Of a stretch of 64,000 bases of DNA, positions 1-64,000 are shown one piece after another (position 1 is the first letter of the stretch; each line of letters opens with the position of its first letter). The notes below the pieces were generated by a model. The model was not told the origin of the DNA. It saw only the letters and a program-made list of their open reading frames with translations, and did not search any database. The stretch comes from Desulfobacterales bacterium. GTDB taxonomy: Bacteria > Desulfobacterota > Desulfobacteria > Desulfobacterales > JAAELO01. The position numbers were made by a program, and so were the translations under genes. The DNA lies in contig JAAELO010000054.1 of the NCBI GenBank assembly GCA_024226555.1, positions 16,241 to 80,240 on the forward strand, given 5' to 3'.

Positions 1-3000
1 ATCAATAACAGTATTTGTACCATCACAAGTAGCTTCAAAAACATTTGTTTGAGAAAGATATAAAGAAGATATACCAGTTGTACCAGTATGAGTATATGTG
101 TTAACCCAAGCAGAGTAAGAAACTGGAGCTTCAGTGGATGTTGACCTCTTAAATACTCCAGATAGATAATTTGCTGTGTCAGTATCACTAGTATCAAATA
201 GAAGACCACTAATACCAACTTTGTTTGATGCTATGTTATCCCATACACCAAAAACGTTATATGTATCGTCACCTAATTCAATATTGACAGATGGATAAGC
301 ATCACTTGAAGCTTGTTGTTCGTTCCCAATAGTTGTATCAAAATTCCCTGATGTCCATGTGGTTGGATTATTAAGATCAATTCCACCACCACCACTTGTA
401 GAAACTTCAATAATATGCCACCTATTAGCGGGGAGATCTGTTCCAGCGCGAATAAACGTAGCTTGTTTACCCGTAGTCAAATCGTAAGTGGTAGAGCCTG
501 TGTCAATACCATCTTGATAGAAGTTACCACCACCAGCATCTGTCGAAACCCTGAGCGTACCTGTTGCACCTGCTGTAGTTACATCAACAACTGGTAGATT
601 AGGATCTCCTAATATACTAGGAATAATTTCAGGAAGTGTTGCTAACCCTAAAGGCGTACCAGTTTTAATTTTAAACAAATACTTTGCTGAATATTCAAGA
701 TCATAAGGAGTTGATGTGTAATCATTTACAATAAGATTTATATAATTATCAAACCTTCCTAGAAATTCAACATCACCTTGAAAACAATTATTTTCTGTCC
801 ACGTATTGATTGAATTTAGTAAATCAGGTACTTCTACTTCATTATTTCTACTAAGAGGAACACTACCTAATATAACTATGTTTACACCATCCCAAACATC
901 ACCCACAACTGAACCGACAGTTTGACCTAAACCATTTATAGTGTAAGTACCGTCTACAGGGTAAGAAGCAGGATCAATTATTGGTGATGCTACATATTGA
1001 GTGAATCCAGCATCTAAAACTGGAGTTTCAATAACAGTCGCTGTAATATACTGGTCATCTGAAGGTATGAGTGCTTGACAAAAGTATGCAGATTGACCTG
1101 TGTAACTTAATGATGAACCTAACTCTGATAAAGTTAGTACCAGAATACTATCAATATAAACCTTTTGAACTACGTTAGTACTATCCCATGTAACTGATAC
1201 CCCTATTTCTTTCCCAAGAAATCCAGCATTATCTGTAACATAAGTTGTAGCATCGACACCAATTGAACTTTCAATAGTCCATTGATCAGCAGCACTATTT
1301 ACACAATTTACGCCAAAGTTAAATGTTGTAATAGGTGTTGAGGTTAATGGATTACCATCTGAATAAGCAATATATAAACTTGACGAATTACCATCAGTGT
1401 TAGTCGTGATACTTGTTGGGCTAAAATACCATCCACGCTCAGTTGCATCAGGTGTGACTTCCTCATAATTAAAATCAAGACCACAAATAGCATCAGCAGT
1501 AACCAGAGTATCTGTTAAACTGATTTGTGTTATATTATATCCATTTCCATTATCAATAATGGACATGTTATTCCAATTTGTATCTGGTATTCTTATAGGA
1601 TATAAAATATCTGGAATCCATTCATCTATACCACTACCACCACTTATAGACTCGAAATCTAACCCATCCTCTGTAACATTAACTACTGGAACATACCCAG
1701 CATATGTATCATATGTGTTAGGTGTATCATTAAGATCAAGGAAATCATATACCGGATTAACTGGAGGCTCTTTAAACTCTAGAGCTGTTGCAGTACCATT
1801 AACAACTATAGTATAATTCTCTAGACCAGTGTAATCACTTGGTGTGTCAGTTAGATCAAGGAAAGTTTCAGGAACTGAAATGTTATCAAAAGATATTCCA
1901 TCTTCTGTAGGGTTTACACGTAAGAAGAAATCAGCTTGTGAAGTATAAATGCTAGGTACATCTGTTAAGTCAGTAAATACTAAAGCACCTTGAATTGGAA
2001 GAGTCGTGAATTCAAGACCATCAGTTGCAACATTAACTGTAGCAACTTGACCTACTGTACCAAATGTAGCTGGTGTATCAGTTAAGTCTAAGAATGTTTC
2101 ACCAAATGGTGTTACAAATTCAAGTGCAGTTTCTCCACCATTAACTCTAACACTTTTATTAGCACTACTTGTGAAATTTGCTGGTGTATCAGATAACGCA
2201 ACAAATGTACTTACACCTACAGCACCTGCATATACAATATCAATATCAGTAGCATTCTGTGTGATTGTTAAAGACGCATCTGATGATTGGAATGACTTAA
2301 ATTCTAGATCATTAACGGTTTTTTGTAAAAATACTCCAGCAAAACCACCAACATTAGAAGCTGTAGTATTACCAGAAGCAGAGTTAACTTGAGTTAATGT
2401 TGCAAGATCACTTCCAGCAACAGCATCAACACCAGATATTGGGGAAGTGAATGTTTTAACACCTGCAACTGATTGAGCGCCTGTAGTAGCAACAAAACCT
2501 GAAAAGTCTTGTGCTGCAATTTTAGTATCGACATCATCCATTGTCGCAAGCTCATCACCATTTGCTGTATGAGAGCCTGTGAAAGTGACCGCAGAACTAA
2601 ACTCTACATCACCTGTAGCTGTGTATGTAGAAGCTGCTGTTAAGAATGAAGACGTATCAACAGCATCAACAAGAGCTGATCCGTTATAACGAACCTCAAT
2701 ATCAGATTCATTTTCTACTCTAAATTGGAAATTCAATAAGACAGGCACATATACCCAATTTACTTCAAAATCCGACCAGATAGCTATTGTATTTGTGTTA
2801 GTTGACCATACACCTGTAGCTCCAATAGGTACATAGTACCTATCACCATCAACTGGTGAAACTGCTGGCGTTGTAGTAGTACGACTTATAACAGATTTAC
2901 GGATAACACCACCTAGTGTTACCATGTTTAAATCCATACCTACATTCCAGCCATCTTCTCCAAGATTCCATCCGTAGTACAAGCCTAAGTTTGTTTCATT

Positions 3001-3012
3001 TGAAGCTGTCAT
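1..3012 (-). CDS. Large tail fibre / tail protein (DUF2793-like N-terminus), truncated by the window edge
   Basis: Not in ORF track because it runs off the left edge. Minus frame from ATG at 3012 has no stop down to base 1 in my reading. N-terminus MTASNETNLGLYYGWNLGEDGWNVGMDLNMVTLGGVIRKS...DGDRYYVPIGATGVW, then ~36-aa repeats FLDLTDTP..Y......VVN...DGLEF. Confidence 0.8.
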   Translation of the reverse strand, partial: MTASNETNLGLYYGWNLGEDGWNVGMDLNMVTLGGVIRKSVISRTTTTPAVSPVDGDRYYVPIGATGVWSTNTNTIAIWSDFEVNWVYVPVLLNFQFRVENESDIEVRYNGSALVDAVDTSSFLTAASTYTATGDVEFSSAVTFTGSHTANGDELATMDDVDTKIAAQDFSGFVATTGAQSVAGVKTFTSPISGVDAVAGSDLATLTQVNSASGNTTASNVGGFAGVFLQKTVNDLEFKSFQSSDASLTITQNATDIDIVYAGAVGVSTFVALSDTPANFTSSANKSVRVNGGETALEFVTPFGETFLDLTDTPATFGTVGQVATVNVATDGLEFTTLPIQGALVFTDLTDVPSIYTSQADFFLRVNPTEDGISFDNISVPETFLDLTDTPSDYTGLENYTIVVNGTATALEFKEPPVNPVYDFLDLNDTPNTYDTYAGYVPVVNVTEDGLDFESISGGSGIDEWIPDILYPIRIPDTNWNNMSIIDNGNGYNITQISLTDTLVTADAICGLDFNYEEVTPDATERGWYFSPTSITTNTDGNSSSLYIAYSDGNPLTSTPITTFNFGVNCVNSAADQWTIESSIGVDATTYVTDNAGFLGKEIGVSVTWDSTNVVQKVYIDSILVLTLSELGSSLSYTGQSAYFCQALIPSDDQYITATVIETPVLDAGFTQYVASPIIDPASYPVDGTYTINGLGQTVGSVVGDVWDGVNIVILGSVPLSRNNEVEVPDLLNSINTWTENNCFQGDVEFLGRFDNYINLIVNDYTSTPYDLEYSAKYLFKIKTGTPLGLATLPEIIPSILGDPNLPVVDVTTAGATGTLRVSTDAGGGNFYQDGIDTGSTTYDLTTGKQATFIRAGTDLPANRWHIIEVSTSGGGGIDLNNPTTWTSGNFDTTIGNEQQASSDAYPSVNIELGDDTYNVFGVWDNIASNKVGISGLLFDTSDTDTANYLSGVFKRSTSTEAPVSYSAWVNTYTHTGTTGISSLYLSQTNVFEATCDGTNTVID

Positions 3013-3018
3013 TATTTG

Positions 3019-4578
3019 TTATCCTTCACCTATGGCTATAAATTGCATTCCATTACTGGGACTTCCATCACTTGAAAGAGCAATGGAAAAACCGCCAGAT
3101 GTTCTCGATGAATTATATATTTCTTGAAATCTCGTTGCGCCTCCATGCCCGTCATTAAGTGGCGTTGCTACAACTGTGTAATTAGCATTACTAAATTGCC
3201 TAAATCCTCCGAGAGATAAATCAACTGAAACTTCTCTGCCTCCCGACTTTGGGCTAGAGTCAACATACCTTCCAAAATTGATGACGAGGCCACCTATCTT
3301 AAAACTACGTGCTTTAATATTATATGTTCTAGATAAGATAGTTTTAGTGTGAGAATCTTTTTCAAGAAGTCCACCTAACAATGCTGCTGTTATCCCTGCA
3401 TTAGCCCCTATACCATCTTCTAATTGTAAAGCTGAAGCTAGTAAGAATCCTCCAACGCTTGAAGTTGATGCATCAGGTATTAGACCACTGTTTATTTTAC
3501 CACCATCCATAAGATCAACACTATTAATGGTAGTAGCTGTTGGTAATGCAGCAGATGTATCAACATTGATATTCTGAATGTATCCATCTGTCCATTGACG
3601 GGAAGCATCACCTAACCATGCATCTGTTGCTTGAACACCACCTGCACTGTTTATAGTAGCTGGTATTAATGCTGTTTGTGTTCCTACTAAAGTAAATGCT
3701 TGTACACCACCACCCCAAAGATATGAATTTATATTTGCTGTGTTATTTAATACACCAAAGAATCCACCACCAATGTACTTATTTGCACTAACAGTACTTG
3801 TAAATGTAGCCGCAGTACCATTTAGATTTGTACTACCAACTTCAACCGTTGAGCCTGAGTAGGCTGTTATTTTATTAACAATAATCCCAGCACTAGCAGA
3901 AAATGAGTTAGTTCCTGTGAATGTTTGGGTATTAGCTAAGAAGACATCACCACTAACACCACTGAATTCCCATCTTGAGTCAAGAGTTGATATATCCACT
4001 TTTTTCAATGTACCACTGTCAGATATGTACATATAATCTGATGTATCAATTGTTCCTATTGTACTGAGCGCACCAACATCAAACATCTCTGATCGTAGAT
4101 TAGCTGTAGTGATTCTCTTATTATCAGATACTGAAACATCATAAAAATTAAAAAGATCACCAGTAGCTAATATAGTTTCTGGTGTTAGAATAGAAAAATC
4201 ATTTACAGTTGCTCTGACATAAGATAGTGGTACTTCAGATAAGGTTGTATCTGTATCATCTCTGAAGATAATATTATCTGTTATATCAATTGCAACTTTG
4301 TCAGTATAGAAACCATCAGTTTGAAAAAGTAATCCTACATTAGCTAGAGATACCTTTTTATTATTATCTATATTAGAGTCAATTGCCTCAACCAGAAAAT
4401 ACGAACTTAAAGGTGTCGAGTCTTCTGTTAGACTAGCTATTTCAGCCTTACCAAACTCAGCACTCATGTCATCTATCGTAACTTTTTTGTCAACAGATGA
4501 TTGACTTAAATGAAGTAAATCAGCACCATCAACTGGTAAACTTGCATCAGGAAGATTTGCTATATTAATATCGGCCAT
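3019..4578 (-). CDS. Tail fibre protein
   Basis: 519-aa ORF abutting other tail genes; fibre-like repetitive low-complexity sequence, gp53-like C-terminal receptor-binding appearance. Confidence 0.7.
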   Translation of the reverse strand: MADINIANLPDASLPVDGADLLHLSQSSVDKKVTIDDMSAEFGKAEIASLTEDSTPLSSYFLVEAIDSNIDNNKKVSLANVGLLFQTDGFYTDKVAIDITDNIIFRDDTDTTLSEVPLSYVRATVNDFSILTPETILATGDLFNFYDVSVSDNKRITTANLRSEMFDVGALSTIGTIDTSDYMYISDSGTLKKVDISTLDSRWEFSGVSGDVFLANTQTFTGTNSFSASAGIIVNKITAYSGSTVEVGSTNLNGTAATFTSTVSANKYIGGGFFGVLNNTANINSYLWGGGVQAFTLVGTQTALIPATINSAGGVQATDAWLGDASRQWTDGYIQNINVDTSAALPTATTINSVDLMDGGKINSGLIPDASTSSVGGFLLASALQLEDGIGANAGITAALLGGLLEKDSHTKTILSRTYNIKARSFKIGGLVINFGRYVDSSPKSGGREVSVDLSLGGFRQFSNANYTVVATPLNDGHGGATRFQEIYNSSRTSGGFSIALSSDGSPSNGMQFIAIGEG

Positions 4579-4958
4579 TATATATTAACCTCAGAGGTTT
4601 TCTTGAAAACGTAAACATCTTGTCCTGCAATTGTGTCAGTTGGATCAGAAGCACCACCATCAATAAATTCCCAAGTGCCACCTAACTGTGTACTTATCGC
4701 TGCTTCTAATGTTCCTACCGTTTGACCTGAATCAACAATAAAGTAGACATCATCAACTTGATATTGCTCGTCAAAGAATTGAATCCATTCTCGTATTTTG
4801 TTAAATAAATAATTAATATCTTGGCGAAGCGTGTTTTTATTTGCCGCTTGTCCAATCTCTTGTTTTTCTACTGAAGGCAACTCTTTGTTATTACTTCCAC
4901 TAACAGGATCTACTATGTCATTCGTTGCCCAAAAAGGGTAATCTTCTGGCCTACTCAT
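4578..4958 (-). CDS. Tail-associated protein with LGGTWE...YVFKKT C-terminal motif
   Basis: ORF overlapping neighbours by start/stop; C-terminus resembles the C-terminus of the next gene. Confidence 0.55.
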   Translation of the reverse strand: MSRPEDYPFWATNDIVDPVSGSNNKELPSVEKQEIGQAANKNTLRQDINYLFNKIREWIQFFDEQYQVDDVYFIVDSGQTVGTLEAAISTQLGGTWEFIDGGASDPTDTIAGQDVYVFKKTSEVNI

Positions 4959-6076
4959 TAGGCTGTCCTCTTAAATATGTATGTAGTTACTCCACCGAAA
5001 GTATCTGAACCTACTGAAGCCCACGTTCCACCAAATCTTGTGTCGTAGTCTGCTGCTGTTTGTGTTACATCTACTGTCATACGAATAGCATCAACTAACG
5101 CTCTATCAGAAACTAAACTTAACCAACTATCAATTAAAGCCATTGCCCAATTGAAAAATTGTCTTGGTATAGGTTGTTTGTTGTTTATTCCACTATCTTT
5201 ATATTGTTGAATTGGTTCTAGTTTATTTGTTGATTGAGTTAAAGGATCAAGTATTGCTATACCATTACCACCAACACCACCAGCCCAAGGAACAAAACCA
5301 TTTCCCCCGCTTGTTATTAATGAATTATCTGTTGTAGTAGTTTCAACTAACCAACTATACTCAGCTGCTGTACCACCATAAATTCCACCATAATTTAATC
5401 CATAACCAGAAACCTGATCACCATCAACAGTATTATCTACAAACGAACCTCGCAGATTACCATCATCAATAGAACCCAATAAAACATTAGCAACAATATC
5501 ATTCAGATTATTATCAATAATTTGATTGCTTTCATTATCAAAGAGATTTACATCACCAAATACAAGTTCTGCATCACTAGCAAGCCAAGCAAAACCAGCC
5601 GGATCAAACATTAAGCCTACAAACTCGATAGATGCTGCTGCTGCATCTAACATATACGATGGAGCTGTTAAATCAGTATCAGATCCACCTACAGATAAAA
5701 GAGCTACTGATAAAGGGTAGTGTTCATAAAAAGTTACATAACTAGATCCAGAAATCGTTGCAAATAAATCTATCAGTTGATCTGGAGTTCCACTGCCACT
5801 TGCCGATGATATACGTGATAAAATTGCTGCCCTGTATTCTGTGTCTGATCTTGCTGCCCTTTGTTCATCAAAGTAGCCACCAATAATGTCTAACTGAGCG
5901 CCTATAGCTGTACATATATTGAAACCATCTCTAACATCTATAGCGCATTGCTCAGATACATTCAATGGTGTTAACCATGACTCTAAAACACCTCTTAGGA
6001 TTGGCTTGTTATCCCATTGACCCGGTAGAAGTTCCAATCCTGCTTCAACGTGATCAATTTGAGTTATCTCAACCAT
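4958..6076 (-). CDS. Baseplate/tail protein, DUF2612-like (P2 gpI position)
   Basis: Sequence LLPGQWDNKPILRGVLESWL...GAQLDIIGGYFDEQRAARSDTEYRAAIL typical of DUF2612; placed after gpJ. Confidence 0.75.
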   Translation of the reverse strand: MVEITQIDHVEAGLELLPGQWDNKPILRGVLESWLTPLNVSEQCAIDVRDGFNICTAIGAQLDIIGGYFDEQRAARSDTEYRAAILSRISSASGSGTPDQLIDLFATISGSSYVTFYEHYPLSVALLSVGGSDTDLTAPSYMLDAAAASIEFVGLMFDPAGFAWLASDAELVFGDVNLFDNESNQIIDNNLNDIVANVLLGSIDDGNLRGSFVDNTVDGDQVSGYGLNYGGIYGGTAAEYSWLVETTTTDNSLITSGGNGFVPWAGGVGGNGIAILDPLTQSTNKLEPIQQYKDSGINNKQPIPRQFFNWAMALIDSWLSLVSDRALVDAIRMTVDVTQTAADYDTRFGGTWASVGSDTFGGVTTYIFKRTA

Positions 6077-6086
6077 AACTAACCTA

Positions 6087-7838
6087 CTATGTTTGGTTTG
6101 TAACTGTTGTTAAAGCGTCACTAAAGAAAGCTTCTTCGTCAATAGCAATAACAACTGCGTCTGATGGATTGCTTGAAAGCTCACCATTAATATCAACCAA
6201 CACTTCTTTAAGCCCCTTAACTGCACAATAAACAACACTTTCAAACTCAGATGGTATAACATCCTCACCTGCTCCAAGTGCGTTACCAAACTCTACAACA
6301 GCAGTTGTAATTGCTGCATAAGCTTCTGCATCAGTTTCAGGATATAATGTGTCATCAAATACTTTATATGTTATAGCTGTTGTCATATCTATACTGGTTG
6401 GTCTGTTGAAGCTAATAGTTTGAGTATCACCATTAATATCAATCGCATCACCTTCATTATAAGTACCACCTGCTAATGCCCAAACCTCAACACCTGCTGG
6501 TTTTGTATCCCAGATTGATTGAGCAACATTATCGTTAGTACCACCTGCAACAACTATATGTACAGAGCCACCATTTTGAGTTGTTGATGCAGCACATATA
6601 TAATCACCAGATCCGTTATAACACTCGCTAACATTCTTTTCGGTTATTGTTACGGAAGAAACACCATCAACAGCTAAAAGGCTAGAAGTCATATTATCTA
6701 GAGTTGCTGTACCACCTGCCGTTTTAAAGTTGATTGCACGACTTCTTAATTCTTGATCTGTTTCTTGTTCTCTTCCTATTACAAGGGCAGTAGGATTGAA
6801 AACAGAAGTCCAACCACCTGCTGGTGAAAGAATAGTAATAACACTGTATGCAGGAGCTGGCAGAATACCTGTATTAACACCTGTGACATTTCCTGCACTG
6901 GTAGCCTCTGTAAAAGACATATTCAAATCTACAGAAGCAGTTATGTCAGTGGATTCAATCACTGAAACTGTTGCTGTACCATCTAAATTATCTTCAGCAG
7001 TGTAGTTAACTCCATACAGAATATTTTGTAATGACATGAGAGTTGGTTCAGAAATTACAACACTCTTTGTTGTTATGTCAGAAACTACAGATGTAGAGAG
7101 AGTTACTGTGCCATCCATATTATCAGTTGCATCAACTCCATGAGATCCTGAGTTAGCTTGAATAGCTACTTGAAGTCCTGCTGTTATCTCTAAACTTGTT
7201 GCACTTGCATCTGAAGTATAATCATTGTTAACACCTGCAATTACAACTCTATATAAAGTTGAATCATCTATACTATCAACGATAAGTGTTACTGTTGTTA
7301 CAGCTTTAACTAAACCCGCAATAATTTCTAAATTAGTTGCAGATCCATCAGAAGTATATTCAAATGCTACACCCTGAACTGTGAGAGTATATAATGTAGT
7401 ATCAAGTACATTTAAAACATTGAATGTACAGTCTCTACAAGAGTTTCTTGAAATCTGTAAAGATAAATCAAGGGTATAGTTTTCTTTAGAAGATATGTTT
7501 TGAACTCGTGAACCTGCTGGAACAAGAGTGCCATCTACACCTCTAAAATAACATTCACCTGCTGTTGCAGCAGCTCCTTGTCTATAAACTCCTAGCCAAG
7601 AAACATTATCATCTAACGCTTTTCCTTCTGCATTAAATATACTACGCTGATCATAAATATCTTGTGTGAGTTCATTTACCAGAGCAATCTGAGCTGCCAT
7701 TATCTGGTTTGTTTGCCCCAAAGCTGTATCATCATCGACATCAATTTGTGAGCTAACATTTTCCTGTTCAGCAGTTATGATAGCATCTAAAACTTCTTCA
7801 TAAGTCGGTACTGTTAATCCATTTACAGTTAAAGCCAT
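6087..7838 (-). CDS. Baseplate J-like protein
   Basis: TYEEVLDAIITAEQENVS..., ALDDNVSWLGVYRQGAAATAGECYFRGVDGTLVPAGSRVQN; gene order. Confidence 0.85.
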   Translation of the reverse strand: MALTVNGLTVPTYEEVLDAIITAEQENVSSQIDVDDDTALGQTNQIMAAQIALVNELTQDIYDQRSIFNAEGKALDDNVSWLGVYRQGAAATAGECYFRGVDGTLVPAGSRVQNISSKENYTLDLSLQISRNSCRDCTFNVLNVLDTTLYTLTVQGVAFEYTSDGSATNLEIIAGLVKAVTTVTLIVDSIDDSTLYRVVIAGVNNDYTSDASATSLEITAGLQVAIQANSGSHGVDATDNMDGTVTLSTSVVSDITTKSVVISEPTLMSLQNILYGVNYTAEDNLDGTATVSVIESTDITASVDLNMSFTEATSAGNVTGVNTGILPAPAYSVITILSPAGGWTSVFNPTALVIGREQETDQELRSRAINFKTAGGTATLDNMTSSLLAVDGVSSVTITEKNVSECYNGSGDYICAASTTQNGGSVHIVVAGGTNDNVAQSIWDTKPAGVEVWALAGGTYNEGDAIDINGDTQTISFNRPTSIDMTTAITYKVFDDTLYPETDAEAYAAITTAVVEFGNALGAGEDVIPSEFESVVYCAVKGLKEVLVDINGELSSNPSDAVVIAIDEEAFFSDALTTVTNQT

Positions 7839-8203
7839 TATAGGGTTACCTCAATATTAACTATCTCGCCTGTGTCAGAAGTTATTGAGAATTCTAACGT
7901 GTATTCTCTTGTGTATTTATCTAATGAAGAAGCATATCTATTTATATTAGTCACACCTTCTGTGTTTCTAATTGTTTGTTTAAATGCAGCATCTGCTGCT
8001 GCTTTTGTATTTTTACCGTATATGCTCTCAAAATATGCAACACCATAAGTTGTATCTGTAAACCACTCACCAAAAACCATTAAAAGATTTATAACTAGAC
8101 GTTGACGTACAAGCTCTTCGTGTGTGTCACATAATCTCATTGTGGTATTATTTTCTAAGTCCCAATCATCAGTGACAGGACTCATATAGAAATCTTGTGC
8201 CAT
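7838..8203 (-). CDS. Baseplate wedge gpW/gp25-like
   Basis: MAQDFYMSPVTDDWDLENNTTMRLCDTHEELVRQRLVINLLMVFGEWFTDTTYGVAYFESIYGK; start trimmed to MAQDF. Confidence 0.75.
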   Translation of the reverse strand: MAQDFYMSPVTDDWDLENNTTMRLCDTHEELVRQRLVINLLMVFGEWFTDTTYGVAYFESIYGKNTKAAADAAFKQTIRNTEGVTNINRYASSLDKYTREYTLEFSITSDTGEIVNIEVTL

Positions 8204-8214
8204 TGCTAAATCCT

Positions 8215-9018
8215 TTAAGCTGGTGCAGTTGTTGTAGAAGATGCACCTGTACATGGGCCTGATACGCTGTCGAGTATTGCACCTGCTGGAGCGCCAATAC
8301 CTGCATTATGTACGTGAGTGTTATATGCAAGGAGAAGAGCATCTAAATCAGCACCACTTGCTGTTACAACATTACCAGTAGCAGCATCAATAGTTGCACC
8401 ATTAATATCAACATCACCACTAACAGCCATTGTTATATTTCCAGAGGCATTAGTAATGTCAATAGCTCCTGTATTTAGAGCTTCAATACTTGCATTAGCA
8501 TTGACTAAACTAATGTCACCAGTAGTTTCAAGTGTTAAAGTTGCATTCTCAGTTGTAACTTCAACATCACCATTTTCTTTGATGGTTATCTCAGAACCTT
8601 TATATTTGATTTCTAAATCTGTTGGGTTTGGTGAAGGGTGATTGTTGTCCCTAAACACACCAACCAAACAATAACCATCTGAAATATTATGTAATCTTGA
8701 ATCGTATGGATCAACCGTACCCTCTTCTGATAACTGAAACTCAACTATTGATCTCATTGAAAATACTATTAGAACGTCATCATCAACAGCTACAGGAAAA
8801 GTGATTATAGAACCACCACCTGAAGGCCAGATGACAGGTATATCCTGTAAGATAGGAAGAGTTGTACCATCAGGATTATTAAGTGCTGGCTGTACCGAGA
8901 TGGTATTCTCAGACTCCAATAAACTCACATCAACAACAGTTGCAGGAATAGCAGTAAATAATTCTGCTTGTTCAAGTTCTATGTACTGAAGTATAAGATC
9001 TGAAAGAGTAGTTGACAT
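8215..9018 (-). CDS. Baseplate spike protein, gp138-N-like
   Basis: N-terminal OB-like domain (PVIWPSGGGSIITFPVAVDDDVLIVFSMRSI) followed by beta-helix-like repeats; start set to MSTTLSD at 9018. Confidence 0.75.
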   Translation of the reverse strand: MSTTLSDLILQYIELEQAELFTAIPATVVDVSLLESENTISVQPALNNPDGTTLPILQDIPVIWPSGGGSIITFPVAVDDDVLIVFSMRSIVEFQLSEEGTVDPYDSRLHNISDGYCLVGVFRDNNHPSPNPTDLEIKYKGSEITIKENGDVEVTTENATLTLETTGDISLVNANASIEALNTGAIDITNASGNITMAVSGDVDINGATIDAATGNVVTASGADLDALLLAYNTHVHNAGIGAPAGAILDSVSGPCTGASSTTTAPA

Positions 9019-10007
9019 TAGCCACGAGTCTCTATGATGGTGTCCCAAGCTGCCCCTTCATAGGAAAGCTTATGTATAACTGATGTAACTGCATAAGCAC
9101 CTAAGTAACTATTAAACTCTTCTGTACTTGGGTTAGCGCCTGTTGTTGCTACTACTTTTACATAGGCTTCGCGGTTTATATTTCCATTTAAATTTATAGT
9201 GAAAGCAACACCTTGTTTTTTTGTTTTGTCTTGAACTTGATCTTTGTTGGTAATATCATCTAAAAATTCTATGTTCCCTTTCAGATTTTCTTGTTCTACC
9301 TGTAAAGCTCTAACCATTTCAACATCATTTGGATTCAATGGCTCTACATATATATCACCACCCATCACATACCACCTATGCCCTGTATGAGAGCATAATG
9401 TTTCCATTGACTTACTGAGCTTTCCACTAACACTATAAGCTTTACCAAACTGAGTATTTTTAGCGGTTTCAGTTATTTGAATTCTACCAACAGGAACACC
9501 GTACTGTGCAAATACACCTAGTAGTTTATTTATTCCATCTTCATATGTAAGAGTCTTAGCAAATGTTTCTGAGTAACTAATAGTTTTTTTTACATCATGC
9601 GCTTCACTGCAAAGTAGTTTAAGCACTCTGTTATTACCAGAACGTTCAATCCATGATTTGGTTATGATAGTTGCACAAATTATAGGAAGCTGTGCATCAG
9701 TGTTATAACCCGCTTTCAATAGCAAAGCATTCCCTGTCTTTATCTTACTCTCAGTGTCAGGTGCAGGATTAAATATACTTATATTTTGACTTACAGTTTT
9801 GTTACCCTTACCCTCTTTTGGGTAATTTATTTGTGCTTCAAAATGATGATCAGTTAAAAGAATGAAATCACCTTGAGCTGGTACTGTTTTTGTATCAGCT
9901 TCTGGTTTAGTTCCATCTTTCTTTGTAGCATCGGTTTCTTTTTTAACTTCAACAAGTTCAGGAATAAAACCTATGTACATTTCATATTTTCTAGAAAGAG
10001 CTTCCAT
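9018..10007 (-). CDS. Baseplate hub / tail protein D-like
   Basis: 329-aa ORF in hub position between Dit-like and spike genes. Confidence 0.6.
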   Translation of the reverse strand: MEALSRKYEMYIGFIPELVEVKKETDATKKDGTKPEADTKTVPAQGDFILLTDHHFEAQINYPKEGKGNKTVSQNISIFNPAPDTESKIKTGNALLLKAGYNTDAQLPIICATIITKSWIERSGNNRVLKLLCSEAHDVKKTISYSETFAKTLTYEDGINKLLGVFAQYGVPVGRIQITETAKNTQFGKAYSVSGKLSKSMETLCSHTGHRWYVMGGDIYVEPLNPNDVEMVRALQVEQENLKGNIEFLDDITNKDQVQDKTKKQGVAFTINLNGNINREAYVKVVATTGANPSTEEFNSYLGAYAVTSVIHKLSYEGAAWDTIIETRG

Positions 10008-10342
10008 TATGGACGTTCCACTTCATCTGATGTGAAATAGATTAATGAATAGTCTTTACTGATTCCAAAGTTACCAAGTGTTGCAAAGTCTTCCGCGTCT
10101 TGTTGAAGTTGTGATACAAACAACAAACCTTGAGGTGCATCTACATTTGGGTAGTTGAAATTTGGGGTACTAAACTCAAGAAGTCTCATTCCCATAACAA
10201 GCTCAGTACCATCTTCTTCTAATATATTAAGAAAAAAACGCTTGTTACGACTATTAAACCTATATTGAAAAATATAAGTAACACCTTCTAACGTAATATT
10301 AGTGTCACTATTTCCATTCTGTGATACTGGAATCTGTAGCAT
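10007..10342 (-). CDS. Small tail protein
   Basis: YIFQYRFNSRNKRFFLNILEEDGTELVMGMRL; conserved position next to hub. Confidence 0.6.
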   Translation of the reverse strand: MLQIPVSQNGNSDTNITLEGVTYIFQYRFNSRNKRFFLNILEEDGTELVMGMRLLEFSTPNFNYPNVDAPQGLLFVSQLQQDAEDFATLGNFGISKDYSLIYFTSDEVERP

Positions 10343-10354
10343 CTTATACCTTGT

Positions 10355-11002
10355 TTATGGTTGTAGAATAGATACATCAATGACTGTTCCTTTAGCGTTT
10401 AAATCACCGCTAAGGGCAACACCATCAATTGTCTTTACTGCTTGAGAGTCATCAAGACCAGATGTACCACCAGAATCTTCCTTATTCTTTGCAGTCAAAT
10501 GTTTAAAATCATCTTTAGGTGCATCAACAGTTAAGGCTCTAGATGCAAATCTAATTTCTTGAAGAGTAATATCAACTTCCCAAGATTTACCAAGTGAGGC
10601 ATCTTTGCTAATATCAAATTTCGTTAGTATTGCTTTTTGTATTCCACTAATTTTTCCATCATCATTGCCAGAAAAAGATACTGTGAAAACTGTTTTCTTA
10701 AATTGTAAATCCCTTAAATCTTTTATATATTCTTCAAGCTTTTTTGGTACATCCGGGTTTTTTCCAGAAATTAAATTTAATGCGCTTGTTATAGATACTG
10801 TTTTTGATTGTGCGACATCAGTAAGAACACCTCTAAAAGATACAGAGGCTGGATTCATAACTACATTGTCACTAACAGAAGAACCTGTTTCTATTGGGTA
10901 GTTTGTAACTGTTGATGAAAAGCTAACGTTGATATTTGTAGTAGCATGAAGCTCATACTTTTTTTCTGGTTCTCCGAAAGGAGTTAAATAGAAACTAGCC
11001 AT
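10355..11002 (-). CDS. Dit-like tail protein
   Basis: MNPASVSFRGVLTDVAQ... directly downstream of tape measure. Confidence 0.55.
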   Translation of the reverse strand: MASFYLTPFGEPEKKYELHATTNINVSFSSTVTNYPIETGSSVSDNVVMNPASVSFRGVLTDVAQSKTVSITSALNLISGKNPDVPKKLEEYIKDLRDLQFKKTVFTVSFSGNDDGKISGIQKAILTKFDISKDASLGKSWEVDITLQEIRFASRALTVDAPKDDFKHLTAKNKEDSGGTSGLDDSQAVKTIDGVALSGDLNAKGTVIDVSILQP

Positions 11003-11014
11003 AACTATCCACTT

Positions 11015-12829
11015 TTATGCAAATTGACCATCAATGAATGCGTAAGCAAACTCAGGAGCTTGATCTGCTGTTGTTCCATCTGGTAGTGTTAGATTTAGAG
11101 TTTGAACATTCATTGTATTTTTTGGTTCTAATTCCTCAGAAATCTTTTTGTCTTTCTCTTGTACGCTTGACCTATATGCATTAAGTATATCTTTTTTTGT
11201 TCCTCCAGCAGCTTTCACAGCTCTTACATCTGCGCCTGCACCCTCGGTTGCCAATTTTGATGGATCAACTTTTTTAGGTAATATCCCAAAGTATTGAAGT
11301 GTTCTTACTAGGTCATTGAACTCATCTTTAATATCTTTTAAAAACTTATCAGGGTTATTAAACATCTCATCCCACTGTAAGCCTATCCATTTTGATATTA
11401 GCCATAAGTCAACAAAGTGTTTGTAGATTCTGTTCACTGTCCACTGCATAGCATTCAAAGGCACTAACGCATCATCTAAACTGTCAAATGCATACTCTCG
11501 TATCTTTTTCCAACCATCACCAATAGTACCAACCAATTTTGCTATAGGAATTAGAAAAACTTTAAGAAATGCTGCACCCATCTTGACAAACGCCTTTAGA
11601 CCTAATCCCATTAAGCCCCAGAAGTCTTTAGTCTCTTCAAAAAAATCAGCACCCATTTTAAAGACTTCAGACATTGCTTCACCAAGACCACCTGCAAAAA
11701 AAGCATCCCCTGCTTCTCGCATTGTTTGATTGAATCTGGTTTGTTCTGCTTCTGTAGATTTCAAGGCTTTTGCATAAGCACCAGAAGCACGAATATCTTT
11801 TCTCAGGTATTTGGCGAAGTTAACTAATTCATTATTACCAACTGATCCAGCCTTAACAAGCTCCATGAATTGAGGAACTGTTTTTCCCATTGACTGAGCG
11901 AAAATACCCATTGCCGATGGCATACGATCTCCAAGTTGGAGCTTCAATTCTTCCATCATGACTTGGCCTTTACCCATCATCTGGGAAAAAGCTCTCATAA
12001 CACCTTGAGTATCATCAGTAGATAAACCAAATGCTCTTGATGCTTCAGAAGCTGCCATAAAGATCTCTTGAGAGTCTTCAAGTGCCATGTTAGACATACG
12101 ACCAGCAACACCAATCTTTGCATAACCATCTGCAAGAGCTAATACATCAACACCTAAATGCTTTGCAGTTTTTTGGAGGAAAGCCATCTGTTTAGTGCCA
12201 GCTTGTGCTGAACCAAAAGATGCTTGTAACTGAATTCTTAGATTTTCCCAAGTTTTACCATTACGGTATATCTCTCGTGTTAGCATTGTAACACCAGCAA
12301 CCATTGCAGCAATACGACCTTGCTTTAAAGCTGCCATGAACTTTTGAGTAACACTGGTAGCAGAGCGTGTTGATCTGGTATACTCTCTAACAGAATCAGT
12401 TGCTCCCTTGATCCTAACTTTTAAGATAGACCAAACTTGCCCTTGAACACGTAATTGTTGCTGTGATGTGATCGTAGCTTTTCTAAGATTAGCTTGGTAG
12501 CTCTCAACAGATTTAATTTGTTTCTGGATTTGAGCGTGTGCTGCTGCACCTCCCTTTATTTTCAAATCAATTCCAGCAGCCAATGTTCTTAATTTTTGTA
12601 ACTGTGCATTTGTTTGTTGAAGGAGAGTTAATTTTCTAGCGTTGAGTAGATCAAGATCAGCGCCTTTTTTCTGGCGAGTTTGCTTAGGCTGTTTTGCCGT
12701 TGGGTCAACTGCTGTTTGAGTTTTTTTCCCAAGATTTTGAATTTTGTCTTCAAGGTCTTTGATACCCTTGTTGACTTTTTTTGCACTCCATCCAATCTCA
12801 AGAGTGTAATCATTAATTGTTGTTGCCAT
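11015..12829 (-). CDS. Tail tape measure protein
   Basis: 604 aa, coiled N-terminus, canonical ASFGSAQAGTKQMAFLQKTAKHLGVDVLALADGYAKI...MMEELKLQLGDRMPSAMGIFAQSMG region. Confidence 0.9.
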   Translation of the reverse strand: MATTINDYTLEIGWSAKKVNKGIKDLEDKIQNLGKKTQTAVDPTAKQPKQTRQKKGADLDLLNARKLTLLQQTNAQLQKLRTLAAGIDLKIKGGAAAHAQIQKQIKSVESYQANLRKATITSQQQLRVQGQVWSILKVRIKGATDSVREYTRSTRSATSVTQKFMAALKQGRIAAMVAGVTMLTREIYRNGKTWENLRIQLQASFGSAQAGTKQMAFLQKTAKHLGVDVLALADGYAKIGVAGRMSNMALEDSQEIFMAASEASRAFGLSTDDTQGVMRAFSQMMGKGQVMMEELKLQLGDRMPSAMGIFAQSMGKTVPQFMELVKAGSVGNNELVNFAKYLRKDIRASGAYAKALKSTEAEQTRFNQTMREAGDAFFAGGLGEAMSEVFKMGADFFEETKDFWGLMGLGLKAFVKMGAAFLKVFLIPIAKLVGTIGDGWKKIREYAFDSLDDALVPLNAMQWTVNRIYKHFVDLWLISKWIGLQWDEMFNNPDKFLKDIKDEFNDLVRTLQYFGILPKKVDPSKLATEGAGADVRAVKAAGGTKKDILNAYRSSVQEKDKKISEELEPKNTMNVQTLNLTLPDGTTADQAPEFAYAFIDGQFA

Positions 12830-13004
12830 CCTTCCTAAGCCTCAAATTTTCTTTGTGCTGATCAAGATCACTAGCCGCATCTAAAAATTCTAGTATCTGT
12901 ATATTCTGTTTATGACGTGAGAATTCACGCATTGAAAATGAATACTTCAAATCTAGAAAAGACTCAGTACAATATTTAGAGTTAGATACTCCATATATGA
13001 ACAA
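12813..13004 (-). CDS. Small ORF between chaperone and tape measure; possible -1 frameshift extension of the chaperone
   Basis: Begins at TTG in the track; its frame is open upstream into the -1 frame of the preceding gene. Confidence 0.5.
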   Translation of the reverse strand: MFIYGVSNSKYCTESFLDLKYSFSMREFSRHKQNIQILEFLDAASDLDQHKENLRLRKDGNNN

Positions 13005-13039
13005 GTCTTCTGGCGCTAGAGTAGATTTCTTTTCAACGA

Positions 13040-13510
13040 TTAGCCTAGCTCTGTCTGAACTTCTTCTTTTGGCGGAGTTAATTGAGCTTGAAATTCCTTT
13101 ATATATGTCATAAGTCTTGCTTTCAAACTCACTTCCGTAAAAAGGCTACCATAGTTCTCCTTGATAGCTTCAGATAGGACGTTTACAAGTAAACCAAGTC
13201 TACCTTTAAAATATGATTCAAAATCAACAGGCACATCATTAGCCAAAAGATTTTGTAATAACTCTTTTATAATATCTAGAACATCAATATTACCAAGTTG
13301 ATTTTTCATATGTATTGCTATAGCTGCAAAGGTTTGATTGTCATCATAAAGATCATCTGACATCATCCCATCGAAAGCAGCTCCAGCCGCAGGTAAGCTC
13401 AATTTAACAATCTCTTGTCCTGTACAAAATGCACGAGAAGTGCATAGAAGTGTTAGTTTATAATCTGTATTGTCAATCCTGAATTCAACTACATCTCTAA
13501 CTGAAGTCAT
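13040..13510 (-). CDS. Tail assembly chaperone (G-like)
   Basis: Position between tube and tape measure; GGAGG ribosome-binding site before ATG at 13510. Confidence 0.65.
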   Translation of the reverse strand: MTSVRDVVEFRIDNTDYKLTLLCTSRAFCTGQEIVKLSLPAAGAAFDGMMSDDLYDDNQTFAAIAIHMKNQLGNIDVLDIIKELLQNLLANDVPVDFESYFKGRLGLLVNVLSEAIKENYGSLFTEVSLKARLMTYIKEFQAQLTPPKEEVQTELG

Positions 13511-13539
13511 ATTAACGCCCTCCATTTTTTATTAATATT

Positions 13540-14052
13540 TTAAAGTGATGATTGTGCAACCATCCCTGCAACGATAGCTGCTACTTCAATAGCAAATGTT
13601 GCATCATCTAATCCACGAGGAATAGATAAGAAGTCAATCTTCTCAGAATAGAATGTCCACTCATGTGTTTCTTGTTCAACACCTAACATAATTTCTGGTG
13701 CTGTCTTCAAGTAAGCATTACGTGCAATACATAAAACCGAACCTGAAGGATCAGAAACAGCAAAGTCAGCTTTAATAATTGCTGCTGTGTCTGCTTGATT
13801 ATTCTGATAAGCCAAGATGCCAGCTAACTGTCGTGTAGTTAATGATGTTTGCATCAACTCAACTTTGATAGTACCTGAACGATCAGGTGTGACACTGGTA
13901 GCTAATGAACCATCAGCTCCAATTGTTTCTGTAGTTAGGTCTGTATTGTAGGCAAAAGTAACGATATTATCGTTAGAGAAACCTTCCATATTTACTAGAC
14001 CCCAAGCACATGCGACTTCTCTTGCACTATATACGGGTAATGAATCGGCCAT
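13540..14052 (-). CDS. Tail tube protein, DUF3277-like
   Basis: YSAREVACAWGLVNMEGFSND...; follows sheath. Confidence 0.8.
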   Translation of the reverse strand: MADSLPVYSAREVACAWGLVNMEGFSNDNIVTFAYNTDLTTETIGADGSLATSVTPDRSGTIKVELMQTSLTTRQLAGILAYQNNQADTAAIIKADFAVSDPSGSVLCIARNAYLKTAPEIMLGVEQETHEWTFYSEKIDFLSIPRGLDDATFAIEVAAIVAGMVAQSSL

Positions 14053-14062
14053 TATCTTCTCC

Positions 14063-15427
14063 TTAAACCTCTAATACGCCAGTAATATCTACTAACTGAA
14101 TTGCACCTGCCAAGGTAGCGTTGAATTCCAAACCGTCAAGAATACGTGTAACTTTCTCACTGGTTGGTATGTCTGCTGACTTAGGTACTGTTATTGTTAT
14201 AGGATCTGTTAGAAAATCCCTGTTCACTTTATAGTCATTCAATCTACGTTCAAGAGCGCCTGAAAATACATTAATACCTTTATCGGTATAAGGTACTTTT
14301 GTGCCTTGTTGGTTAGTTAGAATATCAAACATATCTGCTGTAATGTCTGATTTGAGATTATCTCTACCACGAATAATATCAATCCATTCATTACCAACAA
14401 CCTTACCTTCTCTGTTATATACAGTTGAACCAGTTATAGCTGCCCAATTTGAGTAACGATCTGCAAGGTTTTGTTGTTGAGTAGGTGTTAGTTTGACTCC
14501 ATCAGAATTCTTAGCTGCACTCACTGGAACTTGAATGTTAGCCCAAGTTATAGAGCCTGCATCAAATGGTAGGTTATATCCTAGCAAAGCACCTTCATTG
14601 AATGATGTGTCAGCTTCGTCATGCCACCAACCAATAGTACGCATATAACCACCTTCGGCAAGATAGCCAAGGATGTCACTTGTACTAGATGGATCTGAAC
14701 CGGGAGTGTATGTGGTAGTAATAGATTCTGAAGCCTCACTTCCGTAGAAGTAAAGTTTATCAAGTGATTCAATAAAAGTAGCCATTGCTACGATGTCAAC
14801 TAATGTATCATGCTGCTCCCAGAATAATGCATACCAATCATCATCGATAAGTTGTATCGCTGTTAGTCCTGTAACAGCATCTTCAACAGCAGTAGCTTCA
14901 ATACCTATATTAGTGAAATCACTTAGTATAAAGTCTTCTGTAGGATAAGTTGTAGCACGAGCAATAGTGAACGTATCACCATTATCAGTTAGTGTTACTG
15001 TTAGACCAGCACCATTAATCTGTGCAACCAAATTGTCAACTACATCTGCAACAGTATCACCACCAATAGTGGTATAGGTTGCATCTACTGTTGTACCAAC
15101 AAGGTCTGTCACAGTTAATGCAGTAGTTGTTCCTGTAACTACAGAGCCATCTACAGTAACAAGAGGTGAGATTATAGAGTCACCTATCAATCGACCAATT
15201 TTTAAATTGTCCACTGATGGTTCATTTGAAAACACAGATTGACCAGCTATAAATGCGTTAGATGTCGTTTGTGTATCTGCACCAATAGTAGTTGTACCTG
15301 TATAAGTGCGTACACGATCTGTGTAATAGTTGTGAGCCGTTAAGAAAAATGGCGTTCCAAAACCTGCGCGTTGGACACCAGATGTAGAAAGGCTGATTGA
15401 AACTAGAGCTATGTCTTGCAAAGCCAT
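14063..15427 (-). CDS. Tail sheath protein, DUF3383-like
   Basis: 454 aa; MALQDIALVSISLSTSGVQRAGFGTPFFL and C-terminal sheath-like domain; position before tube. Confidence 0.85.
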   Translation of the reverse strand: MALQDIALVSISLSTSGVQRAGFGTPFFLTAHNYYTDRVRTYTGTTTIGADTQTTSNAFIAGQSVFSNEPSVDNLKIGRLIGDSIISPLVTVDGSVVTGTTTALTVTDLVGTTVDATYTTIGGDTVADVVDNLVAQINGAGLTVTLTDNGDTFTIARATTYPTEDFILSDFTNIGIEATAVEDAVTGLTAIQLIDDDWYALFWEQHDTLVDIVAMATFIESLDKLYFYGSEASESITTTYTPGSDPSSTSDILGYLAEGGYMRTIGWWHDEADTSFNEGALLGYNLPFDAGSITWANIQVPVSAAKNSDGVKLTPTQQQNLADRYSNWAAITGSTVYNREGKVVGNEWIDIIRGRDNLKSDITADMFDILTNQQGTKVPYTDKGINVFSGALERRLNDYKVNRDFLTDPITITVPKSADIPTSEKVTRILDGLEFNATLAGAIQLVDITGVLEV

Positions 15428-15467
15428 GTTTTACCTCATTTAGTTTGTTATTCCCGTTAGGGTAAAG

Positions 15468-16073
15468 TTAAGATGTAGTATCGACATGAATTATTATTGG
15501 ATCGGAATTTAACGAACCTGTTAGTTCCCCATCAATAATAACGTTTTCGATACTTTCTAGGTTCGGGTCAACGAACATATCATTTACCCTAATTGACATT
15601 TGGACGAAAGATGCTTCCAAAAAGTCAGTTTGTAAAAGTTCTGGTAGGATCTGAACTACTTCAACATCACCTAATGCAATGCCGCCAGTTCTTAGTAAGG
15701 CGATCATGTCATCTCTTCGGTATGCTGTTTTTAAGTTTTCTGCAATATCTATTGCTCTCAAACCTAACGTTGTATTACTACCGTAAATTGATACCTGCAA
15801 TTCAAGTGTTTTATGGGTTTGATAAGCAAACTCATCATCACCGTCATCATATGTAAGAGCTGTTAGATACCAATCAGTATCTTTACTTGTTAAAACATCT
15901 AGAACAGCATAAGGGTAATCTGGAATTGGATATTCTGGATTTGGTCTAGCATTAAAAACAATTCCATATGTTTCTTGAGTTGCTGGATTAGTTGTCTGTG
16001 TTAATAGATCGCCAATCGCCAATTTAACTGAATCTATAACAACCTTTCTTATTTCATTAAAGTCTAGAGCCAT
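15468..16073 (-). CDS. Phage neck terminator-like protein
   Basis: 201 aa; YPIPDYPYAVLDVLTSKDTDWYLTAL...LELQVSIYGSN; head-tail position. Confidence 0.6.
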   Translation of the reverse strand: MALDFNEIRKVVIDSVKLAIGDLLTQTTNPATQETYGIVFNARPNPEYPIPDYPYAVLDVLTSKDTDWYLTALTYDDGDDEFAYQTHKTLELQVSIYGSNTTLGLRAIDIAENLKTAYRRDDMIALLRTGGIALGDVEVVQILPELLQTDFLEASFVQMSIRVNDMFVDPNLESIENVIIDGELTGSLNSDPIIIHVDTTS

Positions 16074-16579
16074 TATGTTTGCCTAACTTTACCGTCAAAA
16101 GATGTTCTGTAAGTGAAGTGGTATAATAGTTCGCCAGTTTCAAATAGTGGTGTTTGGTTGTTTGGTGCTTGAGGAAAATAAGCTGTATTGTTAAAAACAA
16201 CATGAGCCTGTTTTTTTGCAAACCAACCAACAGCATTTAATACATCTAGTGGATTGCCCTTTTTATCTAGTTTTTTAAACCAAGATTTCATAGCTCTTTT
16301 GTACTTCATAGAACCACGTAAGCCATAGAATGTTCGTTGTACTATATGCTCCATGAAAGGCATAGGTATTCTGAACGGCTGATCACTCAAAGGAAAATAA
16401 CCAAGCTCTAACGCTTGTGCCAAACCTGCATAAGTGTAGCTTCCAATTCCATCTGATCCTTTATGTTTTCCTTGACTTGCAAAATATCCTACTTCTGTTC
16501 CTTGACCATCAAGCTTCTTTATAGATGCCAACATACTGTCAAGTTTTTTTCCTTTCTTTTTTATCTTGACAGAAATCAC
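16073..16579 (-). CDS. Head-tail connector candidate
   Basis: 168 aa; GYFASQGKHKGSDGIGSYTYAGLAQALELGYFPLSDQPFRIPMPFM; position. Confidence 0.5.
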   Translation of the reverse strand: MISVKIKKKGKKLDSMLASIKKLDGQGTEVGYFASQGKHKGSDGIGSYTYAGLAQALELGYFPLSDQPFRIPMPFMEHIVQRTFYGLRGSMKYKRAMKSWFKKLDKKGNPLDVLNAVGWFAKKQAHVVFNNTAYFPQAPNNQTPLFETGELLYHFTYRTSFDGKVRQT

Positions 16580-16597
16580 TTAAATATCCTTTTTAAA

Positions 16598-18295
16598 TCA
16601 TATTGCAACTACTGTATTCTTTACAGCTTGGTTCATAACTGTGCCGCCTTGAATACGGCTGTAATGGGCATACCTATCAGTGATAGTTAAGTCTGCTTTA
16701 GCTTCGGCAGAAGTATCATTGCCTGAATCTGTCAACGCTTGTGTTATGTTTGTAGCTTCAAACTCTATGCCTACTGCTGAGTCTTTCGTAGCTTTCCAGC
16801 TTATCCAATCCCCATACTCGACATCAGCACCAAAGTTTAATATTACGAACTTAGACCCAAAAGCTGTCGTGCTTTGTACTAAATTTACCCCCTTTAAATC
16901 AGTGGAGTTAACATAAACCCACAACCTATCTGTAGTGTCAGACCCAATCCCAAAACTTGGAGAACCAGTACCCTCAGCACCTAAGTATTGAAACTCGCCT
17001 TCCCAAATAAAATCATTTGCTGGATGTTCTTCAGCCGCAGGCCATACGTTACTATCGCCAACCGTTGTGCGTATTGTTATTACTTCTGCTTCAGTTTTTA
17101 AAGAAAGCGACCAATCAATAGTAAATACGTTAGAACTATCTCCAGTGTTTTCAAAGCCAGCTTGTGTAGCTACATCATCGGCCAATCCTGTAGGATTATA
17201 TATAACTTCATACTGTAGGCTTGAAACGTTTACATATCCTGTTATTCTAAGCTTAACATTGTTTGTTAGACTAGTATAAATGCAACCAACATCATTAGCA
17301 GTACAGTAAGAGTAATACTTACCTGTAACTCCGCTGCTTTGTAAATAACCTACTGTACCAATAGAACCGTTTGTAAATAACCCATTAGTCCAACCACCAG
17401 AAGTGTAATCACCTAAAACGGTAGCAGTAACACTGTTACTTGGAACTTCTCTAAAAGCGCCTTGTTCAATTAGGCTACTGATAGTGGGTTGGCAGGCGAC
17501 TCTTGTAGTGACAGCCCCTTCAGCTTTAACGTAGCTAGATAAACCGCCTTCACATAAGTTACCACCCCACGCGTAGTACTTTATAGTGCCACTGTCAGAA
17601 GCAAACCTAAGTCCTCCGTTGCCCGTTCCCGCAGACACAAAACTATCAACAACCGTAACAGCGGCATGGTATTCTGTTAGTCTCTCAATTCCATCGCCTA
17701 TAAGACTTAAATCAATCTCCCATGAGCCAAGTGGTGAGCCTGCTGTGTTTCTAAGTAAAGCTGTACCCGTTGAATAACTAGCATGTTTCTTAAAGAATAC
17801 GCTAGCGGCTAAGGCAACAGATGCGGAAAATGCGCCATTTGCTATTTGTCTTACATCGTCTACGCCATCAGCTCCAACCGTCAACTCAAACATATACAAG
17901 CCAGTTTTGGGGGAAGTCACTGTCGTAGTGTCTACCGTACCTGTGCCGCGCTCAAGCCATATTGCTTGAGTTAGGTCTTCTGTCCATTTCATTGTCTGCG
18001 TGGTGGCTATACCCTCAACTAGCATACTTTCACCAGTTATAATAGCAGCTCCACCGCTTGGATATGTAGTCATACTGGAATCTAACTGAACCACATTAGT
18101 TTCACTATCACGAATTGTTAGTACAGATGTTTCTTGATTAACCCATTCAAGAATTCCATAATCAAAGCTATAAAAAATAACAGCATCGTTAGGGATTATA
18201 GGTGATACACCACCCCATTCACCAAAATAGAATGGTGAAATACCAGATCTTAACTCTCTTAATTGAACTTGATCAACAACGGGTATAATCGCCAT
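16598..18295 (-). CDS. Virion fibre/decoration-like protein
   Basis: 565 aa, beta-rich; WTEDLTQAIWLERGTGTVDTTTVTSP... common in phage fibre-type proteins. Confidence 0.5.
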   Translation of the reverse strand: MAIIPVVDQVQLRELRSGISPFYFGEWGGVSPIIPNDAVIFYSFDYGILEWVNQETSVLTIRDSETNVVQLDSSMTTYPSGGAAIITGESMLVEGIATTQTMKWTEDLTQAIWLERGTGTVDTTTVTSPKTGLYMFELTVGADGVDDVRQIANGAFSASVALAASVFFKKHASYSTGTALLRNTAGSPLGSWEIDLSLIGDGIERLTEYHAAVTVVDSFVSAGTGNGGLRFASDSGTIKYYAWGGNLCEGGLSSYVKAEGAVTTRVACQPTISSLIEQGAFREVPSNSVTATVLGDYTSGGWTNGLFTNGSIGTVGYLQSSGVTGKYYSYCTANDVGCIYTSLTNNVKLRITGYVNVSSLQYEVIYNPTGLADDVATQAGFENTGDSSNVFTIDWSLSLKTEAEVITIRTTVGDSNVWPAAEEHPANDFIWEGEFQYLGAEGTGSPSFGIGSDTTDRLWVYVNSTDLKGVNLVQSTTAFGSKFVILNFGADVEYGDWISWKATKDSAVGIEFEATNITQALTDSGNDTSAEAKADLTITDRYAHYSRIQGGTVMNQAVKNTVVAI

Positions 18296-18303
18296 TACGA
18301 ACC

Positions 18304-18570
18304 TTACGAGTTATCTTGAACATTCACTTTAGAAGATCCAAGCGCCCAAGCACCTGTAGCACCAGCTTGAACAATTACATATCCATTCATTGGAATATTA
18401 ATACCATCTCTATCTGGTACTGTAGGTTCAGCTGCAACTACTGTAATTGTTACTGGTATGCTTCCTTTATTTTGTACAAGTAATTCAGTTCCAACATCTA
18501 ACCCTGACTCATCATATAAATCAGTATATGTGTCATTGTTTAGAAGAATATCGGGTAATGTATCGGCCAT
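18304..18570 (-). CDS. Small structural protein
   Basis: 88-aa ORF tightly packed in operon. Confidence 0.45.
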   Translation of the reverse strand: MADTLPDILLNNDTYTDLYDESGLDVGTELLVQNKGSIPVTITVVAAEPTVPDRDGINIPMNGYVIVQAGATGAWALGSSKVNVQDNS

Positions 18571-18594
18571 TTTCTTTCCTTAGATTTTTAAATT

Positions 18595-18990
18595 TTATGA
18601 GCCTTCAGGTTGTATCAACTGTAAGTAATACTCATTGTTATCAGCTAACAATCCGTAGCTTGTCCATAAACCCTTTCGGCAAACCTTGTAACTATTTCCA
18701 TCAATAACGCAAGTGTCGGGTAAGTTGTTATCGAACTGGTTAGTAGTTCTAAGGACATCTTTTGAGTAATATACAAAGTAGTCTTCTTCTCGAAATCCCT
18801 CTTCTAAACCAACACGATTTTGATATTTAGAAAATGGTTGAAGTGATCCAATTGTAGAAATTGTTTCGGTAGTTGTGGGTGTTACTATATTGCCGTACTC
18901 ATCCACATAAGTTTTATCTGTGTCACTTCCATATCTTGTAAAGTCGATAGAATGTGTTTCTAACAACGTTATACTTGTTTTTCCTACCAT
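18595..18990 (-). CDS. Head completion-like protein
   Basis: 131-aa ORF in head-tail joining position. Confidence 0.45.
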   Translation of the reverse strand: MVGKTSITLLETHSIDFTRYGSDTDKTYVDEYGNIVTPTTTETISTIGSLQPFSKYQNRVGLEEGFREEDYFVYYSKDVLRTTNQFDNNLPDTCVIDGNSYKVCRKGLWTSYGLLADNNEYYLQLIQPEGS

Positions 18991-19002
18991 GCTTGCTCCC
19001 TG

Positions 19003-19560
19003 TTAACAGCAGCAGCCACTACCAACACCAAGCCCACATGTTCCGCATAAGTTAACTTCTATTGTTCCTAGAAATGCTAGTCCATTATTGTATCCACGAA
19101 AATAACCATTTTCCCATGTGATAGCATGACACGCTAACATTGCCGAGCTAAACCAACCAATACTAATTCCTGACTGACGTAGACCGTTATTGCAATAACC
19201 CCCTAAAAAGAAAAGAGGTAATCCATCTGCACCAGAACCTATAGGGGGATTTGCTTTGAGCCATTTACATGTATTTTTATAAGCTTGGTAACGTTCATTC
19301 CCATACTCTTCTACTTCGACTGCATTAACCCTCTCGCGGCTTCTAAGACCACTTTGAGCATAGTGTCTAACAATAATACTACAAGCGTAAATAGCAGCAA
19401 ACCACTCTGCGATTGACTCATCAACTTCAGTGTACATATCAAGGATTTGTTGATACATATTATCAGACATGATTGGGCAAGTTTTATCAAAGTCACCAAC
19501 TAAGGCACGTACAACATCAATGGAGTTTGTTAGATCCAGATTTATAATAGCATCTGTCAT
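19003..19560 (-). CDS. Head-completion adaptor-like protein (DUF4054-like)
   Basis: 185 aa; VRALVGDFDKTCPIMSDNMYQQILDMY..; Cys-rich C-terminus LCGTCGLGVGSGCCC. Confidence 0.5.
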   Translation of the reverse strand: MTDAIINLDLTNSIDVVRALVGDFDKTCPIMSDNMYQQILDMYTEVDESIAEWFAAIYACSIIVRHYAQSGLRSRERVNAVEVEEYGNERYQAYKNTCKWLKANPPIGSGADGLPLFFLGGYCNNGLRQSGISIGWFSSAMLACHAITWENGYFRGYNNGLAFLGTIEVNLCGTCGLGVGSGCCC

Positions 19561-19748
19561 TAGAAATCCTTATCTGATTCATTAACACTAAAAACCATGC
19601 GTGGTTTTACTTTTGCTAGTACCTTTTTGGTACTTGGCTTCCATCCCTGTTTTCTCATTGTACCATAAACAAATGCATCAGCTTCTTTACCACTCATACC
19701 TTTTCTTCTGGCTTCACTTCTTAACTTGCGTTCCATTTCAACAGGCAT
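19560..19748 (-). CDS. Small conserved phage protein
   Basis: 62 aa: MERKLRSEARRKGMSGKEADAFVYGTMRKQGWKP. Confidence 0.6.
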   Translation of the reverse strand: MPVEMERKLRSEARRKGMSGKEADAFVYGTMRKQGWKPSTKKVLAKVKPRMVFSVNESDKDF

Positions 19749-19758
19749 AATATCTTCC

Positions 19759-20157
19759 TTAAACTACTATAGAAAATAGATTAGTTCCATCAGAGTATAA
19801 AGTTACTGAACCATAATCGGTAGATATTGTAATATCAGCACCACCATCAATAGTTGCAGTACCACCATCTACAATTAAATTATCAGATGAAGCATCACCA
19901 CCTTCATCTTTTACACTAAAGACAAAAGGTGCTTCTGGTGTACCTTTTGCAATTAAAGTATCAGAGGTTGTTAGAGTTGCACCCCCAGTGGTTGTAAAAG
20001 CATATAAAGTAGCATCACCAACTGTATCTGTATCTGTAGTTTCTGTAAATCCCAAGCGAGTAGCTACTGTGTTTACGATATTTTTAACGCGAGCTGACTC
20101 ACCTGTTGACCTATCAATGAGAGTTGTCACATAAAAATTGTCATGACTTGTTGCCAT
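19759..20157 (-). CDS. Small virion protein sharing its N-terminus with the giant fibre
   Basis: MATSHDNFYVTTLIDRSTGES compared with MATQDNLFISSLTDRTTGKS of the 2131-aa ORF. Confidence 0.5.
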   Translation of the reverse strand: MATSHDNFYVTTLIDRSTGESARVKNIVNTVATRLGFTETTDTDTVGDATLYAFTTTGGATLTTSDTLIAKGTPEAPFVFSVKDEGGDASSDNLIVDGGTATIDGGADITISTDYGSVTLYSDGTNLFSIVV

Positions 20158-20184
20158 TTTTAAATTCCTTTTTTAATTAATACT

Positions 20185-20238
20185 TTATTTTGAGCCTTTA
20201 GAGCCTTTAGATTTCTTTTTCTTTGAACCACCTGACAT
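20185..20238 (-). CDS. Putative 17-aa lysine-rich micropeptide (MSGGSKKKKSKGSKGSK)
   Basis: Below track length cut-off; ATG preceded by AAGGG at ribosome-binding-site distance; fills the gap between two structural genes. Confidence 0.4.
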   Translation of the reverse strand: MSGGSKKKKSKGSKGSK

Positions 20239-20275
20239 AATACATTCCCTTGTCGTAGACAATTTAATTTTTTAT

Positions 20276-23200
20276 TTAATGACGTATAATATCAACATGA
20301 CCTGCCCACCATTCTGCTGTATCTGTACCAGATAGTGCTTCAACTCTAACTTCAACGTCACCTGTTGATGTGGTTGAAAAATCTCCTATGACAATAGAAC
20401 TTAGTTGATCATTAGAAAATCCTAACCCTTTTGTATAGGTTTCAAGACCTGTAGCCACACCGCCAACGTATACACTTAATATCATTATTGATGAAGAAGA
20501 ATACTCGTAAGAAAGATTAGCCGTGATCTTGTAATGATCTCCATTAACTGTATCTTCTACATGATCTATAGTGAATTTATTGTTTGCTTGATCTGAAGTT
20601 ATAATTCCTTGACAATCATCACCGTTATCTGTCCAAGCTGTTACAGCAACAGCAGAACTAATACTTCCTTGCGTGAAATTACTGCCTGACATAAACATTT
20701 CAGCATGTGCAGTTCTCGCACTTTGAACAATATCCCATCCAGTATCACTAACTTTACGCAATGTAAACACATCACCTACAGTTGCTAAACGTCTAGTGCT
20801 AGTCGAGCCATCAATCGTGTCACCTGCAAATGGTGTTATCTCACCATAGAATCCAGTACCTTTTGCAACCAACTTAAACTTAAAGTCTTTACCAATTGGA
20901 ACACTTGTAGCATCAGGTAATGTAATAACCCTTGTAGCTGCTGTCGCATCAATACGAATATAGTCTTCGTTTATAGCAATACTTTCTGTGGCTGTTGATG
21001 TTCTTACTTCTGGGAAACCAACAGAGTGCCAAGCAGTGTTATTGCTAGAAGCTCCAGCGTGAAGATAGATATTTGAGCCTATGCCTGCATCTGCTTGAAA
21101 ACATACATCACCAGCAGTACCAGTTATTGCACTGATAGGCGTAACATCACTTAGGAAAAATTCAGAGTTTGCTCCGTTTGTTCCATAAGTTTCTAATTGG
21201 AATGGGGAACTCGTATTAGGGCCAGCCGAAGTTATATCAACATGTTTTCCTGAAGCTAATGTAAATGTCACATTCTCGCTCAAACCAAAATTTAAATTAT
21301 CAGAGGCTACTATCTGCGATGATCCAAAAAACTCGTTATAACTAAACCTTAATCTAGTAGATGATGAAGAGTTCTTTAGCTCTAAAGAGGCTGCACCACC
21401 AGCAGCCTTACTAGCAATTGCTAAAGTTGAATTAAGTGGATCACTTGTCGCATGTATGCCACTATTATTTATATCAAGTTCGCCGGTATCAGTGTTATCA
21501 ACCCAATTGAAAAATGCACCGTTTGATCCTGCAAAATCCCAACATCCTACTTGTGAAGTTCCTGTAGCTGCTAATGGATATATGTCAAGACTTGTATTAC
21601 TGCCAGCCTCATAAATTATGAAACCGGGAGCAGAGACTATATTAGATCCAGATGTATCTGAAAAATATGCCATTGTGTTAGCTGTAACTGCTGCTGTTGG
21701 CCCTTTTAATTGTGGTTTCCATCCAGTTGTTCCAGAGCTTGCTGCATCATGGATATACTGAGTAGAATCAACACCATCTTCTCTTATGTATAATGAACCG
21801 GGAGTTCCTGTTACAGTTCCTTCAGGATTTTCATTGCCAACATGAATACCAATATCACCGCCAGTTGCCCCTGTAGTTTGCAACTCAAGAATAGGGTTAG
21901 AATGACTTGCTGACGTTTCTATTCTTACTCTTTCCGCTGTTACTATATCTATCCCTGTACCGCTGCCATCTTGAATAGTTGAAGTATCTGTACTTTCAGC
22001 ATATTTCAGACTGAAGCCGATAGTTTCAGTAGAGTTTAACAGTTGAAATATAGAGAAGCCTGAAGCAGATGGTGAAATCAACTTAACATGATTTAAGGTT
22101 GTATCAGTGGTTATTAACCTTAGTGGATTTTGATAACTAATTAATGTTTCATCATCATCTTCATCGTACAATATGCTCAATTCAGTTCCATCAGAACTAT
22201 TTTTAAGCCTAAACCCTGAGCCTGTACTTGTTGCAGTTGGACTTTCAATATCAACAAACATATCTGTAGCAGATAGCGATCTGCAAGATATTAAACCTAC
22301 GTCTGAACCAATATCAACACCTGATCCACTGTAATCTAATAACTGGGTTCTATCTGACGATTCAACATATTCAAGAACAACTTGTGTTGAGTCGTTAGAA
22401 TCTTTAAAAGCTATTGCTGAAGTACCTGTAGCCGAAGGAGAATCTAGGATGATTGTCGTTGCTGATGCGGTTGTATTCAGACGAGCATTATCGTTTTCTT
22501 GAAGAGTTGTCCCTGTCGTATCGCCCCACGTTGGGATACTATTAACTACAGTAGTTGCAGGGCCAGATACGTCGCCGCCCTCTTGACTTACCCAACCTGT
22601 GTTACCACTACTAGCAGCTTCTAGTTGATAAATTCTTGAAGCAACGCCATTTTGATATATACAAATATCACCGGGATTACCAGTTATCACACCTTCAGGA
22701 GCGGTATCACTCATGAACCATTCTATAATAGCACCGTTAGTTCCTAAAGATGCTGTTCGTAATGGTGCGTTAGTATTAGCACCAGAAGCAACAATATCAA
22801 CAGAAGCATTACCAGTAACTACTAATCCTAAATCTACATCAGTAGCGTTATTTACAATATCAAAAGACGAGGCAGAACTAGATGCTGTTATAGCTACTGT
22901 GTCAGAATCATCGTCAATACCAACAGTTAACAAATCTGTAGTTAAGTAATTACGAAAACGAACTCTAGAATCACCAACCGCATCGCCTGACGTAAGTATT
23001 ATCTCTGTAATCGAGCTATCATCATGAATAACTGCTCTTGGATTATCGTTTAATACTTTTCCTGTAGTATCAGCATAAGTTGCTATTCCATGTAATGTGG
23101 ATGAAGCTGGGCCATCAACATCACCACCTTCTTGACTTGTCCAGCCTGTATTACCTGATGATAATGACTCAAGTTGTAGTATTCTTGAATCTAAACCATC

Positions 23201-26200
23201 TTTATAAATACACAAATCACCGGGATTACCAGTAATTACTCCTTCAGGATGGACACCACTCGTAAAGAATTGTATTAATGCTCCGTCTGTTCCACTTGCA
23301 CCAATTCTGACAGGTGGATTTGTATTTGCTCCAGTGGCTGTAAGACCAATAGTAGCATTTCCAGTTACAGCTATGTCTGTATCTACACCAGATGCTAAGT
23401 TTGATATATTGAATGCAGTTGCCGTACTGAAAGTATTTATTGCTACCGCATTTGAATCATCATCTACGTGTAACTCTAACAATGTTGTTGTGGCAAAGTC
23501 TCCTAGTCTTATGTAAGAATCACCATTAGAACCAGAAGCGTCAATTTTAAAAACCGCTTCTGATAAACCTGTATACAGTGTTGTTGTAGCATTATCTAGA
23601 AGAACTTTTCCTGAAGTGTCTGCATAGGTTGGTATGGCAAATTGTCTAGACGTAGCAGGCCCAACGACATCACCTGAACCAGTAGCAAAAATATCAACCC
23701 AATCTGTGTTATTCGTTGCTGTTCCACGATGTAAATATATATCAGAACTGTTTCCATCATTGCGAAAACAGAGAGAACCCGGAGGTGCTGATATATTGCC
23801 TAATGGTGTTCTGTCTGAAAAGTACCAATCAAAAACTGCACCATTTATAGCCAAACTATTATCAACTCTTATTGCAGGGTCATAGTCTTCAGTTGATGTA
23901 ATAAGTAGATCCAACAAACCACCTTGAGCGATTTGCATTTGAATATCACCATAGCCTTGTAACTCTAATATTCCATCAAGAGCGTCAATGGTTGCAGTTC
24001 CACTTGTTGAGTTATACCCAAAAACAGCACCAGTTCCTCCAGCACTATCTTTTAAGAAAAAGTTTGCCGCACCGCCTGCGCCAGCAGCCTGTAATGTTTG
24101 AAGTGTATTAGATCCAGATACCTGAATAAGAGCTGTATTACGCTCTGCAATTACTTGACCATTTGTGTCATCGAAAACAGCTATAGAATTTGCAGTTGAA
24201 GATGATGGGCCAACAACAACTGAATCAACTCCTATCAAGAAATTCGTAGCGGTTACACTCTCGGAGAAAATTGCATCACCTGTACTTGAATTAATCTCAA
24301 ATACAGTGTCAGAGTTTAAATCTATCCCTCTTGATAACTTAAATTTTTCAGCATCGTCATTATCTATTCCAAGTGAATAATATTGACTACCTGTAAGATG
24401 GAATTGCAATAGTGAATCACCTATACCATCTTGTTCTAGCTGTAAACCTACTGCTCCATATTCATTTGCATTATTATCGTAAATGTGGAATGTATTAACA
24501 GGAGTGTCATTGTTGATGCCAACTACACCATTCAAACTATTTAGAAAGATAGCATGAGTGTTAGCATTACTCTCAACTCTGAAATCAATATCTGCTGAAG
24601 CTTCGTTGAATACTGTCTCTGTAGTTTTGAAAATTAAATCAGAACCAGAAGTACTAACACTAAATTCATCTGTAGATTCATCGTATTGAACTTGTGCCTT
24701 TGAAACACTAGAGCTATTTACAAAATCGTAGGTAGCAGAACCTGCTGCTGGTGCTTGTAAAGAAACTGTCTTTAATGTGTCATCAAAAGCAAAATTTATC
24801 TCACCGCCAAACACACCACCATCGTTATACTGAATAGAAGTGTCAACACCTCCGGGTGTAGTTATACCGGGAATTGTTGAAGCTGCACTTTGAGCACCAG
24901 ATAGCCTAAAGCTCGACTGTTCGAAAAATTCAGCTTCTGCTGTATCACTTAAATCTGTTGCAGACTCTTGTACAATTAAAGAACTTCTGAATAGAGTAAA
25001 AGGTAGAGGACTCTTTTCAACAAATGATTCACTTCCAAGTGCTTCTAGTGCTAACGCTAAAGATGCAAATTCTTCTTGACCATAAGCAACTAAAGTTCCA
25101 CCAGCTCGACTTCTAAATATTCGCTGAATAGTGAAGTAGCCTGCGGTAACACTTTGTAAAGTTCCAGAACCATCATCATATTGGGTTGGGTCGATAGTTG
25201 TGGTTGCTGCACCATCATATACAATACTAGCACCAGCACCTGCACTTCTATAACACTTTCTAAACGTTAGAGCTGTATCGCTTGCTAATGTAACTATGTC
25301 AGGGACAGTTGTGTTATTTCTGAAATTTGATGCAAGCATGAAAGCGTTACCGCCAACGACATCAATATTTAGATTTGTACCATTTGGGCCATAAACATTC
25401 CCATCAACATTGGCAGGGCCAATAATCAAATTAACAAAGTCTGTAAAGCTACCAATACCATCATAGCCTAGATTTCCGGGTGCAGTTATAACGCTAACTA
25501 GTGTACTACTTAAATGAGTCGCAGATCCAAACCAAATTATATTGTGAGCGTCTTCTATTGTTACAGCAGTAGACAATCTTTGCTCTATTGATCCAGTTGA
25601 GTCATAACCAAATAAAGTTGTTCCATCAGTCCCTATGTGTGCAGGAATAATGTTAGAAACAGCATCCCATTCAACATCTGTAATTATCACATTTTCTGGA
25701 TCTGTATAATCAACTACTTGACCTTTTCCTGAAGTCCAATCTACTGTACCGGGTGAAGATATTGATATAACACCACCTTGTAACAATCCTGTGGTTTGTA
25801 CTTGTTTTGAATGTGTATCCTGTCCAAGTGTAATTGGTGGGCCATCATGAACTTCTGCTGTCATGTATGGTTCATCACTAATATCACCAAGCAAATCAAT
25901 TGAATCAGCAATCATAGTAAGGTCAACATTTTGACCTGCTTCAAACAAAAATGGAGTAAAACCTAAATAAATATTTGTTAATGTGTTAGCTCCTACTTCG
26001 GCAAAATGGAAAGTAATATCACCTGTGCCTAGAGTTAGCCCATCTGAATCTCCTTCATAAGCTGATTTACTGGGTATATACCGAATAGCCAAACCTGTTG
26101 CAGTATCAGTCAACTTTGCTCTAAAGTTTGTCATAGGGCCATTAGTACGTAGAACAACTTCGTCTACTAATCTAACGTCTGGAGCAACGACAGTCCCTGT

Positions 26201-26671
26201 TAGTGAGAAAGTTAGAGGATTAGCCGTTAGTATCTCTGAATCATCAGTCTGAATAGGCAGGATAAAAGCAGCGCCAAAATCATAATAGAAAGGGTCTGAA
26301 GAGCCTGTTGCTTCACTAAAGTCTGATTTTACTGCAAACGACATTTCATTAGCTAAGTGATTAACAATAACTAAATCGGCTATGCCTTCAGATAATTGTA
26401 ATACTTCACCAATATTAACAGAGCCAGAAGGAACATTAATTGATTTATCAAATGTCCATTCCAAAGTGGTTGGATCAACTGTAGCTCCACCATAAACGAG
26501 TTTCTGGGAAGCATTAGCTTTAGGTATTTGACCTTCTGTTAGAGTAGTAAAAGAAGGATCATCACCACCACCACCACCAATTATGACATCATAAGCTTCT
26601 ACGATAGTAAAAGATTTACCAGTAGTTCTATCGGTGAGGGATGATATGAAGAGATTGTCCTGAGTTGCCAT
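20276..26671 (-). CDS. Giant modular fibre protein (2131 aa)
   Basis: Single ORF; repeated modules DVxGPAxSxxxxIxxYxDTTGKxLxDN and PEGVITGNPGDLCIYKDG..SRILQLE..SSGNTGWxSQEGGDV typical of phage fibre proteins. Confidence 0.8.
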   Translation of the reverse strand: MATQDNLFISSLTDRTTGKSFTIVEAYDVIIGGGGGDDPSFTTLTEGQIPKANASQKLVYGGATVDPTTLEWTFDKSINVPSGSVNIGEVLQLSEGIADLVIVNHLANEMSFAVKSDFSEATGSSDPFYYDFGAAFILPIQTDDSEILTANPLTFSLTGTVVAPDVRLVDEVVLRTNGPMTNFRAKLTDTATGLAIRYIPSKSAYEGDSDGLTLGTGDITFHFAEVGANTLTNIYLGFTPFLFEAGQNVDLTMIADSIDLLGDISDEPYMTAEVHDGPPITLGQDTHSKQVQTTGLLQGGVISISSPGTVDWTSGKGQVVDYTDPENVIITDVEWDAVSNIIPAHIGTDGTTLFGYDSTGSIEQRLSTAVTIEDAHNIIWFGSATHLSSTLVSVITAPGNLGYDGIGSFTDFVNLIIGPANVDGNVYGPNGTNLNIDVVGGNAFMLASNFRNNTTVPDIVTLASDTALTFRKCYRSAGAGASIVYDGAATTTIDPTQYDDGSGTLQSVTAGYFTIQRIFRSRAGGTLVAYGQEEFASLALALEALGSESFVEKSPLPFTLFRSSLIVQESATDLSDTAEAEFFEQSSFRLSGAQSAASTIPGITTPGGVDTSIQYNDGGVFGGEINFAFDDTLKTVSLQAPAAGSATYDFVNSSSVSKAQVQYDESTDEFSVSTSGSDLIFKTTETVFNEASADIDFRVESNANTHAIFLNSLNGVVGINNDTPVNTFHIYDNNANEYGAVGLQLEQDGIGDSLLQFHLTGSQYYSLGIDNDDAEKFKLSRGIDLNSDTVFEINSSTGDAIFSESVTATNFLIGVDSVVVGPSSSTANSIAVFDDTNGQVIAERNTALIQVSGSNTLQTLQAAGAGGAANFFLKDSAGGTGAVFGYNSTSGTATIDALDGILELQGYGDIQMQIAQGGLLDLLITSTEDYDPAIRVDNSLAINGAVFDWYFSDRTPLGNISAPPGSLCFRNDGNSSDIYLHRGTATNNTDWVDIFATGSGDVVGPATSRQFAIPTYADTSGKVLLDNATTTLYTGLSEAVFKIDASGSNGDSYIRLGDFATTTLLELHVDDDSNAVAINTFSTATAFNISNLASGVDTDIAVTGNATIGLTATGANTNPPVRIGASGTDGALIQFFTSGVHPEGVITGNPGDLCIYKDGLDSRILQLESLSSGNTGWTSQEGGDVDGPASSTLHGIATYADTTGKVLNDNPRAVIHDDSSITEIILTSGDAVGDSRVRFRNYLTTDLLTVGIDDDSDTVAITASSSASSFDIVNNATDVDLGLVVTGNASVDIVASGANTNAPLRTASLGTNGAIIEWFMSDTAPEGVITGNPGDICIYQNGVASRIYQLEAASSGNTGWVSQEGGDVSGPATTVVNSIPTWGDTTGTTLQENDNARLNTTASATTIILDSPSATGTSAIAFKDSNDSTQVVLEYVESSDRTQLLDYSGSGVDIGSDVGLISCRSLSATDMFVDIESPTATSTGSGFRLKNSSDGTELSILYDEDDDETLISYQNPLRLITTDTTLNHVKLISPSASGFSIFQLLNSTETIGFSLKYAESTDTSTIQDGSGTGIDIVTAERVRIETSASHSNPILELQTTGATGGDIGIHVGNENPEGTVTGTPGSLYIREDGVDSTQYIHDAASSGTTGWKPQLKGPTAAVTANTMAYFSDTSGSNIVSAPGFIIYEAGSNTSLDIYPLAATGTSQVGCWDFAGSNGAFFNWVDNTDTGELDINNSGIHATSDPLNSTLAIASKAAGGAASLELKNSSSSTRLRFSYNEFFGSSQIVASDNLNFGLSENVTFTLASGKHVDITSAGPNTSSPFQLETYGTNGANSEFFLSDVTPISAITGTAGDVCFQADAGIGSNIYLHAGASSNNTAWHSVGFPEVRTSTATESIAINEDYIRIDATAATRVITLPDATSVPIGKDFKFKLVAKGTGFYGEITPFAGDTIDGSTSTRRLATVGDVFTLRKVSDTGWDIVQSARTAHAEMFMSGSNFTQGSISSAVAVTAWTDNGDDCQGIITSDQANNKFTIDHVEDTVNGDHYKITANLSYEYSSSSIMILSVYVGGVATGLETYTKGLGFSNDQLSSIVIGDFSTTSTGDVEVRVEALSGTDTAEWWAGHVDIIRH

Positions 26672-26710
26672 AAAGGTATCCTGATAGACTAGGTAGGTAT
26701 TTTTGAAAGG

Positions 26711-26745
26711 AAAAAAGAAGGCTGACCGTTGCAGTCAGCCTTTTT
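26711..26745 (-). terminator. Rho-independent terminator (possibly bidirectional)
   Basis: AAGGCTGAC-cgttgca-GTCAGCCTT 9-bp stem flanked by A6 and T5; downstream of the capsid gene. Confidence 0.75.
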
Positions 26746-26754
26746 ATACGCTTA

Positions 26755-27780
26755 CTAAACTGTGTTAGTACACAGAACGACAAGCTCTGGTCGTTTTGAC
26801 ATACAGAGGAAGTTAGATTCTGACTGTATTTCAATAACCGATTGGCGTTGATCTTCATACGTCCACATATAACTTTCTGCACCATCTGATCCAATAGAAT
26901 CAAAGCGATATGCTGGCGCATAATATGTCATAAATGAATCAGAGCCTCTTGGTAACGCCCATGCTTGACCACCAGTTACTTCTGGGAAGTAAGGTGTACC
27001 ATCAGGTTTAGCCCCTCTATACTCGATAAAAGTTACTCCCTGCCATGTAAATCTACGATACATACCAAAACGCAAATCATTACGTAATGGTTCTTGTGTA
27101 GAACTATAGTAGGTATAAGCAGCTTCAATTTGTGCATTAGAAATTAATGCAGCAAACCAGTTAGGAGTACAGAAGAAAATGATCTCTTCTAGAACACCAC
27201 CACTGTGAAAACTATCTTGAATATGAGCAACAACCTCTTGAACATTAGCACGTTGATCGATTGCAGTGTTTGCAAAATCAAAGTTAATTGTTGTCTGCGT
27301 TTGACCAAACTCGGTATACCAGTTAGTTGTAGGGATAGTTCCGTTAGGAGCATAAACCAAACCTTGAATTGCTTGGCAACGTGCATACTCTGCTGTTATA
27401 GCATGTGATCTACGAATCTGTGTTACTTTTTTAGCAACAACATTTTCGACAGACTCACGCATATCAGCAGTACCCACTCTACGCAAACCATAAACATCAC
27501 CAACAGTGATGTCATCATCCAAAGGGAAAGTAGGTATTGCATAACTGTAAAGACCAGTTTGTTCATTACCACCAAAAGTAGAGCGTTCACCGTAAGGTTT
27601 ATCCACCACTACTTGTGCAGTCGTTTCTGTCTTGTCAAAGACCACGACATTAGTACCTACACCTTCACTTGAAAAAATACCTTCTTGCTCAACCAAGTTC
27701 CACATATTGGGAACAAGCATTAGCTCTTCAGTATAATCAACAATGGTATAGGCATTTTCAAAACTATGTGTAATAGCCAT
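26755..27780 (-). CDS. Major capsid protein (lambda gpE family)
   Basis: 341 aa; gpE-like features (SHAITAEYARCQAIQGLVYAPNGT, IIFFCTPNWFAALISNAQIEAAY, C-terminal QSESNFLCMSKRPELVV). Confidence 0.9.
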   Translation of the reverse strand: MAITHSFENAYTIVDYTEELMLVPNMWNLVEQEGIFSSEGVGTNVVVFDKTETTAQVVVDKPYGERSTFGGNEQTGLYSYAIPTFPLDDDITVGDVYGLRRVGTADMRESVENVVAKKVTQIRRSHAITAEYARCQAIQGLVYAPNGTIPTTNWYTEFGQTQTTINFDFANTAIDQRANVQEVVAHIQDSFHSGGVLEEIIFFCTPNWFAALISNAQIEAAYTYYSSTQEPLRNDLRFGMYRRFTWQGVTFIEYRGAKPDGTPYFPEVTGGQAWALPRGSDSFMTYYAPAYRFDSIGSDGAESYMWTYEDQRQSVIEIQSESNFLCMSKRPELVVLCTNTV

Positions 27781-27794
27781 TTGTTATTATCTCC

Positions 27795-28277
27795 TTATGC
27801 GCCAAAGTCAGTGAAGGCTTCAATAAGATCTTGAGAGTCTTCAACGTTAACATTGGTCATTAATCCTTCAATTAGACGTGCAAGCCGTGTTGTATCAGCC
27901 GTAGTCATTGTTCCTGTGTATACCAAAGCTTCACGCTTAACAGCACAAGGGCCATGAATAAGTGTTAGAACTGGTGCAGCAGCATCTACTTCTAGAGTGC
28001 CAACTCCTGCTTTTGGATCAATAACGATTGCAACTTGATTCAGATCACCTACAGCATCTAACAATGCATCTACTTCTGCATCACTATCTATAGCTGCGGA
28101 GTCTAGATACGTGAAAGTTGCGCCTCGATCTGTTGAAATCAGTACAGAACCAATTTCCAAACCTAAGTCTGGATCATTGTCGATTGTTAATTCTTTGCGG
28201 CAAAAACCAAAATCTGCGAACAGCTCGTATGCGAGTACCGTAGTTTGGATGCGTTGCTTATCAGCAATTAGTGACAT
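27795..28277 (-). CDS. Head decoration protein (gpD-like)
   Basis: 160 aa; immediately upstream of the capsid gene in the transcript. Confidence 0.65.
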   Translation of the reverse strand: MSLIADKQRIQTTVLAYELFADFGFCRKELTIDNDPDLGLEIGSVLISTDRGATFTYLDSAAIDSDAEVDALLDAVGDLNQVAIVIDPKAGVGTLEVDAAAPVLTLIHGPCAVKREALVYTGTMTTADTTRLARLIEGLMTNVNVEDSQDLIEAFTDFGA

Positions 28278-28288
28278 TGCTTATCTCC

Positions 28289-29011
28289 TTATTTAGATAC
28301 GTCAGTTAGACCATGTTGTTTCATGACCATTTCTTTAACGCGATTTGATTTTGTAGACTTTGATAAATTAATTTCACCACCGTCAACACCTTGTGTTTCA
28401 GTTAGAGCTGTAATAGCTGCCTGTGCTTTATCAAGAGCCAGTACAATAAGTTCGCTATCAACTTCAATTAACGCTTTAGCAAAGTCTTCACGTTCTTCTT
28501 CTGTAATATAAGAATAAGTTTCTACCTTCGCAATAAACGCCTTCTCTAGACGCTCTTGATTAGCTTTCTCGAAAGATTCTACCTTAGCGGTTAGTTGTTC
28601 TTTCTCAGCTTCAGAATCTGCCACTGCTTTTTCCATTGCAGCTAGGCGTTCTTCAAGCTCTTTAGCTTTCTCAAGTGCTTTCTCTTGGTCTGTAGTTTTA
28701 TCAGACATGAGTTCTCCTTGGTTTGTTTTAGTTTTTTCTGAGGGGGTTGTAGACTCAGTGCCTACACTCTTCATTTCTGGGTCGCCCTCAGAAAATGAAT
28801 CTTTTTCTGGGAGTTTCCCAGATTTGATGATAGCTAAAGTTTCCTTTGCTTCATCAGTAATTTTTGCATCATCAGCTTTTATCAATATAGGTTGAGGTTT
28901 ATTGTTAGCTGAAAATCCTTGCGTCTTGTGACATAAGGCTAAATGCGAACCTTTGAAATTAAAGGTAATCTCTGTAATTTCGTTTTCTGGATTTAAACTT
29001 TCTATTGACAT
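28289..29011 (-). CDS. Scaffold-like protein
   Basis: 240 aa, long Glu/Lys-rich coiled coil (EKALEKAKELEERLAAMEKAVADSEAEKEQLTAKVESFEKANQERLEKAF). Confidence 0.65.
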   Translation of the reverse strand: MSIESLNPENEITEITFNFKGSHLALCHKTQGFSANNKPQPILIKADDAKITDEAKETLAIIKSGKLPEKDSFSEGDPEMKSVGTESTTPSEKTKTNQGELMSDKTTDQEKALEKAKELEERLAAMEKAVADSEAEKEQLTAKVESFEKANQERLEKAFIAKVETYSYITEEEREDFAKALIEVDSELIVLALDKAQAAITALTETQGVDGGEINLSKSTKSNRVKEMVMKQHGLTDVSK

Positions 29012-29421
29012 TAACCTACTACTCCTCTTGCACCCATGCTTAAACCACTGACTTCACCATCAAGGAAGAGCTGCCAAAGAGTGTCATTATTGAATTTGAT
29101 TATTGCCAACCAGCTACCTTCTGAAACTTCAGTTTCGCCAATGACTGAATCAACTGGAACAATAAATGTTTTAACAACTTCAAATGAGTCAGTAGCTTCC
29201 GCAACTCCGTTTTCATCTTTTACATGGAATAAGTTTGCAACCGTAATACTTTTATTGAAATAACAATCATTGAAATTATCACAAGCTTTTGCTAAAGTTT
29301 CTTTCGAGACATACTCACCATGTGCATCATTTACGTTAGGCTCATAAACCAAGAAAGTAACTTCACGTTTTAATTCATCAATAGCCTTCATGATTGGCTT
29401 TGCTTCAATAGTTTTTGCCAT
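29011..29421 (-). CDS. XkdF-like putative prohead protease
   Basis: VTFLVYEPNVNDAHGEYVSKETLAKACDNFN...VKTFIVPVD...GSWLAIIKFNNDTLWQLFLDGEVSGLSMGA. Confidence 0.75.
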   Translation of the reverse strand: MAKTIEAKPIMKAIDELKREVTFLVYEPNVNDAHGEYVSKETLAKACDNFNDCYFNKSITVANLFHVKDENGVAEATDSFEVVKTFIVPVDSVIGETEVSEGSWLAIIKFNNDTLWQLFLDGEVSGLSMGARGVVG

Positions 29422-30971
29422 TATTTGTTTTCCGTATTGTTATCACCGTTAGTTTGAGATCCACCAGTACCACTTGTCCCTTCACCTTCACCAGCGTTAG
29501 ATTGTTTACCTGTCATAAACTCATTTGGTACTTCATCATCATCATCATATGTGGCTTGTGGTAAATCAGCAGCTTCACGTAATGATTGATCCAGATTCTT
29601 ACCAATTGTCATAGCGCCTGATGTAACAACTCTTTGAACGTATTTACCCAATTCATCCAAATCTCTAGGTGCAACATCACCATATTCAAGTGTTGGCATA
29701 TCTTCTTGTTCAAACAACCAACCATTAACAGCAAGCGTTTGAGGAATAAGGTCTATATTTATCTGGTCACGCAATATGTCGAGGTTGTGTTGAACAGCAA
29801 ATCCAAGCATATTGTTCATGTTGTCAGAGAGTGCAAACGATCCAGAAGCATCTTGACCAAGCTTGAGCATTGATGCTGAATAAACTGTTAAGATTTCGTT
29901 TTGATACTGGCGTATAACTTCCGTTGTATCGTATTGCTTACCTGATCCTGTAATACCCTGTAGCTCAAATGTGTAAAGCTCTTTCCCTTGGTCATCGTAG
30001 AGAATAGGCTTGATAGCAAACGTCCTATCACCAGCATGTAAACTAGCAGCCATTTCTTTTAAGGACGATTGCGTTTGTGCAGCTACACCTGATGGATCAG
30101 CAGCAGCCTCTATAAGTTTATCAACTGGGATACCCAACACAGGTATACCACCAAGATCTTTGGCAATACCAACAGCTTGGTATTCCTGAACTAAGTTCAG
30201 ATACTTCCACGCTTTCCATGCCCCATCTAAAGGTGATGTTCCTTGTGGATTATTCTTTTTAGGATCAAATCTAAACAGAATAAATTTGCTACGGTCTATT
30301 TCACGCTCACCCTTGAAATCTGTTTGCTTATATCGGGTTGCGTCCATGACCTCGCTGCGCTGAATAACACCTGTTAACAAGTCAGGGTTATTTTTATCCC
30401 AACGCCATTCCTTGACAGTTTCTTGGGATCTCTGCGCGAGAGCTTTCCACTTTAATCTACCTTTGTACTTACCACGTTTTACCGTAGTCCAAACTTTCTC
30501 AGCTATTGAGAATCCAAAAACACGGTAAGTCCCAACACCTGCAATAAATTGTTGCCAAGTTTGGTCTTCCATATTCCCCATACAATAGTTAAGAAAATCA
30601 GTAGCTGCTTGTACTTCCGCTTTAACTGTTCCATCTTCTTGTATAGGTGCGACAAATTTGAAATCAGCTCTTGAAATCATCATGTCGTAAAAATTATTAA
30701 CGGCAGCTATCGTTGGATCTAACGACATGGCTTTGTAAGTTATTATACTTAAAGGCCAACGTAGATCAGGATGTAGATGCTCTACAACTCTTCCATGAAC
30801 TGTACGAAGTCCATCTATACCTTTAGCGCCTAACGTTAAACGAGAAACACCAACTTCATTAGAAGATTTCTTCTCTAGTGAAAGTGTTGGACGATGTTTA
30901 CCTTTAATTCGTATAGGAATATCTTTACCAGTTTTGGGGCTTTTTCCCATAGCTGTTATCGCCATAGCCAT
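29421..30971 (-). CDS. Portal protein
   Basis: 516 aa; GTSPLDGAWKAWKYLNLVQEYQAVGIAKDLGGIPVLGIP; C-terminal tail; next to TerL. Confidence 0.8.
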   Translation of the reverse strand: MAMAITAMGKSPKTGKDIPIRIKGKHRPTLSLEKKSSNEVGVSRLTLGAKGIDGLRTVHGRVVEHLHPDLRWPLSIITYKAMSLDPTIAAVNNFYDMMISRADFKFVAPIQEDGTVKAEVQAATDFLNYCMGNMEDQTWQQFIAGVGTYRVFGFSIAEKVWTTVKRGKYKGRLKWKALAQRSQETVKEWRWDKNNPDLLTGVIQRSEVMDATRYKQTDFKGEREIDRSKFILFRFDPKKNNPQGTSPLDGAWKAWKYLNLVQEYQAVGIAKDLGGIPVLGIPVDKLIEAAADPSGVAAQTQSSLKEMAASLHAGDRTFAIKPILYDDQGKELYTFELQGITGSGKQYDTTEVIRQYQNEILTVYSASMLKLGQDASGSFALSDNMNNMLGFAVQHNLDILRDQINIDLIPQTLAVNGWLFEQEDMPTLEYGDVAPRDLDELGKYVQRVVTSGAMTIGKNLDQSLREAADLPQATYDDDDEVPNEFMTGKQSNAGEGEGTSGTGGSQTNGDNNTENK

Positions 30972-30973
30972 CT

Positions 30974-32515
30974 CTACTTCATTAAGTTTTTGAGGTTTAA
31001 AACTGGCGTTCCATTGCCAGCCATAGAAGGTAAAATAAAATCAGGAACTGTTACCATCTTAGATAAGTAGTTAAAAGCCGAAGCTGTAGCATCTGCCCAA
31101 TCATCTTTTCTTGTTGGTGTTGATGGTGTACCATCAAAAGCTTCCAACTCTTTCATGTAAGCATCATAGGTAGACTTGTTAGGAAAAGATGATCTAACAA
31201 TTCTTACCAATCCATTAGAACAAGCAGAAGCAAAAGGTTGAAATCTTGTTAATTTTGATTTATTACTTGGTGTTGGATCTGGTTTAACTATAAATCCTTC
31301 TGTCACCATTGCTTTTGCAGAATGTTCATACTCAATCTTCCCTGCTGCTGCTGGATCAACTGCAAATATCACATGGCAATCTGTACCATCATGTTTTGCT
31401 TGTTGTAATATTTTCTGATCTCTTTCACCAGAACGGAGTCTAAAACGCCCCTTAATATCACTTGCATTGTCTTTAGGATCTGTATTTTGTTCGTGGGTAT
31501 CCCAGACAATATAATAAAGCCCTTCATGCATGTATAAACGTGGACTCGAAGCAGTGTAATCAGGCCAACGATATGTATCTGATGGCTGTGTAGCCGCTTT
31601 ATCCCATGCTCTACAACACTTAGACTTAGCAGGATATTTTTCTACTTCAACTAACCAATCTCGCTGAAAATAGTTTGATCCTATAGGTCTTGCATACCAA
31701 TTACCCCAAAGTTGTCTAGCTCGTTCGTGATCAATCAAGTTTTGAAGCTCAGATAGATAACGGGGGTTCTTGGCAATTAATGCAGGATTATCGTAGATAT
31801 TTCCATTTATAAACGTAAATGTTTTTGGTGGTATGTAGGCTTTTTCACCGCTGACAGGGTTTGTAACGTAAACGGAGTCTGGTCTATTATCTTTAAACCA
31901 CTGCTCGTCATCGGCAAACACAAAATCGCCATTAATAACAACGAAGTAACGGATAACACCACAACGTGCTTCAACTGGGAAACCTGCATCATCTAAATAC
32001 CACTCAACTAACTCTAATACCCAGCTATCAGGATCTGGGTTTACTGTACCAATGCAAAATGAATCCATATCTGCTTTGGAACGTAGACAAGTCATCAGGA
32101 ATGTAACTTGCTCTTTACTAAACTGATCTATTTCATCGAAACCAATAAATGAATATTGTAAGCCTCGATGAGAGAACATATCCTTTTCGGTAAACATGTG
32201 ACTAAATCGCACATCTGAACCAGCAGGAAACTTATACTTCAAATTAGCTATGTTTGCTTTCCCACCAAATTGTGGGTACATCTCATTAGCCGTATCCCAT
32301 AACCCACCAGCACCTGTAAGCTCGTTATACTGCCTACGAAAGAATATGCCTTGAAAAAATGGATCATTTATGTGCTTCAGTGGAAGCATGTTTAGAAGGT
32401 AAGATTTACCGCTTCCCCTCGCACCTCCATAAATCGTAAATGAAACCTTATCTACAAGGTTACATGCTAACTCTTGCTTACCCTTCTGAGGGGTAATAGT
32501 AATTTGATTCGTCAT
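30974..32515 (-). CDS. Terminase large subunit
   Basis: Walker A-like YGGARGSGKSYLL; FFRRQYNEL; FIGFDEIDQF Walker B; nuclease Asp residues (WDKAATQP, FAVDPAAAGK). Confidence 0.92.
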   Translation of the reverse strand: MTNQITITPQKGKQELACNLVDKVSFTIYGGARGSGKSYLLNMLPLKHINDPFFQGIFFRRQYNELTGAGGLWDTANEMYPQFGGKANIANLKYKFPAGSDVRFSHMFTEKDMFSHRGLQYSFIGFDEIDQFSKEQVTFLMTCLRSKADMDSFCIGTVNPDPDSWVLELVEWYLDDAGFPVEARCGVIRYFVVINGDFVFADDEQWFKDNRPDSVYVTNPVSGEKAYIPPKTFTFINGNIYDNPALIAKNPRYLSELQNLIDHERARQLWGNWYARPIGSNYFQRDWLVEVEKYPAKSKCCRAWDKAATQPSDTYRWPDYTASSPRLYMHEGLYYIVWDTHEQNTDPKDNASDIKGRFRLRSGERDQKILQQAKHDGTDCHVIFAVDPAAAGKIEYEHSAKAMVTEGFIVKPDPTPSNKSKLTRFQPFASACSNGLVRIVRSSFPNKSTYDAYMKELEAFDGTPSTPTRKDDWADATASAFNYLSKMVTVPDFILPSMAGNGTPVLNLKNLMK

Positions 32516-32539
32516 CTGTCCTCCATGACAAAAAAAGTA

Positions 32540-32737
32540 AGGGGGTTTATTACTGGAGGGCTGATAATAAACCGTTTACAATCACCTGAAGGGTGAAAGT
32601 CCCTTAAACCATATACTCTCGCAATGGTCAGGCACATTGCATACCCGTAAGGGTTTAGAAGCCCTTGGCAGTGGAAACTTGTTAGTGTAACTTAACAGAC
32701 GCGCTCTAATTGCGGAATGTGAGAGGTTACCTAAACG
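32540..32737 (+). ncRNA. Compact structured RNA element between terL and terS; HEARO/omega-RNA-like (hypothesis)
   Basis: Nested helices: AAGGG/CCCTT, GCAATG/CATTGC, ACCC-GTAA-GGGT tetraloop hairpin, AGGGCT/AGCCCT long-range, CTCT/AGAG; no coding content; only large gap in the packed structural operon. Confidence 0.5.
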
Positions 32738-32744
32738 AATCTTT

Positions 32745-33098
32745 TTATTTAGCTTTAGGACTAAATACTGCTAATTGGGGTTTATGTTGTATTGTTTCAT
32801 TCTTGCTTGATTTTTTGTTTTGTTTCTTCAAGCCATCATTGATATGTGCTACAGCCTTATCAGGTGCTTTCATGAACTGTGTCCAGAAAGTAAACCTATC
32901 TTGTAATGCGCTGTGCTGTTTTGTAGATATTTGATATTTCTTGCGAGTGTCTCCCGCAGCATAACCACGCAAGATGTCATTGATTTCAAGAATTTCAGTA
33001 TTAAGTTCAGCAATTATTGCAAGCCAACTATTCACACCATCATCATATAACGATTGTGCTAGGTTTAGCTTACGTGCGTCCTTGGTAATTCCTGCCAT
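32745..33098 (-). CDS. Terminase small subunit candidate
   Basis: Position upstream of TerL; MAGITKDARKLNLAQSLYDDGVNSWLAIIAELNTEI...; AAAAGGAG ribosome-binding site before ATG at 33098. Confidence 0.55.
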   Translation of the reverse strand: MAGITKDARKLNLAQSLYDDGVNSWLAIIAELNTEILEINDILRGYAAGDTRKKYQISTKQHSALQDRFTFWTQFMKAPDKAVAHINDGLKKQNKKSSKNETIQHKPQLAVFSPKAK

Positions 33099-33196
33099 GA
33101 AAACTCCTTTTATCAAAAATATAACAAAAAAACTTATACCTCTACTAATAGTTTAACCTATATCACATAAAGAGTCAAGCGTTAAATGTTAATATT

Positions 33197-33403
33197 TCAT
33201 AAATCATCATGAAAATCTTCGTCAATAGATAAACATGAACCATCTGAACTAAGATTCGTTAGATACCCATGATCATATTCTTTATCACTTGCAGAGTATT
33301 TTTTTGATGATTGATAGCGACACTCTGAGCAATAATCCCAGTCATTGGATTTACGTTTCATATCTTCTCTTGAGAGAATGCAATCACAGGCTTTACATCT
33401 GAT
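33197..33403 (-). CDS. Small zinc-finger-like ORF (CxxC..CxxC), no canonical start for the conserved part
   Basis: Frame reads IRCKACDCILSREDMKRKSNDWDYCSECRYQSSKKYSASDKEYDHGYLTNLSSDGSCLSIDEDFHDDL*; AAGGA 7 nt upstream of ATC; absent from track. Confidence 0.45.
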   Translation of the reverse strand: MRCKACDCILSREDMKRKSNDWDYCSECRYQSSKKYSASDKEYDHGYLTNLSSDGSCLSIDEDFHDDL

Positions 33404-33457
33404 AACAAAATCCTTTTTGTCAATTGAAAGGTAGTTAAAACTATATTCTATACTAAT

Positions 33458-33487
33458 AGTATAGCATGGATATTATAAAACTGTCAA
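33458..33487 (-). promoter_or_regulatory. Sigma70-like promoter driving the minus (virion) operon
   Basis: Minus strand TTGACA - 18 nt - TATACT. Confidence 0.55.
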
Positions 33488-33783
33488 CAACAAAACATAG
33501 TTAACGTGTTATAAAATACTATAATATTGGTAAAAACAATCTTATATGGCTATTTTGTATATTATAATGGTATTTTCATATACACAATTATGTACATTTC
33601 AACTACCTCACAAAAACTGACTAAACTTATCCACAGGTAATATAATATTATTATGTGTATTACTGGTATATGTAATAGCACTAAGCATAGGAGCTTAAGA
33701 TACTAATTTAAACATATACCTACACACACATACTTATAAATATATATGTATATAAGTATATATTTATAAGGTTTTAAGTATAT

Positions 33784-34110
33784 CAATCGAGGAAGGGAGG
33801 AAGTTTGGAGGTAAAAGAACCCCAACCCAATCACTAACCAAGAAGGTAGTAAATCAGGTTAGTTCTTTTACCTCAGAATCTTATATCAACCGTATCAGGT
33901 TAGTATAGCCCATTGGCAACCAATTATTATTAAGGTTAAATTGGTTCGACAGCCTTCCTTGCCTTAACAAGTCCACTCCCTGTTCTGTCTTACGAACTCA
34001 GTTGCCGCGTGGAGTTATCTTCTACGGCTACCCTGTAAAGGGGATCAAGGGTGGTGAGGGAATAATAGAGTTCTTCTACCATCGACATATCTTCCTTGAC
34101 CGCTAAAAAA
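33784..34110. other. Non-coding, strongly inverted-repeat-rich intergenic block
   Basis: 13-bp GAGGTAAAAGAAC/GTTCTTTTACCTC, ACTAACC/GGTTAGT, AACCAATT/AATTGGTT, CCCT-GTAA-AGGG and long-range AGGAAGG/CCTTCCT. Confidence 0.45.
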
Positions 34111-34245
34111 TCCATTTAAAAATCCTTCTAGCTTATTATTAGTTTAAACGATTCATCTATGTCTTGTCAATTTGTTTTTTTAATTTGCATAGTTCAAAAT
34201 ACCCCACTACATTTAATTTATCACTTAAAAATAGAGAACAAGAAA

Positions 34246-34491
34246 ATGGAATTCATTGAAACACAAGGAAAGCGTGTAAAGAAAACTAATAATAATAAAG
34301 TAAAGTATGATGAAATATTACCAAGCAAAGAATTACTAAAGAAACTCCCTGTAGATCCAAGAGCATGGCATTGTAAAACTGTTGAAGAATATTACTTATG
34401 GAAATTCTCATCAGATTATTCAGGATTAAATAGTGATGATACAAATTTTAGTGAAGATCTACATCATGACGTTGATGGAACGTATTTTTAA
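34246..34491 (+). CDS. Hypothetical protein
   Basis: MEFIETQGKRVKKTNNNKVKYDEILPSKELLKKLPVDPRAWHCKTVEEYYLWKF; start trimmed. Confidence 0.5.
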   Translation: MEFIETQGKRVKKTNNNKVKYDEILPSKELLKKLPVDPRAWHCKTVEEYYLWKFSSDYSGLNSDDTNFSEDLHHDVDGTYF

Positions 34492-34597
34492 TAAATTAGC
34501 CTATATTAATAGACTAATCTGAGAATGTTAGTGTAGTTATCTTGTTTTGTTACTGCACTAACAAATATAGATAAAGTGTTATTACAGATAAAGAAGC

Positions 34598-34627
34598 TTG
34601 ACATAAGTGTTACAAATAGTTTAAAAT
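34598..34627 (+). promoter_or_regulatory. Sigma70-like promoter upstream of the AAGGAT hairpin array
   Basis: TTGACA followed by 18 nt then TAAAAT. Confidence 0.55.
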
Positions 34628-34769
34628 GTTAGTACGGATGAAGAGTTTAAGAATATTATAAATATAAGAAAGTTTTTATTTGACGAACTCTGAAATCCAG
34701 ATCATAATTAAAACATGAAATATAAAAACAAAGATTAAACGTTAGTTTTCATGGAAGGAGGAGTGGTCA

Positions 34770-34915
34770 GTATACCCACACGAAGGATCGCAAAAAGTAT
34801 ACAAAAATGGATTGGAGGGTATGGTCTGGTATAGCCAAGGTAAGGATTACCGAAGTATACCACTTTTCATAGTTGTGGTTTGGTGTAGCCCCGCAAAGGA
34901 TTGTAAAAATATACC
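34770..34915 (+). ncRNA. Three tandem hairpins with AAGGAT loops: candidate CsrA-binding leader or sponge RNA
   Basis: GTATAC..CG-AAGGAT-CG..GTATAC; GGTATA..GGTA-AGGAT-TACC..TATACC; GGTGTA..GCA-AAGGAT-TGT..TATACC; compensatory changes between copies. Confidence 0.6.
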
Positions 34916-34992
34916 ATGATTTAGTTTGGGAGGTTTTACGGCTTCCTCCCACTAACCAAAAAAAGCCGCACAATATGAACAAGGAAATAGTT

Positions 34993-35577
34993 ATGAGTAA
35001 CAAGGAAGTTTTAGATGTTGTTGTACTGATTGATAAGTCTGCCTCAATGGGTGGAATGGAAGAAGAAACAATTGGTGCTTTCAACAGTTTTCTACAAGAG
35101 CAGCGTAATCTCGAAATTGAAGCATACCTAACACTTATCTTATTTGATCATGAGAAAGAGTGTATCTATTTTCGTGAGCCACTTGACCGAGCAGAAGAGC
35201 TTACAAGTAATATCTACAAAGTACGGGGTAATACAGCAATGTATGACTGTATGGGGCTTGCTATTGAAGCTATAGCTCTCGCTAATAAGTCTGATAACGT
35301 TCTTTTCCTCATTCAATCTGATGGTCAAGAGAATTCAAGCAGAATGTATAGTGGTTCTAACATCAAACAATTAATCTCTGATTCTGAAAAAGCAGGTTGG
35401 CAGTTTAATTTCATTGGAACTGGTATTGATGCTTTTGAAGAAGGTTCTAAGTTTGGCTTAAGAGCTAACTCATGCCTTTCAGTTGCTAAATCAGCTCGTG
35501 GCTTTGAAACCTATGGTGCAACGATGGATTGTTGTACAAAAGCCTACGTTGATGATGTTGTACTCACTAAAGCATGA
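34993..35577 (+). CDS. von Willebrand factor A (VWA) domain protein
   Basis: VVVLIDKSASMGG (DxSxS MIDAS), NTAMYDCMGLAIEAI, LIQSDGQENSS; AAGGA ribosome-binding site before ATG at 34993. Confidence 0.85.
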   Translation: MSNKEVLDVVVLIDKSASMGGMEEETIGAFNSFLQEQRNLEIEAYLTLILFDHEKECIYFREPLDRAEELTSNIYKVRGNTAMYDCMGLAIEAIALANKSDNVLFLIQSDGQENSSRMYSGSNIKQLISDSEKAGWQFNFIGTGIDAFEEGSKFGLRANSCLSVAKSARGFETYGATMDCCTKAYVDDVVLTKA

Positions 35578-35720
35578 AACGCAATGAGTTAAATAAACTC
35601 AGGAAAGGAAACTGGTGTTCAAGGCCAAAACATAAAATAAGAAAGATTTGGAATAGACGCACCAGAAGACGTTTTAAAGAGTATTCAAAAATACAGGAAA
35701 AACAGGATGTTCAAGGATAA
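35574..35720 (+). CDS. Small basic protein (48 aa), not in track
   Basis: MKRNELNKLRKGNWCSRPKHKIRKIWNRRTRRRFKEYSKIQEKQDVQG; start overlaps the VWA stop. Confidence 0.4.
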   Translation: MKRNELNKLRKGNWCSRPKHKIRKIWNRRTRRRFKEYSKIQEKQDVQG

Positions 35721-36006
35721 CGAAATAAAAATATCTGATGCTCGTGCATTTACCGCACTACCCGATAAGCTTTCAACTGGTAATTTTGAAGAGAAAATGA
35801 CAGTAGAAAAATTATGCGAAGTGATGAAATGGGATATAGACAGAGTACCTAAGTTAGCCAATAGAGAATATACCTACAAGATGCGTAAAATACTTGGTCA
35901 ACTCACAAAGCAAGAGTTGAGAGTAGCTGCCAAACGTGAAGCCAAGGAACTAAAGATTAAACGAGGAAATGCAAAGATGAAAAGATTAATAGGAAGACTT
36001 CAATAA
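35707..36006 (+). CDS. Hypothetical protein
   Basis: 99-aa ORF with charged C-terminus, tightly packed. Confidence 0.5.
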   Translation: MFKDNEIKISDARAFTALPDKLSTGNFEEKMTVEKLCEVMKWDIDRVPKLANREYTYKMRKILGQLTKQELRVAAKREAKELKIKRGNAKMKRLIGRLQ

Positions 36007-36167
36007 TGTCAGAACTAAATCAACTACGTATAGGTTCAAACAGGTTTTTAAGCTTTCTTACTGTGATGCTCATTCTTACACTTGATGCAAATAACGGTAA
36101 AGATATGCTAGACGTACTTGTACCTTACATTGAATCACTAACAATTGTTAATCTAGGTAATCATTGA
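36006..36167 (+). CDS. Small protein (53 aa), not in track
   Basis: MSELNQLRIGSNRFLSFLTVMLILTLDANNGKDMLDVLVPYIESLTIVNLGNH; couples to the nrdJ start. Confidence 0.45.
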   Translation: MSELNQLRIGSNRFLSFLTVMLILTLDANNGKDMLDVLVPYIESLTIVNLGNH

Positions 36168-37906
36168 TGGAATCTGAATTCAGAACAGATTTGGGGAGAA
36201 ATATCTTCAAACAAAAATATGCACTTACACAAGCTGAAACTTGGAAGCAACGTGCTAAAACCATTGTTGATTTTGTTTGTGGAACATGTGGTGGTACACA
36301 ACATCCTCTCATGTCTCTTGAAGATAGAGAAACCTTAATTCAATACATAACTGAATTCAAATTTATGCCCGGTGGTCGTTACATCTATTATGCAGGTAGA
36401 GAAGCACCATTTTACAATAATTGCTATCTTTTTAAATCAGAAGAAGATACACGCGAAGAGTGGGCAGACTTATCTAAACGTGTTACTAGTGCATTAATGA
36501 CAGGTGGTGGTGTTGGTAATGACTACTCAGTGTTTAGACCACAAGGAAGCTTGTTAGGTAGAACTGGTGGGCAAGCTAGTGGCCCTATCCCATTAATGTA
36601 TTTAGTGAACGAGATAGGTAGAAACGTAAAACAAGGTGGTTCAAGAAGATCTGCAATTTATGCCTCACTAAACTGGAAACATGATGATGCACAAGTATTC
36701 ATGAGAGTTAAAGATTGGGACAATATACCTATTGGTAATACTGGAATTACTATGGGGGATGCCAAGAGAGCTGATTTCAATTTCCCCTGCCCTCTTGATA
36801 TGACTAATATTAGTTTGAATTATGACAATGCTTTCTTAAGTACTTTGTGTGGTGAAAATATTGATGATTTTGACATGGAAGAATGGGAGTGTCTATTTGA
36901 CCCTGAATGTGAAACACATGCTTTTATGCATGAAGTAGTTTTACCAGAAACCTTTGTTGATAATGTTAAATTTGCAATGCGTAATGGAGAGCCAGGATTT
37001 TCATTTAACTTTTTTGATAAAGAAAATGAAACTGCTCGTAACGCTTGTACTGAGGTTACTAGTGAAGATGATTCAGATGTATGTAATCTTGGTTCAATTA
37101 ATATGGGCAGAATTGAAACTATTGAAGAATTTATAAAAATTACAGAGCTTGGAAGTAAGTTTTTAGTTTGTGGCACATTGAGAGCTAAACTACCCTCTGA
37201 AAAAATAGCTGAAATACGTGAAAAGAATAGACGTTTAGGTTTAGGGATAATGGGTGTTCATGAATGGCTACTCAAGAGAAAATATGACTATGAAGTTACT
37301 CCAGAAATGCACAAATGGTTATCAGTTTATGAAACTGTTTCAGAAAGTGCTGCTAATGAGCATTGTGATCGTTTATTCATTTCTCGCCCCATTGCTTATA
37401 GGGCTATTGCTCCTACTGGTACTATTGGGATCATTGCTGGTACAACAACAGGAATAGAACCTCTATATGCTGTAGCCTACAAAAGACGTTATCTTGTTGG
37501 TGGCTCTCATTACCGTTATGAGTATGTAGTAGACCACACAGCAGACACATTAATAACTGAGCATGGGATAGATCCTAACGATATTCAAACAGCTTACCAG
37601 TTAGCGGAAGATCCTGAGAAGCGCATTAAGTTTCAGGCAGATGTACAAGACTATATTGATATGGCTATTAGTTCTACTCTGAACTTACCAGAATGGGGAT
37701 CTAAACATAACAATGAGAAAACTGTTATTAAAATAGCGTCAATCGTAGCTCAGTATGCACCACGCTTGAGGGGTTTAACATTCTACCCTGATGGTTCAAG
37801 AGGTGGTCAACCTCTTACACCCATCTCTTATGAAACTGCACTTAAACATAAAGGCGTTATTTTTGAAGAGAATGACTCATGTAAAGGTGGAGTTTGCGGA
37901 TTATGA
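36167..37906 (+). CDS. nrdJ: Adenosylcobalamin-dependent (class II) ribonucleotide reductase
   Basis: GGGVGNDYSVFRP, GGSRRSAIYASLNWKHDD, PTGTIGIIAGTTTGIEP, C-terminal CKGGVCGL redox pair; start set to ATG at 36167. Confidence 0.88.
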   Translation: MESEFRTDLGRNIFKQKYALTQAETWKQRAKTIVDFVCGTCGGTQHPLMSLEDRETLIQYITEFKFMPGGRYIYYAGREAPFYNNCYLFKSEEDTREEWADLSKRVTSALMTGGGVGNDYSVFRPQGSLLGRTGGQASGPIPLMYLVNEIGRNVKQGGSRRSAIYASLNWKHDDAQVFMRVKDWDNIPIGNTGITMGDAKRADFNFPCPLDMTNISLNYDNAFLSTLCGENIDDFDMEEWECLFDPECETHAFMHEVVLPETFVDNVKFAMRNGEPGFSFNFFDKENETARNACTEVTSEDDSDVCNLGSINMGRIETIEEFIKITELGSKFLVCGTLRAKLPSEKIAEIREKNRRLGLGIMGVHEWLLKRKYDYEVTPEMHKWLSVYETVSESAANEHCDRLFISRPIAYRAIAPTGTIGIIAGTTTGIEPLYAVAYKRRYLVGGSHYRYEYVVDHTADTLITEHGIDPNDIQTAYQLAEDPEKRIKFQADVQDYIDMAISSTLNLPEWGSKHNNEKTVIKIASIVAQYAPRLRGLTFYPDGSRGGQPLTPISYETALKHKGVIFEENDSCKGGVCGL

Positions 37907-37931
37907 ATACTACAAATAAAAAGGAATTAAA

Positions 37932-38543
37932 ATGAGTTTAAATAGATATTACGGAGTTAAGAACTTCACAAAAGCAGTAATAAAATCTCACGCTTCTGGT
38001 AAACCTTTTAACCCTGCTGCCTGTCGTGGCACTTTAGAAGTGTTTTATTATAACGATGAACAAAAAGGTGGCTACAAAGGTAAGGATATGTCCTTTGGAA
38101 CTTGTATACGAGCAACATGTATGCCTGAATATGTCTACACTTTAAATCTGTTATTAGACAAGGGTGCAAATATTATAGCTGCTTCTGCAACTTCGCATGG
38201 AATTCTAACTCAATGCTCTTATACCTTGGAAGAAACAGATGAATTTACCAATGAGAAACCACAAGTTGAAGATCACCCAATACGAGGCACAGAAAAAGAA
38301 AAAACATCTGTGGATGAGACTACGGAATCATCTGAAAGTTCAACAGATATGCCAGAACCTACCACGAGCGAGAGTAGGAACTTACCGGATTGGGATTATG
38401 CGGAGTCTATGAGTGAAGGTGTTAGTAAAACTGATGCTAAAAAAGCACTTGAAGCATATGCACTAGAATTTGGTGTTGATCTTAATCGTGGGCAGAAGTT
38501 TGAAACAATGATGCAGAATTTCAGAGTAGAAATGGAAGATTAA
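37932..38543 (+). CDS. Hypothetical protein coupled to nrdJ
   Basis: 203 aa, conserved-looking Cys residues (PAACRGTLEV, GTCIRATCMPEYVY), acidic low-complexity middle. Confidence 0.5.
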   Translation: MSLNRYYGVKNFTKAVIKSHASGKPFNPAACRGTLEVFYYNDEQKGGYKGKDMSFGTCIRATCMPEYVYTLNLLLDKGANIIAASATSHGILTQCSYTLEETDEFTNEKPQVEDHPIRGTEKEKTSVDETTESSESSTDMPEPTTSESRNLPDWDYAESMSEGVSKTDAKKALEAYALEFGVDLNRGQKFETMMQNFRVEMED

Positions 38544-38544
38544 C

Positions 38545-38997
38545 ATGATTAGGCATTTCAGTATCAAGGAGCTTGTACCAAAACACATTTATGAACAATG
38601 GGGAGATATGTCTTGGTGGTTTCTAGATTTCAGAGCAATTAAGACGTTAGAGTGGTTGCGTGATGAGCTTGGTTCTTGCACTGTCAATAATTGGGCTTGG
38701 GGTGGTTCATATGATCAAAGTGGATTACGCACTTACCAATTTTATCAACAGAATTCACTTACTCCAAAATACATAGCAAAAGAGCTGGTAGCTGAAAGTT
38801 TTAGTCAACATAAATATGGAAGAGCTTTTGATTGTAAGTTTACAAATCACAAAGCAGAAGATGTAAGAGAGTTTATAAAAACAAATTGGAATATATACGG
38901 TTATGAGTGGCCTATAACAATAGAAGAAGATACAAATTGGGTTCACTTTGATACACGCAATAGACCATATCACAAGGTTTATACGTTTAAGCAATAA
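38545..38997 (+). CDS. M15-type peptidase / endolysin-like
   Basis: SFSQHKYGRAFDCKF (HxxxxxxD) ... TNWVHFDTR (WxH) zinc-peptidase signature. Confidence 0.75.
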   Translation: MIRHFSIKELVPKHIYEQWGDMSWWFLDFRAIKTLEWLRDELGSCTVNNWAWGGSYDQSGLRTYQFYQQNSLTPKYIAKELVAESFSQHKYGRAFDCKFTNHKAEDVREFIKTNWNIYGYEWPITIEEDTNWVHFDTRNRPYHKVYTFKQ

Positions 38998-39044
38998 AGC
39001 TTTCTCGTAAAACACTAAAGTAACTTAAACAGAGGAAGTTAAAA

Positions 39045-39449
39045 ATGGCTAAAGAAGATGAAATAGAAAATGCAGAAATAATCGAAGAGACAACTCTTGA
39101 AGATGAAACCACAGAAAACCCAGATGCTGTTCAATACGAAATTATTGACGGTGATCAAGATGGTGTTAAAAAGAGAGGTGTTAGAGCTGGTGGGAATGTT
39201 ATTTTCCTTGTTAGTGAAAGCTTCACTAATGAACAAGTTGAAGAAGTCTTTAATCTTGGTAACAAGTTCTTTAATGATGGAATTCAGTTTGCCAATATGC
39301 AGCAAGATCAACGTGTACCACAGGCTTTAGCAATGTTGGGTATTACACCAAAGGTTATAAAGCAAATGTATGATATGGCTGTACAGCTTGAGGAAAAAGA
39401 AGCAGCAGAAGCTGCTACAACTCCTGAACCTGTAGAAAACGCGGCTTAA
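39045..39449 (+). CDS. Hypothetical acidic protein
   Basis: 134-aa ORF, acidic N-terminus, AGGAAG ribosome-binding-site region. Confidence 0.5.
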   Translation: MAKEDEIENAEIIEETTLEDETTENPDAVQYEIIDGDQDGVKKRGVRAGGNVIFLVSESFTNEQVEEVFNLGNKFFNDGIQFANMQQDQRVPQALAMLGITPKVIKQMYDMAVQLEEKEAAEAATTPEPVENAA

Positions 39450-39459
39450 CGGTTAGCTC

Positions 39460-39759
39460 ATGTTTTGTGATCCTCTTATGAACAAGATTCTATATATAGG
39501 AATTTTCCTACTCGGAATGTTTGTTATGTGGCTTCCTAGTTTTGTAATAGAAACAAAGCATGAGTTTATTCTAAAATATAGTGACCTTGACGATTATTAT
39601 GTGGATTGTATGAGCTGGCACGATGGTACAGGCTATGTTAAAATGAATTCAATAGGTAATACAGAAGGAACGTACTCATTAACATGTGCTGATGGACATG
39701 CACCCTCTGATAAGCATCCAATCAAATATAAACAAAACTCTTTAATTAGGGGAAACTGA
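39460..39759 (+). CDS. Membrane-anchored small protein
   Basis: N-terminal hydrophobic helix ILYIGIFLLGMFVMWLPSFVI. Confidence 0.5.
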   Translation: MFCDPLMNKILYIGIFLLGMFVMWLPSFVIETKHEFILKYSDLDDYYVDCMSWHDGTGYVKMNSIGNTEGTYSLTCADGHAPSDKHPIKYKQNSLIRGN

Positions 39760-39773
39760 AAAAGGAATTTTCA

Positions 39774-40043
39774 ATGTCTACCAACAAAAAGACTAAAGTA
39801 AAACAAGGATCTAACATATTCCACCTTTCTACACGTCAGCATGATTTATGGGTTGCTATGCGTAAAGCTAGACGCTACCTAACAAACACTGAATTACGAG
39901 ATATAACAGGGATTACATGGCCTACTAATCGTATGAGTGAGCTTGTATCAATGGGTGTTAGTATCTCAAAGAAATGGATTGAGATTACAGATGATCATGG
40001 AAAACTGATCAAAGTTAGAACATATAAACTTGAGGCGGCATAG
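39774..40043 (+). CDS. Hypothetical (winged-helix-like)
   Basis: 89 aa; LWVAMRKARRYLTNTELRDITGITWPTNRMSELVSMGV resembles a helix-turn-helix. Confidence 0.5.
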   Translation: MSTNKKTKVKQGSNIFHLSTRQHDLWVAMRKARRYLTNTELRDITGITWPTNRMSELVSMGVSISKKWIEITDDHGKLIKVRTYKLEAA

Positions 40044-40130
40044 ATGATGTTTGTTTATATAGCTTTAGCATTGTTTTTTCTGGCTGTATTAGCTGAATTT
40101 TTTGATGATTATTTTAATTAGGAGAATATT

Positions 40131-40394
40131 ATGTTTTATGCAATATGGCTTTTATTAATTGGTATAACTCTCTCTACGTGGCTTTGTTCTACACTACATG
40201 TTATTTATTATAAGCTTGAACCTAATATAGCTAAACCGTGGCCTTTAGTTAGTAGGAATCCAGAAGAGAGATTTAAAGTGCTACTCTTAACTTGGGCTTA
40301 CTTCCCTACCCTATTAGCAAAAATGGCGTGGAAAGATTTTTCAACATCAGAAAAAGGGTCAACATTGATGGAATGGTTAAGGAAGAAAATATAA
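40131..40394 (+). CDS. Small membrane protein
   Basis: Hydrophobic N-terminal segment WLLLIGITLSTWLCSTLHVIYY. Confidence 0.5.
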   Translation: MFYAIWLLLIGITLSTWLCSTLHVIYYKLEPNIAKPWPLVSRNPEERFKVLLLTWAYFPTLLAKMAWKDFSTSEKGSTLMEWLRKKI

Positions 40395-40642
40395 TGCACT
40401 CTCTTACTCATAAATTAGAAAAATTGGATTCATTCTTGGATGATGCAGAAAAAGAGTTATCACCAGATAGAGTTAGAATAATTAAATTAATGAGGAGATA
40501 TAGGGAAAGTGTTGAACATAGAGGAGTAGCTGATCTAGTGCTTGTTGAGTTCCTTGACAGCTTAGGTGGTGAACAGATTCCTATTAATAATAGTTTTATT
40601 CGCTATATGCTTGAATCTGATAAAGAGGGAGATGATACATAA
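40394..40642 (+). CDS. Hypothetical protein
   Basis: Start trimmed to MHSLTHKLEK, coupled to the previous stop. Confidence 0.45.
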   Translation: MHSLTHKLEKLDSFLDDAEKELSPDRVRIIKLMRRYRESVEHRGVADLVLVEFLDSLGGEQIPINNSFIRYMLESDKEGDDT

Positions 40643-40689
40643 CCACTAGTTGATTTATATCACCAGCTCATGGTTTTAATGGTAATAAT

Positions 40690-41259
40690 ATGGGACAAGT
40701 ATTTGTAATCAGTGACTTACATTTTGGTCATAAAAACATCCAAAACTTTGCAGGTGATCATAGACATGGTGATAACTTTATAGAGAACATACACTATACC
40801 GTTGAATTGTGGAATAAGGTTGTTAGTAAGCGTGATAAAGTTTATGTGTTAGGTGATGTTTGCTTTGATGAATTCTGGCTTGGTACTCTGCATGAGATGA
40901 ATGGATTAAAAGTTTTAATCAGAGGCAATCACGATGACAGAATCAAAACAGAAACTTTTCTTAAATACTTTACTTCAGTTGAGGGTATGGTTCGGTATAA
41001 AAGTTATTGGCTTACACATGCACCCATACACCCACATGAGCTACGTGGAAAGAAAAACATACATGGACATGTACACCAAAACTCAATACTAAGACCTTAC
41101 ACTAATGAATGTGATGAACGATATATCAATGTTTGTATGGAAAACACTGGAGGCGCACCTGTCAGCATGGAACGAATTAAAGCTGGTGAACGAGGCTGGA
41201 AACAGTGGCTTGATGATGGGAATGCAAGAATAGTGGAGAGGAATCAATTAAAGGGATAG
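40690..41259 (+). CDS. Calcineurin-like metallophosphoesterase
   Basis: SDLHFGHKNI, LGDVCFDEFW, RGNHDDR, THAPIHP, NIHGHVHQ motifs. Confidence 0.9.
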   Translation: MGQVFVISDLHFGHKNIQNFAGDHRHGDNFIENIHYTVELWNKVVSKRDKVYVLGDVCFDEFWLGTLHEMNGLKVLIRGNHDDRIKTETFLKYFTSVEGMVRYKSYWLTHAPIHPHELRGKKNIHGHVHQNSILRPYTNECDERYINVCMENTGGAPVSMERIKAGERGWKQWLDDGNARIVERNQLKG

Positions 41260-41268
41260 TGTAAGAGA

Positions 41269-41667
41269 ATGAAAACTAAAATGGTTAATCTGGATAAGTT
41301 TTATCAAGAATCATTAAACTTTAATGATTGGCTTGTTAGTGAAGGTTTTGCTATAGAGGGTGAAATTGGATTCCAAAAAGCTAAAATTTTATTAAAAGGA
41401 TTTAGAAATATGCCAACTAACGATGAATTCAGTAATATAGAAATTGATGTTTCTCAAGAGCTTCTTGATAGCTTAACCATAACTGTTGACAATTTTTTAC
41501 TTGAGAACCTAAAACCATGCTCATACACCATCTGGGAAGAAGAGCGAGATTGTGTAATTGATATTCTTACTCTTAGTCAATTGTTTGGTGAGTGTTTAAT
41601 TAATGACTTAATTGTTGAAATTCTAGAGATGGGACTTGGAATTATTAAAGAGAAGGAAGTTTTATGA
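41269..41667 (+). CDS. Hypothetical protein
   Basis: 132-aa ORF. Confidence 0.45.
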   Translation: MKTKMVNLDKFYQESLNFNDWLVSEGFAIEGEIGFQKAKILLKGFRNMPTNDEFSNIEIDVSQELLDSLTITVDNFLLENLKPCSYTIWEEERDCVIDILTLSQLFGECLINDLIVEILEMGLGIIKEKEVL

Positions 41668-41915
41668 GCATCATAATTACAAATATAACAAATGATCATA
41701 TACCTGTTGGTGAGAATCAATACGTTGTGAGAATCAATAATTGCGTTATCTGTGAGTTTTTACATAACAGAACCTACAATGGGCTTGCTCAGTGCCTCAG
41801 AGATGCTGCTGACGCAGTTGAGGCACAAGGAGCTAGACAAGATGGACAAGTTGATATAGAAGAGCTTATAGAGGCTATGGATGCGCTAGAGAGTAAGAGT
41901 ACTACTCCGGGATAA
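41664..41915 (+). CDS. Hypothetical protein
   Basis: 83-aa ORF overlapping the previous stop. Confidence 0.45.
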   Translation: MSIIITNITNDHIPVGENQYVVRINNCVICEFLHNRTYNGLAQCLRDAADAVEAQGARQDGQVDIEELIEAMDALESKSTTPG

Positions 41916-42170
41916 TTATGTATTTTTCCAACGCTTATACTTGGGAATCCTTCTAGTGGATACCCAAGCTATTCCTTTTGGTGTTCCCTTCTCTCTCATT
42001 TTTTTCATACAAAATTCTTGCATTTCTTCTGCTGTTGTACAGCCATCAAGAAAAACACCATCTTTATAACATAGACTGCAATAGTCTGTGCTTTTACTGC
42101 CATCACTATTTGTTCCACCATTTTCAGGGTCTTGACTGAATGGCATTCCGCAACTTTCACAAAATCTCAT
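41916..42170 (-). CDS. Putative zinc-ribbon protein
   Basis: MRFCESCGMPFSQDPENGGTNSDGSKSTDYCSLCYKDG, typical zinc-ribbon layout. Confidence 0.7.
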   Translation of the reverse strand: MRFCESCGMPFSQDPENGGTNSDGSKSTDYCSLCYKDGVFLDGCTTAEEMQEFCMKKMREKGTPKGIAWVSTRRIPKYKRWKNT

Positions 42171-42235
42171 AATTTCCTCACTACATTTAATAAATAGGGG
42201 ATATGTACCTTTGGATCTTAAATTACCTTTAATTC

Positions 42236-42502
42236 TTATTCATCCAATTTATCATATATTTCACGCCAAAGCCTAGTAGTATTTTGAATACTGAGATGAT
42301 ATTCATTGGCTAGTGAATAACCTACAACTTTAGCTAACTCTTTTTCACTACAATCAGCACATAACCCTGATCCTCTACCAGAGTTACCACACATATCACG
42401 ACATGGGCCAAATGTGCTAGGCCACATAGGATAATTTCTCAAAATCCCATTACAATATTCGGTAGCTAAGTCTAGCTTATGTCTTTCCATTTTATCCTCC
42501 AT
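42236..42502 (-). CDS. Cys-rich small protein
   Basis: GPCRDMCGNSGRGSGLCADCSEKEL. Confidence 0.5.
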   Translation of the reverse strand: MEDKMERHKLDLATEYCNGILRNYPMWPSTFGPCRDMCGNSGRGSGLCADCSEKELAKVVGYSLANEYHLSIQNTTRLWREIYDKLDE

Positions 42503-42515
42503 CTATCCAATAACC

Positions 42516-43442
42516 TTATAATAGTGTCTCTTGTGCTTCTGTCTTTTCATAGTTAATTTCTGCTTTAAAATACTCTTCAGTGATTATATTTTTCCACTTA
42601 CCCTTCATTTTATAGCTTTTATATAAGCGATCATGATTTCTATTAATAATATTATCAAGGCGTATGTTTTTATTTAAAAATGGTTTCTTTTCTTCCCAGA
42701 GATCATAAGAATGTAATACTAGAAATACGTCTTCACGTCTATGTCTCTTATACTCACCATCACGTCTACTAATAAGATAAAAAGGTAAACGGTGTGTTGG
42801 GCTATCCCTGTAATCACCGCCATGTTTAAAAAACTCTAAAAACTCTTCAACCTTCGCTTTTGGTTTATTAATTTTTAATAACATTAACGCAAATACTAAC
42901 TGCCCCTTACTACAACCGTTAATTATGTTTGCTTCTGCAAGAGGACAAGCCCATTCAAACTCTTTACTATAGAGCCTGTAAAGCTCAAGTAATTGGTCAT
43001 GGCATAATTGAGGTCTACCCCTTAATGTATTTGTAATACTGCCATTGAGGTGAGTACCTTCCCTAATCCAACTATCAATAAATCTAGAAATAGAAGCTTT
43101 CTGAGTAGCGTAAGCCTCACCATTTAGAGAAAAAATATCTGCTACAGAACGAGCCTTACCAGTGTCGATAGAGTTTTTAACTTCTGGTTCAGCTCCACGC
43201 GCTACCCAAATATTAATAGAAACACCAGACTCAACAATAGCATTTAAACGATGCTGCCCATTTAAAAGATTATTCAGTTTATCTATTGTTACTGTTTCAC
43301 CGTTATCTTCTTTCCAACCACCTTCCTTCATAACAACAGCAAAATCTTTAACCCGCTTTATGCTTAACTTCCGGTTATCTTCATTTTTTTCTAATATAGC
43401 TTTAGCTTTTGTTGGTGTTATCTTCTCACGTCTAATCTGCAT
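42516..43442 (-). CDS. ParB/sulfiredoxin-like domain protein
   Basis: LNNLLNGQHRLNAIVESGVSINIWVARG motif. Confidence 0.65.
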   Translation of the reverse strand: MQIRREKITPTKAKAILEKNEDNRKLSIKRVKDFAVVMKEGGWKEDNGETVTIDKLNNLLNGQHRLNAIVESGVSINIWVARGAEPEVKNSIDTGKARSVADIFSLNGEAYATQKASISRFIDSWIREGTHLNGSITNTLRGRPQLCHDQLLELYRLYSKEFEWACPLAEANIINGCSKGQLVFALMLLKINKPKAKVEEFLEFFKHGGDYRDSPTHRLPFYLISRRDGEYKRHRREDVFLVLHSYDLWEEKKPFLNKNIRLDNIINRNHDRLYKSYKMKGKWKNIITEEYFKAEINYEKTEAQETLL

Positions 43443-43462
43443 TCATAGTCTCACTTATATTT

Positions 43463-44140
43463 TTAATTAAATTTATTATATTTATGTTTAAACTTCTGGC
43501 ATTCCACAAATGACCTATACATAAGAAAAAACATCAAACCAATTGATAAAAGTGTTATAGAATAAATCCACCAAGGCTTATTGAAATCTAATATAATCAA
43601 TTGCATTACAGTACAGAAAGCAAAAGAATAGAATATAAATATACTCAAATAATTAAAACTGTAATTATCCTGTACTACTCTTAAATCAAAACCAAGTTTC
43701 TGACATTCAAGTGTCATGTAAAACTCATCTCTATAAACATCTTTACCAAATAGATCTTCAGGTATGTGGTTAGAAGAAAGTGTTTTTAAAAGAATTGCCA
43801 TACCCGGTACTAAATCTCCTGAGTGAGCTGCGTCAAAACCATACCACCAATACTTATCATGCTCTTTCGTTAGTGGATTCCGATGTGAAGCATAAGTAAG
43901 CCCACCATGTGCATTTATGTATTCATAATTATCATCATAATCTACTCGGTAGTATGGATGTCTTCTTGGAATACCAACATATCCACACCAGTGACCCATA
44001 CCAGATACTCTAACTAAACACATAGGGTAACCACTAATAGGATCATGCCAAGCAGCTTTATCTTCTTCTAAATCCCATGCTCCACTACCCCACTTGGATT
44101 TATCAAGTATCTTACCTTCTACTTCTTCTATCATTACCAC
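43463..44140 (-). CDS. Conserved phage domain fused to C-terminal transmembrane helices
   Basis: GMGHWCGYVGIPRRHPYY...HGGLTYASH...WWYGFDAAHSGDLVPG then two hydrophobic helices. Confidence 0.6.
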   Translation of the reverse strand: MVMIEEVEGKILDKSKWGSGAWDLEEDKAAWHDPISGYPMCLVRVSGMGHWCGYVGIPRRHPYYRVDYDDNYEYINAHGGLTYASHRNPLTKEHDKYWWYGFDAAHSGDLVPGMAILLKTLSSNHIPEDLFGKDVYRDEFYMTLECQKLGFDLRVVQDNYSFNYLSIFIFYSFAFCTVMQLIILDFNKPWWIYSITLLSIGLMFFLMYRSFVECQKFKHKYNKFN

Positions 44141-44736
44141 GGCCTCACACCATATAAAAGTAAATACTTACTATCTAAATAATCTTTCATTTCATGAAAT
44201 TTAGGACATGCGTTAAGTATTTCTCTTCTAAAACTTTCATACTGAGGATATTCTTCTAAATAAAACTCAACTGCCTCGTTATAAGCCTTTCTAAGCTGGC
44301 GATTACTTTTAAAACTAAAGCTTCTTCCTTTTTTTATGCCATCATCATCTTTATAGAAAACTTTTATTGAAGGTGGGTAAGTATTGAACCAGTAATAATG
44401 ATTAATACTACCCCAATCAGGTATATAGCCCCTACTACACGGTTGCCAAGATAAAGTTATATTTTTAACTTTTAAATCAATATAAGCTTTCCTACCTGAT
44501 CTTATACGGCCTTTCAGGTGAAATGGGGTTTCGTGATAATCCTCTAAAGTAGTTTTATATAAAGCTTTAAACTCTGCATCACGCTCTTCAGCTTCTTTGA
44601 GTATTTTCTCATCATTTTCTGCAACACCTGTTAATGTCCAGTATTCCTGAATATTAGGTTGTCCTAACGATATACGACTACAAAAAACACGTATTCGTTT
44701 TGTACCACAACGCTCTTCAAATATAGTTAAGCTCAT
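44134..44736 (-). CDS. Hypothetical protein
   Basis: 200-aa ORF overlapping the neighbouring start. Confidence 0.45.
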   Translation of the reverse strand: MSLTIFEERCGTKRIRVFCSRISLGQPNIQEYWTLTGVAENDEKILKEAEERDAEFKALYKTTLEDYHETPFHLKGRIRSGRKAYIDLKVKNITLSWQPCSRGYIPDWGSINHYYWFNTYPPSIKVFYKDDDGIKKGRSFSFKSNRQLRKAYNEAVEFYLEEYPQYESFRREILNACPKFHEMKDYLDSKYLLLYGVRPW

Positions 44737-44777
44737 TAACTTTTACCAATGTTATATTTTATATCATAAGTTTATGG

Positions 44778-44966
44778 TTATACATATTCAGTAATAAAGC
44801 CTTTTTTTATCTCATCTTCATCACTACTTATCACAAGTTTACCTCCCATAAGCACATGATCCATTTCACGCAAAAAATCTAGATTTGTATCATCAGTGCT
44901 TTCAGAAGAAAATAAAGTTTCAATATCTGCAAGCTTTTTAGTCTCTAATAATTTTTTTTCATCCAT
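44778..44966 (-). CDS. Hypothetical protein
   Basis: 62-aa ORF. Confidence 0.35.
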   Translation of the reverse strand: MDEKKLLETKKLADIETLFSSESTDDTNLDFLREMDHVLMGGKLVISSDEDEIKKGFITEYV

Positions 44967-45010
44967 CTTATTAAAACCCCACTTATTATTGAATTCTTAA
45001 TTTATAATCA

Positions 45011-45220
45011 TCAACAAAACATTCTTATTACCTTTTGAATCATATGTAATATATTATTCAATCTTTCTAACTCTACTTCTAACTCCTTTATAAAGTGGAT
45101 TGGCATTCTCTCTTCTTGATACCGTTTAATTGCAATTTCAACCCAATCCTTACGCTCTTCTATAGCCTGTTGTATAACTTTCCAATTATGCTCATTTGTA
45201 TATAATCCTTCAATTTGCAT
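45011..45220 (-). CDS. Hypothetical protein
   Basis: 69-aa ORF. Confidence 0.35.
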   Translation of the reverse strand: MQIEGLYTNEHNWKVIQQAIEERKDWVEIAIKRYQEERMPIHFIKELEVELERLNNILHMIQKVIRMFC

Positions 45221-45243
45221 TACTAATACCTCTTATTAGTTTA

Positions 45244-45729
45244 CTAACTACCACATTTAACTATAATCTTATCAACCATCTTTGTCCGAGCCACAAGATA
45301 TAAATCCTTAATCTCCCTATCCATTTCTATCTCATGCATCCATAAAGCTTGCATAAATAACTCTTCAACAACATAGGAGGGATTTCTGCTTTTCAATCTA
45401 CGCTCTCCAACTAACACAAGCTTACCATTCACACGAGTACGCATAACTAAGTTATAGTGGTTAGTCCTTTTATTATTAATTATTGATAAGCCTCTAATAG
45501 AGTCACCGTCAAATAGTATATTTATTAACAATTCGTCTCGAAGATTTTTTGCATTCAAACGTTCTAACACAGACTTACTACAATTTTTTGCAGCGTCTAA
45601 AGCTTTTCCCTTACTTCCATACTTTTTATAAAAGAAATATTGATTTAACCCAATAAGCTTACACTGCACACGGTAAGCTAACGGATTTTCTTTATTTGGG
45701 AAAAGCATTGTATATCTTGGTAACTTCAT
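45244..45729 (-). CDS. Hypothetical, AP2-like DNA-binding repeats possible
   Basis: 161 aa; KKYGSKGKALDAAKNCSK resembles AP2-type segments. Confidence 0.4.
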   Translation of the reverse strand: MKLPRYTMLFPNKENPLAYRVQCKLIGLNQYFFYKKYGSKGKALDAAKNCSKSVLERLNAKNLRDELLINILFDGDSIRGLSIINNKRTNHYNLVMRTRVNGKLVLVGERRLKSRNPSYVVEELFMQALWMHEIEMDREIKDLYLVARTKMVDKIIVKCGS

Positions 45730-45731
45730 TA

Positions 45732-46232
45732 TTAATGTGTATTACGTTTTTTTGGATTACATTCACCACACTCACAATTATCATTATTATATTCTCTAAT
45801 CATTTCTTTTAGAGAACTAGGTAAATCATCAGGTGTTAATACTTCCATTTTAATTTGTCCTGATAATAATCCCTGCAACAGATCACTAACACTTGGCTTC
45901 TTACCTTTTTGAAGCTTCTCTTTAGTATGATCGACTATATTCTCTTCGGCATCATCGACTATAACCTCAATATTTAAATTATTATCATCTATTAGTCTTG
46001 TTTTAAAAGATAAAACTCTATAACTACCAAACTCCATTTTTACTATTCCAAGCTCACTAACCTTTTCTAACAACCATTGTAATTCATCATCAATTCCACC
46101 ATCTTCAACGTTTGGCTTCTCATCCTTTAACAGACAACTAAACATGGATGATATGCCATAAAATGAAACTGTTTTATACGCATGATACTCACGCCTTCCA
46201 TCTTTATAAAATATCTCTATACCTTCACTCAT
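45732..46232 (-). CDS. Hypothetical protein
   Basis: 166-aa ORF; C-terminal CECGECNPKKR. Confidence 0.45.
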   Translation of the reverse strand: MSEGIEIFYKDGRREYHAYKTVSFYGISSMFSCLLKDEKPNVEDGGIDDELQWLLEKVSELGIVKMEFGSYRVLSFKTRLIDDNNLNIEVIVDDAEENIVDHTKEKLQKGKKPSVSDLLQGLLSGQIKMEVLTPDDLPSSLKEMIREYNNDNCECGECNPKKRNTH

Positions 46233-46416
46233 ATTTACACCCCATTTTTAGCTTATTATGTTGTATGCTCTATAGCTTATAGTGTCAATAAATATAGAGG
46301 GTAGCAATATGTCACTAATGCCAAAAAAGACAGTATTGAAATATACAACGCCCAATACCACAAATAATTACGTGGTTCAAAATATTGCCTAAAAGCTCCT
46401 TTAATAACCTTAACCA

Positions 46417-46767
46417 TTAACCCCACCCCTCTGGTAGATGACAATTATCAGGCGCACCTTTAAAGAATATCTTTATATCATCTTCACTATACCCCGCTAA
46501 TCCACAACCAATTTTGGTAACTTCAAATTCAAGATCTGGATTACCTATGGCATAAGTAATAAAATTTACAATATGCTCTGATATTGTATAGATGTCCAAA
46601 ATATTTAAATCTTCATCCTTTGTAGGAATAGCATAGGCATTGCCAGTTCTACCACTCCCCTCACCTTGAACTGCATCATAACTGTGTTTAGCGTGTAACG
46701 CTGCACCTTTACCATGCCTACCAGCTAAATTACTTCCAAATACAAATATCCTATTTTCCTTCTTCAT
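46417..46767 (-). CDS. Macro-domain-like phage protein
   Basis: RIFVFGSNLAGRHGKGAALHAKHSYDAVQGEGSGRTGNAYAIPTKD...VTKIGCGLAGY. Confidence 0.75.
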   Translation of the reverse strand: MKKENRIFVFGSNLAGRHGKGAALHAKHSYDAVQGEGSGRTGNAYAIPTKDEDLNILDIYTISEHIVNFITYAIGNPDLEFEVTKIGCGLAGYSEDDIKIFFKGAPDNCHLPEGWG

Positions 46768-47812
46768 TTCAAAGTTCTCCTATTATTCTAATGAAGGTTT
46801 ATGCTTGTTACGCCTGTTATATTTTGTTCTAACACCATGCCTACCACCCTTGTGAATAAGGTTTTTTGCGACAAGATTTCGATTTTTTGGAATTTTTTTT
46901 TTATTTTCTTGATCTTTCTCTTTCTTCGCATGATTTAAATATCATATATTAAATTGAGACTGTAAATCAATAAAGCTTTTTGGATATTAAAATATATTGG
47001 AAGAGGCAATTTCGTGTTGAGCGCGGGGGGTGTGTACGACCACTTCCAATCCACAATCTGAAAATATCCATAAAGGATCTCCATTTACCCTGTACTGCAT
47101 TTAAAAACTTTTTTTATAGCATGAGATACCCCATATTAATGTAGCTTAAAATGGATTTGAGAGTCTTATAGGTGTATAAAAGAAGACTACTTTTTTTAAC
47201 ACTCTACTAATCTAATACCACTATGGTGCTGTGGCTCTCTCACATGCATCAGGTTAGACGTTCTCTATTTCATCCTTGAATGTTGGTGTCAATGCGCTTG
47301 TGTACACAGTGAGTATACAGAGCCTTATAGAGCTATATCATATATGGACATAATCACCTAATTACTATGATTTTAATTTATATTATATCTGCCCATGTCA
47401 CACAATATAGAAGCCCCCTTATATAGCCCCATATATAGCCCCCTTTATATAAAGCCCCATGTATAGGGGCTTTGCTATATCACACAATACTATTATGTGA
47501 CTTGTAAGCGGGTATTGTGGGCAGCTATTCAAAGGGGCTTTATATTGGGCGCTATATTGGGCTTTTTGTTGGTTGTTGCTCAGGAAAGGCCAAAAAACAG
47601 AAAAAAATTGAATTTTTATTCAACAATCAATCAAAGGAAAAAAAAAAGAATTAAAAAACTTTTTTTATTTTGCTAAACAAAAAACAGGCTTTACAAGGCT
47701 CTCAGCTTGCCTACACTGCACAATAAATTTTCTAAGGCTAGTTAATAGCTTTAGTATTTTAATTTGATTAGGGGCTTATAGGGAGGGCATAGCATGGATA
47801 TTTTAAAGGCAT

Positions 47813-47840
47813 AAAAAAAGCCGCTTTTTAGGCGGCTTAT
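47813..47840 (-). terminator. Rho-independent terminator
   Basis: Minus strand AAGCCGC-loop-GCGGCTT followed by T-run. Confidence 0.65.
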
Positions 47841-47863
47841 ATAGGATTTTTTAAAAGTTTTTT

Positions 47864-48901
47864 TTATGCGGCTTCGAGCATATGTTTTAAAGCTTTATGT
47901 ACTAGCTTTTCTTTATCATTGCGGCCATTTACGCTTTGTGATTCGCTGTATTGTGGTTTGTTGCCGTGTGTACTGATATGAGTTAAAACGTTATTTAATG
48001 CCCATTGTGAAGCGCCAAGCTCCCTTTTATATTTTGACCATAGCGCCATGTGATGTTCAATAATTGGTTGACGTTTTAATGTTGGTCTAATTACACGTTG
48101 GTATTCTTCATAAGTTGGTGCTAATGAGGTATCAATTTTATTTATAATTGCTAACGCTTCATAAACAGTCTGAAAACTAACATCGGTTTTAACTTGCTGC
48201 ATAAAATCAGCTTTATCATTTTGGTATGCCTCAACTCCGCAAGTAATAACCTTAACCGCTTTTTCTACGCTTAAAGCTTGCGTATGTTTTTGTTTGTATT
48301 CTATTACAGGCTTTGCACTCACCATGCCATTTGCACAAATAAAACGATATGCAGAACATTTAATAGAAAAATTCCCAGAACCATCAAAGCTATTAGTAGC
48401 TGTTATTGAAAGTGCTACTTCATCCCTAACTGATGGATTGCTTGATACGTCAAAACTGGTAGACGGTAGGATAATTTCTAAACGCATTTTAGAACCATCA
48501 TTATCAATGCGGGTTCTAGTGAATGCATTTGTAAGATCAATATCAGATTGATTTAACGCTGCTAGTAGATTGGTTGTTAAATGCCTGTTATCTACAATTT
48601 TATATCCCTCACCTTGAACGCTTAAAGGCTTATTACTTGATGCATTAAAAATTGTTTTCATGCCAGTACTAACAGTATTACCATTATTATCAGTTGTTGA
48701 GTTATTGCGAGCAACAACATTATAAAATAAACCTTTTGACTCAATTTGTTCCGTTAGTGTTGCGCCTATATCATCAGTGGCTATGGTTGGAACGTTCCAA
48801 TGTGTTGTTCCTTCCTTTGCTTGTGAATAGTCGATAGCTTGCGCTTGTGTTTCTTGATTTTTACCAAAGATAGCCACTACGTTATTGTTTGAAGTATTCA
48901 T
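47864..48901 (-). CDS. DUF932 phage/plasmid-like protein
   Basis: 345 aa; ATNSFDGSGNFSIKCSAYRFICANGMV; characteristic family features. Confidence 0.75.
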   Translation of the reverse strand: MNTSNNNVVAIFGKNQETQAQAIDYSQAKEGTTHWNVPTIATDDIGATLTEQIESKGLFYNVVARNNSTTDNNGNTVSTGMKTIFNASSNKPLSVQGEGYKIVDNRHLTTNLLAALNQSDIDLTNAFTRTRIDNDGSKMRLEIILPSTSFDVSSNPSVRDEVALSITATNSFDGSGNFSIKCSAYRFICANGMVSAKPVIEYKQKHTQALSVEKAVKVITCGVEAYQNDKADFMQQVKTDVSFQTVYEALAIINKIDTSLAPTYEEYQRVIRPTLKRQPIIEHHMALWSKYKRELGASQWALNNVLTHISTHGNKPQYSESQSVNGRNDKEKLVHKALKHMLEAA

Positions 48902-49432
48902 AATATTTTACCTTTTAATTTAAGTTTTGGTTTTAAGTTTTGGTTTTGGTTTATCGTAAAGTTTTTATTACTTTTCTGCCTAATTGCTTAGCTATATAGT
49001 TTTTATAGTTTTTATCATGTTGTTGTTCTATTGCACGTTCAAAAGTGTTTACTACATCAGTGGATGTAAAAACGGCTTTTTTGCTTGTAGGGTAAACAGT
49101 AGGAATGTTTGAATTTTGCATGGGTAGAGCCTCGTGTTGATAATTTAATTTAAAATGTAATATTTACAATACACATAATAAACACTTAACACATAGAAGC
49201 AAGCATTCTATCTGTTATATTTTAAATTAAATTTATAATGCTTATAAGTTATTGATTTGATTCTTATTTTTTCACATTTTTTCTTTTCTTTTTTTCAGCT
49301 ATCTATTACGCTTATATAGTCATTAGAAAAGCGGTTTTATTGATTCGGTAATAGCTAACGTTAAACAATAGCCGTAAATGATTTTTTAATAACACCATCA
49401 AATTTTTATTTTCAAAACTTCTCTTTCAATAA

Positions 49433-49518
49433 CTCTCAAAAAAAAGTAAAAGCTTGCCGGACGATTTTTTTTTTCAAGTTTTCAATAAATAAAGTAAAAC
49501 CTATCTGGAAGAAAATTC
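49433..49518. repeat. Dispersed repeat copy: TCTCAAAAAAAAGTAAAAGCTTGCCGGACGATTTT plus companion AAGTAAAACCTATCTGGAAGAAA
   Basis: Same sequence as copies at 51966 and 56254. Confidence 0.8.
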
Positions 49519-49524
49519 AGGCAT

Positions 49525-49556
49525 AAAAAAAGGCGCTTAATTAGCGCCTATATTTT
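49525..49556 (-). terminator. Rho-independent terminator
   Basis: AGGCGC-ttaatta-GCGCCT with A/T flanks. Confidence 0.65.
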
Positions 49557-49583
49557 TGAGTTAAGTTTTATTTTTATCTATGA

Positions 49584-50285
49584 TTAAGCTTCGAGGGCTT
49601 CAATATCAGCACGTTTGCACCATGTTGAGGTATCGCAGTAATCAACACCTTTTTCGTAATATTTATAATTCTCCTCATTTGTGCCAGTTCTGATAAATGA
49701 ATTTGTATAAGTTCCAGAATTAAATTCACTCATAAAAAACATGTTTAATCCTTCCTTGGTAGTATGCCAGTTTTTAGGGGGTAAAACTTCTAGCATATCC
49801 CAATAGCGTTCACGGTCAATTTCAATTGGATTTGAAACCCAGCAAGCCTTTTGAGTGGCTTCATATTCTGACCATGTAATAATTTTATAAGGTTGATCTT
49901 TCTTTTCATATTCGTTTTCAGTTGGTTTATTTTTATCATCGCGTGTAGCTATAGCGCAGCTCTCATCGCTGTAAAAGTTCCAGATTGAATTGATTTTATT
50001 AACTAACACAAATGGGCGTGTGAATTCTATTGGCTGCATTTGGTAAGCAATGCGCTTTATAATAGCTGATCTTTTTGTTTCGTCTTTGAAGTTATTACAG
50101 GCATAAATACTAACCTCTTCAAAATCTCCACTTTCTTTTAATTTCTTTTGAATAATTTGTGCATCTTCAGCGTTAAATGATGTGTCATTTTCAACGATAA
50201 CCATAGAAACAAAATAATTTTGTTCTTTTGATTCCATAGTAAAAACATGATAAAAATTTTCTTTCTTTGATTGAGAAGTTTTCAT
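49584..50285 (-). CDS. Hypothetical protein (DUF1419-like?)
   Basis: YWDMLEVLPPKNWHTTKEGLNMFFMSEFNSGTYTNSFI. Confidence 0.5.
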   Translation of the reverse strand: MKTSQSKKENFYHVFTMESKEQNYFVSMVIVENDTSFNAEDAQIIQKKLKESGDFEEVSIYACNNFKDETKRSAIIKRIAYQMQPIEFTRPFVLVNKINSIWNFYSDESCAIATRDDKNKPTENEYEKKDQPYKIITWSEYEATQKACWVSNPIEIDRERYWDMLEVLPPKNWHTTKEGLNMFFMSEFNSGTYTNSFIRTGTNEENYKYYEKGVDYCDTSTWCKRADIEALEA

Positions 50286-50312
50286 TGTTAACACCTTATA
50301 AATTTAATTAAA

Positions 50313-50681
50313 TTATTGTTTACCGTAAAAATGTTCTGCAATTTGTTGTTGGGTGATTGGGTAATCTGCTAACTTATCAACACAATCTTCTATATCACCA
50401 GTATAATAACATTCATGATTGTTTAACTCGCGTTCAATAATTGCCTTGATTCCATTTTCTTTTATATCTTGTTCAATACCTTGTTCTGCAATTTTATTGA
50501 GTCCATCCATAAGCTCTTTAGCATTACATTTTGGAGCGATTAAACCAGCACCACAACTAACATAAATTACATCTTTTTCTCTCTTCTCTTCAAGCTGAGA
50601 ATTGCTGAAAGCGAAAAACGCGCCCATATCATTAAAAAGTTTTGTTTGTGCTTCTTCTATATAATCAGATAAGTATTTCAT
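50313..50681 (-). CDS. Hypothetical protein
   Basis: 122-aa ORF. Confidence 0.45.
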   Translation of the reverse strand: MKYLSDYIEEAQTKLFNDMGAFFAFSNSQLEEKREKDVIYVSCGAGLIAPKCNAKELMDGLNKIAEQGIEQDIKENGIKAIIERELNNHECYYTGDIEDCVDKLADYPITQQQIAEHFYGKQ

Positions 50682-50766
50682 TTTTTAGCCCTTATTATTT
50701 AAGTTAAGATAATTATTATTCATGTAACACATAATATCAAGCTTTTTATCTGTTATTTTTCAGGCA

Positions 50767-50795
50767 ATAAAAAAGGCACTAAAAAGCGCCCTTTA
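50767..50795 (-). terminator. Rho-independent terminator-like hairpin
   Basis: GGCGC/GTGCC stem (one G-U) with T-run on minus. Confidence 0.5.
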
Positions 50796-50810
50796 TAAAT
50801 CTAATTAAAT

Positions 50811-51392
50811 TTATATAGATTGGTGTTGCATTGTATTATTAACAGGTTTTTGCAATGCATCCTGTAAGATGGTTTTATTAGTTTCGGTTAACAGTTGGGC
50901 TTTTGTATTTTCTAATGCTTTGGCTTTAGACTTGCCACTTGCTAAACATTGCCCACTATGCGTATATACTCCCCAGTCCCCCAAATAATCAATAGAAGCT
51001 GGCCGAGCGACAAAAAGAGAAGGCCATTCTTTTATTTTTGCAGCCACTAGATCAACAAGTAATTGATTAGAATTATGATGAAAAATGACAGGCTTATCAA
51101 AGTTTTCAAGGTATTGAATAGCGTTGGCTGTTTCACCTGTAAGCATAAATTCTTTAGCAGTAGTGGAACAATAAACACGATTAATTGATATTTTCCGTGG
51201 TGCTGTAAAAGTGCCTGTATAACAGCCCTTATTAAATCTAGCAATTAAAGCGTTTTTTGCTTCTACAGTTGCCTTGCATGAAACCTTAAAATTATCAATT
51301 TTAAAATGATAGCGTCCATCTACTGGTAGTGGTTGTTGCTCTTGAATTGCTTTGGCAATTTCTGGAAATGTGTTTTTTTTGTATGTATTCAT
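50811..51392 (-). CDS. Hypothetical protein
   Basis: 193-aa ORF. Confidence 0.5.
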   Translation of the reverse strand: MNTYKKNTFPEIAKAIQEQQPLPVDGRYHFKIDNFKVSCKATVEAKNALIARFNKGCYTGTFTAPRKISINRVYCSTTAKEFMLTGETANAIQYLENFDKPVIFHHNSNQLLVDLVAAKIKEWPSLFVARPASIDYLGDWGVYTHSGQCLASGKSKAKALENTKAQLLTETNKTILQDALQKPVNNTMQHQSI

Positions 51393-51402
51393 TTTTTAAC
51401 CC

Positions 51403-51690
51403 TCATTTAATTTTATAATTTACTTTTATTTCTTCTGGTTTACATGGTGGAGCAGCATATAGAATAAGTGACTGAGAACTATTGTTAGATTTATTTTCGT
51501 TCGTAGCAGCAAGCTCTATAATTCTGTTTAAATCCTTATCGTTTAATTGCTCGTATACATCAACATTTCTATTAGCGTTTATATGTGCTACCTGTAAATA
51601 GTCACCGTGTTTTTCATGCAATCTATCCGCTACAGAGTAACCGTTACCCATATGATAAAAATTTATTTCGCGTTTAATTTCTTTAGTCAT
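51403..51690 (-). CDS. Hypothetical protein
   Basis: MTKEIKREINFYHMGNGYSVADRLHEKHGDYLQVAHINANRNV; start trimmed. Confidence 0.5.
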   Translation of the reverse strand: MTKEIKREINFYHMGNGYSVADRLHEKHGDYLQVAHINANRNVDVYEQLNDKDLNRIIELAATNENKSNNSSQSLILYAAPPCKPEEIKVNYKIK

Positions 51691-51784
51691 GTATAACCTC
51701 GTAAAATCAATTAATTTAATAATTACGCTTAAGTTAAAACATTTAACACATAGTAGCAAGCTTTTTATCTGTTATTTAATGGAT

Positions 51785-51811
51785 AAAAAAAACCACTAAA
51801 AAGTGGTTTAA
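51785..51811 (-). terminator. Rho-independent terminator
   Basis: AACCACT-aaaa-AGTGGTT with A8 on plus (T8 on minus). Confidence 0.65.
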
Positions 51812-51965
51812 TTTGTTGACTCAATAATATAGGCTGATAAAGCTAGTTAGATTCTATATTCTGCTACTGTATATTTATATAGTGGTTTATATTGCTGTGT
51901 GTTTATACAGTAGAGCCAGATATAAAACAGATTAAATTTATAACCTGTGAATGATACAATGGCTC

Positions 51966-52044
51966 TATCTCTCAAAAAAGTAAAACCTTGCCGGACGATT
52001 TTTTTTTCCCTCAAAAAAGTAAAACCTATCTGGAAGAAATTTTT
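51966..52044. repeat. Dispersed repeat copy (CCTTGCCGGACGA form then CCTATCTGGAAGA form)
   Basis: TCTCTCAAAAAAGTAAAACCTTGCCGGACGATTTTTTTTTCCCTCAAAAAAGTAAAACCTATCTGGAAGAAA. Confidence 0.85.
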
Positions 52045-52059
52045 AACAAAAAAATTAGT

Positions 52060-52251
52060 TCAATCAACTATTGTTATCTCTATCTTATCTGCTCCAAGGT
52101 CTTCTTTATCTTGATAACCATGCTCCCCAGCGCCATGCAGATAAATGTCTACAAATCTATTTTTAACATCTTCTAACGTTTCTCCTTCTTCTAAAGTTAC
52201 AATTGTTTTAACTTCTGCTACGATTTTTATAGTGATCTCTTCATTACTCAT
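52060..52251 (-). CDS. Hypothetical protein
   Basis: 63-aa ORF. Confidence 0.4.
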   Translation of the reverse strand: MSNEEITIKIVAEVKTIVTLEEGETLEDVKNRFVDIYLHGAGEHGYQDKEDLGADKIEITIVD

Positions 52252-52262
52252 TTTTCTATCCT

Positions 52263-52817
52263 CTATAATTCAAATTCATCATATGTTTTCAGAGTAGCTT
52301 CTTTAGTCAAGCCAATATAAGCCATTGTAACGGCAGGTGAGCTATGGTTTAACACTTCGCTTATCTGTTCAATAGAAACACCACTAGAATGCATTATATA
52401 GCCCCTAGTTTTACGCATAGAGTGAGTACTAAGTTTAATATCAACTATATCCCCTATCTCTTTAAACTTTCTGGCTACAGTTTCACGTTTTAGGTGATCG
52501 CACTTGATGCGTTTACTTTGAGATTGAAACAAAAACTTATCGTCTGGTCTGTCTTCACGTCTACGCTCAATTATAGCCAATGCACTATTATTAAAACGCA
52601 CAGTTCTAGATTTACCTGTTTTCTGTTCCTTGGTTGTATATTCTCTTGTGTTCATGTTTATATTGCTGTACTCAATATCTAGCAAGTCTGAAATTCTAAA
52701 TGCTACATTTATTCCCAGCTTCCATATATCAGCATAATCTTGTGAACCATGCTTTAACAGCAAGTTTTCAATTCGCTGTATATCATCTTTACTTTTAACA
52801 GCATCAACTTCATTCAC
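52263..52817 (-). CDS. Minimal tyrosine recombinase (catalytic domain only)
   Basis: 184 aa; GINVAFRISDLLDIEYSNI (Arg I), HSMRKTRGYIMHSSG (HxxR), LNHSSPAVTMAYIG (H...Y). Confidence 0.85.
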   Translation of the reverse strand: MNEVDAVKSKDDIQRIENLLLKHGSQDYADIWKLGINVAFRISDLLDIEYSNINMNTREYTTKEQKTGKSRTVRFNNSALAIIERRREDRPDDKFLFQSQSKRIKCDHLKRETVARKFKEIGDIVDIKLSTHSMRKTRGYIMHSSGVSIEQISEVLNHSSPAVTMAYIGLTKEATLKTYDEFEL

Positions 52818-52901
52818 TTGTTAGCCCTCAATATTTATTAATTAAACTCTATTATAATCATGTAACACTAATAGTCAACAACTTATGTGTTATTTAATGA
52901 A

Positions 52902-52928
52902 TAAAAAAAACCGCTTGTTAGGCGGCTT
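52902..52928 (-). terminator. Rho-independent terminator
   Basis: ACCGC-ttgttag-GCGGC type hairpin with T-run on minus. Confidence 0.6.
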
Positions 52929-52948
52929 CTAATACTCTCTAGTGGATT

Positions 52949-53266
52949 TTAATTTTTATTAGCTTCTTGTTCTGCTATATGCGCTCTTTTCACCCTGTAC
53001 ACTGTCTGGTGGCTACAGTTGCATTTTTTAGCAACATCCAAAGCTCTGAGGTTATTAACGAATAAGAGTTTAATTATTTTCTTATGTAACTCTCTCTCTT
53101 CATCAGTTAACACTCTACCAACATAAACCCGTTCTGGTTTTTCAAGAATTTCTATAGCTTTTTCTAATCTTGATATAGCTTGAATATATTTACCGTTTGA
53201 AGGTTTTAATCGTAAACCATCAAGTTTATTTGTGAGTTGTTTTATTTGTGATTGTAATATTTTCAT
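52949..53266 (-). CDS. Small HTH protein
   Basis: LRALDVAKKCNCSHQTVYRVKRAH helix-turn-helix. Confidence 0.6.
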   Translation of the reverse strand: MKILQSQIKQLTNKLDGLRLKPSNGKYIQAISRLEKAIEILEKPERVYVGRVLTDEERELHKKIIKLLFVNNLRALDVAKKCNCSHQTVYRVKRAHIAEQEANKN

Positions 53267-53278
53267 TTTAAAACCTTT

Positions 53279-53674
53279 TTAAGAACCTAGATAATAATAG
53301 ATTTCGTTATCAGTTCCAAGTCCTAACCTACCAATAGTTTTATCGTCTTTTTCGTACCCTTCCCAATCTATTGGTGATTGTTCAAGATATTCATTATCTT
53401 CTCTTACATCACCACTAATTAACTGCAAGAATAAAGCGTTAGATTCAATATCACTCATTTGATTAATTTCTTCTTCATCCATACCAGCATTAACCATATC
53501 AGTTTTCAATGCTTGTATTTGTTCAGGCGTTTTAAGTAGTATTAAGGATTCACTTTCATCAATAGCGGCTTGCCATGTGATTTTAGCTGCATTTTCCCCT
53601 TTTTCCATTATTGAGCCAGAATAATTAGATGGTTCTAAATCGTTAGTAAAATAATCTGTTACGTTAATTTCCAT
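53279..53674 (-). CDS. Hypothetical protein
   Basis: 131-aa acidic ORF. Confidence 0.45.
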   Translation of the reverse strand: MEINVTDYFTNDLEPSNYSGSIMEKGENAAKITWQAAIDESESLILLKTPEQIQALKTDMVNAGMDEEEINQMSDIESNALFLQLISGDVREDNEYLEQSPIDWEGYEKDDKTIGRLGLGTDNEIYYYLGS

Positions 53675-53675
53675 C

Positions 53676-53894
53676 TCAATAACTCCTTAAAGAAATTTCT
53701 ATAATTTCATTCTGATTTTTAGGAAACGCTTTAGCACTCCAATCCATCACATTCTTTTCAATAGCTGCAAAGCTTTCACCATAAACGGGTATCTCTTTCA
53801 CCCATGTTTTATTTTTACCAGTGGGGTCAATCATTTTTAATTTAACATCATAACGGTTTTTTGCGGTTAGGCATGTATCTGTATCGGTAGTCAT
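53676..53894 (-). CDS. Hypothetical protein
   Basis: 72-aa ORF overlapping the next start. Confidence 0.4.
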   Translation of the reverse strand: MTTDTDTCLTAKNRYDVKLKMIDPTGKNKTWVKEIPVYGESFAAIEKNVMDWSAKAFPKNQNEIIEISLRSY

Positions 53895-54322
53895 TCTTTT
53901 GCCTTTTCAATTATTGAATAGATTTCTTCAAATGAAAAATGATGATCAGGATGATTAATATCTAGCTCATCATTATAACAATTATCATTTGAAGTTAGAT
54001 CTGTTAAATTATAATAGAGTGCTTCTAACATCGCTAACGGGATTTCAACTTTTTTGTATAAATCAGCTAAGTCAGCTTCAATCAACACCATTAAATTATC
54101 AGGTATTTGATCAAGTCTTAAAAGTTTATCACTAGTTTCATCTAAAAATGATTTTGTTACTTCTATTGAACAACCAACGCCATTAGGTGCTGATGGATTT
54201 TCACAACAACCACGGGCAAAATAAACACCACGTTCTAACGTATCAATATATACGATTGTGTATCGGTCAAGTGTTTCACCACCATTATCTAATACAATTA
54301 CATTTGAATTTTTAATTTTCAT
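53891..54322 (-). CDS. Hypothetical protein
   Basis: MKIKNSNVIVLDNGGETLDRYTIVYIDTLERGVYFARGCCENPSAPNGVGCSIEV. Confidence 0.5.
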   Translation of the reverse strand: MKIKNSNVIVLDNGGETLDRYTIVYIDTLERGVYFARGCCENPSAPNGVGCSIEVTKSFLDETSDKLLRLDQIPDNLMVLIEADLADLYKKVEIPLAMLEALYYNLTDLTSNDNCYNDELDINHPDHHFSFEEIYSIIEKAKE

Positions 54323-54329
54323 TTTATAC

Positions 54330-54689
54330 CTATTTATTTTGTGGCTTATAACCACAAACCCAACTTAAAGAATTAGTTATTAACTTAGCTGCATTTTCTG
54401 GAGATATGCCATTCACAGAATAATGATGATTCCATTTACCAGAATATGGATTTGAATGATGTGTTAATTCTCTACCGTTTAAAGCATTTTCAAAGCGAGT
54501 GAAAACAGTAAATACTGCTGAGTTTTCATGACGGACAGTTATCAACAATTTACCCGCTTTAGTTTGTAACGTGTAAAGAGAGTACTTTTCTCTATCGAAA
54601 TTTTTTGAACACGAAACATAATCTTTTAACTCTACTTCTATGTGAGTAGTAACCAGTTCTGTAAACTTTCGCTGTTTTGCAGTATGCAC
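54330..54689 (-). CDS. Hypothetical protein
   Basis: 119-aa ORF; GRELTHHSNPYSGKWNHHYSVNG. Confidence 0.5.
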   Translation of the reverse strand: MHTAKQRKFTELVTTHIEVELKDYVSCSKNFDREKYSLYTLQTKAGKLLITVRHENSAVFTVFTRFENALNGRELTHHSNPYSGKWNHHYSVNGISPENAAKLITNSLSWVCGYKPQNK

Positions 54690-54700
54690 TTTAGATACCC

Positions 54701-55111
54701 CTATTTTCTATTTTCTATTTCTAATTCTTTTTTTAAGTCTGGACTTTCAATTTTTGTCACATGACCACATATATCATTAAGCCATAAATCACGCTTTCCT
54801 GTTTTAAAATCCTTTACCGTTCGATTATAAGAACAACGTAAACCATCAAGCGTTAAACTATGTGTTTGTACATCCAAACGTCCAAGCTCATCACAACTAT
54901 TCAGAAGCAATCCACTTTGAGAAACATTAAAGAATTTTTTAATTTCTTTTAAAAGCTCTTTCAGTGTGTCAGCTTCAAAAACTAATGGCTCATCTAAAAA
55001 ACGACTACAACCAGTGGAAGGGTCGCAGCCTTTTTTAAAATTATCAAGTTCACTGTGAACCAGTGAAAACATTACCATGTATTTTTTACCTGTTTTATCC
55101 ATTATAAACAC
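54701..55111 (-). CDS. Hypothetical protein
   Basis: 136-aa ORF. Confidence 0.45.
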   Translation of the reverse strand: MFIMDKTGKKYMVMFSLVHSELDNFKKGCDPSTGCSRFLDEPLVFEADTLKELLKEIKKFFNVSQSGLLLNSCDELGRLDVQTHSLTLDGLRCSYNRTVKDFKTGKRDLWLNDICGHVTKIESPDLKKELEIENRK

Positions 55112-55184
55112 CTACTATGCTTTCGTTTGTTTTTTCATTATTGAGGATTATAAGTTATTAACACTTAGTGTCAACTGTTATGTG

Positions 55185-55625
55185 TTACTTAATTGTATCA
55201 ACTGCCAAAGTAGCAGAAGTATAACCACTTGTTGCAATTGATAGCTCAAAACTCTTATTTATATGTTTAATCAATTTGTTATAACTAATTTCATAATTAT
55301 GATTTTGTAAACCTTCACAATCAACATCTTGAAATTCAAAATTAATAAGGATGCCATCACCATAATATGTAGAATCAAGTGAAACTATAAACATATCACC
55401 ATAATAAATCTTATTATTGTTATAACCTGTATTGCTTGGTATTAATCCATATTTTGCACAAATCGGTAATTCAAGAATAGTTTCTTTTAGTTGGTCTAAA
55501 ACAAATTCAAAAGCCCAACCATCATCATCTTCACCATAACCTTCTTCATCTTCAACTTGAATATTTACCCAATAAGCTTTTATATCTCTATTTTCTTCTA
55601 ATGTGTAGTAACAACCTGCGCCCAT
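55185..55625 (-). CDS. Hypothetical protein
   Basis: 146-aa ORF beginning MGAGCYYTLEENRDIKAYWVNI. Confidence 0.5.
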   Translation of the reverse strand: MGAGCYYTLEENRDIKAYWVNIQVEDEEGYGEDDDGWAFEFVLDQLKETILELPICAKYGLIPSNTGYNNNKIYYGDMFIVSLDSTYYGDGILINFEFQDVDCEGLQNHNYEISYNKLIKHINKSFELSIATSGYTSATLAVDTIK

Positions 55626-55778
55626 TTTGATAACCTCAATTATTTTTCTAAGTAGTTGCGTTCAAGTATAGGCATGTAACTATTAACGTCAAGTTTTTTA
55701 TACGTTAAAAGTTAAAATAAATTATATTTTGATTTGAATCAATAAGTTAGGGAGGGAGTTTTAGAGTTTTAATCGAGA

Positions 55779-56024
55779 TTAGTATATAATTTCGTTCTGT
55801 TTCTTATAGTCTTCTATTAATAAGAGTTCTATTTCATCTTCATGATATAACTCATATAACTGTTCTAAATCGTTACATTTCCAATTAAACCAGTATTGTT
55901 CAGGGTAATGAGGATCTGTTTTAGTTTGTGGTTCTGGTGAGTCATAACAATCTAAACTGTATTCAATCCATAAATCACAATACAAATCTAATTTATAATC
56001 ATAAATAGTACTTTCAGTATTCAT
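55779..56024 (-). CDS. Hypothetical protein
   Basis: 81-aa acidic ORF. Confidence 0.4.
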   Translation of the reverse strand: MNTESTIYDYKLDLYCDLWIEYSLDCYDSPEPQTKTDPHYPEQYWFNWKCNDLEQLYELYHEDEIELLLIEDYKKQNEIIY

Positions 56025-56253
56025 ATTAAAACGCTTCCTTTCGTTTTATTGATATGTTAGCTTTAAAAGGCTAATGGAAAAATGGGCTTAATTTATGTGC
56101 ATATGTCATTGATATATAAAAGTAATTAAAATTCTCTTAAATGAGAATGATTCTTAACATCTTAAATTTAATGGATGAGAATCATTCCTATTTGAGTATT
56201 ATTCTATTTGATGAACCATAAAATCTGGTTTATCAATACGGTAAAACTGTGTT

Positions 56254-56383
56254 TCTCTCAAAAAAGTAAAAGCTTGCCGGACGATTTTTTATTTCAATAT
56301 CTCTCAAAAAAGTAAAACCTTGCCGGACGATTTTTTATTTCAATATCTCTCAAAAAAGTAAAACCTTGCCGGATGATTTTTCA
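56254..56383. repeat. Three tandem copies of the 46-bp repeat
   Basis: TCTCTCAAAAAAGTAAAA[G/C]CTTGCCGGACGATTTTTTATTTCAATA starting at 56254, 56300 and 56346; exact 46-bp period. Confidence 0.9.
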
Positions 56384-56386
56384 TAA

Positions 56387-56424
56387 ACCTACTTTGTAGG
56401 TAATAAAAACCTACTTTATAGGTT
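56387..56424. promoter_or_regulatory. Two operator-like dyads
   Basis: ACCTACTTTGTAGGT and AACCTACTTTATAGGTT side by side. Confidence 0.5.
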
Positions 56425-56469
56425 TATGAGTTATACGCCAATTTATAAAAATAGTAGTATAACTGTTAG

Positions 56470-56796
56470 TCATACTTTTAAACTTCTTGCTAGTGGCTTC
56501 TCTTCAATAGGTAGGAAAGAAATTGGGCTTTGTTTATCATATGTAACATAAAGAGCAGGTTGAAAGCCTTCGTTTATGATCTTAAGATAACCTTTTTTGG
56601 TCAATCTACCTAAAACTCCATGTGTGTTTACAGGTGGTTTTCCAAAATGTTCTGACACTTCTTTCCATGTCACTGCTTGTTTTTGTTGCCTGATAAAATT
56701 TATAATATTAATTTGATATGGTGAGAGTCGCATACCTCTCATGTAATCTTTTCTATTTTCAAATAAAAACCTGATGTCTTTCTCGTTAACGTTCAT
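56470..56796 (-). CDS. Winged-helix regulator-like protein
   Basis: LSPYQINIINFIRQQKQAVTWKEVSEHFGKPPVNTHGVLGRLTKKGYLK. Confidence 0.65.
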   Translation of the reverse strand: MNVNEKDIRFLFENRKDYMRGMRLSPYQINIINFIRQQKQAVTWKEVSEHFGKPPVNTHGVLGRLTKKGYLKIINEGFQPALYVTYDKQSPISFLPIEEKPLARSLKV

Positions 56797-56924
56797 GATG
56801 CTATCTCTCATTATTTAGAATAGCGGGGCTTAGGTTTTATAATTCTTATTATCTTTAAAACCCCGTTATCCTATTTTGTACTGACTAATCTTAATACTAA
56901 AGCTTTGAGTTTAGACCACAAAGT

Positions 56925-57497
56925 TCAAGCGTAATGCTCACCAAAACTTTCAATAGCACGAGAACCATTACCAAGTTGATGGAATTGCTCTGTATTTTGT
57001 AGCTCCCACAAACCTTCAGATGATCGCGTAAGCGTGAAAGCAGCTACAACAGTATCAGAGGCAGCCGCATCAGAGAGGTGAACAGCACCAATTTGATCAG
57101 CTCCTTCTGCTTCACCATCACACACCCGAAAATGGGCGTTAGGAGCTGTAGCTAGGTCTTCATTCCCTGAATACGCAGCCAAGCCTACAACGATTGAATC
57201 TACATCACTTGGGATTAATGATGTATCTATTACAATACTCTCATCATCACCGTCACCTTCGCCTGTCGTATTGTCTGCTGACAATGTAACACCTGCTTGG
57301 GTTTTGTTTCCGAAGTAAATCAAGTCAGCTTTTTTGGTGATCTTACCACTTGAATCAAGCATCACTGCTACAATATCCAAATCAACAGGGCCACTAGGGT
57401 TATCCCAACCTGCACCAAAATAGAACTTCCCTGAACCTCCTTGCTTGCTTACTACAGATAAATCAAGTTTTTGGCCTTTTTCGATTATGTCAAACAT
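56925..57497 (-). CDS. TerD-family protein
   Basis: MFDIIEKGQKLDLSVVSKQGGSGKFYFGAGWDNPSGPVDLDIVAVMLDSSGKI...DLIYFGNKTQAGVTLSADNTTGEGDGDDESIVIDTSLIPSDVDSIVVGLAAYSG. Confidence 0.85.
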   Translation of the reverse strand: MFDIIEKGQKLDLSVVSKQGGSGKFYFGAGWDNPSGPVDLDIVAVMLDSSGKITKKADLIYFGNKTQAGVTLSADNTTGEGDGDDESIVIDTSLIPSDVDSIVVGLAAYSGNEDLATAPNAHFRVCDGEAEGADQIGAVHLSDAAASDTVVAAFTLTRSSEGLWELQNTEQFHQLGNGSRAIESFGEHYA

Positions 57498-57810
57498 GTT
57501 ATTTCCTTTATTTCTTATAGTTTTATTAAACCTAACATTACTGCTAGGGCTGTCCTCTTGGACATCACCACTAAACATTCCTGTTCAATATTCCACTTTA
57601 AATGTATCCTTCCTCTTGGTGTGTTATTAAGACTAGAAGAGGTTTTATAGGTATGCCAATTAAAAGTTTTATGGCTCGTAAGCTCTTATTTTTAATATAG
57701 AAACTACTTGACACGGATTGTCAAACAAATTAATCTTTAGAAGTTTGTCATATTTGACAAATTAATTTTTAAACAATAAATAATTTCAGATTATAGGGAA
57801 ATACAAAACT

Positions 57811-58104
57811 ATGTTAATACTTACTCGCAGACCTCAAGAAGCTATAATGGTTGGTGATGATGTCACTGTAACTGTTCTTAGTATAAAGGGTAATCAAGTA
57901 CGCTTGGGTATTGATGCCCCTCGTGACGTAGATGTGCATCGTGAAGAGATTTATCACAAGGTGAAGGAAGGTGTTCCCCATACCCCTCAACCCCATGTAA
58001 CAAACTCTGAAGACCCTCAAGGTGGAAATAAAATAAAAACCACAGTCATCAGAACTAAAAGTAGATCTTACCCTGAAGATGATGAAAATCGAGGTAATCA
58101 CTAA
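57811..58104 (+). CDS. csrA: CsrA/RsmA-like carbon storage regulator
   Basis: [52 protein letters not shown], diagnostic CsrA core plus a phage-specific C-terminal tail. Confidence 0.95.
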
Positions 58105-58187
58105 ACATAAATTTATTTATATTTTAAAAACCGCACTATGAGTTTGGGGGAATTCTCCCCCTTTACCCCCAAAAAAAGAATTACAAA

Positions 58188-58436
58188 ATGGATGTTTGGT
58201 ACAAGATTAAAACTCAACAAATAGAATCACTCAACCCACTTAATGATGAAGAGTTTAAAACCTTAATAACTATCAGTTATAAACAAACTACTATAAATAA
58301 TATTGAGATTTATAAGCTTCTACTCATCTCTCCCCACACATTTGAAAACTGGCTTAATGGGGAATTCTTCCCAAGCCCTACTGTTAGAATACTTGTTAGA
58401 CACTATATTTTAAAAAGTATTAAAAGTTTAACTTAA
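58188..58436 (+). CDS. Small HTH-like protein
   Basis: NNIEIYKLLLISPHTFENWLNGEFFPSPTVRILV resembles a Cro/YdaS-type HTH. Confidence 0.45.
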   Translation: MDVWYKIKTQQIESLNPLNDEEFKTLITISYKQTTINNIEIYKLLLISPHTFENWLNGEFFPSPTVRILVRHYILKSIKSLT

Positions 58437-58725
58437 AAACCCCATATACACTAAACAACCGTCTAACACATTAACACTACCGTTCGTCTACTAACACATA
58501 CACTAAGCTTTACATTTACACAAAAACATGTTAAAATAATAGTATATCTTAAGGTTTTTTTTCTTGTATATAATCTTTTAAGTTTGTATGTATTTAAGGC
58601 TGATCTTTAAGTAGAATTTAAAATAGTGTTCTAAATAGTATTAACAACCACCGCGCATTAATACTATTATTCCCACCTCTTTCTGTTACCTGATACGGAT
58701 TAAAACCTCGCAAGGAGCGCCTATC

Positions 58726-59073
58726 ATGGCTACACAAGTACAATTAGATGCAATTTATGTTGGAGATACCCAGCAAGTTACAGTATCAATAGTTGATAGT
58801 GATGGAAACCCTGTAGATATTACAGGCTATACGCTTGAATACACGGTGAAGACATCTAAAGAAAATGAAATAGAATTATATACCGTGAGTGACACGGTTT
58901 TCACCACCCCAACTACAGGAGTACATACTTTCATTGTTCCAGATACAGAAACAGAGAATTGGTTAGTGAGAAGTAATTCATATGATGTGGTTACAATAGA
59001 TACTGATTCTTATATTACAACCTACCAGATAGGTGCATTTAATGTTTTATTACCAGTACATAACACACCGTAA
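58726..59073 (+). CDS. Hypothetical beta-rich (Ig-like) protein
   Basis: AGGAG ribosome-binding site; VQLDAIYVGDTQQVTVSIVDSDGNPVDITGYTLEYTVKTSK. Confidence 0.55.
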   Translation: MATQVQLDAIYVGDTQQVTVSIVDSDGNPVDITGYTLEYTVKTSKENEIELYTVSDTVFTTPTTGVHTFIVPDTETENWLVRSNSYDVVTIDTDSYITTYQIGAFNVLLPVHNTP

Positions 59074-59130
59074 TAGGAGGTGATTTTGCGATATTCGCAG
59101 TATCTAGACTATTCCATTAACCAGACAAAG

Positions 59131-59156
59131 AAAAGCCCCAATTAAGGGGCTTTTTT
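59131..59156 (+). terminator. Rho-independent terminator
   Basis: GCCCC-aatta-GGGGC followed by T6. Confidence 0.8.
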
Positions 59157-59194
59157 AATACATACTATTTAAGGAAAAAACTTACTGGTTAGTT

Positions 59195-59572
59195 TTAAAC
59201 ATCTTCTAGATCTGGACGTTTAGTATGTGGTAAGTATTTCTTTTGAATTTTCTGGTATTCTGCAACGAGTCTCACATCTAACACTTTTAATAACCTCTGA
59301 AGCGTATCTGCACGAGGTTGATAGTCCTCCTCCCTGTCTTGATTAGCTACCCTTAGAACTGTGCTAGTCATTAGAAATGCTTGATCAGCTACTATAGCAA
59401 AGTCAGCATCACCGCTACACCTCTCTTGAAGCAGATCTTGCACTAAATCCTTCAACTCTCTTTTGCTATTCCCTAAACATGAGTTGTTTTTAATATTCTC
59501 AACCATTTGTTGATTCAGCTTTTTAGAAACAGCTTGGCTGATTGGTGTTATTTTCTTTTGTGTTGCTGCCAT
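59195..59572 (-). CDS. Hypothetical protein
   Basis: 125-aa ORF. Confidence 0.45.
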   Translation of the reverse strand: MAATQKKITPISQAVSKKLNQQMVENIKNNSCLGNSKRELKDLVQDLLQERCSGDADFAIVADQAFLMTSTVLRVANQDREEDYQPRADTLQRLLKVLDVRLVAEYQKIQKKYLPHTKRPDLEDV

Positions 59573-59574
59573 GA

Positions 59575-60279
59575 TTAATCCCTCATTTCTTCTTGTGGAG
59601 TTGCGTCTATTAATGTTGCTGTGGTTGTTTCATAAAACTCTTCAAGAGTTTCTACAAACCTGTCAGTTTCTTCAATAACTTCTTTTAACATTCCATCACG
59701 TAAAGTTCTATAATCGTTGTCTTTATATTCTTCTAGGAATTTCCCAATGGCACAATGAACTTCTTCTAAACAAGTCTTAGCAGTATGATTTGATACAATA
59801 ACATCTTGTAATATATCTGTTGCTCTTTGCGCTACTGAACTTAAAACAATTGGTTCTTCAATTGGAAGTAAAGCCTGCTGTTGAACTTTTGGTTTTTCTG
59901 CTGCCCGTGATCCACTCCTTGATATAAATTCTTCATTCCTAGTTCCATCTTTGTTGTAACCTCTTTTCCATTGAAGCTCAACATTAGGTATATTATGTTG
60001 TACTAAATGTTCAACCGTTTTTAAATGAGCTTTTCCTGATTCTGTTATTATAAACTTTAAAGGAGAACCGTGATCTCTCACTGTTTCATAGTGTGGTTCT
60101 TCACCATTTTGAATTCGTTTCTTACTGCCTTTCCAATTTATGTTAGCAAGAATGTCATACTCTTCATGTATTTTATATTTATCTCTTATTTCAATTACAC
60201 TAATTCCTAGAGGATTCTTATCAAGAATATCTAGGATAGTTTCATAATTGTATGTAGCTGTTTGTAATGCAAAAGTCAT
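59575..60279 (-). CDS. Hypothetical DNA-binding-like protein
   Basis: 234 aa; NPLGISVIEIRDKYKIHEEYDILANINWKGSKKRIQNG resembles a winged helix. Confidence 0.45.
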   Translation of the reverse strand: MTFALQTATYNYETILDILDKNPLGISVIEIRDKYKIHEEYDILANINWKGSKKRIQNGEEPHYETVRDHGSPLKFIITESGKAHLKTVEHLVQHNIPNVELQWKRGYNKDGTRNEEFISRSGSRAAEKPKVQQQALLPIEEPIVLSSVAQRATDILQDVIVSNHTAKTCLEEVHCAIGKFLEEYKDNDYRTLRDGMLKEVIEETDRFVETLEEFYETTTATLIDATPQEEMRD

Positions 60280-60295
60280 AGTTGTTCCTTAATTC

Positions 60296-60583
60296 TTAAT
60301 CGGATGTTTTATTTTCTTTTCTTTCAGGAATAATACATCCACAAATAGCGCAACAAACTCGATGATTAAAACCTTGTTTATGTCCATAACGACAATCAGT
60401 AGCCCAACTTACAAGTTTGTACTTTCTAACAGGATGTTTGCAGTGCATTAAGGGTTTAGAGAATTCATGGTTGGAGTTTGATTTGATATTTGAAAGAATA
60501 TTTTTGATGAGAAAGTAACCGCGTGAAAGTAGACCCCCTCCCGCATCATCATTTAAAATTCTCGATCCCATTTCCTTATCCAT
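60296..60583 (-). CDS. Small Cys/His-rich protein
   Basis: HCKHPVRKYKLVSWATDCRYGHKQGFNHRVCCAICGCIIPE. Confidence 0.4.
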   Translation of the reverse strand: MDKEMGSRILNDDAGGGLLSRGYFLIKNILSNIKSNSNHEFSKPLMHCKHPVRKYKLVSWATDCRYGHKQGFNHRVCCAICGCIIPERKENKTSD

Positions 60584-60661
60584 AATATATATATAATTTA
60601 ATTTAAAAGCTTATATCTAAGATAAGACGGTGATCTATTCAAGTCAAGAAAATAAATAAAA

Positions 60662-61027
60662 TTAATGTAAGCTTTTTTTCAAGCTCTCTTTTGTCGGCCA
60701 GTTGGACATTTCTTTTACCACTAACCTCACAGGTATGCTTTCATTTTCTTCGCCATTGTAGTAGGCAATCATGTCACAAAATTCTTTGACATTATCTTCA
60801 TACCCTAACGGCCATTCATCTGTAGTTTCACATTCAAGTACATCTTTATCATCATTGACAATATATGATAATAACCATGAAACAGGGATATGTGCATTGT
60901 CAGCACTCATATTTATAAAAGCCATGAACAGGCTTATAGCTTGTTGACGTGTTTCATAAATTATATGGTGAAGTAGTTCGTTTTCTTCGAGAAGTGCATT
61001 GATCAATTTTTCATCTGACATGTTCAC
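60662..61027 (-). CDS. Hypothetical protein
   Basis: 121-aa ORF. Confidence 0.45.
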   Translation of the reverse strand: MNMSDEKLINALLEENELLHHIIYETRQQAISLFMAFINMSADNAHIPVSWLLSYIVNDDKDVLECETTDEWPLGYEDNVKEFCDMIAYYNGEENESIPVRLVVKEMSNWPTKESLKKSLH

Positions 61028-61156
61028 ATTTCCTTATGTGTTATTTAGTTTCCTTATAAATAGTATGGTTGCCTATTAAGGAGCTGTCAAATTGATTTGC
61101 TATAAATCAGATTCAAATTATAATGGTTATAGGAAATGGATAACAAGGAGTAAGTT

Positions 61157-61360
61157 ATGTTGATCAAAGCACAGATATGGATAATTAAAACATTTGAAGA
61201 AAATTCCCGCCCGACTCTCAACACAGTAAAAAACTGGATTAAGTCTGGTGACATAAACGGTATCTTTATAAGAGGTGCGGCTTATATTGACCCTGATAAC
61301 TTCATTGTTAAAAAAGAAGAAATCAAACCATCACCAAAACCAAAATACAATGTTATTTGA
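61157..61360 (+). CDS. Excisionase-like protein
   Basis: RPTLNTVKNWIKSGDINGIFIRGAAYIDPDNFIV; winged-helix Xis pattern directly upstream of int. Confidence 0.7.
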   Translation: MLIKAQIWIIKTFEENSRPTLNTVKNWIKSGDINGIFIRGAAYIDPDNFIVKKEEIKPSPKPKYNVI

Positions 61361-61422
61361 CATGGTGGTGTTTTCTCCATAGAATTGCTTTTAAGAGTTA
61401 AGTAATCGCGAGAAGGAATCAA

Positions 61423-62694
61423 ATGAAAAAACGCACCTACACCTGTCCAACTTCAAAAAAAGAATTTGTATTGCCAGCAAACCTGTATCCCAACAATCAC
61501 AAAATTGAGGGTAAATGGGTTTACAAATTACCAGAGGGAAAGAAGTCATTACATAAATGTGTTTTAGATAAAGTTCCTGACTTGATACCTCCACAAATGG
61601 CAATTGAGATTGCCGAAATATTGAATGAAAAACATTATGGCATTCGCACTCAAAATAAGTCACCTAAAAAACTAAAAGGTTATATGACTGATCAGGTTGA
61701 AGACTTCATAACATGGATGCTTGAAAATGACTCTAATCATAAACTCACTTTAATTAAAAATGGCAAGCGTGTTGATAAGGAAAATTGGAAAGGTTTACAG
61801 TCTCTTTTGAGGCGTATGGGTGATGCTTTTAATCAGTACACTTTTAGTGAACTACCTTTTGAAGAACTTTCAGACTGGTATCAGGATAATAATAATTTCA
61901 CAGGCAACACCCAAGCAAAAGCTAGAACTATTTACCTTAAATTTTTTACTCATAATATACATTCTGATCCTCGCTTCATGTTGCTGTTTAGTGCAGGTGG
62001 TTTGAAGATAGATATTTCTGATAAGAAGCGCAGTAGACTCAGTGGATCTCAATTTAATAAAATTCGAGATTTGGCAATTGCAGATAACGAATGGGCATTA
62101 ATTAATGCTATGGACATCGGCTTATTAACAATGCTAAGACGCACCAATATATGCAATTTGCAGTTTGCGAATATAGAAGACGATAAATTACATGTTGAAT
62201 TGATAAAGAAGAAACAGCCTGTCATTTTTGTTTTTAACCTGAATGATGAAAGCAATCAGGCATTACATGATGTGATTAAACGCTGTCGAGTTCAGAGCCA
62301 TGATGTTATGAAAGGAAGCATCACCACACCAGCAACTAATCTGATCCATAAGATTTGGTATAGAAAACACTCATTCAGAAATGTGGTTATTAGTGGCAGG
62401 AAAGGTGAAAAGAATCACATCAGTTCAGTTCTACCACGTAAGCTCTCAAACCTGTTTCAAGAGTACCGTGACATGCTCCCTGAGATCGCCTCACTGCCCG
62501 TTGATGAACGCCCAACCTTTCATGAGATTCGCGCTCTAGGATGTCACAGAGCTATTAAAAGTGGCATGTCGCTGGAAGATGTTTCAATGCTCATGGGTCA
62601 TAAAGATGCAGAAACTACAGAGCGTTTTTATAAGCGTGGGCATGAAGAAGAAATTTATGATGTTGTGTGTGCTGTTGGTGATATTGCGGCTTGA
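61423..62694 (+). CDS. int: Phage integrase (tyrosine recombinase)
   Basis: 423 aa; LLTMLRRTNICNLQ, HEIRALGCHRAIKSGMS, LMGHKDAETTERFYKRG. Confidence 0.92.
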   Translation: MKKRTYTCPTSKKEFVLPANLYPNNHKIEGKWVYKLPEGKKSLHKCVLDKVPDLIPPQMAIEIAEILNEKHYGIRTQNKSPKKLKGYMTDQVEDFITWMLENDSNHKLTLIKNGKRVDKENWKGLQSLLRRMGDAFNQYTFSELPFEELSDWYQDNNNFTGNTQAKARTIYLKFFTHNIHSDPRFMLLFSAGGLKIDISDKKRSRLSGSQFNKIRDLAIADNEWALINAMDIGLLTMLRRTNICNLQFANIEDDKLHVELIKKKQPVIFVFNLNDESNQALHDVIKRCRVQSHDVMKGSITTPATNLIHKIWYRKHSFRNVVISGRKGEKNHISSVLPRKLSNLFQEYRDMLPEIASLPVDERPTFHEIRALGCHRAIKSGMSLEDVSMLMGHKDAETTERFYKRGHEEEIYDVVCAVGDIAA

Positions 62695-62702
62695 TTAAGA
62701 AA

Positions 62703-62779
62703 TGGTGCGCCAGAACAGATTTGAACTGTTGACCTATGCCATGTCGAGGCATCGCTCTAACCAACTGAGCTACTGGCGC
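62703..62779 (-). tRNA. tRNA-Val(GAC)-like with C at position 33
   Basis: Cloverleaf GCGCCAG/CTGGCGC, GCTC/GAGC, ATGCC-TCGACAT-GGCAT, AACAG-TTCAAAT-CTGTT, encoded CCA; adjacent to int. Confidence 0.85.
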
Positions 62780-63068
62780 ATTTTGTTTACTATTTAACCA
62801 AATTATTCATGGAGAAAAGTTTTCTCCATTTGTCTTTTTTCTAAATTCTTAAAACTTTCAATCTTCTTTAAAAACAAACACTTAGAACACACTTCATGGA
62901 GAAACTACAACCATGTCAAAATTGTATTTTCTCCATAGATTTATGTGTAAGCTATTGATCCTGTTAACTTTTATTTATATCCTGAAAAATGCAGCATGGA
63001 GAATTATACGGAATTATGGTTAATTATATGAATTAAAAAAGGGGCTATTAAGCTCCTTTAATTGCGAA

Positions 63069-63620
63069 TTAACAAATCAAACCTAAAATCTTCGCAGCAT
63101 TTACAGTTGAAGATGTAGCTAATACAGCAGCACAGATGAGAGCGCCTACCGCAATCCATCTTGACCATGTTGAATTTTTTGCTATTATGGAATTTATGTC
63201 TTTTTGCTGGTCATACCTTTCCTTTGAATCATTATGTTCTCGTAATTTCAAAGCACAATCAATGCCCTTTGGACTAAGGATATATAGAGGACATTTTCCA
63301 CTTTCATCCCTTATTATATTCACAAATTCCATATCAATTAGACGTGACAATATCTTTGATACTATCGTTTCAGAGGCAGCATAATTTGCTTGTATAATAA
63401 GAATTTCATATCCTTCAGAATCTAAACGAAGCAGGAAATCAATAGTTGACTGTAATGAATATTGTATGTAACGAGTTTTATAATCCCTATTAATTAAAGC
63501 TGGTTCACTATCTGGGAGTTGTAGCCATACATGCCCCATATCGAGTAATACAAGTAATGCTTTTTCCCACTCAATCTCACTCTCTTTGTGGGGGCGTTGT
63601 ATTTCTGATGAACTTGCCAT
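63069..63620 (-). CDS. Hypothetical protein with C-terminal transmembrane helix
   Basis: 183-aa ORF; winged-helix-like middle, C-terminal WIAVGALICAAVLATSSTVNAAKILGLIC. Confidence 0.5.
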   Translation of the reverse strand: MASSSEIQRPHKESEIEWEKALLVLLDMGHVWLQLPDSEPALINRDYKTRYIQYSLQSTIDFLLRLDSEGYEILIIQANYAASETIVSKILSRLIDMEFVNIIRDESGKCPLYILSPKGIDCALKLREHNDSKERYDQQKDINSIIAKNSTWSRWIAVGALICAAVLATSSTVNAAKILGLIC

Positions 63621-63742
63621 TAAATTACTCTATTTAACATTATAATTACTATATATATATAACTGCCTAAGTCACACAATGCTCTTTTGTGATTTGAAGC
63701 TTATTCGCAAACTGCGAACTGCAATTCACATATCAATCTTTA

Positions 63743-63991
63743 CTAGCAATTCATCTTCAAAAGCAGCTCTTTCAGATTCACTTTTTTTAGCCGTTTAGCA
63801 ATTTTTGCTTCAAATTCAACTTCGGAAAATTCCTTTTTAGTTGCATCTACATACTCAAGCTGTAATTGTTGAGCTTTAACAATTAATGAATCTATTTTAT
63901 CAGTTAATTTAATGTGTCTATACATCGCACACCAAAAGGGATCATTTTTCACACTTTTTCTATAAGCTTCAATTTCTTCCTCAGTATCCAT
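63743..63991 (-). CDS. Hypothetical protein
   Basis: 82-aa ORF, charged helical. Confidence 0.4.
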   Translation of the reverse strand: MDTEEEIEAYRKSVKNDPFWCAMYRHIKLTDKIDSLIVKAQQLQLEYVDATKKEFSEVEFEAKIAKRLKKVNLKELLLKMNC

Positions 63992-64000
63992 TGGATACTC

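Follow-up and report, generated by a model that had tools for sequence, protein, structure and literature searches.

A non-coding stretch in front of a phage VWA-domain gene carries three near-copies of a two-tier hairpin that present CsrA-type motifs, and the same phage encodes its own CsrA. We propose that this array probably belongs to a 5′ leader through which CsrA controls the VWA mRNA in cis, and that the control is probably repressive. As judged from the aligned sequences, conservation in a related contig, L058 (PIVJ01000097.1), provides the decisive argument that the CsrA-type hairpin array is real. The window throughout is the whole stretch of DNA analysed, that is, 64,000 nucleotides of contig C54 (JAAELO010000054.1), on which (80.2 kb in all) an integrase-like gene adjoins tRNA-Val.

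Layout of the leader and folding of its units

The non-coding stretch, promoter included, lies between a small ORF (34246–34491) and the VWA-domain gene, the ATG of which is at 34993. Its parts, with the flanking gene and the phage csrA, are listed here.

34598–34627, + strand: predicted sigma-70 promoter TTGACA-N18-TAAAAT (pattern scan; hexamers and spacing identical in L058)
34680–34708, + strand: possible second promoter TTGACG-N17-CATAAT (consensus match only)
34714–34755, + strand: 5′ leader hairpin CATGAAA/TTTTCATG (predicted window folds)
34767–34805, + strand: unit 1, two-tier hairpin with loop CG-AAGGAU-CG and outer stem GUAUAC/GUAUAC (predicted folds)
34826–34863, + strand: unit 2, two-tier hairpin with GGUA-AGGAU-UACC and outer stem UGGUAUA/UAUACCA (predicted folds; loop AGGGAU in L058)
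34880–34917, + strand: unit 3, two-tier hairpin with GCA-AAGGAU-UGU and outer stem UGGUGUA/UAUACCA (predicted folds; UACACCA in L058)
34928–34952, + strand: hairpin GGGAGG/CCTCCC just 5′ of the ribosome-binding site (predicted folds)
34981–34987, + strand: Shine-Dalgarno AAGGAAA of the VWA gene, a CsrA-like ARGGA site (direct reading; AAGGGAU in L058)
34993–35577, + strand: VWA-domain protein of 194 aa, phrog_7371, the likely regulated gene (67% identical in L058)
57811–58104, + strand: phage csrA, 97 aa, encoding the likely ligand of the array (kept in the relative beside terD)

Both the TTGACA-18-TAAAAT promoter that the original prediction had placed upstream of the array and the csrA gene that it had placed at 57.8 kb on the same element were recovered, the former by pattern scan. 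The possible second promoter, which reads TTGACG-N17-CATACT in L058, lies in the window within a strongly conserved leader block. The arms of the 5′ leader hairpin are found in L058 too, with one change, and downstream of it there is a conserved GGA-rich stretch, ATGGAAGGAG. The window hairpin 34928–34952 is strong, and at its place L058 has a strong hairpin of unrelated sequence (TGCTGTCC/GGACAGCA).

AAGGAT occurs on the + strand at 34783, 34842 and 34896. Each unit around it is 38–39 nt long and consists of an outer stem of 6–7 bp, an asymmetric internal loop with an invariant CC on one side and AA on the other, and an inner stem of 3–5 bp, with the GGA looped. Folding agreed with the earlier claim of three two-tier hairpins presenting AAGGAT, in that this hairpin is the minimum-energy structure of each repeat folded alone, with z-scores of −3.4, −3.4 and −2.3 for units 1–3 of the window. 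Two details of that claim have to be corrected. The repeats, which were called adjacent, are spaced 54–59 nt apart, with spacers of ~16–20 nt; and unit 2, which was said to present AAGGAT, has in the window a loop of 3, 5 or 7 nt and no clean hexaloop. Of the six units known from the window and L058, all but window unit 2, which is shifted in register, present ARGGAU as a hexaloop closed by a short stem.

When the full predicted leader was folded together with 60 nt of VWA coding sequence, the three window hairpins formed at pair probabilities of ~0.92 or more, with the GGA ~97–100% unpaired. With the base-pair span limited to 70 nt, the values drop to ~0.16 for unit 2 and ~0.55 for unit 3 of the window. 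The full leader of L058 gives inner-stem probabilities of ~0.99, 0.48 and 0.8–0.9 for units 1–3, such that its unit 2 is predicted to form about half the time or less. Folded by itself, the region 34740–35000 is no more stable than shuffled sequence (z 0.2). In the window, the Shine-Dalgarno region could also pair over a distance with the spacer between units 2 and 3; L058 seems not to preserve this pairing, which was therefore dropped.

Motif counts by themselves are weak evidence for a CsrA array. Across the whole window AAGGAT is not enriched (41 found against 42 expected). Within 34740–34992 ARGGAT occurs three times against 0.24 in shuffles, none of 1000 of which scored as high; this figure overstates independence, because the units repeat one another, and conservation in L058 is for the same reason the better evidence. 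On both strands of contig C54 (window 1–64000 together with L063) we also counted 12 ARGGAT hexaloops on stems of at least 3 bp, where first-order Markov sequence has a mean of 4.4.

Conservation and distribution of the array

L058 is a 7.75-kb contig of a MAG that carries the label Bacteroidetes. It runs colinear with window 32235–39805 at ~76–80% DNA identity and keeps the promoter, all three units, the VWA gene and the gene order. Identity is 57% upstream of the promoter, 69–87% in the three units and 40% in the linker from unit 3 to the Shine-Dalgarno, while at four-fold degenerate sites it is 57% in the ribonucleotide reductase (RNR) gene and 54% in the VWA gene. Against this background, 17 of the 18 ARGGAT bases of the three loops are identical; by our own arithmetic, the chance of at least 17 identical bases at 55% neutral identity is ~3e-4. 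The sole change, AAGGAU to AGGGAU, falls at the R position of the CsrA consensus ARGGAU. Loss of the AAGGAT loops from a relative with conserved flanking genes would have spoken against the array; L058 keeps them within ARGGAU. The conservation of the array rests on this one relative. A coding function of the array was dropped on reading of the alignment, in which the L058 indels break the frame.

The pairing of the stems was assessed on the same six units, three from the window and three from L058. The two-tier structure pairs 90.9% of cells, as compared with 18–46% when the partners are slid. One outer-stem pair varies among A-U, G-U and G-C; in the inner stem, GC, AU, UA and GU occur at one position and CG and GC at another; and three pairs have changed on both sides. 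Shuffled partners scored as high in 8 of 500 trials for paired cells, 15 of 500 for the covariation score and 143 of 500 for both-side changes. This excess is modest, as expected for six sequences, and statistical covariation is not claimed; most of the covariation is between repeat copies, because the array was found in a single relative. Thus, of the earlier proposal that the stems change in compensatory ways around an invariant loop, the stems do mostly re-pair, but the loop carries the one L058 change, which stays within ARGGAU.

On present evidence, the array appears to belong to this phage lineage. A covariance model of the unit, run on ten loci, the own genome and the L058 genome, found only the six known copies. 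The array is absent from the csrA-bearing Vibrio phage D279 and from in front of more distant VWA relatives. Scans of viral contigs with the VWA protein gave no match, and neither did a stricter unit pattern; a TATAGCC-N5-AAGGAT-N5-AA pattern hit 32 stretches, none with an outer stem, which were taken as chance, and the leader motif GTTTTCATGGAAGGAG was found at three places, all unrelated. Of the relatives yielded by terminase scans, only L058 (genome contigs) extended to the array, the others being too short or too distant, and an RNR alignment scan yielded one locus at 25% identity. The RNR large chain of the window (36164–37906, 580 aa) is closest to the adenosylcobalamin-dependent type, below the curated cut-off of that type. 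Rfam had no match above threshold for the window leader or the L058 leader, so a known Rfam element was dropped as the identity of the leader.

The CsrA of the phage and its relatives

The phage CsrA passes the Pfam and NCBIfam cut-offs, and over its core it can be aligned gap-free with CsrA/RsmA/RsmE chains of solved structure, the matches including 2jpp and the 2mf0 series. Residues L4, R6, R7, V40, V42, R44 and I47, which we take to be important for RNA contact, are unchanged. By its sequence, therefore, the phage appears to have the RNA-binding-competent CsrA that a CsrA-regulated leader calls for. The protein resembles gammaproteobacterial CsrA, and it shares only 45% identity, over 53 residues, with the CsrA encoded on the chromosome of the MAG to which the window belongs; the gene 3′ of that chromosomal csrA reads as fliW.

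In the genome of L058, CsrA was matched only once, on contig C181 (L065), which is syntenic with the window from terD to csrA and encodes a protein 66% identical to the phage CsrA, C-terminal extension included. L058 and L065 are separate contigs of one MAG, and from their shared synteny with the window we infer that they come from one phage. As the phage-contig match is the only CsrA in this MAG (G099, labelled Bacteroidetes), either the contigs are misbinned or the phage CsrA occurs in a host without its own CsrA. Binning is doubtful, because two related phages sit in apparently unrelated MAGs. A further record, L066 (CAKLQH020000034.1), is listed as Acinetobacter phage MD-2021a and is probably mislabelled: the 37 genes annotated on it (alaS, purA, crp) look like those of a chromosome, and its csrA lies near alaS.

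Other GGA-containing regions were seen around csrA itself. In L065 (1460–1500), AAAGGAUAUAAGGAAAU precedes the csrA ATG, pointing to possible autoregulation, and the window copy (57795–57812) has only AUAGGGAAAU. Beside csrA, on the − strand at window 57498–57640, the terD leader is GGA-rich (AGGAAGGAU, GAACAGGAAUGUU, AAAGGAAAU); on our reading, few of these sites are kept in L065, which makes this leader a weaker candidate for a CsrA target than the VWA leader. Taken with the more distant VWA relatives that have no array, this argues that GGA arrays are not a general feature.

A probable CsrA-controlled leader and its alternatives

In the reading that we favour, the array would be part of a ~360-nt 5′ leader of the phage VWA-gene mRNA and would offer CsrA, most likely that of the phage itself, several places to land. 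Dimers of the protein would attach with high affinity to the hairpin loops that show ARGGAU; from there they would bridge to the weaker ARGGA site overlapping the Shine-Dalgarno, so that ribosomes would be kept off the VWA mRNA until CsrA becomes scarce or is titrated. We infer transcription, CsrA binding, the binder (phage or host CsrA) and repression rather than activation from the sequence. Features looked for in a CsrA-regulated leader were found, in that ARGGAU-type sites are predicted in hairpin loops within the 5′ leader and a GGA site is present at the Shine-Dalgarno (AAGGAA in the window, AAGGGAU in L058). The Shine-Dalgarno is purine-rich anyway, and a GGA there is by itself weak evidence for a CsrA site.

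The geometry of the loops supports this reading. Ligands selected by SELEX for CsrA have the consensus RUACARGGAUGU and mostly have six-nt loops closed by AC/GU, with at most 4 contiguous bp (PMC7652899), and the five ARGGAU hexaloops on short stems fit them. In E. coli, CsrA binds a high-affinity hairpin site of glgC and bridges to the ribosome-binding site, and the pgaA leader has six CsrA sites (PMC7652899). The phage leader resembles both in being long and untranslated and in having several GGA sites; it differs in that its sites are three near-copies of a two-tier hairpin in a csrA-encoding phage, and in that CsrA binding here is predicted.

The original prediction had left it open whether the array is a decoy or a leader. 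L058, in which the ARGGAU loops are kept, the stems re-paired and csrA kept, lends sequence support to the CsrA link common to both. A decoy like CsrB or RsmZ, by which the array, as a small RNA or a 5′-UTR fragment, would soak up host or phage CsrA during infection, would account for three high-quality ARGGAU hairpins in tandem with further GGA sites, and a phage would gain by retuning host Csr targets. CsrB/CsrC and RsmX/Y/Z likewise present GGA in tandem hairpins. Such decoys, however, are independent transcripts, and here the array runs into a gene: a pattern scan of window 34000–35700 detected no intrinsic terminator that would separate the array from the VWA ATG, none was seen by eye in L058, and a decoy would need a 3′ end of its own. 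The units also carry extra outer stems, no Csr/Rsm RNA family matched in Rfam above threshold, and there are only three strong sites, as opposed to the many more of CsrB, which binds ~18 CsrA subunits (PMC7652899). Since the array has stayed linked to the promoter, the CsrA-like Shine-Dalgarno and the VWA gene as a unit, and no terminator was found in the window, we favour the leader and consider the decoy quite unlikely.

Two further readings dispense with CsrA. Neither the outer stem nor the internal loop with its invariant CC and AA, both conserved, is a known requirement of CsrA, so these may point to an additional or a different ligand; each unit is, moreover, built in a more complex way than the hairpins of CsrB. 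An RNA element that is recognized by a small molecule or by an RNA-binding protein other than CsrA, and that resembles CsrA sites by coincidence, would explain this, but not readily why the loop is held to ARGGAU, degenerate position included, in a phage lineage that encodes csrA, and we rate it as unlikely. The self-complementary GTATAC and the position of the repeats downstream of a promoter could also suit operator or replication repeats for a DNA-binding protein, the hairpins then following from the palindrome. Yet the inner stems differ among copies and still pair, and where the outer stem has changed, G-U pairs maintain it in the RNA, something that symmetry of DNA sites would not call for; sites acting at the DNA level thus seem very improbable.

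Beyond the proposed CsrA-controlled leader itself, we raise tentatively, as a possibility with perhaps some chance of being right, that this phage lineage has a Csr circuit complete in itself. The phage CsrA, with the conserved C-terminal extension, would control the phage's VWA mRNA through the repeated two-tier hairpins, in which the conserved internal loop would serve as a further element of recognition and perhaps arrange several CsrA dimers along the same leader; the leader may also titrate host CsrA.

CsrA homologues on mobile elements have precedent. In the available text of PMC7366521, csrA is reported in 30 of 2517 phage genomes and CsrT on Legionella ICEs is discussed, and in that of PMC9144972 csrA is reported on phage JC1. 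As far as these texts go, the regulator is described there without a phage target and without an established role; here, a conserved candidate target lies on the same phage. A literature search, which covered few subscription papers, found no report of a CsrA target on a phage's own genome. Phage csrA genes were thus already known, and with the conserved candidate target the question of their role takes a concrete form that can be tested: CsrA may serve the phage in timing its own genes, whether instead of reprogramming the host or in addition to it.
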